A DNA stretch of 35,373 nt, taken from the NCBI RefSeq assembly GCF_000423425.1, contig NZ_AUHY01000029.1, forward strand, positions 1 to 35,373. The letters are read 5' to 3'. How positions within the stretch are numbered: position 1 is the first letter of the stretch; every line of letters starts with the position of its first letter. The stretch comes from Meiothermus rufus DSM 22234 (GTDB taxonomy: Bacteria; Deinococcota; Deinococci; Deinococcales; Thermaceae). The notes under the pieces are model-generated. The model had not been told where the DNA came from. It saw nothing but the letters and a program-made list of their open reading frames with translations, and did not search any database. Made by a program: the position numbers and the translations under genes. Of the stretch, positions 1 to 35,373 are shown piece by piece.

Positions 1-294
1 GAGTTCATGTCGGAATTTGAGGAGGCCTGTGAAGGTCTCGGCGTCAAGCTCTTCGTCCTTCCCCCGAGGAGCCCCAAGCTCAACGGTCACGTGGAGCGGA
101 TGCAGCGGACCTTCAGGGACGAGTTCTACACCCGGCCCTTACCCTCGCAGATCCCCGAGCTCCAAAAGAAGCTTGACGCTTACCTCGACCACTACAACCG
201 TGAGCGACCCCACCGGGCCCTAAACGGCCTCGCGCCCCTGGAGTTCCTGGCTATGATGCAAGAGGAGTCGGCCCCCCAGTCTCACATGTGTTGA
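1..294 (+). CDS. IS481-type transposase, C-terminal part (5' end outside window)
   Basis: The reading frame is open from base 1, so this is the 3' end of a longer gene and the ATG at position 7 is internal. The protein is the C-terminal part of a DDE integrase-core transposase: a PRSPKLNGHVERM stretch carries the third acidic residue (E of HVERM), followed by FRDEFY and the DHYNRERPHRAL signature typical of IS481/IS3-like transposases. The stop codon (292-294) lies inside or at the edge of the terminal repeat. The beginning of an equivalent gene is at 35300-35373 in the same orientation. Family assignment is from motifs; whether the two ends belong to identical copies cannot be seen here. Confidence 0.85.
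   Translation, partial: EFMSEFEEACEGLGVKLFVLPPRSPKLNGHVERMQRTFRDEFYTRPLPSQIPELQKKLDAYLDHYNRERPHRALNGLAPLEFLAMMQEESAPQSHMC
278..292. repeat. Right terminal inverted repeat of the IS481-like element
   Basis: AGTCTCACATGTGTT here is the exact reverse complement of 35235-35249. With a one-base gap the match continues a few bases outward (TTGACC against TTTGTCC). This marks the right end of the left IS copy. The precise outer boundary is uncertain: the core could start at TGTGAGACT, or include the outer AACACA. Confidence 0.7.
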
Positions 295-369
295 CCGATT
301 ACAGGACATAGCATAGTGGGCGGCGGATGTGCTAGGCTATCGAGCGGCAGCGTAAGTGTCCGGTGGACA
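293..369 (+). other. Junction between IS481 end and TnpB element, including its probable left end
   Basis: This short stretch between the IS481-like element and tnpB should contain the left end of the TnpB element and its 5' untranslated region. A small hairpin, TGTCC-ggt-GGACA (357-369), sits immediately before the tnpB ATG. No tnpA gene is present and I cannot place the exact left boundary, which may have been damaged by the neighbouring IS. Confidence 0.4.
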
Positions 370-1527
370 ATGATAAAAGCGTTCAAGTACCGCCTGTACC
401 CCACCAAACCCCAACTGCGGGACTTGGACAAAACGCTGATGCTTTGCCGCCACCTCTACAACGCCGCCTTGCAGGAGCGTAGAGAGGCTTACAAGAAGGC
501 CGGGGTGAGCGTCACCTACTACCAGCAGAAACGAAGCCTGCCCGAGGTACGCACCGAGTTACCGGAATACAAGGGCATCCACTCCCAGGTCTTGCAGAAC
601 GTCATCGAGCGGGTGGACAAAGCCTTCCAGGGCTTCTTCCGTAGGGTCAAGCATGGGGAGAACCCAGGCTACCCCCGCTTCAAGGGGCAGGGGCGCTACG
701 ACTCTTTCACCTTCCCCCAGGCCGGGACTACCGGGGTCAAGCTCCAGGAGGGCGGGAAGCGGGTGCTCCTCTTTGGCATCGGCTCGGTGAAGATGAAACT
801 TCACTGCCCGCTGGAAGGCAGGCTCAAGACCGCCACGCTGAAGCGGGAGGGGGAAGCGTGGTACATCGTCTTCGTCTGCGAGGTAAAGCCCAACCCGCTT
901 CCTCTAAACGACGAGAAAATCGGGATCGACCTGGGCACCCACCCCCACTTCCTGGTTACCTCCAAAGGGGAACTGGTCGAGGCCCCCCGGTACTTCCAGA
1001 AGGCCGAGGACAAACTGGCCAGAGCGCAGCGCTCCCTCTCCAGGAAGAAGCGGGGGAGCAACCGTCATAAGGAAGCCAGAAAGCGGGTGGCTGCCCTCCA
1101 CCGCAAAATCGCCAACCAGCGCAAAGACTTCCACCACAAGCTAGCCCGGAGGCTGGTAAACCGCTATGGCACGATAGTCCATGAAGACCTGAACATCAAA
1201 GCCCTGGCCCGCTCCCGCAGCGCCAAGGGGGTGCAGGACGCAGGCTGGGCGCAGTTTCTGCACATCCTCGCCTACAAAGCGGCGGAGGCTGGTAGGCGGG
1301 TCATCGCCGTAGACCCAAAATATACGAGCCAGGCCTGCCCGGTGTGCGGGCACCGGGAGAAGAAACCCTTGTGGGTCAGGGCGTTCACCTGCCCCGCTTG
1401 TGGGGCCTCTCTTCACCGGGATGTGGCTGCGGCCATCAATGTCCTGGCACGGTCGGGGCGTGTACCCGACCGCAGATGGGCTCGGACGGAGCCTTCGGGG
1501 ATGGGTACGGCGTGGGCCGTCCCGTGA
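370..1527 (+). CDS. tnpB: TnpB RNA-guided nuclease of an IS200/IS605 (IS1341-type) element
   Basis: A 385-residue TnpB. I use the ATG at 370 because MIKAFKYRLYPT is the usual TnpB N-terminus; a frame extension back to 316 adds 18 unconserved residues. The RuvC-like catalytic residues are all visible: D187 in GIDLG, E272 in HEDL and D351 in HRDVAAAIN. The zinc finger is C323/C326 (CPVCG) and C341/C344 (CPACG). Family knowledge: TnpB is an RNA-guided DNA endonuclease using an omega RNA from the transposon's right end, which helps the transposon persist at its site. All key residues are intact, so it is probably active or recently so. No TnpA transposase is encoded nearby, so mobility would need TnpA in trans. 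Confidence 0.92.
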   Translation: MIKAFKYRLYPTKPQLRDLDKTLMLCRHLYNAALQERREAYKKAGVSVTYYQQKRSLPEVRTELPEYKGIHSQVLQNVIERVDKAFQGFFRRVKHGENPGYPRFKGQGRYDSFTFPQAGTTGVKLQEGGKRVLLFGIGSVKMKLHCPLEGRLKTATLKREGEAWYIVFVCEVKPNPLPLNDEKIGIDLGTHPHFLVTSKGELVEAPRYFQKAEDKLARAQRSLSRKKRGSNRHKEARKRVAALHRKIANQRKDFHHKLARRLVNRYGTIVHEDLNIKALARSRSAKGVQDAGWAQFLHILAYKAAEAGRRVIAVDPKYTSQACPVCGHREKKPLWVRAFTCPACGASLHRDVAAAINVLARSGRVPDRRWARTEPSGMGTAWAVP

Positions 1528-1567
1528 GAACCGAGAAGCCCCGCTCTAAAGAGCGGGGAGTCGTCAC
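1430..1567 (+). ncRNA. Predicted omega RNA (right-end RNA) of TnpB
   Basis: By analogy with known TnpB systems, the guide RNA scaffold is made from the 3' end of tnpB plus the transposon right end, with the guide copied from flanking DNA. Here the scaffold would end at the right-end hairpin, and the guide would begin near 1568, that is, antisense to the last codons of the ABC ATPase gene. The 5' limit given is a guess; only the 3' hairpin region is directly visible. Confidence 0.35.
1531..1567 (+). mobile_element. Right end of the TnpB element with subterminal hairpin
   Basis: A perfect 8-bp stem CCCCGCTC / GAGCGGGG with TAAA loop (1539-1558) is followed by AGTCGTCAC (1559-1567). This form, a GC hairpin with a TAAA-like loop then a short AGTNGT-type tail, is typical of IS200/IS605 right ends recognised as single-stranded DNA. 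The element probably ends about 1567. The opposite-strand ABC gene takes its stop codon (1564-1566) from this tail. Confidence 0.65.
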
Positions 1568-2559
1568 GGCTGGTGAACCAGGGGCGGGCTTTCGGCGAAA
1601 ACCTGGCCGATGACCTCTTCGATAGGAGGCTCGCGCACCTCCAGGTCATCGATGGGTAGCTCGGCCAGCATGCGGCTGACGGTGGCCACCAGATGCTCCC
1701 GCCGCACCAGCAGCCGGGCCTCGAGGCCTTCTAGGGCCCGTACCTGGCCGAAGGTGGCCAGGTGTGCCTGATCCAGGGGGCTGGCCAGCTGGAGGTGCAC
1801 CTCGCGGTAGGGGGCGAAGCGCTCGAGCAGGGCTTCTAGCGAACCGTCGTAGATAAGTCCGCCGCGGTGGATCATCAGTACCCGGGGGCAGAGCGCGGTG
1901 ATGTCGGCCATGTAGTGGCTGGTGAGCAGGATGGTGGCCTGGTAGCGCCGGTTGTACTCCAGCAAAAACCGCCGCACCGCTACCTGGGCATTGACGTCCA
2001 GCCCCAACGTGGGCTCATCCAGGAACAAGACCTGGGGCTGGTGCAACAACGCGGCTAGAAGCTCGGCCTTCATCCGTTCGCCCAGGCTCAGCTTGCGCAC
2101 CGGCTGATAAAGCTGCTGCTTTAGTCCTAGCATCTCGCTAAGCTCGCCTAAGCGCTTCTTGAACACCGCGGGCTCGAGCTCGTACACCGCTGCGTTGACC
2201 CGCAGGCTCTCCATGGCGGGCAGATCCCACAGGAGCTGCTGCTTGTTGCCCATGACCAGGGTGATCTTGCGCAGGAAGGCATACTCTCGCCGGAAAGGCT
2301 GATGCCCGGCCACCTCCACCTGTCCGGCGCTGGGGTAGATCAGGCCGGTTAGGAGCTTGAGGGTGGTGGTCTTGCCTGCCCCGTTGGGCCCCAAAAAGCC
2401 CACCACCTCCCCCGGCTCAATTTGGAAGGAGACCTCCCGCACCGCTTCCACCCGCCGGGTTTGGCGGCGGAAAAAGTGCTTGAGTGTGCCCACAACCCCC
2501 GGTTCTTTCAGGGCCACAGAGTAGAACTTGGAAAGGCGCTCGGCCCGAATATGGCTCAT
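1564..2559 (-). CDS. ABC transporter ATP-binding protein (COG4586-like export system)
   Basis: A 331-residue ABC ATPase: Walker A GPNGAGKT (residues 57-64), signature LSLGER, Walker B VLFLDEP, and H-loop TSHYM. The N-terminal region with RRQTRRVEAVREVSF and the MGNKQQLLWDLP stretch resemble the COG4586 group of ABC-2 type uncharacterised exporters, which normally work with two membrane permeases encoded next to them. None is seen here; downstream on this strand lie only the IS elements. The ATG at 2559 is preferred (GAGGG upstream) over a GTG at 2580. The stop codon and part of the last proline codon fall within the TnpB element's right end, so the final residues were probably altered by insertion. 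Substrate unknown. Confidence 0.85.
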   Translation of the reverse strand: MSHIRAERLSKFYSVALKEPGVVGTLKHFFRRQTRRVEAVREVSFQIEPGEVVGFLGPNGAGKTTTLKLLTGLIYPSAGQVEVAGHQPFRREYAFLRKITLVMGNKQQLLWDLPAMESLRVNAAVYELEPAVFKKRLGELSEMLGLKQQLYQPVRKLSLGERMKAELLAALLHQPQVLFLDEPTLGLDVNAQVAVRRFLLEYNRRYQATILLTSHYMADITALCPRVLMIHRGGLIYDGSLEALLERFAPYREVHLQLASPLDQAHLATFGQVRALEGLEARLLVRREHLVATVSRMLAELPIDDLEVREPPIEEVIGQVFAESPPLVHQP

Positions 2560-2582
2560 AAGACCCTCACTAGGCAGCACTC

Positions 2583-2602
2583 CATCCTAAACCATCCTAA
2601 AC
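2583..2602. repeat. Tandem 10-bp direct repeat upstream of the ABC gene
   Basis: CATCCTAAAC is repeated twice back to back, across the DUF402 gene stop and the leader of the ABC ATPase gene. On the coding strand it reads GTTTAGGATG twice. It may be a regulator site or chance. Confidence 0.5.
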
Positions 2603-3127
2603 TCTTTCCAGCCAGGGCCGGCCCGGCCCGGGAGGGCGCACCGGCCAGGCCCGCTGGCGCATGTGCTGTTCGACCTGCCGAATCGCACGGAGGGCCTCCT
2701 CTACCCATTCCGCAGGGTAGAGCGGGGCCTTGGCCGCGAACTCCTCGAGGTCGAAGATCTGGCAGGTGTGGTCGGCCCGGCACTTGAGGTCAATCTCCAG
2801 GTCGTACTGCCAGATACGCTTTGGTTCAAAGCGGGGCGGGGTCTGGATGTTCCAGTAGTACTCCAGCACCTGGCCTTCAGCGTCTAGGTCGGGCCCTCCC
2901 GAGTACCACCGGCCCACCCAGAAGGCTACGTAGGCCTGGTGGGCCACCTGTACCCGCCGCTGCTTGCTGACGTGGTGAAAGCTGAAGCCCAGGGGCATGT
3001 GAACCAGCACGGCGCCCTCGCGCAGCTCACATACCTGGGCCTCCCACCAGTAGTGTAGGGTGTGGGCGGGGTACTTCCAGAACTCGATGCGCAGGGTTTG
3101 GCCAATCGCGTAGTCCAACACGGCCAT
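2597..3127 (-). CDS. DUF402 domain protein
   Basis: 176 residues. The central part (VLEYYWNIQTPP, then a WQYDLEIDLK stretch, then acidic IFDLEEFAAK) matches the DUF402 fold, found in nucleoside-diphosphatase-like proteins and in the C-terminus of FAU-1 RNA-binding proteins. Conserved aspartates of the metal/phosphate site would be those in YDLEIDL and FDLEE. The start ATG at 3127 is divergent from aspC with a 41-bp gap; no good Shine-Dalgarno is seen. The gene runs into the ABC ATPase leader (stop at 2597, next start at 2559), so the two may be co-transcribed. Precise substrate is not known from sequence. Confidence 0.75.
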   Translation of the reverse strand: MAVLDYAIGQTLRIEFWKYPAHTLHYWWEAQVCELREGAVLVHMPLGFSFHHVSKQRRVQVAHQAYVAFWVGRWYSGGPDLDAEGQVLEYYWNIQTPPRFEPKRIWQYDLEIDLKCRADHTCQIFDLEEFAAKAPLYPAEWVEEALRAIRQVEQHMRQRAWPVRPPGPGRPWLERV

Positions 3128-3168
3128 TCTACTTGACCCCAGCCGCTAAAGCCCCGAGAATCTACGGT

Positions 3169-4320
3169 ATGCGAGGCCTGTCCCAGCGCGTTAGAGCCCT
3201 GAAGCCCTCCGCCACCGTGGCGGTCAATGCTAAAGCCCTGGAGCTGCGTCGCCAGGGGGTCGACCTCATCGCGATGACCGCCGGTGAGCCGGATTTCGAC
3301 ACCCCCCAGTTTGTCAAAGACGCAGCAGTAAAAGCCATGATGGCTGGCAAGACCAAGTATGCCCCACCAGCGGGTATCCCTGAGCTGCGCGAGGCCATCA
3401 GCGCCAAGTTCAAGCGGGAAAACGGCCTGGAGATTCCCCCCGACCAGACCGTGGTCACGGTAGGGGGTAAACAGTGCCTGTTCAACCTGTTCCAGGCCAT
3501 CCTCGACCCAGGCGATGAGGTCATCGTGATTGGCCCCTACTGGGTGAGCTACCCGGAGATGATTCGCTTTGCCCAGGGGGTGCCGGTGGAGGTGCGCACC
3601 GGCCCGGAGGCGGGCTTCATCCCCGACCCTGCCGAGGTCGAGCGCCGGATTACCCCCCGCACCAAGGCCATCGTGCTCAACTCGCCCGGCAACCCTACCG
3701 GGGCGGTCTACCCCAAGGAGGTGCTGGTGGCCATTGCCGAGCTGGCCAACAAATACGACTTCTACGTGGTCTCCGACGAGATTTACGAGCACCTCATCTA
3801 CGAGGGTGAGCACTTCTCACCGGCCCAGGTGGCCCCCGAGCGTACCATCACCGTCAACGGGGCGGCCAAGGCCTTTGCCATGACCGGCTGGCGCATCGGC
3901 TATGCGGGTGGCCCCAAGGAGGTCATCAAGGGCATTATTGACGTCTCGAGCCAGTCCACCACCAGCCCCGACACCATTGCCCAGTGGGCCATGGTCGAGG
4001 CCCTTAACAACGTGCAGGAAGCGCAGAAGTTTATCGCCATGGCCCGGGAGGCCTACCGGGCCCGCCGCGACCTGATTGTGGAGGGGCTAAACGCGCTGGG
4101 CCTGCCCACTCCTCGGGTAAACGGGGCTTTTTATGTTCTGACCGACGTTTCTCGCCTTGACCCCGACGAAAACAAGGCCGCTTTGCGCCTTTTACAGGAA
4201 GCCCGGGTGGCGGTGGTACCCGGTACCGATTTTGCTGCGCCGCGCCACGTGCGCTTTAGCTACGCCACCAGCGAGGAAAATATCCGCAAGGCCCTAGAGC
4301 GCATGGCGGCTATCCTGTAA
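3169..4320 (+). CDS. aspC: Aspartate aminotransferase (PLP-dependent, class I)
   Basis: 383 residues, very like the T. thermophilus aspartate aminotransferase as I remember it, starting MRGLSQRV and with almost no gaps. It interconverts aspartate and 2-oxoglutarate with oxaloacetate and glutamate. The PLP lysine is K234 (NGAAKAFAMTGWR); N175 (SPGNPTG), D203 and Y206 (SDEIYEHL) complete the cofactor site. I start at ATG 3169 to match the family N-terminus; a frame extension to 3133 exists. A near-miss -10 box (GAGAAT) lies 7 bases before the ATG. The 3' end overlaps the convergent M20 gene by 11 bases. Confidence 0.93.
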   Translation: MRGLSQRVRALKPSATVAVNAKALELRRQGVDLIAMTAGEPDFDTPQFVKDAAVKAMMAGKTKYAPPAGIPELREAISAKFKRENGLEIPPDQTVVTVGGKQCLFNLFQAILDPGDEVIVIGPYWVSYPEMIRFAQGVPVEVRTGPEAGFIPDPAEVERRITPRTKAIVLNSPGNPTGAVYPKEVLVAIAELANKYDFYVVSDEIYEHLIYEGEHFSPAQVAPERTITVNGAAKAFAMTGWRIGYAGGPKEVIKGIIDVSSQSTTSPDTIAQWAMVEALNNVQEAQKFIAMAREAYRARRDLIVEGLNALGLPTPRVNGAFYVLTDVSRLDPDENKAALRLLQEARVAVVPGTDFAAPRHVRFSYATSEENIRKALERMAAIL

Positions 4321-5341
4321 GCCGCTCGATGAATCGCTGCAAGGCCTGGGCCCCCAGGTAAAGCGAGTCCGGTTCAACCCACTCCTCCGGGGTGTGGGCC
4401 CCTCCTCCTCGGTATACGCTCAGAGTTAGGGCAGGGATGCCGGCTTCTACCCCAGCCGAGGCGTCGGTGGAACCGGCGGTAAACTGAGCCTCGAGGCCCA
4501 CCTCTGCCAGGGCCAGGCGGGCGGCTTCCAGCATGGCCGGGGTCACGGTCATGCCGGCGGGGCGTTCCCCCAGGGTCTCGATTTCCAGCCGTATGTTGAA
4601 CTGCCGGGCAGCCTCCATTAGCACCTCGCGCACCTGCTGGGTCATTTGCTGGAGTACCGGAGCCTCCAAGGCGCGCAGGTCTAGTTCGAAACCTACCTCA
4701 CGGGGAATGGCGTTGATGGCCTCGCCCCCCCACAGGCGGCCCACGTTCAGGCTGGTATCGCTGGGGCGCTTTAGGGTGTACATCTGGGCCAGGGCCTGCC
4801 CCAAGGCCGGCACCGGTGAGGGGGCTTCCCGATCCCCCCAGGCGTGTCCCCCTGGCCCCAGCAAGCGGGCCCTTAGCCGGTGAGAGCCCGCCGAGCGGCT
4901 TACCACGCCGGGCAGATAGCCGTCAACGGCGATCATCTGCTGGGGCTTTAGGGCCTTGACCAACTGCCTAGCCCCGCGCAGGTTGCCCAGACCCTCCTCC
5001 CCCACGCTGAACGCTACGGTGCAGCCCAGCTCCGCCAGCCTGCCTGCTAAAGCGGCCAGCACCGCTACCCCCGCCGAGTTATCCCCCACGGCTGGCCCAT
5101 ACCAGCGGTTTTTCTCCCGCTGTAAGGGGGCAGGGTCGAGAACGGTGTCGAGGTGGGCCACCAGCAGCGTGGGGCCTTGGCCTGCCCAGACGTTACCCAG
5201 CGCATCGGTGTGGGGGGTTAATCCCTGGGCCTGAAGCTGCGCGGCAGCCCAGGCCCCGCGGGCCTTCTCCCCGCTGATTTCAGCGATCTCGCTGAGTAAC
5301 AGAACCGGATCGAGGGAGGTTGGATGGGTAGGTTTGCTCAT
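4310..5341 (-). CDS. M20-family metallohydrolase (peptidase/deacylase-like)
   Basis: 343 residues with the zinc-peptidase motif set of the M20 family: H63 and D65 in VAHLDT, bridging D87 in AVGDNSAG, E115/E116 in SVGEEG, D140 in AVDGY and a C-terminal His in GGGAHTPEEW. Related proteins include tripeptidase PepT, carboxypeptidases and the LysW-dependent deacylase LysK. Sequence alone does not choose the substrate; no lysine or arginine biosynthesis genes are adjacent. Start ATG at 5341, with no clear ribosome site. Confidence 0.82.
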   Translation of the reverse strand: MSKPTHPTSLDPVLLLSEIAEISGEKARGAWAAAQLQAQGLTPHTDALGNVWAGQGPTLLVAHLDTVLDPAPLQREKNRWYGPAVGDNSAGVAVLAALAGRLAELGCTVAFSVGEEGLGNLRGARQLVKALKPQQMIAVDGYLPGVVSRSAGSHRLRARLLGPGGHAWGDREAPSPVPALGQALAQMYTLKRPSDTSLNVGRLWGGEAINAIPREVGFELDLRALEAPVLQQMTQQVREVLMEAARQFNIRLEIETLGERPAGMTVTPAMLEAARLALAEVGLEAQFTAGSTDASAGVEAGIPALTLSVYRGGGAHTPEEWVEPDSLYLGAQALQRFIERLTG

Positions 5342-5392
5342 GGGGGTTCTGAGGAGGACGGCTGGGGGCAGAACCAGGCCCGCCTGGGAGAT

Positions 5393-5411
5393 AAAACCCG
5401 CGGAGGGTTTT
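5393..5411 (-). terminator. Intrinsic terminator-like hairpin after the response regulator gene
   Basis: Perfect 7-bp stem AAAACCC/GGGTTTT with a 5-base loop, located just past the response regulator stop at 5414. The T run is inside the 3' arm. It separates this gene from the M20 gene downstream on the same strand. Confidence 0.55.
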
Positions 5412-5413
5412 GC

Positions 5414-6067
5414 TTACGATTCCGGGTTCTTTTCCGCCAATCCCTCGCGCAAAGCGTAGAGGGCGGCCTGGGTGCGGTTGTTGAGGTGCAGCTTTTGGAA
5501 GATGTCGCTTAGCCGATTGCGCACGGTTTTCTCCGAAAGCGAGAGTTCGCTGGCGATCTCGAGGTTGGTGTATCCCTGGGCAACCAGGCGCAGAATCTGT
5601 ACTTCCCGCTCGGAGAGTTCGGCGTGGGCCTTGGGGGCGGTTTCCTGCTTGGCCTTGAAGTCCTGGATGATCTTCTCGGCCAGCTCGGCATCGAGCAGCA
5701 CCTCGCCTTGGTGCACCTGGCGGATAGCCTCCAGGAGTTCTTTGGCGTCGGCATCTTTGAGCATGTACCCCCGGGCCCCAGCCTTGACCGCTTCAAAGAC
5801 GTAGTTATCCTGGCGGTACATGGTCAGCATGATGACCTTGGCCTGGGGCCATTCCCTTAGGATTTCCTGGGTGGCCTGTACCCCGTCTAGGCCGGGCATC
5901 TGGATGTCCATCAGGATGATGTCGGGGTGGGCCTCGAGGGCGTGGCGCAAAGCTTCCCGCCCGTCTTTGGCTTCCCCCATGACCTTGAAGTCGGGCTCGG
6001 CCTCTAAGAGGCTTTTGAGCCCTTGACGAAACAAGGCGTGATCGTCGGCGATTAGGATACGGATCAT
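5414..6067 (-). CDS. NarL/FixJ-family response regulator (LuxR-type HTH)
   Basis: 217 residues. Receiver domain at residues 1-120: acidic pocket D8-D9, phosphoacceptor D54 (ILMDIQMPG), T82 and K104. LuxR-type helix-turn-helix at about 150-210 ([15 protein letters not shown], then [14 protein letters not shown]). No sensor kinase is adjacent, so its partner lies elsewhere. I choose ATG 6067 because the family begins [10 protein letters not shown]; longer frames run into the divergent SMR gene. A TACAAT box 7 bases before the ATG suggests a leaderless transcript. It could control the divergent transporter, but this is inference. Confidence 0.92.
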
Positions 6068-6074
6068 TGCCTGT

Positions 6075-6080
6075 ATTGTA
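6075..6080 (-). promoter_or_regulatory. Leaderless-type -10 box of the response regulator gene
   Basis: TACAAT followed by exactly 7 bases (ACAGGCA) and the ATG at 6067; no Shine-Dalgarno. No convincing -35 at 17 bp. Confidence 0.5.
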
Positions 6081-6113
6081 CACACAAGGGTGGGCAAGGG
6101 TGGGAGGAGAAGT

Positions 6114-6437
6114 ATGAGCGGCTGGTGGTTTTTGTTGGTGGCGATTGTCTCCGAGGTAATTGGCTCCACTGGTCTCAAAGCCTCCCAGGGGTTCAGCAAA
6201 CTGGGGCCCTCGCTGGTGGTGGTGCTGGGGTATGCCAGTGCCTTTTACTTCATGAGCCTGGCCTTGAAGACCATTCCTCTCAACACCGCCTATGCGGTCT
6301 GGTCGGGGCTGGGCACGGCCCTAATCGCCCTGCTGGGCTGGCTGGTACTCAAGGAACCCATGAATGGAACCATCGCCCTGGGCATCGTTTTGATTGTGGT
6401 GGGGGTGGTGATTCTGAACCTGGCCTCGAGGGCCTAG
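6114..6437 (+). CDS. Small multidrug resistance (SMR) family transporter
   Basis: 107 residues with four hydrophobic segments. The essential proton/substrate glutamate is at residue 14 ([12 protein letters not shown]), exactly the EmrE position, and the conserved [10 protein letters not shown] stretch of helix 3 is present. The protein therefore belongs to the Qac/EmrE drug-proton antiporters rather than a truncated relative; SugE/Gdx-type guanidinium export is the alternative. The ATG at 6114 has a strong GGAGGAG ribosome site, whereas a frame start at 6090 lacks one. It is divergent from the response regulator with only 46 bp between them. Confidence 0.9.
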
Positions 6438-6539
6438 CCTAGGCACGGGCATACAAACGTCCCTGGTAGGCAGGGTATCTGCGGTGTACTGGGGGTCTAC
6501 GGGCGGGTTAGTCTGGGATGATCCGGCCCTGCCGCTTTT

Positions 6540-7382
6540 CTAGCGGCCAAACCTGCGTTCGCGCTTCTGGTAGTCGCGCACCGCCCGCAAAAAGTCCACC
6601 TTGCGGAAGGCCGGCCAGAAGGCATCAAAGAAGTAATACTCGCTGTAGGCTGCCTGCCACAGCAAAAAGCCCGAGAGTCGAATCTCGCCCGAGGTGCGGA
6701 TGATGAAGTCGGGGTCGGGGACCCCGGCGGTATAGAGCCGCTCGGAAATATGCGCCATGTCCAGCTCAGCGGCCAACTCCTCCGGCGACTTGCCGGTTCG
6801 GGCAGCCTCGAGCAACAACCGCTTGACCGCATCTACAATCTCTTCCCGCCCGCCGTAGCCCATGGCGATGTTCAGAAGCATTCCGTTGTGGTGGGCGGTA
6901 GCCCTTTCCAGCTCCTCCAGGGCCTCGAGCACCCTGGGAGGGAAGCGGTCGTGCCGCCCGATGACCTTGACCCGTACCTTGTGGGCGTGGATGCGGGGGT
7001 CTTGGGCCATGCGCCGGGCCTCTTGCACGAACAGATTCATCAGGGTTTCGATCTCGGTCTGGCTGCGGCCCCAGTTATCGGTGGAGAAGACCCAGATGGT
7101 CACGGTAGGAATGCGGAGCTCGAGGCACCACTCCAGGACTTCGTAGGCTTTTTGTACGCCAAAGGCATGGCCCTGGTGGGGTTCTAGGCCCAACTCCCGG
7201 GCGAAACGGCGGTTGCCATCTAGAATCAGGCCTAGGTGCCGCGGTACTGGGCCTTGGCGTACCTCGGCTTCTACACGCTTTTCGTACCACCAGTACAAGG
7301 GTTTTAAGGTAGCGCTGAAAAACTGTAGCAACTGCTGTTTAAGGGATGTTTTAGAAATTCGCGCAGGAGAAGTTACCGCCAT
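6540..7382 (-). CDS. uppS: Isoprenyl (undecaprenyl) diphosphate synthase, cis type
   Basis: 280 residues. The cis-prenyltransferase signature is complete: ILDGNRRFA with catalytic D55, the FSTDNW motif, and the RTSGEIRLSGFLLWQ and YSEYYF region near the C-terminus that binds IPP. It adds isoprenyl units in Z configuration to make the C55 (or shorter) carrier lipid for peptidoglycan and glycan assembly. About 45 residues precede the core, longer than the E. coli enzyme. The ATG at 7382 is preceded by GAGGTGG. Confidence 0.93.
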   Translation of the reverse strand: MAVTSPARISKTSLKQQLLQFFSATLKPLYWWYEKRVEAEVRQGPVPRHLGLILDGNRRFARELGLEPHQGHAFGVQKAYEVLEWCLELRIPTVTIWVFSTDNWGRSQTEIETLMNLFVQEARRMAQDPRIHAHKVRVKVIGRHDRFPPRVLEALEELERATAHHNGMLLNIAMGYGGREEIVDAVKRLLLEAARTGKSPEELAAELDMAHISERLYTAGVPDPDFIIRTSGEIRLSGFLLWQAAYSEYYFFDAFWPAFRKVDFLRAVRDYQKRERRFGR

Positions 7383-7565
7383 GAACCACCTCGACCCCTC
7401 CTATCTTAACCGGTGGTTTGAGGAAGCCATGTGCGGTTTGACAGGTGGGTTGGATTTAAACCCAAGGGGCAAATAAACCAGATTTAGACCGTTGCATCTG
7501 CTAGCATAACCCAAACGCCAGAAGAACGCCCTTTCAGATGTGCGTATGGCTTCAGGGGGTTTACT
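7383..7565. other. Intergenic region between uppS and the protease gene
   Basis: 183 bp holding the uppS ribosome site at its left edge and the protease leader at its right. A TTGACA occurs at 7438-7443 but has no well-placed -10. No RNA gene or repeat recognised. Confidence 0.5.
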
Positions 7566-9057
7566 ATGAAAACCGGAGGACGCATCGGCCTGGTAGGCTT
7601 ATTGGCCCTATGGGTCTGGGGGGTGGCCCTGGCCCAAACCTTGCCTCGTGAGGTGCGTGAACGCATTATTGCGGCAACGGTGCTCATTACCGATGGCAAC
7701 GGTCATGGTTCGGGTACCCTGATCAGTCCCCAGGGGTATATTCTCACCAACTACCACGTGATTGGCGACCTCGAGAACCGCCGTCTTGCGCACGCATCTT
7801 GGTGGGCACCATTCGCTTTGTGGATCAACCTCCCGAGATACGCTATCAGGCCGAGGTAGTGGCTGCTGATCCCAACCTTGACCTGGCGATTATCCGCATC
7901 GCCCGTACGGCCAATGGTCAGCCCATCGGCAATGTGACCTTTCCGAGCGTTCTTATTGGCGATTCCAACAAGCTGATTGTGGGCGACCCCATCTATGTTT
8001 TTGGCTTTCAGGGAACCGGTGGACTGACCATCACCCTGTCTACCGGGGTGGTGGGGGGGTTCACCGGCGAAGACATGGAGAGTGGGGGCAAGCAATGGAT
8101 CAAGCACGATGCCCAGACCGGCCCGGGCAACTCGGGGGGTGGTATTTACAACCAGGACGGTGAACTGATCGGCATTCACACCCGGGGGGTGTCGGGGCAG
8201 GGGAACTCCCGTACTGCCTACATGCGTCCTATCGCCCTGGCCTGGGGCCTGATAGGCCCCAACGTAGCGGGTCTGGTGAACCGGGCTCCCACAGTCAGCA
8301 CCCCCCAGCCCCAACCACCCCAACCGCAGACAGCTGCTGCAAGTGCCTGGCCCCCAGCCATCAGCACCGGCCAGACCTGGCAGCTACGCGTTCAGGGGGG
8401 CAGTGGAGCGGCGAGTGGACGCTGGTGGTGGGCCCGAAGGATGCGGACGGCGACTTTACCGCCACAGCCAGCCTGGGCAGCCGTCGAACCCAGGCGGTGT
8501 TTTTCCTGCGGGATAACGTTCTACGCCTCAACCTCAACGACGATTTTCCACTGGTACGCTGCCGCTTCGACCCCCAAAGTGGGAGTGGGGTTATCCAGGG
8601 CAAGCTGTTTGTGATCCGAAGCGCCGACGCCGATGCAGAAGAGATCGGAACCTGTGCTGCAAGTCTGCGTGCAGCTCAGCCCCAGGCGGCCTGGCCTCCT
8701 CGCCTGGCTGTGGGGCAGCGCTGGCAACTCAGTGTGAGCGGCCCCAACCTGGATGACAGCGCCATTGTTACCCTTAGCGAGCTGGATAGCGATGGAGACC
8801 CCAAGGGTAGCGCTGCCTTCAGAAGTGGTACCACCCTTATAGCCTTCTTTTACATAGGGAACGGGGTCGCTCTACTGGATATGACCTCGGGGGAAGCCCG
8901 CTCGGACGGTGGCGTGGTGGTGGTTCGTTGCCGCTTTGAGCGGCAGAACGACCCTGCCAGGTTGAGCGGAATCCTCCAGACCTTCATCCAATACAGAGGC
9001 GGCCAGAACAGCGACCTCAAGGATGCAGGAACCTGCACGGCCTCGTTGCTGAGATAA
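7566..9057 (+). pseudogene. Secreted trypsin-like (S1) protease with two -1 frameshifts and duplicated C-terminal domain
   Basis: Three consecutive frames (7566 to about 7795; about 7796 to 8400; about 8400 to 9057) join into one protein of roughly 495 residues. Signal peptide: residues 1-23, likely cleavage after ALA. The catalytic triad is divided between frames: His64 in LTNYHVIG (frame 1), Asp in NLDLAIIRI and Ser in GPGNSGGG (frame 2). A proline/glutamine linker leads to two similar beta-rich domains. Each junction is explained by one missing base; the second is in a run of six Gs (8395-8400), where seven would restore QGGQWSGEWTLVVG. There are no internal stops and all three pieces remain conserved in character, so sequencing error or very recent mutation are both possible. 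HtrA-like family, without a PDZ domain. Confidence 0.75.
8341..9054 (+). repeat. Two tandem copies of a ~115-residue domain in the protease C-terminus
   Basis: Copy A (8341 to about 8670) and copy B (8686-9054) each begin AWPPxxxxGQxWQLxV, contain VRCRF in the middle and end GTCxASL. The two conserved cysteines per copy suggest one disulfide in each domain. I do not recognise the domain. Confidence 0.7.
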
Positions 9058-9077
9058 TGCGCCGCGCGCGGCGCATT
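9056..9077. repeat. Perfect 22-bp palindrome over the protease stop codon
   Basis: AATGCGCCGCG followed directly by its reverse complement CGCGGCGCATT. It starts within the TAA stop of the protease. As RNA it would form a hairpin, but no T run follows, so an intrinsic terminator is not clear. Confidence 0.7.
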
Positions 9078-9093
9078 GAAGGTCGCTTGGGGA

Positions 9094-9115
9094 CGGAGGG
9101 GCGGAAGCCCCTCCG
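9094..9115. repeat. Perfect inverted repeat with GGAA loop just upstream of the deoB -10 box
   Basis: Nine-bp arms CGGAGGGGC / GCCCCTCCG around GGAA (a GNRA-type tetraloop if transcribed). It ends one base before the deoB -10 box (9117), so as DNA it occupies the -35/spacer region and could be an operator; as RNA it could end the upstream transcript. Confidence 0.6.
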
Positions 9116-9116
9116 G

Positions 9117-9122
9117 TATGCT
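9117..9122 (+). promoter_or_regulatory. Leaderless-type -10 box of deoB
   Basis: TATGCT, then 6 bases (GGGGGC), then the ATG at 9129. The same TATGCT with a 6-base gap precedes the acetyltransferase at 30239. Confidence 0.5.
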
Positions 9123-9128
9123 GGGGGC

Positions 9129-10273
<1,145 letters not shown>

Positions 10274-10277
<4 letters not shown>

Positions 10278-11659
10278 CCGTTGGCCCGCACCTCTTCCCA
10301 GGTATAGCGCTTTAGAATGGCCCCGTTTTCGAAGACGGTTTGCAGGATGCTCTTAGGATGAGGGGTGGGGCCTTCCAGTTCCACCGTGCGGATGCCGCGC
10401 TCGTCTTGGATGACGTCCAGTCGGCCTTTCTTGCTGGCCTTGCCATGGTCGTCGATGGGGCTTTTGCTCACCCCGTAGGTCTGGCCGTCCACCGTGACCA
10501 GGTGCAGCTTCTGGGCAAACTTCTGGGTATCGCGGTGGGGGTGTTGCAACAACGCCCCCCCCATGCCAAAGGCCACGTTGGAGGCGCTGTAGCCCCACTG
10601 CTCCAGCAAAAAGAGAATCTTGCCGATGGTGTGCTTATTGATGCCGTCGCCCTGGATGACCCGCACCCCTTTGAGCACCTTGTAGCCCTTCCGGTTGAGG
10701 GTTGCGCCGAAGTGGGCCTCGAGGGTCTGCACGGTGCGCAGCACCACGTAAGGGGGGTCGCCGGAGTCGGGGCGGATGACCGCGGTGGCCCCGGAACGCA
10801 CGATCAGGTCGCGCAGCTCCTGACCGATGATCTGGCCCACGGCCTGCTCGCGGTTGTAGGAGTCCACCACCATGGCGAACAAGGCCCCCGGCTGGCCGAA
10901 GGTCTCGATCATCTGGCGGTAGGCCTGAGCCTCGCCCTCACGCCCGAAGCTGGTCACGGTGCTGTGTTCCATGGCCGGGATGCTGTAGCCGGCCATCTGG
11001 GCGCCGTAGTAGTTGCGGGCATAGATCAGGGCGGTCACGGTGTCGGTGCCCTGGAAGTTGACCAGGTGGGCCATCCCACCCAGGCCGGCGCTCTCCAGGC
11101 TGCTCACCCCTCGAGCACCGAAATCGTGCAGCTTGAAGGGCAGCTCGGCCTCGGGGTCGTCGGCGGTTTTTTCCAGGTACTCCCGGATCAGGTTGCGAAT
11201 CTCCCAGGAGACGGTGCAGACCGTGGTGGGGTACCAGACCGCCCGCAGCAGGGCGGTCTCGAGCCAGCCCGGCAGCCAGGGCACCTTGGGGTCGGTGCTC
11301 TCGATGATGACCAAAGGGTTGTGCACCGGCACCACCAGGCCCTCCGGCACGGCCCGGATGCGGATGGGTAGCCGGCCTTCCAGCTCCCGGGCGATGTACA
11401 TCCAGCCCTCGTAGGGGAAGGGCAGGCCGTGGGCCTGGAAGACTGCCTGGGCCTCCTCTACGTCCTGGGGGCTTACCCCTGGGGCCAGGTACTCCATCAG
11501 GAAGGCTTGCAGCCCGAAAAAGCGCACAAAGTTAGACTCACCCCCCCGGCTCTCGATATACCAAGAGCCGAAGGTCATGCCCTTGGGAAACTGGGCGAAG
11601 TGGCTGGCCTTGTAGCTGTCGGTGTTGAGAATCAGGTTGCGGGGGTTGAGGGGTTGCAT
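10274..11659 (-). CDS. nadV: Nicotinamide phosphoribosyltransferase
   Basis: 461 residues, a full-length NadV/NAMPT. Motifs shared with human [15 protein letters not shown] at the N-terminus, [12 protein letters not shown] followed by [11 protein letters not shown], the catalytic-histidine segment [10 protein letters not shown], and [10 protein letters not shown] of the phosphoribosyl site. It converts nicotinamide plus PRPP to NMN, the first step of two-step NAD salvage. The start lies 28 bp inside the end of the upstream NMN adenylyltransferase gene and is preceded by AAAGGAG, consistent with translational coupling. The next enzyme and the regulator are upstream in the same operon. Confidence 0.95.
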
Positions 11660-12666
11660 AATGGCTCCTTTCTCTCCAGAAACCAGCGGATCTGCTGGTA
11701 GTGGTCCTCGAAAAAGCGGGCCTGGTGCTGGGGGAGTTCGTCTAGGGGCAGCCAGAAGGCCCGCCCTGCGTCGTCCCGGCCCTGCACCGGGGGGGGTGGG
11801 GTGGGGCCCAGGTCGAAAAGGTGGCCGAAGCTGATGACCCGGCCCCGCAGGCTGCGGTCAGGATAGTCGAAGGCCTTGGTGGCGTGGAGCCAGGCGGGGG
11901 CCAGCTCCAGACCGGTCTCTTCCCGCAGCTCGCGCAAGGCGGCCTCGAGCAGGGTCTCCTGGGGTTCCACATACCCCCCCGGCAGGGCCCAGGCCCCCCG
12001 GCTCAGGGCCCCAGCCCGCTCGACCAGGAGCACCTGGCCCTGGGCCAGCACCGTGGCGTCGGCGGCTACATGAAGGATGGGGTAGGGGTAGCGCTTTTCC
12101 AGGGCGCGGTAGTGCTGGATGGTTCTCCACTCGGCCTGCAGGCGGGTGTACTCAGGGCTCTGGGCAAACTGCTCCAGGTAGTGCCGCACGGCCTCCGGCA
12201 CCATGGCCTTCCAGGCCTCGTCGCCGTCAAAGTAGCGCTGGCGCACAGCGGTGGCGCTCAGGGGGCTCACCACCCCGCTGGGCTCGAAGGGCCAGTCGCC
12301 GAAGCCGTGCAGGTAGTAGCTGCTCTGGTCCTTATGGTAGCCGGTGATGACCACCTGGGCCCCGGGGCCGGTGATGGCCTCTATGGCCGCCCGCACACTG
12401 CGGAACCAGCGAGGGTCGTCGTAGAAGTCGTCGGGCACGGCCACGAAGTGCAGCCGGGCCTCCAGCTCGGGGTTTTCCTCCCTCAGGGCGGCCCGGATCA
12501 TGGCCTCGCGTGCCTCGGCGCTGAAGGGGTTTTTGGGGGTAGGGTAGCACAGCGCGCTGCCCAGCACCACCACCAGCCGGTTATAGCGGGCCAGCGCGCG
12601 CTGGATGGTCTCGAGGTGGGCCCGGTGGGGTGGCTGGAAGCGCCCGATGAACACAGCGGTTTTCAT
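11632..12666 (-). CDS. nadM: Bifunctional NMN adenylyltransferase / Nudix hydrolase
   Basis: 344 residues. N-terminal nucleotidyltransferase domain (about 1-185): [10 protein letters not shown] at 8-17 and the SATAVR motif near 137-142. C-terminal Nudix domain (about 195-335) with an intact Nudix box at 230-253 ([20 protein letters not shown], then EETGL). Known relatives, such as cyanobacterial slr0787 and a Deinococcus protein, make NAD from NMN and hydrolyse ADP-ribose. It completes the nicotinamide to NAD route with NadV. Start at 12666 with a GGAGAG ribosome site; its first bases overlap the end of nrtR by 4. Confidence 0.94.
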
Positions 12667-13421
12667 GCTTCTCTCCTGAAGCGGTATAGCTCAGCGGGGC
12701 GGAAGCCGGTGCCTTTTTCCAGCTCCCCGGTGGCCTGAAGCAGGCCCGAGGCCAGCATCTTCCGGCGGAAGGAGTCTTTGTTGAGCTTTTTTTGCAGGAT
12801 GGTTTCATACACACGCTGTAGCTCCCGTAAGGTAAAGCGTTCAGGCAGCAGCTCAAAGCCGATGGCGGTGTAGCCCAGCTTCCCCCGAACCCGCTGGATG
12901 GCTACCGCCAGAATCTCACCATGGTCGAAGGCCAAGGAGTAGCGCTTGTGCTTGCCATCGAAAATTTCCGCCCGGCCTTCTTCTTCCACCAGGCGCAGCC
13001 GGAAGAGCATTCGTTCCTCGGGGATTTCCTGCAGGTGGCTGGCTTCCACCAGGGCATAGTAGGCCACGCTAATGACCCGCCCGCGCGGGTCGCGCCCAGG
13101 TCTGCCAAAGGTGTAGAGCTGCTCGAGGTAAACCGGGTGTTGGCCCAGCCCTTCCCGGCCTGCCCCACCCACTCTTCCCTCCAGTCCTGCTTTCTGCCGC
13201 AAGACCCTAAGGGCTGCTTCCTCTAGTGATTCGTTGATTTGCACAAAGCCCCCAGGCAGGCTCCAGTAGTTGAGGAAAGGGTGCTCTTTGCGTTTGACCA
13301 ACAGGGCCTGGAGGTGTCCTTCCCGCAGGGTCAGGATGACCACATCCACCGTAACGGAGGGGCGGTCGAACCGAGGGGGCTCGCGTTTCTCGAATGGCTC
13401 AATGGGGTCGCGCCAGGTCAT
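12663..13421 (-). CDS. nrtR: NrtR-type Nudix-related transcriptional regulator of NAD metabolism
   Basis: 252 residues. A Nudix-like domain with a degenerate box at residues 57-80: [20 protein letters not shown] lacks the paired catalytic glutamates (REUXEE reads RVLRQK), the hallmark of NrtR proteins, which sense ADP-ribose rather than cleave it. A winged-helix DNA-binding region follows at about 165-245 ([27 protein letters not shown]). A small insertion ([13 protein letters not shown]) follows the Nudix box. First gene of the nrtR-nadM-nadV operon, so autoregulation is likely through the inverted repeat upstream. Confidence 0.9.
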
Positions 13422-13462
13422 AGGGGGTGTGCTTTACTCGGCGGGCTGGGCTGTTGGGTGAT

Positions 13463-13485
13463 ACAGCATAGATGCACACAGCATA
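13463..13485. repeat. Direct repeat ACAGCATA in the nrtR promoter region
   Basis: ACAGCATA at 13463-13470 and again at 13478-13485, 15 bp apart. The second copy contains the nrtR -10 hexamer; the first offers a second TATGCT on the minus strand. Confidence 0.4.
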
Positions 13486-13508
13486 TATGTTTTATGTATC
13501 TAAGTCAA
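13480..13508 (-). promoter_or_regulatory. Sigma-70-type promoter of the nrtR-nadM-nadV operon
   Basis: -35 TTGACT (13508-13503), 17-bp spacer, -10 TATGCT (13485-13480), predicting a start near 13473 and a leader of about 50 bases. Confidence 0.6.
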
Positions 13509-13519
13509 TCTTTAGATAC
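13496..13519. promoter_or_regulatory. Candidate NrtR operator: inverted repeat around the -35
   Basis: GTATCTAA (13496-13503) and TTAGATAC (13512-13519) are perfect 8-bp arms with an 8-bp spacer (16 bp centre to centre). The -35 of nrtR lies between them. Position suggests repression of the NAD operon; binding by NrtR is inferred. Confidence 0.55.
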
Positions 13520-13587
13520 GATGCCTTTGTTGTTGCAAAATGTGCATCAAATTTTTTACATATGTCAAGATTATTGTGGATAAACCC

Positions 13588-13616
13588 TTGATTTTTTTCA
13601 GGACAACGCCTAATCT
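13588..13616 (+). promoter_or_regulatory. Promoter of glnN
   Basis: -35 TTGATT (13588-13593), 17-bp spacer, -10 TAATCT (13611-13616). Expected start near 13623, about 95 bases before the GTG start codon. Confidence 0.55.
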
Positions 13617-13717
13617 ATAGGCCTATATGGTGGCCACGTCAGCCCCAAAAGCAAACCGCTTAGATGCAAAAAGCAGCTAAGTTGGGGTGGTGTGTGTAGG
13701 CCATAGGAGGAGGAAGT

Positions 13718-15868
<2,151 letters not shown>

Positions 15869-15879
15869 AGGCCCTATGC

Positions 15880-15910
15880 AAGGCCTCGGGGCGTGGGGCC
15901 CCGGGGCCTT
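15880..15910. terminator. Bidirectional terminator between glnN and pckG
   Basis: A 13-bp stem, AAGGCCTCGGGGC pairing with GCCCCGGGGCCTT (one T:G pair) around a 5-base loop, placed between two convergent genes. T runs are short on both sides. Confidence 0.65.
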
Positions 15911-15919
15911 TAGTACCTT

Positions 15920-17785
15920 CTAGGAGTTCAGCTCACCCTCGGAGCCACCCACGTCCCAGTGCTCGGGGGAGCGCCAGAGGTTGGAGATGAGTAGCTCGCG
16001 CATGGCCAAAAACTCCTTGGGCATCCGGTCGTAGAGCTTGATGAAGAGTTCCTCATGGGAGAGGATTTCCGCCAACCATAAGTCGCGGTCGATAGCCATC
16101 AGTTCCTGGAACTGCTCCTTGCTGAAGGCAAGCCCGCGCCAGTCCAGGTCTTCATAACGGGGTACGTAGCCCAGCGGCGATTCGGTGGCGTAGCCTCGTC
16201 CGTTGGCCCGCTCCACAATCCACTTCAAAACCCGCATGTTCTCGCCAAAGCCGGGCCAGGCGAAGTTGCCATCTTTGTCCTTGCGGAACCAGTTCACCGA
16301 GAAGATGCGCGGGGGGTCGGTGATGCGGCGGCCCATGTCCAGCCAGTGGTTGAAGTAGCTGGCCATGTGGTAGCCGATGAAGGGCAGCATGGCGAAGGGG
16401 TCGCGGCGCACTTGGCCAATCTGGCCGAAGGCTGCGGCGGTCATCTCAGAGCCCATGGTCGCTCCCAGGTAGACCCCAAACGACCAGTTGAAACTCTGGT
16501 AGACCAGCGGTACGACCGTGGCCCGGCGCCCACCGAAGATGAAGGCTTTGATGGGCACACCGTTGGGGTTTTCCCACTCGGGGTCGATGGCCGGATTCTG
16601 GCTGGCGGGGGCGGTAAAGCGGCCGTTGGGATGGGCGGCCTTGCGGCCCGAGTCAGGGGTCCACTCGTTGCCCTGCCAGTCGATGGCCCGCTCGGGTGGG
16701 GGGCCGTCCATGCCTTCCCACCAGACATCGCCCTCGGGGGTCAGGGCCACGTTGGTGAAAATGGTGTTGGCCTTGATGGTCTCCATGGCGTTGGGGTTGG
16801 TGGCGTAGGAGGTGCCGGGGGCTACCCCAAAATAGCCCGCCTCGGGGTTGATGGCATACAGCCGCCCATCGGGGCCGGGCTTGATCCAGGCGATGTCGTC
16901 GCCCACGGTGGTCACCTTCCAGCCTTCCTCCTGGAAGGGCTTGGGCGGAATGAGCATGGCAAAGTTGGTCTTGCCGCAGGCCGAGGGGAAGGCTGCTGCC
17001 ACATAGGTCTTTTGGCCCTTGGGGTCCTGTACTCCTAGGATGAGCATGTGCTCGGCTAGCCAGCCCTCGTCGCGCCCGATAACCGAGGCGATGCGCAGGG
17101 CCAGGCACTTCTTGCCCAGTAGCGCGTTACCCCCATAACCCGAGCCGTAGCTCCAGATGGAGCGCTCCTCGGGGAAGTGCACGATGTACTTGACCTGAGG
17201 GTTGCAGGGCCAAGGCACGTCCTTCTGGCCGGGTTCCAGGGGCATGCCCACGCTATGCATACAGGGGACGAAATCGCCGTCTTCACCGAGTACCTCGTAG
17301 ACGGCCTTGCCCATGCGGGTCATGATCTTCATATTCACCACTACATAGGCCGAGTCGGTGATCTCGATGCCGATGTAGCTGATGGGAGAACCCAGCGGCC
17401 CCATGCTGAAGGGCACCACGTACATGGTGCGGCCTCGCATGCAGCCATCGAAGAGGCCCTCGAGGGTGGCCTTCATCTCCTTGGGGTTGACCCAGTTGTT
17501 GGTAGGCCCGGCGTCCTCTTTGTTGATGGAGCAGATGAAGGTACGGTCTTCTACCCGGGCCACGTCGCTGGGGTCAGAGCGGGCCAGAAAGCTGTTGGGC
17601 CTGAGTTTGGGGTTGAGTCGGATAAAGGTTCCAGCCTGCACGAGCTGTTCGCAAAGGGTTTGGTACTCCTCCTCCGAGCCGTCGCAGAAGTGCACCCGGT
17701 CGGGTTTGCACAAAGCTATGGCCTCGCGGATCCACTGCTTTACCTGTTCGTTTCGGATATAAGGGGGGAACTCGAGGTTTGTCAT
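15920..17785 (-). CDS. pckG: Phosphoenolpyruvate carboxykinase (GTP)
   Basis: 621 residues, the size of GTP-dependent PEPCK (the ATP form is about 530 and unlike this). The active-site cysteine and P-loop are in FPSACGKTN (about 266-274); an upstream [20 protein letters not shown] segment and the C-terminal [12 protein letters not shown] also fit the GTP family. It converts oxaloacetate plus GTP to PEP, CO2 and GDP in gluconeogenesis. ATG 17785 with GAGGG upstream is preferred over an extension to 17824. A promoter with a Rex-like sequence over the -10 lies upstream. Confidence 0.95.
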
Positions 17786-17812
17786 ATCGCCCTCTACTCT
17801 ACCGGTAGTGCC

Positions 17813-17841
17813 TAAATATTTCACAGCATGGACTTCCTCAA
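17813..17841 (-). promoter_or_regulatory. Promoter of pckG with overlapping Rex-like half site
   Basis: -35 TTGAGG (17841-17836), exactly 17 bp, -10 TATTTA (17818-17813). The bases 17809-17826, TGCCTAAATATTTCACAG, match 13 of 18 positions of the general Rex site TTGTGAANNNNTTCACAA written with an ATAT-type centre; one half is nearly perfect. A CTACCGGTAG palindrome (17799-17808) covers the expected start. Confidence 0.45.
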
Positions 17842-17945
17842 GGGGCCGGCCTTTTTGATCGATCGTTCACCAGCCTTGCCCTTCAGTTTGCCTTAGGGGT
17901 GGTTATCCCCACAGGGGCAATCGCCCCCTGGCTGGATACTCCTCG

Positions 17946-17951
17946 TAAAAT
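17946..17951 (+). promoter_or_regulatory. Leaderless-type -10 box of the membrane protein gene
   Basis: TAAAAT, then 7 bases (GGCCGGG), then ATG at 17959. Hairpin-forming GGGGC/GCCCC lies upstream (17914-17927). Confidence 0.45.
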
Positions 17952-17958
17952 GGCCGGG

Positions 17959-18309
17959 ATGCTGGACGTTGTACTGGGCTTGGGACTGGTGGGGCTGGCC
18001 TGGCAGGCGGTGCGCCGTTGGGGCTGGCCCTGGGGAGCGGTAGGGGTCTGGCTCAACCTGCTGTGGTTCATCTACCAGAACGAACTGGGCCAGGGAGGGC
18101 TGTTTTACCTGCGGGGGGTGGGGCTGGCTTTTTTGCTGGCGGTGGGGTTCCGCCAGTATGGGCTGGCCTGGGCTTTGCTGCCCTGGCCCCTTTGGCTAAG
18201 CCTCCGCTTTGACCTACAGATGTTCGGGGCCTACCTGCCGGCCTGGGGGGAGGGCCTGGTCTGGGGCGCAGGGGTTTACCTATTGGTGGGGCTTTTCAAA
18301 AGACCCTGA
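17959..18309 (+). CDS. Small integral membrane protein, function unknown
   Basis: 116 residues from ATG 17959 (MLDVVLGLGLVGL). Rich in Leu, Gly and Trp, with about four hydrophobic segments and a basic C-terminus (FKRP). I recognise no family. ATG 17950 and GTG 17899 are in-frame alternatives, but the -10 box 7 bases before 17959 favours that start, and there is no ribosome site for any of them. The 3' end overlaps the convergent nitrilase gene by 34 bases. Confidence 0.6.
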   Translation: MLDVVLGLGLVGLAWQAVRRWGWPWGAVGVWLNLLWFIYQNELGQGGLFYLRGVGLAFLLAVGFRQYGLAWALLPWPLWLSLRFDLQMFGAYLPAWGEGLVWGAGVYLLVGLFKRP

Positions 18310-19043
18310 TACAGCTCGGGCCGGCGCTGCGGCAGCACGGGGAACTCCTGGCGCAAGCGGGCTGGCCGGCCTGGCTCCAGGGCCACCACCCCCACCCCCT
18401 CACCTTCCAGCCGCAGCATCTCCAGGCCCAGTGGGTCTACCGCCAGGCTGGCCGCCCCAAAGGGTTCTTCGGCGTGGTTAGCCGCCAGGAGATAGGCCTG
18501 GTTCTCGGCGGCCCGGGCCTTGCAGAACAATTCCCAGGCATAGCTGCGGCTTTTAGGCCAGGCCGAGGGCACCACGAACACATCTACCCCTTCGAGGGCA
18601 TAGGCACGGAAAAGCTCGGGGAAGCGCAGGTCGAAGCAGATGGCTATCCCCAGCCGGAAACCACCCAGCTCGAGCTGTACCAGGCTTTCCCCCGGCACCA
18701 TGGTCTGGGGCTCACCGAAGGCTGGGATTAAGTGGGTTTTGCTGTAGACGGCCTGCCGGCCTGCCGGCCCGATGACCCAGGCCCGGTTCGCGTAGCGTTC
18801 ACCTGCCTGTTCCAGTACCCCGGCGACTAGGCTCAGGCCGCTTTGGCTAGCGAAGGCCTCGAGGGCCGCCAACACAGAAGGGGTGTAGGCCGCGTCGGGG
18901 TAGCGGTAGCCACTGGGGAAAAGCTCGGGCAGTACGGCCAGCTCGGCCCCGGCCTGGTGCGCCTCTTGGAGAAGCTCGAGGGCACGCCCCAGGGTGGCCT
19001 CTGGGGTGGGTCGTGTGGCCAGGTGGATCAGGGCAGCGTTCAT
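18276..19043 (-). CDS. Nitrilase-superfamily carbon-nitrogen hydrolase
   Basis: 255 residues with the catalytic triad of the superfamily: E40 (LPELFPSGY), K102 (YSKTHLIP) and C136 (AICFDLRFPELF). The FDLRFPELFR sequence is typical of the omega-amidase/YafV and Nit branches, which act on alpha-keto amides or deaminated glutathione, but the exact substrate cannot be fixed. Start ATG at 19043 overlaps the preceding stop (ATGA), with AGGAGA upstream; it is the third gene of a small operon with two membrane proteins. Confidence 0.85.
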   Translation of the reverse strand: MNAALIHLATRPTPEATLGRALELLQEAHQAGAELAVLPELFPSGYRYPDAAYTPSVLAALEAFASQSGLSLVAGVLEQAGERYANRAWVIGPAGRQAVYSKTHLIPAFGEPQTMVPGESLVQLELGGFRLGIAICFDLRFPELFRAYALEGVDVFVVPSAWPKSRSYAWELFCKARAAENQAYLLAANHAEEPFGAASLAVDPLGLEMLRLEGEGVGVVALEPGRPARLRQEFPVLPQRRPELYQGLLKSPTNR

Positions 19044-19372
19044 GTCTTCTCCTGTAGGCGGTAGCTCAGGTAGGGAAGCCCCAGCCCCAAGGTGCTGCCC
19101 AGAAGAGCGGCCCCGAGCTGTCCACCTGCGCCCAGCACCAGGCCTGCTCCCTGTAACAGGAGCAAAGCGGCCAGGACATAAGCGTATAGGGGGATGAGGA
19201 AGGGCTTGCCGTGGCCATACTGCACCAGGCCAGCCCCCACCAGGGCCGAGACCGAGAGGGTTGATCCGAAGGGGCTAGGCTGGATAAAGACAAACCAGAT
19301 AAACCCGGCTATGCCGGCATAGATGAGGGTGCGGGCTAGGCGGTCGGGGGCCAGGGCACCTCGCATAGCCAT
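19040..19372 (-). CDS. Small membrane protein, function unknown
   Basis: 110 residues from ATG 19372, starting MAMRGALAPDRLARTL, with about three to four hydrophobic segments and a cytoplasm-like basic end (SYRLQEKT). The start shares one base with the previous gene's stop (TGATG), and its own stop overlaps the nitrilase start by 4, so translation is likely coupled across the three genes. No family recognised; it may pair with the preceding small membrane protein. Confidence 0.65.
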   Translation of the reverse strand: MAMRGALAPDRLARTLIYAGIAGFIWFVFIQPSPFGSTLSVSALVGAGLVQYGHGKPFLIPLYAYVLAALLLLQGAGLVLGAGGQLGAALLGSTLGLGLPYLSYRLQEKT

Positions 19373-19683
19373 CAGGATTTGACGAAGCGCCAGACCACCA
19401 GGCTGGAGACCCCCAGCCCCACCCCGCCCCAGGCCACCTGGGGTTCGTTGCCGGCGAAGCCCAGCAGCGCAGCCAGCACACCGGCGCACAGAAAGCCAAG
19501 GGCGTACTTGGGGTTGACCGTGAGGCCTAGCAGCCCGGCCACCAGAAAGCCCGAAAGCGCTGGCGCCATACCTGCGCCTACCGCCACCACCCCCGCCAAG
19601 AGGGCCAGGGTGATGAATAGCCCCAGGAAATAGGCGCCGGGAAAGGGTTCTTTGTTGGGTTTGGCTTTGCTCTTTTCTGCCAT
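19372..19683 (-). CDS. Small membrane protein, function unknown
   Basis: 103 residues from ATG 19683 (MAEKSKAKPNKEPFPGAYFLG): a basic N-terminus of about 15 residues then three hydrophobic segments. A GTG two codons upstream (19689) is possible. First gene of the operon ending in the nitrilase. A TAAACT box 7 bases before the ATG indicates a leaderless start just downstream of thrC. Confidence 0.65.
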   Translation of the reverse strand: MAEKSKAKPNKEPFPGAYFLGLFITLALLAGVVAVGAGMAPALSGFLVAGLLGLTVNPKYALGFLCAGVLAALLGFAGNEPQVAWGGVGLGVSSLVVWRFVKS

Positions 19684-19690
19684 GCTCACC

Positions 19691-19696
19691 AGTTTA
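19691..19696 (-). promoter_or_regulatory. Leaderless-type -10 box of the membrane protein-nitrilase operon
   Basis: TAAACT, 7 bases (GGTGAGC), ATG 19683. It lies between the thrC stop and this start. Confidence 0.45.
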
Positions 19697-19702
19697 CCGT
19701 GC

Positions 19703-20995
19703 TCAAAGCAGATGGGCCTTGAGCGCTTCCAGATGGGGGGGGAGGGTCTGTACCTGGGTAGGACGTTGCCACAGGGCCTCCAGGGCGGCTTCCTTGGGGG
19801 GTTTTAGGCCCAAAGCCTGGGCTATGGCCTGGGGGAACTTGGCCGGATGGGCGCAGGCCAGGCTAATGAGGGGGGTGGGGTCGCGGGTCTCCTGGCGGTA
19901 GCGGGCCTGGGCCTCCAGCCCCACGGCAGTATGGGGGCAGGCCACGTAGCCATAGCGCTGGTAGGTTTGTCGCATACGGGCCAGGGTCTCGGCGTCATCT
20001 ACGCAGGTGCCCCAGACCAGGCGGCGCAGCTCTTGGCTGCCCAAGAGGACGTACAGCCGCTCAAAATTGCTGGGGGCCCCCACATCCATGGCGTTAGAAA
20101 GGGTGGCGATGGTGGGGTGGAACTGGTAGGGCTCGGCCCGGCCCGCCAGAAAGTCGGGGAAGAAGTGGTTGGCGTTGTGGGCCGCAATGAAGCGCCTGAC
20201 CGGCAGGCCCATCCACGCGGCCAGCACCCCCCCGGTCAGGTTGCCCAGGTTGCCGCTGGGCACGGCGAAGTTCACCTTTTGCGGTGGGGTGGGTAACTGT
20301 CGCACCGCCCACAGGTAGTACAAGGCCTGGGGCAACAGCCGCCCGATGTTGATGGAGTTGGCGCTCGAGAGCGGCAGGTGGGCCAGATCGGGGTCGGTGA
20401 AGGCTTGCTTGACCAGACGCTGGCAGTCGTCGAAGCTGCCCTCCACGGCAAAGCTGCGCACCCCGGGTCGCTGGATGATGAGCTGGCGCTCTTGCACCTC
20501 GCTGACCTTGCCCTTGGGGTAGAGCAGTACTACCTCGATATTCTCTTGGCCGGCGAAGCCATCGGCCACCGCACTGCCGGTATCGCCGGAGGTGGCCACC
20601 AAAATGATGCGCCGCTGGCCGCGCCGGCCAAGGAAGTACTGCATCAGCCGGGCCATGGTGCGCGCGCCGAAGTCTTTGAAGGAGAGGGTGGGGCCGTGGA
20701 AGAGCTCGAGCACGAACAAGTCCTCCGAGAGGCCCACCAGAGGGCAGGGGAAGTTGAGCGCTTCATGGAGGATGGCCTCGAGGTGGGGTAGGGGCACCTC
20801 CTCCCCCAGCCAGGCCCCTAAGACCCGCACCCCCAGCTCGGCCAAAGAGCGGGCCTCGAGCCAGGTGGAAGGCTTTAACTGGGGCACGTGGTCGGGCACA
20901 TAAAGCCCCCCGTCGGGGGCCAGCCCTTGGAGCAGGGCCTCTTCGAAGCGCACCAGTTTTTTCGCCGGGTCGCGGGTGCTATAGTAGGCCACCAT
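19703..20995 (-). CDS. thrC: Threonine synthase
   Basis: 430 residues of the long threonine synthase type. PLP lysine K107 in PTLSFKDFGAR; the phosphate-binding SGDTGSAVADGF loop; and the FAVPSGNLGNLTGG cofactor loop. It converts O-phosphohomoserine to threonine. ATG 20995 with GGGAG upstream, 27 bp after homoserine dehydrogenase, so co-transcribed. No homoserine kinase gene is in the window. Confidence 0.94.
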   Translation of the reverse strand: MVAYYSTRDPAKKLVRFEEALLQGLAPDGGLYVPDHVPQLKPSTWLEARSLAELGVRVLGAWLGEEVPLPHLEAILHEALNFPCPLVGLSEDLFVLELFHGPTLSFKDFGARTMARLMQYFLGRRGQRRIILVATSGDTGSAVADGFAGQENIEVVLLYPKGKVSEVQERQLIIQRPGVRSFAVEGSFDDCQRLVKQAFTDPDLAHLPLSSANSINIGRLLPQALYYLWAVRQLPTPPQKVNFAVPSGNLGNLTGGVLAAWMGLPVRRFIAAHNANHFFPDFLAGRAEPYQFHPTIATLSNAMDVGAPSNFERLYVLLGSQELRRLVWGTCVDDAETLARMRQTYQRYGYVACPHTAVGLEAQARYRQETRDPTPLISLACAHPAKFPQAIAQALGLKPPKEAALEALWQRPTQVQTLPPHLEALKAHLL

Positions 20996-21022
20996 AAAGC
21001 GCTCCCATCATACCCGCTGGGG

Positions 21023-22039
21023 CTAGACCTCCTCGAAGGCTGGGGCGGGCTGGGCCGGTAGGGGGGCTGGGGCGGGGAGGGGCCGGTGCCCCGGCTGGCC
21101 CGAAAGGGCCCGGTAGATATCGCCCAGCACCGCGCTGGCGGTAACCCCTCCGCCGGCTCCTGGCCCGGCAAAGACCAGGCTGCCTACGGGGTGCCCTTGG
21201 TAGACTAAGGCATTGCGCCCACTGCCTAGTTGGACCAGGGGGTGCTCCTGGGGCAGACGCACGGGTCGCACCGCCCCCACCCACCCTTCCGGGCTGGGGT
21301 ACAGACTGGCCACCAGCCGGATGGCGTAGCCCTCAGCCCGGGCCTGGCGCAGCATCTGAGGGGTAAGGTGCGCAATACCCCGGGTGCGCCTCTGCACCTC
21401 GGCCCAGGCCAGGCCAGGGTCCACCGTAAGCCGTCCCAGCACGCAAATCTTGTGGGCCGCGTCGATGCCACCTACGTCCAGGGTGGGGTCGGCCTCGAGG
21501 TAGCCTAGCGCACCGGCCTCGGCAAAGGCTTCGGCGTAGGTGGCCCCCTCCTCCAGCCGCTGGATAATGTAGCTACAGGTGCCGTTTACGATGCCGTGCA
21601 GCGCTAGGGTCTGGTTGCCCCACAGGCTTTGCAGCGCCCCCAACACCGGTGTACCGGCCATCACGCTGGCCTCGTAGTGTAGCCGGCCTGCCTCCGCGTG
21701 CTCCCGTAGGGCGTCCCAGCGCTCAGCCAGCAGGGCCTTGTTGGCCGTGACCACCGGCAGCCCCCGGGCCAAGGCCTCCAGCACCACCTCGCCGGCCTGG
21801 GCCGTGCCCCCCGCCACCTCGACCAAGAGGTCGGCCCCCTCTAAAAACCCCTTGGGCTCGTCGGTGAGCAGGTGGGCCGGTACGCCGGGCCGGGGTTTGC
21901 TCCGGTCGCGCACCAGGATGCGGGCCAGCTTTAGCTCTAGGCCTAGGGCTTGGAAGCGGGCCTGGTGGGTGGGCAGTAGCTCCAGCAAAGCCTGCCCCAC
22001 CGTTCCAGCGCCCATTAGGGCAAGGTGGATGGTTTTCAT
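21023..22039 (-). CDS. hom: Homoserine dehydrogenase
   Basis: 338 residues. N-terminal NAD(P)-binding GAGTVG (residues 10-15), VTANKALL with the catalytic lysine region, and the homoserine-binding HGIVNGTCSYI and GYLEADPTLDVGGIDAAHK segments. It reduces aspartate semialdehyde to homoserine. The C-terminal ACT regulatory domain of many homologues is absent; the tail is only a proline-rich stretch, so threonine feedback through an ACT domain is not expected. Leaderless-type TAGCCT box 7 bases before the ATG. Confidence 0.94.
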   Translation of the reverse strand: MKTIHLALMGAGTVGQALLELLPTHQARFQALGLELKLARILVRDRSKPRPGVPAHLLTDEPKGFLEGADLLVEVAGGTAQAGEVVLEALARGLPVVTANKALLAERWDALREHAEAGRLHYEASVMAGTPVLGALQSLWGNQTLALHGIVNGTCSYIIQRLEEGATYAEAFAEAGALGYLEADPTLDVGGIDAAHKICVLGRLTVDPGLAWAEVQRRTRGIAHLTPQMLRQARAEGYAIRLVASLYPSPEGWVGAVRPVRLPQEHPLVQLGSGRNALVYQGHPVGSLVFAGPGAGGGVTASAVLGDIYRALSGQPGHRPLPAPAPLPAQPAPAFEEV

Positions 22040-22046
22040 GAGGGTA

Positions 22047-22052
22047 AGGCTA
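22047..22052 (-). promoter_or_regulatory. Leaderless-type -10 box of hom-thrC
   Basis: TAGCCT, 7 bases (TACCCTC), ATG 22039. It overlaps the extreme 3' region after ribH (stop at 22057). Confidence 0.45.
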
Positions 22053-22056
22053 CACC

Positions 22057-22533
22057 CTAGTTCTCGTTGGCTGCCAGGTGCCTTAGGAGCTGCGCCATCT
22101 CAACGGCACTGTAGACGGCCTCAGCCCCCTTGTTTCCGGCTTTGCCACCGGCCCGATCCTCGGCTTGGGCCAGGGTATCGGTGGTCAGTACCCCGAAGGC
22201 TATGGGCTTCTCGCAGGTCAACATGACCTGCATCAGGCCGCTAGCGGTCTGCGCACTGACGTATTCGAAGTGGGGGGTCTCCCCCCGAATAACCGCCCCT
22301 AGGGCCACCACACCGTCTACCTCGGGCCTCTGGGCCAGCTTCTTGGCTGCCAGGGGCAGCTCGAAGGAGCCAGGTACCCACAGCACCCAAGCAGCCTGAG
22401 CATCGCCCCCCAGCCGGGCATAGGCCTCCAGGGCACCTTCCAAAAGGGCACGGGTAACCCGCTGGTTAAAGCGGCTCACTACGAAAGCCAAGCGAACATT
22501 CTGCGCAGAAAGGACGGGCTGGCTCGGTTTCAT
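22057..22533 (-). CDS. ribH: 6,7-dimethyl-8-ribityllumazine synthase
   Basis: 158 residues, usual size. Motifs: FVVSRFNQRVTRALLEGA, VPGSFELPLAAKKLA, VVALGAVIRGETPHFEYV and the C-terminal NKGAEAVYSAVEMAQL. It condenses the ArP and dihydroxybutanone phosphate intermediates made by RibD and RibBA into lumazine. Unusually for a rib cluster, it is transcribed away from ribDE-BA and so lies outside the FMN riboswitch. ATG 22533 has a TAGGCT box 7 bases upstream and no good ribosome site; an extension to 22638 would run into the riboswitch and is rejected. Confidence 0.93.
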   Translation of the reverse strand: MKPSQPVLSAQNVRLAFVVSRFNQRVTRALLEGALEAYARLGGDAQAAWVLWVPGSFELPLAAKKLAQRPEVDGVVALGAVIRGETPHFEYVSAQTASGLMQVMLTCEKPIAFGVLTTDTLAQAEDRAGGKAGNKGAEAVYSAVEMAQLLRHLAANEN

Positions 22534-22540
22534 CTCTCTA

Positions 22541-22546
22541 AGCCTA
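22541..22546 (-). promoter_or_regulatory. Leaderless-type -10 box of ribH
   Basis: TAGGCT, 7 bases (TAGAGAG), ATG 22533. Confidence 0.45.
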
Positions 22547-22616
22547 GCACTTGGAGTGGGTTTTTGAACCGTATGCCACACTGTTTTACCCTGGGATCGG
22601 TTATAAACCAAAAAGC

Positions 22617-22731
22617 CCTCCTTCGGGGCAGGGTGCAATTCCCGACCGGCGGTACAGCCCGCGAAGCCCTCTGGGGCCCGACCCGGTGCGATTCCGGGGC
22701 CGACGGTGAAAGTCCGGATGGGAGAAGGAGG
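22617..22731 (+). ncRNA. FMN riboswitch (RFN element)
   Basis: The conserved RFN core is present in order: CTTCGGGGCAGGGTGCAATT, CCCGACCGGCGGT, AGCCCGCGA, GGTGCGATTCCGGGGCCGAC and AGTCCGGATGGGAGAAGG. The closing helix P1 is CCTCCTTC (22617-22624) with GAAGGAGG (22724-22731). It sits directly before ribD and would reduce rib gene expression when FMN is abundant. The 3' strand of P1 contains GGAGG, so direct sequestration of a ribosome site is possible, although the ribD start chosen is 24 bases further on. Confidence 0.95.
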
Positions 22732-22755
22732 TGAGGCCGGCCTGCCGGCAAACCT

Positions 22756-23922
22756 TTGCTGGACGAAAAAACCTCACAACGCCAGCTGGATGAACGCTAT
22801 CTTCGGAGGGCCCTGCAACTGGCCGAGCGAGCCCGCGGACACACCCATCCCAACCCCCTCGTCGGGGCGGTACTGGTGAAGGATGGGCGGATCGTGGGGG
22901 AGGGCTACCACCCCAAAGCAGGGGAGGCCCACGCCGAAGTGATGGCCCTGCAACAGGCGGGGGCCGCGGCCCAGGGGGCTACGCTTTATGTCAGCCTCGA
23001 GCCCTGCAACCACTATGGGCGCACCCCTCCCTGTACCCAGGCCATTTTGCAGGCAGGAGTGCGCCGGGTAGTGGTCGCGCTGCGGGACCCCCACCCCCAG
23101 GCCGGAGGTGGATTGGAGTGGTTGCAGGCTAGGGGACTGGAGGTGGAAGCCGGGCTGTTAGAGGTAGAGGCTCGCGCGCAAAACGAGGTGTTTTTCCACG
23201 GGCTGGCCCACCGCCGCCCTTTTGTGCTCTGGAAAGCGGCCCTGAGCTTAGATGGGCAGGCCGCGGCGCGCAGCGGCCATGCCACCTGGGTCTCAGGATC
23301 CCTGGCCCGCCGGGTCGCCCAGGCTTACCGACAGGGGCTGCCGGCGGTGGGGGTGGGGGTGGGTACGGTTTTGGCGGATGACCCCCGGCTTACTGTACGG
23401 GAGCCCGACTTCCGCCTGTTTCCTGCCATGCTCGAGCCACCCCCCCTGCGCGATCCCTTGAAGGTGGTCTTGGATAGCGAGGCCCGCACTCCGCCCACAG
23501 CCCGCTTGTTTCTCCCTGGCCCACGGGGAGAGGAAGCCCGGGTGGTGGTGCTGGTGGGGGAAGGAGCTTGCCCAGAACGCCAACAGGCCCTACGGGCCCG
23601 GGGAGCCCAGGTGGTGGTGCTGCCCCGCGAGGAGGGCCGGGTCAGTCTGGCCGCGGCTTTGGACTGGCTTTGGGCCCAGGGCGTGGATGGCCTATTGCTC
23701 GAAGGAGGGCCCACCCTGGCTGGGGCTTTTTGTCGGCAGGGTTATCTGGACAAACTGGCCCTTTTTCTGGCGCCCAAACTCCTGGGGGAAGGACAGCCTG
23801 CCCTGCGGGGCTTTTCCGCCTGGCGGATGGAGCAGGCCCTGCCCTTGCGGGTGGCCCGGCTGGAGGGGTTGGAAGGCGATCTTTGGCTGGAGGCTTATCC
23901 CAAGGCAGGGCCAGTGGAGTAG
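22756..23922 (+). CDS. ribD: Bifunctional riboflavin deaminase/reductase
   Basis: About 388 residues. N-terminal deaminase: H59 and E61 in AGEAHAEVMAL, C84 and C93 in LEPCNHYGRTPPC (zinc). C-terminal reductase from about residue 155 (FVLWKAALSLDGQAAARSGH, VGVGTVLADDP, LLLEGGPTLAGAF). It performs the second and third steps from GTP. The start is uncertain: the only standard start codon in this frame after an upstream TGA (22732-22734) is TTG 22756, and no ribosome site is well placed; homologues usually begin near LDERYLRRAL, ten residues in. It is followed closely by ribE. Confidence 0.9.
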   Translation: MLDEKTSQRQLDERYLRRALQLAERARGHTHPNPLVGAVLVKDGRIVGEGYHPKAGEAHAEVMALQQAGAAAQGATLYVSLEPCNHYGRTPPCTQAILQAGVRRVVVALRDPHPQAGGGLEWLQARGLEVEAGLLEVEARAQNEVFFHGLAHRRPFVLWKAALSLDGQAAARSGHATWVSGSLARRVAQAYRQGLPAVGVGVGTVLADDPRLTVREPDFRLFPAMLEPPPLRDPLKVVLDSEARTPPTARLFLPGPRGEEARVVVLVGEGACPERQQALRARGAQVVVLPREEGRVSLAAALDWLWAQGVDGLLLEGGPTLAGAFCRQGYLDKLALFLAPKLLGEGQPALRGFSAWRMEQALPLRVARLEGLEGDLWLEAYPKAGPVE

Positions 23923-23924
23923 GT

Positions 23925-24530
23925 ATGTTCACCGGCATTGTAGAGGAAGTAGGAACCATCGTGATGGCAGAGGCTATGGGAGGGGTGCAGCGGCTTTGCA
24001 TCCGGGCTCAGCGGGTGCTCGAGGGTAGCCGGATAGGGGACTCCGTTGCCGTCTCGGGGGTTTGCCTGACGATGGTGGCCCTGGAGGCCGAGGGGTTCTG
24101 GGTGGAACTGGCCCAGGAGACCCTCTCCCGTACCGTATCCCGCTGGCAGGTGGGTTGCCGGGTCAACCTCGAGCGCGCTTTGGCCTTAGGCGACCGCTTG
24201 GGCGGCCATTTGGTGAGCGGGCACGTGGACGGAAGGGCTCGAGTGGTGCACCTCCATCGTGAGCCGGGAGCCTGGAACCTTCACCTAGAAGCCCCTGGGG
24301 AGCTGGCCCGCTACCTGGCCTTTAAGGGCTCGGTGGCCCTAGACGGCGTCTCGTTGACCATTGCCGGGGTAGAGGGACCCCGTTTTTGGGTAACCCTGAT
24401 TCCCCATACTTTGGCCGCCACCACCTTGGAAGAGCTGGAGGTAGGGGCCGAGGTCAACCTGGAGGTAGACCTTCTGGCCCGCTACCTGGAGCGGCTTTTG
24501 GAGGGGAGGTATGTTCAGCAGCATTCCTGA
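23925..24530 (+). CDS. ribE: Riboflavin synthase, alpha subunit
   Basis: 201 residues, two tandem lumazine-binding repeats: MFTGIVEEVG with GDSVAVSGVCLTMV in the first half, and GHLVSGHVDG with GSVALDGVSLTIAG in the second. It converts two lumazines to riboflavin and a pyrimidine. ATG 23925 is 2 bases after the ribD stop with GGAG before it; a frame extension back to 23568 lies inside ribD and is rejected. It overlaps ribBA by 20 bases. Confidence 0.95.
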   Translation: MFTGIVEEVGTIVMAEAMGGVQRLCIRAQRVLEGSRIGDSVAVSGVCLTMVALEAEGFWVELAQETLSRTVSRWQVGCRVNLERALALGDRLGGHLVSGHVDGRARVVHLHREPGAWNLHLEAPGELARYLAFKGSVALDGVSLTIAGVEGPRFWVTLIPHTLAATTLEELEVGAEVNLEVDLLARYLERLLEGRYVQQHS

Positions 24531-25728
24531 GCTACTGGAGGAACTTGTTCAGGGCCGCCCGGTCATCCTGGTGGACGATGAGGATAGGGAAAACGAGGGC
24601 GACCTGGTGATGGCCGCGCAGCATATGACTACCGAGTGGATGGCCTTTTTCATCCGCTATACCGGTGGGGTGGTCTGCCTAGCCATGACTGAGGCTTTGG
24701 CCGATCACCTCAACCTGCCCCCTATGGTGGCCGAGAACAGTGCGCCGCGGGGCACGGCCTTTACCGTTTCCATCGAGGCCCGGGAGGGCATTAGCACCGG
24801 TATTTCAGCCGCGGATCGGGCCACCACGGTGCGCCTGGCCGCCCAGGATGGGGTGGGGCCAGGCGATTTCGTGCGACCAGGGCACATCTTCCCCTTGCGC
24901 GCCCGGGAGGGAGGCGTGTTGCGCCGGGCCGGGCACACCGAGGCTAGCGTGGATCTGTGCCGGCTGGCCGGCCTCAAACCGGTAGCGGCCATTAGTGAGC
25001 TGATGCACGACGATGGCCAGATGATGCGTTTGCCGGCCATACTGGCCTTTGCCCGGCAGCACCAGCTCAAGGTGGGCAGCATTGCCGACCTTATCCGCTA
25101 CCGCCTGGCCCAGGGAGACCGTTATGTGCTGCGAGAGGCGGAGGCTCGGCTGCCCACGCGTTTTGGCGAGTTTCGCCTCGTGGGCTACCGTGACCAGCTG
25201 ACCCAGGAGGAGCATGCGGCCTTGACCATAGGCCCGGTCGGGGCCAACCCTGAGCAGCCTATACTGGTACGGGTGCACTCCGAGTGCCTCACCGGGGATG
25301 CCTTGCATAGCCTGCGCTGCGATTGCGGTTTTCAGCGCGACCTGGCCCTAGAGCGCATGGCCCGGGAGGGGTGTGGGGTGCTGGTCTATCTGCGCCAGGA
25401 GGGCCGAGGCATCGGCCTGATTAACAAGATCCGAGCCTACGCGCTGCAGGATGCCGGGCAGGACACGGTGGAGGCCAACCTAACCCTGGGGTTCCCCCCG
25501 GATTTGCGGGAATATGGGGTGGGCGCTCAGATTCTCTCCGACCTGGGGGTGCGCCGGCTGCGTTTGCTAACCAACAACCCTCGTAAGGTACGGGCTTTGT
25601 CGGGCTATGGCTTGGAGATAGTGGAGCGGCTATCCCTGCAAGCAGGGTTGAATCCCCACAACCAGCGCTATTTAGCGGCTAAAAGAAAGCGCCTGGGGCA
25701 CTGGCTTTCCGCCCTCGAGCCCGAGTAG
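24511..25728 (+). CDS. ribBA: Bifunctional 3,4-dihydroxy-2-butanone 4-phosphate synthase / GTP cyclohydrolase II
   Basis: 405 residues. Residues 1-200 are the DHBP synthase: VDDEDRENEGDLVMAAQ acidic site and RRAGHTEASVDLCRLAG. From about 205 is GTP cyclohydrolase II with zinc cysteines in SECLTGDALHSLRCDCGFQ and the catalytic RQEGRGIGL and LTNNPRKV segments, all intact. It supplies both early intermediates of riboflavin. GGAGGGGAGG precedes the ATG within the end of ribE. It ends 5 bp before convergent uvrC. Confidence 0.96.
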   Translation: MFSSIPELLEELVQGRPVILVDDEDRENEGDLVMAAQHMTTEWMAFFIRYTGGVVCLAMTEALADHLNLPPMVAENSAPRGTAFTVSIEAREGISTGISAADRATTVRLAAQDGVGPGDFVRPGHIFPLRAREGGVLRRAGHTEASVDLCRLAGLKPVAAISELMHDDGQMMRLPAILAFARQHQLKVGSIADLIRYRLAQGDRYVLREAEARLPTRFGEFRLVGYRDQLTQEEHAALTIGPVGANPEQPILVRVHSECLTGDALHSLRCDCGFQRDLALERMAREGCGVLVYLRQEGRGIGLINKIRAYALQDAGQDTVEANLTLGFPPDLREYGVGAQILSDLGVRRLRLLTNNPRKVRALSGYGLEIVERLSLQAGLNPHNQRYLAAKRKRLGHWLSALEPE

Positions 25729-25733
25729 AAGCC

Positions 25734-27515
25734 CTATGGGGAGACCTGGCGCAAAGCCCGCCACACCGCCTGGGCACTTTTTTTATCCAGGCCAGCCCTC
25801 CGGGCCAGCTCCTCCGGACTCAGGGCCTTGAGCTCCTCCAGGGTGGAGAAGTGGTTCAACAGGGCCTGCTTGCGGGCTGGGCCAATGCCGGGAATGCCGT
25901 CGAAGAGGCTTTGCAGGGCCTTTTCCTGGCGCAGCTTGCGGTGGAAGATGAGCCCGTTGCGGTGGGTTTCGTCGCGCAGGTAGATGAGCAGCTGCAAGGC
26001 CGGGTGGTGCAGGGGGAGGGCCAGGCTTCGGCCATCGGGCAGCACCAGGGTTTCCTCCCGTTTGGCTAACCCCACCAATGGCAGCTCCAGGCCGGCCCGG
26101 GCCAGGCCCTTCTGCGCTGCCCGCACCTGGCCCAGCCCCCCGTCGATAAGTAAGAGATCGGGCAGGGGCAGACTCTCGGCCAAGCGGCCCGTGAAGCGGC
26201 GGTACAGGGTTTCCTCCAGAGCGTAGAAGTCGTTGGGCTGGGAGAGTCCGCGGATTTTGATCCGGCGGTACTCGGCCTTTTTAGGCCGTCCACCCTCGAA
26301 GACCGCGATGGAGCCCACCACGCTCTCGCCCAGCAAGTTGGAGATGTCGTAGCCCTCCAGGCGGTAGGGGCGGCGCGAGAGGCCCAGCACCTCCATCAGC
26401 CCCTTCAGGCCAGGGTGGTCGCCCTTGCGCTCCATGAGCCTGAGCTCGGCCTCGAGGGTGGTCTGGGCGTTGCGCTGGGCCAGCTCGATGAGCCGGGTCT
26501 TCTCCCCCCGTTGGGGTACCCGCACTTCCACCTTGCGCCCCTTGGAACTAAGAAACGCGGCTAAAGCCTCCTGGGACTCCAGCGCGAAGGGCAGCAGCAG
26601 CAAAGGGGGGAGGGGGGTGGCCTCGAGGTAGTAGTCCCTTAGGAAGGCCTCCAGAAGCTCGGCGTCGCTGGCCTCCCCCACCCCTTCCACTAGGCGGCTT
26701 ATCCGGCCCAGCATCTGCCCGTTGCGCATCTGGTAGTGTTGCAGGATGGCATAGTCGCCCGCTCGGGCAAAACCGATGAAGTCCAGGTCGCCCAGCTCAG
26801 GGTCGTAGGCTTGTTGGGCGGTGCCGAAAAAGCGCTGGATGGCCTGAATCTGGTCGCGAATCTCGGCAGCCCGCTCGAAGTCCTGGTTCAAGGCGGCCTG
26901 GCGCATCTGGGCCTTTAGCTGGGCATAGAGTTCATCCACTCTACCGTCCAGTAGTTGGCTCACCTGGGCCACCACCTGGGCGTACCGCTTGGGGTCGGCC
27001 CGGTCTACGCAAGGGGCGAAGCAGCGGCCCATGGCGTAGTTGAGGCAGGGGTAGCGCTTCTTGCGAAAGGGGTAGCCCGAGTTCTTGCGCAAAGGGAAGA
27101 CCCGGTCAATGAGCCGCTTGATCCGCCGCACCGCGCTGGCCTCGGGGAAGGGCCCCCAGTAGCGCGCCCCGTCGTTTTGCACCCGTCGCACCACCAAGAG
27201 CATGGGCCAGTCCTCCTGGGTTAGCTTGAGGAAAGGGTAGTGTTTGTCGTCCTTCATTAGGACGTTGTAGCGGGGGCGGTGGTGCTTGATCAGGTTGGCC
27301 TCCAAGAGCAAAGCCTCCACCTCGTCACGCACCACGATGAACTCGAGGTGGGTCGCCTCTTGGGCGGTGCGTAGGCTCTTGCCCTCGCTGTGGAAGTAGC
27401 TGCCCACCCGGGCCTTGAGGTTTTTAGCCTTACCCACGTAAAGGATGGTCTCCCCGGCCTTCCACAGGTAGACCCCGGGGGCCTCGGGCAGGGGGGGAAG
27501 CTCCTCTGGGCGCAT
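25734..27515 (-). CDS. uvrC: UvrABC system protein C
   Basis: 593 residues. GIY-YIG nuclease domain at 1-90 (GVYLWKAGETILYVGKAKNL), a cysteine-rich region (YPCLNYAMGRCFAPC), UVR motif near 195-230 (ALNQDFERAAEIRDQIQAIQ), the RNase H-like endonuclease with EGYDISNLLGE and LLIDGGLGQV, and a helix-hairpin-helix C-terminus (IPGIGPARKQALLNHF). It makes both incisions in nucleotide excision repair with UvrA and UvrB. The cysteine cluster fits the iron-sulfur cluster reported in some UvrC proteins. Divergent from gdhA. Confidence 0.97.
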   Translation of the reverse strand: MRPEELPPLPEAPGVYLWKAGETILYVGKAKNLKARVGSYFHSEGKSLRTAQEATHLEFIVVRDEVEALLLEANLIKHHRPRYNVLMKDDKHYPFLKLTQEDWPMLLVVRRVQNDGARYWGPFPEASAVRRIKRLIDRVFPLRKNSGYPFRKKRYPCLNYAMGRCFAPCVDRADPKRYAQVVAQVSQLLDGRVDELYAQLKAQMRQAALNQDFERAAEIRDQIQAIQRFFGTAQQAYDPELGDLDFIGFARAGDYAILQHYQMRNGQMLGRISRLVEGVGEASDAELLEAFLRDYYLEATPLPPLLLLPFALESQEALAAFLSSKGRKVEVRVPQRGEKTRLIELAQRNAQTTLEAELRLMERKGDHPGLKGLMEVLGLSRRPYRLEGYDISNLLGESVVGSIAVFEGGRPKKAEYRRIKIRGLSQPNDFYALEETLYRRFTGRLAESLPLPDLLLIDGGLGQVRAAQKGLARAGLELPLVGLAKREETLVLPDGRSLALPLHHPALQLLIYLRDETHRNGLIFHRKLRQEKALQSLFDGIPGIGPARKQALLNHFSTLEELKALSPEELARRAGLDKKSAQAVWRALRQVSP

Positions 27516-27566
27516 GGCAATCCTATCCTAGCGAATGGTGCTGAGAAAGGGGGCTGGCTTTCCGGG

Positions 27567-27572
27567 TATACT
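27567..27572 (+). promoter_or_regulatory. Probable -10 box of gdhAB
   Basis: TATACT, with a leader of about 45 bases and a GGAGGT ribosome site before the ATG at 27624. No clear -35. Confidence 0.4.
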
Positions 27573-27623
27573 CATGGACGCTTTGCCAAGGGTTGGAAGA
27601 ATAACCCAAACGGAGGTCCCTCG

Positions 27624-28898
27624 ATGCTACTCAGATATGCCTATCGCCCCCCTGGAGAGGCCAGCCTGTGGGAAAGTTTCCTGCGTCGCCTCGAGGCCAC
27701 GATTCACATCGCCCGTATCCACCCGGCCACCATCCAGTACCTAATCCATCCCAAGCGCATGGTAGGGGTTTCGTTGCCGGTGGTGATGGATGATGGGTCG
27801 GTACGAAACTTTACCGCTTACCGGGTGATCCACAACATTGCCCGGGGGCCGGCCCTGGGAGGGGTGCGCTACCACCCCGAGGTGGGGCTGGGTCAGACCT
27901 GCGGCATGGCGGCCTGGATGACCCTAAAAGCCGCGGTCTTCGGCCTGCCCTTTGGGGGCTCGGCAGGAGGGGTGGCGGTGGACCGGCACCGGCTTTCCCG
28001 GCGGGAACTCGAGCGCCTTTCCCGTCGCTACGTCACCGAACTTATCGAGCTCATTGGCCCCGATGAGGACGTTTTGGCCCCCGATGTGGGCACCGATGCA
28101 GAGGTGATGGCCTGGTTCCAGGATACCTTCACCATGACCCGGGGTCAGACCAGCCTCAGCGCGGTGACCGGCAAGCCTCCCTCCCTGGGTGGGGTAGCGG
28201 TACGGGACGAGGGTGGGGGGCAGGGGCTGGTGTATGTTCTGGCCGACCTGGCCCGTGCCCGGGGGTGGCCCCTGGAGGGGGCCAGCCTCGCCATCCAGGG
28301 CTTCGGCCAGGTGGGCAGTGCGGTGGCCCGGTATGCGGTGCGCGAGGGCTTGAAGGTGGTGGCGGTCTCCACCAGCCGAGGGGGGGTCTACCACCCCGAG
28401 GGGCTGGATGTGGCCGCCCTGGAGGCCCACTACACCACCCATGGGCACCTGGAAGGCTTTCCCCAGGGCCGCTACCTCACCAATCCTGAGCTTCTGGCCC
28501 TGCCGGTGGACTACTTGGTTCCAGCGGCCATAGAGGGCGTCATCCATGAGCACAATGCCCGGCAGGTGGCGGCCCGGGTGGTCATCGAGGGGGCCAATGG
28601 GGCCATCACCCCCGAGGCTGAGTACCTGCTCAAGCTCCAGGGGGTTGAGATCGTGCCGGATATCCTGGCCAATGGGGGTGGCCTGGTGCTCTCCTATTTG
28701 GAGTGGGTGCAGGACCTTTCCATGCTTTTCTTCGAGGAAGGTGAGGTACAGCAAAAACTGCGGGATTTCGTTCACCAGAGCCTAGAAGCGGTGCTCGAGC
28801 GCGCCCGGCCCCTAGAGGGCGACCTACGGGCCGGAGCCTACGTGCTGGCCTTGGAGCGTATCAATGAAGCCAGTCGGTTGCGGGGGGTCTACCCCTGA
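27624..28898 (+). CDS. gdhA: Glutamate dehydrogenase-like regulatory subunit (non-catalytic)
   Basis: 424 residues, co-linear with GdhB next door. The Rossmann motif is kept ([12 protein letters not shown]), but two catalytic lysines are replaced: L78 in [10 protein letters not shown] (GdhB K79) and A114 in PFGGSAGGV (GdhB K115). K102 and D154 remain. In T. thermophilus, GdhA is the non-catalytic partner of GdhB and confers leucine activation; these changes fit that role. ATG 27624 with GGAGGT upstream is preferred to a frame extension that runs into uvrC. 11 bp before gdhB, same operon. Confidence 0.9.
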
Positions 28899-28909
28899 AG
28901 AGGTGCCTT

Positions 28910-30187
28910 ATGAAATCGGAACCCCTTTCCTATCTTTGCGGCGAAAACACCGGCCCTTGGGAAATCTACCTGGCCCAGGTAGACCGCGTCACCCCTTATC
29001 TGGGCAAACTGGCCTTCTGGGTGGAAGACCTCAAGCGACCTAAGCGTATCCTGGTAGTGGATGTACCCGTGCAGATGGACGATGGCTCGGTAGCCCACTT
29101 CGAGGGCTACCGGGTACACCACAACACCTTCCGTGGACCGGCCAAAGGGGGGGTACGCTACCACCAGGAGGTCACCCTTTCCGAGGTGATGGCCCTGGCG
29201 GCCTGGATGACCATCAAGAACGCCGCGGTGGGCCTGCCCTATGGGGGCGGGAAGGGCGGGGTGCGGGTGGATCCGCGTAAGCTCTCCCCAGGCGAGCTCG
29301 AGCGCCTGACCCGCCGCTACACTTCGGAGATCGGCATCATCATCGGGCCAGATAAGGACATTCCCGCCCCCGATATGGGCACTGGGGCTCGAGAGATGGC
29401 CTGGATGATGGACACCTATTCCATGAACGTGGGCCGCACGGCCCCGGGAGTGGTTACCGGAAAGCCCATTGCCGTGGGCGGCTCCTTGGGGCGGCAGGAC
29501 GCTACCGGGCGAGGGGTCTTCGTGACCGCCGCAGCTACTGCGGAGAAGATCGGCCTTCCGGTGGAGGGCAGCCGGGTGGTGTTGCAGGGCTTCGGCAACG
29601 TGGGTAACGCTGCGGCCCGCATCTTTCACGATCATGGGGCCAAAGTGGTGGCTGTCTCCGATGTGACCGGGGCTATCCGCCACGATGGGGGCATCGACCC
29701 CTACGACCTCACCCAGTACGTGCGCCAGATGGGGGGGGTGCGCGGCTATCCCAAGGCCGAGGCCATTCCCCCGGCCGAGCTTTTGGCCACCCCTTGCGAG
29801 TTTTTGGTGCCGGCAGCCTTAGAGAAGCAGATTACCGAAGCCAACGCCTGGAAGCTCCAGTGCAAGATTGTGGCCGAGGGGGCCAACGGCCCCACCACCC
29901 CGGAAGCTGACGACATTTTGGCCGAGCGGGGCATTCTGGTTATCCCCGATGTCATCGCCAACGCGGGGGGGGTGACGGTTTCCTACTTCGAGTGGGTGCA
30001 GGACTTCAATAGCTTCTTCTGGACCGAGGAGGAGATCAACGCCCGCTTGGAACGCCTGATGCGCCAGTCCTTTGAGGCGGTCTGGCAGGTGGCCCAGGAC
30101 AAAAAGGTGACCCTGCGGACAGCGGCCTACATCGTGGCGGCTACCCGGGTGTTGGAGGCGCGGCACCTGCTGGGCCTGTACCCCTGA
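28910..30187 (+). CDS. gdhB: Glutamate dehydrogenase, catalytic subunit
   Basis: 425 residues with all catalytic residues: K79 ([10 protein letters not shown]), K103 (MTIKNAAVG), K115 (GGGKGGVRV) and D155 (PAPDMGT), plus [13 protein letters not shown] for the nucleotide. It interconverts glutamate with 2-oxoglutarate and ammonia. GdhA upstream is expected to form a mixed hexamer with it. GAAGAGG ribosome site before ATG 28910. Coenzyme choice (NAD or NADP) is not decided here. Confidence 0.95.
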
Positions 30188-30226
30188 ACTTTAGCCCCTT
30201 TCACCCACGTCCTGGGCCACAGGGCG

Positions 30227-30232
30227 TATGCT
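30227..30232 (+). promoter_or_regulatory. Leaderless-type -10 box of the acetyltransferase gene
   Basis: TATGCT, 6 bases (GGAGGT), GTG 30239. The GGAGG here is too near the GTG to act as a normal ribosome site. Confidence 0.45.
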
Positions 30233-30238
30233 GGAGGT

Positions 30239-30805
30239 GTGACACTCGGCAAGACCTGGCCCCGCCACGGCAAAGTCACCCTCAAGCCTTTTACCGAACC
30301 CTTGAGCGAGATGGAGTGGCGCCGCTTTTACGAGTGTTTCCGCGACCCCGAGATTGCCGAGTGGAACGGTAGCCGTCCTTTGCGGATGCCCCTTTGGCTC
30401 TTCAAGCGGGTGGTTCTGGGCGAGGTCAGCCGGGGCGACCGGGTGGGTTTCGGCATCCTGGACGAGGTGGGGGAGTGGCTGGGGACGATTGAGTTATATG
30501 AGCTAACCCCCAGCGAGGCTACCTTAGGCATCCTCATCGGGGCTAAAGACCGCTGGGGCCAGGGGTACGGCACCGATGCGGTGCGGGCAGTGCTGGAGTA
30601 TGCCTTTCAAACCTTGCGGCTAAACAAAGTTAAGCTACGCACCTACAAGCATAACCAGCGGGCCCGCCGGGCTTTTGAGAAAGCCGGGTTTCACTATGTG
30701 GAAAACCCACCCCCTCCAGGCCCCCGCTTCCACTTTGGCCTAGCGCCTAAAAACGAGTTCATCCCTATGGAAATCACCCGCGAAGACTGGTTGCGGGCTA
30801 GCTGA
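30239..30805 (+). CDS. GNAT-family N-acetyltransferase
   Basis: 188 residues with the acetyl-CoA-binding core of GNAT proteins of the RimJ/RimL type: LGILIGAKDRWGQGYGTDAVRAVL (A motif with the QGYGTDA loop) and the following YAFQTLRLNKVKLRTYKHNQRARRAFEKAGF. The acceptor could be a ribosomal protein N-terminus, an antibiotic or a small amine; sequence does not say. GTG start at 30239; ends 8 bp inside the convergent polyprenyl synthase gene. Confidence 0.85.
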   Translation: MTLGKTWPRHGKVTLKPFTEPLSEMEWRRFYECFRDPEIAEWNGSRPLRMPLWLFKRVVLGEVSRGDRVGFGILDEVGEWLGTIELYELTPSEATLGILIGAKDRWGQGYGTDAVRAVLEYAFQTLRLNKVKLRTYKHNQRARRAFEKAGFHYVENPPPPGPRFHFGLAPKNEFIPMEITREDWLRAS

Positions 30806-31757
30806 GGCGCACCAGCTCGCGCCGGGCTAGGGTCGCCAGGGCCTCGCGGTAGGGGGAGGGGGGCAGGGTTTTGAGGGCGGCGATGGCCGCTTCGACCCGC
30901 TCTTGGATAGCCTGGGTGATCTCAACGTGGGCCCCCGAGACCACCGCCAGCTCTTGTAGGCGGGCAATGTCACCGGCTTGGCTGGCCCTGCGCTTGAAGA
31001 TAGCCCCCACTTCGTCGGGATAGGCCTCCAGAAGCCGCAGGGTGATGCGGGTGACCTTGCCTTCCCGCACGTCGCCCCCCGCCGGCTTGCCGAGCACCTC
31101 AGGGTGGCCCATCAGGTCCAGGTAGTCGTCGCGCATCTGGAAGGCTTGGCCATAGAGCTGGCCAAAGCGGGCCAGGGCCTCTCGCTCCCGTGGAGGGGCC
31201 TCTCCCAGCACCGCTGCCCCCTCGCAGGCCAGGCGCATGACCGAGGCGGTCTTCCCATCGATGATGCGCTCGTAGTTTTCCAGGGAATGCTCGCCCAGGG
31301 CAGCCGCCTGAAACTGCAAGACCTCCGCCTCGGAAAGCTCTCGGGCAGCCTCGGCAAACATGGCCACCAACTCCATCCGGCCTGTCTGGGCCAGCAACGC
31401 CATGAGCCTCGAGAGCAGGTAGTCGCCCGAGAGCACCGAGACCGCGTTGCCGTACTTGCGAAAGGCGGCCTCTTTTCCCCGGCGGGTTTCGGCATCGTCG
31501 ATCAGGTCGTCGTGCAGAAGCGAGGCCGAGTGCAGTAGCTCCACGGCCAAAGCCAGTTCCATGGCCCCCGGCACCCCACCTAAGGCCTGGCTCGCCAGAA
31601 AGACCAGCCGGGGTCGCACCCGCTTGCCCCCGGCGGTGACCAGGTCTTCTTCAATGAGTTGGATGAACATCACCTCCGACCGCACCACCTCCCGCAAGCG
31701 GTCTTCGAAAGCCTGGAGCTGGGTATCTAGGTCGAAGGTGAAGTCCTTAATGCTCAT
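30798..31757 (-). CDS. Trans-polyprenyl diphosphate synthase
   Basis: 319 residues. First aspartate-rich motif LLHDDLIDDA and second QMRDDYLDLMG, with GGKRVRPRL at the allylic-substrate site. This is the long-chain trans-prenyltransferase family (hepta/octaprenyl), making the side chain of menaquinone; chain length is not read from sequence. Leaderless-type TATCAT box 6 bases before ATG 31757. It complements the cis enzyme UppS at 6540. Confidence 0.92.
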   Translation of the reverse strand: MSIKDFTFDLDTQLQAFEDRLREVVRSEVMFIQLIEEDLVTAGGKRVRPRLVFLASQALGGVPGAMELALAVELLHSASLLHDDLIDDAETRRGKEAAFRKYGNAVSVLSGDYLLSRLMALLAQTGRMELVAMFAEAARELSEAEVLQFQAAALGEHSLENYERIIDGKTASVMRLACEGAAVLGEAPPREREALARFGQLYGQAFQMRDDYLDLMGHPEVLGKPAGGDVREGKVTRITLRLLEAYPDEVGAIFKRRASQAGDIARLQELAVVSGAHVEITQAIQERVEAAIAALKTLPPSPYREALATLARRELVRLS

Positions 31758-31763
31758 GCCACT

Positions 31764-31769
31764 ATGATA
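31764..31769 (-). promoter_or_regulatory. Leaderless-type -10 box of the polyprenyl synthase gene
   Basis: TATCAT, 6 bases (AGTGGC), ATG 31757. It lies directly after the lipoprotein operon terminator. Confidence 0.45.
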
Positions 31770-31772
31770 TTC

Positions 31773-31794
31773 AAAACCACTCCAAAGAGAGTGG
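31773..31794 (-). terminator. Intrinsic terminator of the TPR-SPOR-rex-lipoprotein operon
   Basis: CCACTC/GAGTGG 6-bp stem with 6-base loop followed by TTTT on the minus strand, 30 bp after the lipoprotein stop. Confidence 0.6.
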
Positions 31795-31823
31795 GTTAGG
31801 GCTGCAATAGTGCCGCCTGGGGT

Positions 31824-32222
31824 CTAACGATTGATGAGGTGCGGCGCGGGTAGGTTGACCACCCGCACGCTGCCATTCAGGCTCATAGCCTCGTAGCCGG
31901 TAATGGAGAGCGGGCCAGGGTTGGCGGCAAAGGTCAGCGTCCGGAGGATTTTGGGGCAGTCGTCGGGCAGGGTGGAGGCCGGGCACTCGGGGACGCTGAG
32001 GCCGGGGAGCTCGTTTGGCGGGCCTGAGAGCAGTAGGCGGGTGATTTGCGCAGAGGGACTGCCTGGGTAGGGTTGTACCTCGAACTCGATGGTATATCCA
32101 CTGCTGGTTGGGCCAGAGAATGTGTTGTTGAAGCGCACAGTGGGTATGCCAAAGTCGGTCACGAAGTTGCCGCATCCCGCCAGCATAAGGGCCGCCGCCA
32201 TCAAGGGGATAAGCTTTTTCAT
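31824..32222 (-). CDS. Small lipoprotein, function unknown
   Basis: 132 residues with a lipoprotein signal: MKKLIPLMAAALMLAGC, lipobox LAGC with the modified cysteine at 17. The mature part is beta-rich in appearance with two further cysteines (VPECPAS, DDCPKI) that may pair. No family recognised. Its start overlaps the rex stop by 4 bases (ATGA). Confidence 0.7.
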   Translation of the reverse strand: MKKLIPLMAAALMLAGCGNFVTDFGIPTVRFNNTFSGPTSSGYTIEFEVQPYPGSPSAQITRLLLSGPPNELPGLSVPECPASTLPDDCPKILRTLTFAANPGPLSITGYEAMSLNGSVRVVNLPAPHLINR

Positions 32223-32860
32223 CCGATCATCTCCTCCCTAAGTTTGGGGTTGAGTACGAAGAACGAGAGCCGGCTAAGCCCGGCCAGAAAATCTACGTTT
32301 TCCACCGCGACCTCCTTGGGCACCTCTAGCACGATTGGGGCAAAGTTCAGGATGCCCTTTATCCCCGACTCTACCAGGCGGTTGGCCACCGCTTGGGCCG
32401 AATCAGCGGGAACGGCCAGGAGGCCGAACTCGATGCGCCTTTCCGCCACCGCCCGGGGCAGGTTTTCCATGCTTTCTACGGCTAGGCCGTGAAAGGTGAG
32501 GCCTAGCTTGGCCGGGTCGTGGTCGAATAGCCCTCGTAGCTCAAAGATTTCGCTAAAGCCAGGGTAGTCGGCAATAGCCTGGCCCAGCCGGCCCATGCCC
32601 ACGATGCACAGGCCCCAGCGTCGGTTGAGCCCGAGGATTTGCCGCAGCTCCCGGCGTAGCACCTGCACCGTGTAGCCCACCCCCCGGGTGCCGTAGCTGC
32701 CGAAGTAGGAGAGGTCCTTGCGCACCTGGAAGGCGGTCACCTGGGCCTCCTCGGCGAGCTGCTCGGAGGAGGTGCGGTTTATGCCGCGGGCCTCGAGGTC
32801 CTCCAGAATCCGCAGGTAGGTGACCAGGCGGGAGATGGCGGCGCTAGGAACTTTGGCCAT
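32219..32860 (-). CDS. rex: Redox-sensing transcriptional repressor Rex
   Basis: 213 residues. N-terminal winged helix (about 1-75) containing INRTSSEQLAEEAQVTAFQV followed by RKDLSYFGSYG, the Rex hallmark. Rossmann domain from about 83 with IVGMGRLGQA. Rex binds DNA when NADH/NAD+ is low and releases it when NADH rises. Its start codon directly follows the SPOR gene stop (TAAATG), so it is expressed with envelope genes, and it overlaps the lipoprotein gene. A possible target is the pckG promoter in this window. Confidence 0.94.
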   Translation of the reverse strand: MAKVPSAAISRLVTYLRILEDLEARGINRTSSEQLAEEAQVTAFQVRKDLSYFGSYGTRGVGYTVQVLRRELRQILGLNRRWGLCIVGMGRLGQAIADYPGFSEIFELRGLFDHDPAKLGLTFHGLAVESMENLPRAVAERRIEFGLLAVPADSAQAVANRLVESGIKGILNFAPIVLEVPKEVAVENVDFLAGLSRLSFFVLNPKLREEMIG

Positions 32861-33697
32861 TTAGCGTACCTCCAGCACCTCGAGGCCCAGCGCCTTTAGG
32901 GCCTGGGCCGCAGGGGCGGTATCCTCGAATGGCCCGACCCGCACCTTGAGCAACCCCCCTTCCTCCAAGAGCACCACCGGGTAGCCAGCCTGCCGCACTG
33001 CGTCAATCACCGGCTGGGCGCTTTGCGCGTTGCGGAAGGCCCCTACCTGTAAGAAGCGCCCAGCTCCTCGGGTTTCTGGGGGGCTAGCGGGCATGCGGGC
33101 CACCAGGGGCTGGTAGGCCCCCAGGGTGCTGGCGATGGCCTGGGCCCGGGCCTGGTTCTGGTAGGGCCCTACCCAGACCCGGGTGAAATTGCCGGCGGGC
33201 TCGAGGCCGACCGGGTAGCCCTGCTGGCGCAGGCTGGCCGCTAAGCGTTCCGCGTTTTCCTGGTTGCCAAACGAGCCGACCATCACCCGCCACTCCCCCC
33301 CGGCATCGGCGCGCAAGACGGGCCGCTCGCTCCGGGCTGCGGGGGTTGGGGTGGGACGGGCCGGTTCAGTCGGCTTTTCCGCAATTTTAGGGGGGGCCGG
33401 TACAGGCTTGCTGGCGGGCGCCTGGGGCACCGGCAAGACCGTGACCACGGGTTCAGCTTGGGTAGGCGATGAGGGGGGTGGTTCGGGTTTAGGCTCAGGC
33501 TGGATTGAAGGGATGGCTTGAGATTCGGACTGAGGTGAAGTAGGGGACTGGGTTTGGGGCGGGAGGGTGGTGGGCGGCTTCCCCCTCGAGGCCTCAAAAG
33601 GGTTGACCCCCGTTAGAAAAAACACCACCCCAGCCATAATCACCGCCACCAGGAGAAAGATGAGCGCGTCTAGCCAGTTTGTCCTAAGCCAACCCAT
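32861..33697 (-). CDS. SPOR-domain membrane-anchored protein
   Basis: 278 residues: one transmembrane segment near 9-30 (LDALIFLLVAVIMAGVVFF), a long proline-rich spacer (about 40-125), then two SPOR domains (about 134-205, EWRVMVGSFGNQENAERLA onwards; and 213-277, GRFLQVGAFRNAQSA onwards). SPOR domains bind denuded peptidoglycan at division septa. It lies just after the TPR gene (9 bp) and just before rex. Confidence 0.88.
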   Translation of the reverse strand: MGWLRTNWLDALIFLLVAVIMAGVVFFLTGVNPFEASRGKPPTTLPPQTQSPTSPQSESQAIPSIQPEPKPEPPPSSPTQAEPVVTVLPVPQAPASKPVPAPPKIAEKPTEPARPTPTPAARSERPVLRADAGGEWRVMVGSFGNQENAERLAASLRQQGYPVGLEPAGNFTRVWVGPYQNQARAQAIASTLGAYQPLVARMPASPPETRGAGRFLQVGAFRNAQSAQPVIDAVRQAGYPVVLLEEGGLLKVRVGPFEDTAPAAQALKALGLEVLEVR

Positions 33698-33703
33698 GCT
33701 ATC

Positions 33704-33709
33704 AATCTA
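33704..33709 (-). promoter_or_regulatory. Possible internal leaderless-type -10 box before the SPOR gene
   Basis: TAGATT (containing the TPR gene stop TAG), 6 bases, ATG 33697. It may be coincidental because the genes are adjacent, but no ribosome site is visible. Confidence 0.3.
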
Positions 33710-35140
33710 CCGCAACAGCTCGCGCGCGGGTGCATAGCCCAAGTCGGCGGAGCGCTGCCAAGCCCGGCGGGCCTCAGCGGTACGGCCCAGCGAGCGCAGG
33801 GTGAGGCCTAGGTTGTACCAGGCCACCGCGTTGCGGCTGTCTAGGGCCACCGCTTGGGAAAGTACCCGCTCGGCATCGGAGTAGCGGCCTGCCGAGTAGA
33901 GCGCCGCACCCAGATTGGCCGCGGTGGAAGCGCTGGGGGCTAGGGCCTGGGCCTTTTCCAGCGAATCAATGGCCGCGGTATAGTCCCTTAGATTGAACTG
34001 CGATACGCCCAAGAAGAACCAGGCCTCGGCGCTATCGGGCTTTTGCTGGGCTACTTGGCTTAAGACTTCTACGGCCTCGGCATAACGGCGCTGGGTGTAG
34101 GCCGCTTTGCCCTGCAGCAAAAGGGCTTCCAACCGGTCGGCCCCCTGGCTGGATCGGGCGGCCAATGCCGCGAAACGGCCTGCCTCCGCGGCCTGGCCTA
34201 GGCGGTCGTAGGTGGTGGCTAACCCCAGCAGTACCCGGGGTTCGTCGGGGTTTTGCGCGTAGGCATTCTGGAAGGACTCTAGGGCACCCCTGGTGTTGCC
34301 CTCGCGCAAGCGGGCTAACCCCAGGTTGTAGTGGGCGGCCCATAGCTTGGGGTCAAGGCGGACGGCTTCTTGCAGCGAGGCCAGCTGCTCGCGGCCCTGC
34401 TGCAGGCTGGACTTCTTGAGCAGAAGCTGGGCCCGGCTGGCGTTGTCCCTAACGGCCTCTAGCCCCCGATCCAGTTCGCGCAGGGCTCGCTGGGGTAGCC
34501 CCTGGGCCACGTAGATATCGGCAATCTGAGCGATGGCCTGGACGTTGGCAGGGTCGTTGTTCAGAATTTGGTAGAGCGCCGGTAGGGCCTCGAGGGGCTT
34601 ATTCGCCCGCACCAGGCTATCGGCCAGCAAAGCGGTGAGCTCAGCATCGCCGGGGGCTTTTTCCAGACCCTTGCGCGCGGCGGCAGCGGCGGCCTCGTGC
34701 TGTCCCTGGGTGCGCAGCGCCTTGACCTGCCCCACATAAGCAGGCTTTAGATCGGCTATGCCCAGGTTGGCTTTTTCCCCTACCTCGATGGCTCGAGCGA
34801 AGGCCTGGGCGGCTTCGGCGGCCTGGCCTTGGCGGTCGCGCACCACCCCTAGGTTGAACCAGCCCTCGAAGCGGTTGGGGTCTAGCACGGTAAGCTGAGT
34901 GAACTCGAAAGCCGCCCCGCGCAGGTCGCCCAGGCGGTAGAGGGCTAGGCCCAGGCCAAAATGGGCGCTGTAGTTGGTGAAGTCGCGGGCGATGACGGCT
35001 TCAAAGCCCTGCACCGCTTCGTTTAGGCGCCCGGCCTCGAGGGCGGCCTGGGCTTGCTGTAGGGTTTGCTGCACCGCAGGGGCTGGCTGCGCCCAGCCCA
35101 GAGCGAGGAGCAGAAGCGCCGCACACAAAAGTTGTTTCAT
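33707..35140 (-). CDS. Secreted tetratricopeptide-repeat protein
   Basis: 477 residues: signal peptide about 1-22 (MKQLLCAALLLLALGWAQPAPA), then repeated TPR units of about 34 residues over nearly the whole length, with NLGVVRDRQG, YNLGLARLREGN, FLGVSQFNLRD and YNLGLTLRSLGRT as recognisable units. It is a protein-interaction scaffold in the periplasm or on the envelope. First gene of the operon with SPOR, rex and the lipoprotein. AAGGAG ribosome site before the ATG. Confidence 0.88.
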   Translation of the reverse strand: MKQLLCAALLLLALGWAQPAPAVQQTLQQAQAALEAGRLNEAVQGFEAVIARDFTNYSAHFGLGLALYRLGDLRGAAFEFTQLTVLDPNRFEGWFNLGVVRDRQGQAAEAAQAFARAIEVGEKANLGIADLKPAYVGQVKALRTQGQHEAAAAAARKGLEKAPGDAELTALLADSLVRANKPLEALPALYQILNNDPANVQAIAQIADIYVAQGLPQRALRELDRGLEAVRDNASRAQLLLKKSSLQQGREQLASLQEAVRLDPKLWAAHYNLGLARLREGNTRGALESFQNAYAQNPDEPRVLLGLATTYDRLGQAAEAGRFAALAARSSQGADRLEALLLQGKAAYTQRRYAEAVEVLSQVAQQKPDSAEAWFFLGVSQFNLRDYTAAIDSLEKAQALAPSASTAANLGAALYSAGRYSDAERVLSQAVALDSRNAVAWYNLGLTLRSLGRTAEARRAWQRSADLGYAPARELLR

Positions 35141-35234
35141 AGCGTCTCCTTCAGATTATTCCTCATCTTGCGGCCCATTGTAGCACGCAAGGAGCTCACA
35201 TCAGCGGCAAATGCACGGTATCTGAACCCGGACA
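35141..35234. promoter_or_regulatory. Leader and probable promoter of the TPR-SPOR-rex operon
   Basis: On the minus strand a -10 box TACAAT (35182-35177) lies about 36 bp before the start codon, giving a short leader with AAGGAG. No good -35 at 17 bp. Nothing else is seen before the IS. Confidence 0.4.
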
Positions 35235-35249
35235 AACACATGTGAGACT
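35235..35249. repeat. Left terminal inverted repeat of a second IS481-like copy
   Basis: AACACATGTGAGACT, exact reverse complement of 278-292. It marks the left end of the element whose transposase begins at 35300. Confidence 0.7.
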
Positions 35250-35268
35250 CTAAGCTGGGATAAAAAGA

Positions 35269-35297
35269 GGGGAACCAACCAAGAAAGGAGGTTCCCC
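35269..35297 (+). repeat. Inverted repeat overlapping the transposase ribosome site
   Basis: GGGGAACC (35269-35276) and GGTTCCCC (35290-35297) are perfect arms. The ribosome site AAAGGAGG (35284-35291) runs into the second arm, so the hairpin could limit translation of the transposase. Confidence 0.45.
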
Positions 35298-35299
35298 AG

Positions 35300-35373
35300 G
35301 TGCAGTTTACCACCGTTGGCCGAGAGATATGGCAAGGCGCTAGACAAGCACAGAGGCTGGCCGAGGCCAAAGC
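35300..35373 (+). CDS. IS481-type transposase, N-terminal part (3' end outside window)
   Basis: GTG start at 35300 (VQFTTVGREIWQGARQ as written) with AAAGGAGG upstream; the frame remains open to the window end. Too short for full classification, but the shared terminal repeat and orientation indicate the same IS as at 1-294. Confidence 0.6.
   Translation, partial: MQFTTVGREIWQGARQAQRLAEAK

Follow-up and report, generated by a model that had tools for sequence, protein, structure and literature searches.

A predicted double operator for NrtR at the nrtR-nadM-nadV promoter of Meiothermus rufus, and a sister palindrome in the glnN leader

The window analysed here, the whole 35,373-nucleotide stretch of DNA from Meiothermus rufus DSM 22234, holds the NAD salvage genes nrtR, nadM, and nadV, separated by a 296-bp intergenic region from the divergent glutamine synthetase gene glnN (Table 1). 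This arrangement raises the question of which regulator controls the nrtR promoter, and through which DNA site it does so. NrtR proteins, as Rodionov reportedly described them in 2008, are ADP-ribose-responsive repressors of NAD metabolism, and the mechanism of NrtR itself is already known. No mention of NrtR together with Meiothermus was found in the literature searched; Rodionov 2008 and Huang 2009 lie outside that search, and an earlier mention of the motif is possible. A preliminary description of this locus had placed an NrtR operator in a perfect inverted repeat around the -35 hexamer of nrtR. The promoter and the regulator named there are right, and the operator was misplaced.

The gene order nrtR-nadM-nadV was confirmed, and the product of nrtR scores above the gathering cut-offs of both PF00293 (48.6 bits) and PF21906 (89 bits). 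Like the NrtR family, exemplified by SoNrtR (PDB 3GZ5/3GZ6), it holds a Nudix-like N-terminal domain with a degenerate Nudix box and an NrtR winged helix, and its gene shares an operon with nadM and nadV and is preceded by a 21-bp palindromic operator with TTA...TAA ends, an arrangement that suggests autoregulation beside NAD genes. The degeneration of the Nudix box, already noted in the preliminary description, is evident in the sequence RVLRQKAGL, which lacks the catalytic glutamates and stands where REUXEEXGU would be expected; this signature is impaired in the aligned NrtR orthologs too. With the NCBIfam equivalog NF050029 (NtrR), the protein reaches 161 bits against a cut-off of 400, and this model appears to be narrow. 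As regards glnN, the copy of one relative (L072, G008:C152:4156-6304) consists of two overlapping matches in different frames, and is either frameshifted or misassembled.

Table 1. Features of the nrtR-glnN locus (positions of the window).
Feature	Positions	Strand	Basis or remarks
nadV, nicotinamide phosphoribosyltransferase family (NAMPT_N + NAPRTase)	10274..11659	-	domain matches
nadM, NMN adenylyltransferase + Nudix domain, box intact	11632..12666	-	domain matches
nrtR, Nudix-like domain (degenerate box) + NrtR_WHD	12663..13421	-	domain and sequence matches
Double NrtR operator (predicted), 36 bp: TTAGATAC-ATAAA-ACATATATGC-TGTGT-GCATCTAT	13468..13503	-	pattern match, alignment, phylum scan
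B2, downstream 21-bp palindrome	13468..13488	-	overlaps -10 and predicted start site
-10 hexamer TATGCT of nrtR	13480..13485	-	within operator core
B1, upstream 21-bp palindrome	13483..13503	-	overlaps -35 end and spacer
-35 hexamer TTGACT of nrtR	13503..13508	-	TTGA invariant across 18 aligned promoters
Extra half-site (outer arm of the inverted repeat), GTATCTAA on the minus strand	13512..13519	-	5' of -35, this species only
Likely glnN promoter, TTGATT-N17-TAATCT	13588..13616	+	by eye, weak
Site A, single 21-bp palindrome TTAGATGC-AAAAA-GCAGCTAA	13660..13680	+	5' leader of glnN; centre 192 bp from B2
glnN, glutamine synthetase type III, divergent	13718..15868	+	domain match

The hexamers TTGACT (13508-13503) and TATGCT (13485-13480), located on the minus strand with a spacing of 17 bp, form a sigma-70-like promoter for nrtR. 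The inverted repeat formerly proposed as the operator, GTATCTAAGTCAATCTTTAGATAC (GTATCTAA-N8-TTAGATAC, 13496-13519), is indeed present, with perfect 8-bp arms and a single match in the 2.74-Mb genome when up to two mismatches are allowed. Its arms had been said to bracket the -35 hexamer, but they do not do so cleanly: one is located upstream of it, and the other (13496-13503) is on the -10 side and shares the final base of TTGACT. The symmetry of the repeat is by itself a weak signal, since dinucleotide-shuffled versions of the intergenic region show perfect 8-bp inverted arms, with a loop of up to 20 bases, in 9.4% of cases. A search of the orthologous promoters of relatives recovered the complete repeat in none of the 17 aligned: the outer arm is missing from every one of them, its columns holding 0.13 bit of information, equal to the background, and only the inner arm (TTAGATAC) is kept, as the first half-site of a conserved 36-bp element. 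For want of a conserved outer arm, the repeat is rejected as the operator; its absence from orthologous promoters is an outcome that the preliminary description had itself named as refuting.

The idea that the repeat itself is the NrtR operator around the -35 can nevertheless appeal to its perfect and genome-unique arms, both of which match the NrtR half-site TTAGATRC. This half-site occurs three times in the window, always within the nrtR-glnN intergenic region, where an extra copy arises by chance in 1.2% of the shuffles (p ~0.012). However, besides the missing outer arm and the frequency of comparable repeats in shuffled DNA, the half-sites of the repeat are everted, facing outward around N8, unlike the conserved NrtR-type sites of this and other phyla, which face inward and span 21 bp in total, and this reading is considered very unlikely. 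The outer arm, an exact match to the half-site without an inward partner, may at most represent an accessory half-site specific to M. rufus.

The 36-bp element was defined from NrtR orthologs drawn from 50 genomes of the family, which together with the window provided 18 aligned promoters with the consensus TTGACTTATNTGC-N5-GCATATATGCT-N4-GCATATAAG. It is conserved in all of them and has sharp edges, the mean information per column being 0.28 bit upstream, 1.3-1.7 bits in the half-sites and the core, and 0.36 bit downstream. The half-site located 3' of the -10 has no role in the promoter, which makes a bound protein the likely reason for its conservation. Two overlapping 21-bp palindromes can be made out in the element, TTATMTGC-N5-GCATATAT and, shifted by 15 bp, ATATATGC-N5-GCAKATAA, both of them near perfect in the genome of the genus g3 (G003). 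In M. rufus, these palindromes (B1 and B2) share ACATATATGC/GCATATATGC, which lies in the middle of the element, and the double operator extends from the -35 to the +1 of the nrtR promoter. The M. rufus operator deviates from the consensus at two places, its last half-site (GCATCTAT) and the first half (TTAGATAC), and the promoter-operator pattern matches positions 13467-13508 with one mismatch, with zero matches expected in shuffles. The operator is also kept in M. granaticius (G006) and in G003, where nrtR does not adjoin glnN. This conserved element and its sister palindrome in the glnN leader were both missed in the first reading. Another genome, G018, holds two copies of nrtR on two contigs (C1:1665772-1666473 and C2:33101-33802), each with an operator, the second of which is identical to that of G007.

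A 42-base promoter-operator pattern was searched for in 111 Deinococcota genomes, this length being used because a single 21-bp pattern gives background matches. The pattern is present in 23 genomes, and a reversed control pattern had no match in any of the 111. NrtR, called at E <= 1e-20, is present in 25 genomes, including all 23 with the operator, which places the operator in 23 of the 25 genomes with NrtR versus none of the 86 without it (Fisher p 8e-22), although this count, like the 16 of 16 recognition helices given below, comes from related genomes and is not made of independent cases. Some of the genomes detected had themselves contributed to the pattern, and only four were new to it (G055, G056, G057, and G072). 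The new matches in the first three lie before nrtR, and G056 holds a second operator on a contig other than that of nrtR (L159:1501-2246), before an isochorismatase-family gene with weak similarity to nicotinamidases. In G072 (L179:444-1511), the operator precedes a Band_7 and NAD-kinase-like gene pair with nrtR not alongside, which suggests an in-trans target; relatives elsewhere of the gene behind Band_7 match NAD kinase models weakly. The NrtR proteins of G050 and G053 are more divergent, and no match to the operator pattern was found in these two genomes.

The single 21-bp pattern was discarded as a genome-wide predictor after yielding background matches at two mismatches, for instance in Thermus and, next to a probable GntR gene, in G004. 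A palindrome of comparable form and 21 bp in length, TTACATGC-N5-GCTTATAA, occurs at L037:1501-1521 and at G003:C7:850076-850096, and in G004 it lies, by eye, between the genes of a GntR-type regulator and a TAXI-type transporter; it is probably a GntR site and not an NrtR one.

The double operator is also found before nrtR in metagenome-assembled (MAG) contigs labelled Trueperaceae, where nadV lies downstream of nrtR, Thermoanaerobaculia, and Acidimicrobiaceae, and in partial form in one labelled Myxococcales. In the MAG loci labelled Thermoanaerobaculia, Acidimicrobiaceae, and Myxococcales (L082:2685-5451, L085:3962-6629, and L081:394-3266), nrtR is followed by a gene for a Band_7/SPFH protein and by a weak NAD kinase match, the product of which has NAD kinase 2 as its nearest solved structure, an apparent NAD-related operon without a family name. 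A NADAR-domain gene directly follows nrtR in two genomes (L158:304-762 and L160:2429-2905), both from one other family of the order.

The comparison of 80 NrtR loci from many phyla places this operator within the family. The 21-bp palindrome TTAGTGT-N7-ACACTAA, with up to three mismatches, lies upstream of nrtR in 32 of the 80 loci, with none in the coding control, and was not found at the Meiothermus locus (L078) or at the other double-operator loci of this set; the nearest relatives of the window NrtR have an ATGC-type operator. The recognition helix reads NK[DA][SA]FRR in all 16 double-operator proteins and DK[RG]NF in all 32 proteins with TTAGTGT-N7-ACACTAA. The positions that differ are equivalent to K179, R180, N181, and K184 of BtAraR, which contact the DNA in the structure of its complex (PMC4666351). 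Judged from these alignments, the recognition helix and the operator change together, delimiting a branch of the NrtR family with its own operator type. The missing TTAGTGT-N7-ACACTAA marks this branch rather than excluding it from the family, because the operator motifs of the family are variable (PMC4666351). Taken with the 18 aligned promoters and the phylum scan, this supports the claim that NrtR has an operator on the nrtR-nadM-nadV promoter, and the promoter is very probably autorepressed by NrtR through the 36-bp double operator.

Compared with SoNrtR, the inner half-site is ATGC/GCAT instead of GTGT/ACAC, the recognition helix is NKDSFRR instead of DKRNFRK, and a single element holds two palindromes with a 6-bp overlap. 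The closest solved sequence is AraR from Bacteroides thetaiotaomicron (PDB 5BS6; PMC4666351; E 4e-31), which also recognises a 21-bp motif and has two tandem operators at its main target promoter. Unlike the sites described here, however, those of AraR have a GTGT core and are non-overlapping, 3 bp apart, and AraR senses arabinose and controls sugar genes (PMC4666351), whereas the neighbours here are NAD salvage genes and glnN. The mycobacterial NrtR is likewise an autorepressor, a role that is predicted here, with a catalytically inactive Nudix domain and a palindrome located between its own gene and a divergently transcribed operon, but its site is the 23-bp GTTTTCGA-N7-TCGAAAAC and it controls the de novo genes nadABC (PMC6800001). 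NadQ, in turn, has a homologous C-terminal DNA-binding domain and a motif with similar TTAT...ATAA ends (ttATRCTCannntGAGYATaa), although its N-terminal domain is unrelated to the NUDIX N-terminus of the window NrtR (PMC5343134), and its match to this protein is limited to residues 163-250.

Site A, the single palindrome of the glnN leader, follows the likely glnN promoter and precedes the start codon of the gene, and the orthologs carry a similar TTGATT...TAATGT before glnN. It is conserved with at most two mismatches in 14 of the 16 loci where both genes are linked, and is degenerate in L012 and L016. The presence of a copy there could indicate that the palindromes bind a different regulator tied to glnN, for instance a nitrogen or GntR-type one, and not NrtR. 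However, in six genomes where glnN is not next to nrtR, two of which (G003 and G006) keep NrtR, site A was not found before glnN (at least five mismatches); the palindrome is present at nrtR without glnN; the operator is absent from the 86 Deinococcota genomes without NrtR; and its sequence varies in step with the recognition helix of NrtR, all of which makes another regulator highly improbable.

With NrtR as the protein that would bind it, site A is compatible with two functions. One of them is the control of glnN, by which NrtR would repress glutamine synthetase III alongside NAD salvage and link NAD to nitrogen assimilation. The position of site A and its conservation in the linked genomes speak for this function, as does the tie between NAD and nitrogen status that PII-NadE makes elsewhere (PMC7196632), while its degeneration in L012 and L016 and the unlinked glnN genes without a site, even where NrtR is kept, speak against it. 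Such control of glnN is quite possible, though short of an even chance. Outside Meiothermus, none of the 80 NrtR loci has glutamine synthetase III (GSIII) near nrtR, L078 being the single case. The other function is that of an auxiliary operator, with NrtR at A and B looping the intervening 190-205 bp for a tighter repression of nrtR. In 14 genomes the distance from A to B2 falls into two groups, 188-193 and 203-206 bp, which differ by about one helical turn, and the helical phasing of A and B is suggestive; but the concentration of the phase is modest (R ~0.57) and might reflect one or two insertion events, and AraR is described as a dimer (PMC4666351), no tetramer having been found in the literature searched. 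Such looping is considered unlikely. Within the proposed autorepression, site A could serve glnN repression, the support of nrtR repression by looping, or both, and the role assigned to it is a guess.

The proposed regulation would start with two NrtR dimers on the double operator blocking the RNA polymerase. The operator covers the -35, the spacer, the -10, and the start site, and bound NrtR should therefore exclude the polymerase; this position agrees with the repression by promoter occlusion put forward in the preliminary description, which the comparative evidence favours. When NAD is broken down, the resulting ADP-ribose would be bound by the catalytically dead Nudix domain, and the repressor would leave the DNA, by analogy with S. 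oneidensis, Synechocystis, and streptococci, where the release of NrtR from DNA by ADP-ribose has been reported. NAD salvage would then be switched on through NadV and NadM, and NadM could clear the ADP-ribose signal with its own Nudix domain, which is intact. NrtR at site A would probably restrain the divergent glutamine synthetase III or stabilise the repression from afar.

For Meiothermus and some of its relatives, this analysis yields an NrtR operator that can be tested, and it predicts further targets among nicotinamidase-like, NADAR-linked, and Band_7/NAD-kinase-like genes. The matched change of the recognition helix and the half-site in one repressor family is useful for understanding how repressors with a winged helix come to recognise other DNA. 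A connection of NAD salvage with glutamine synthesis is also suggested, and can be checked. A more tentative and rather doubtful extension would be that, in Meiothermus, an NrtR branch with its own operator code ties nitrogen assimilation to the NAD/ADP-ribose status, NrtR at the double operator and in the glnN leader co-repressing NAD salvage and glutamine synthetase III, possibly via a DNA loop.
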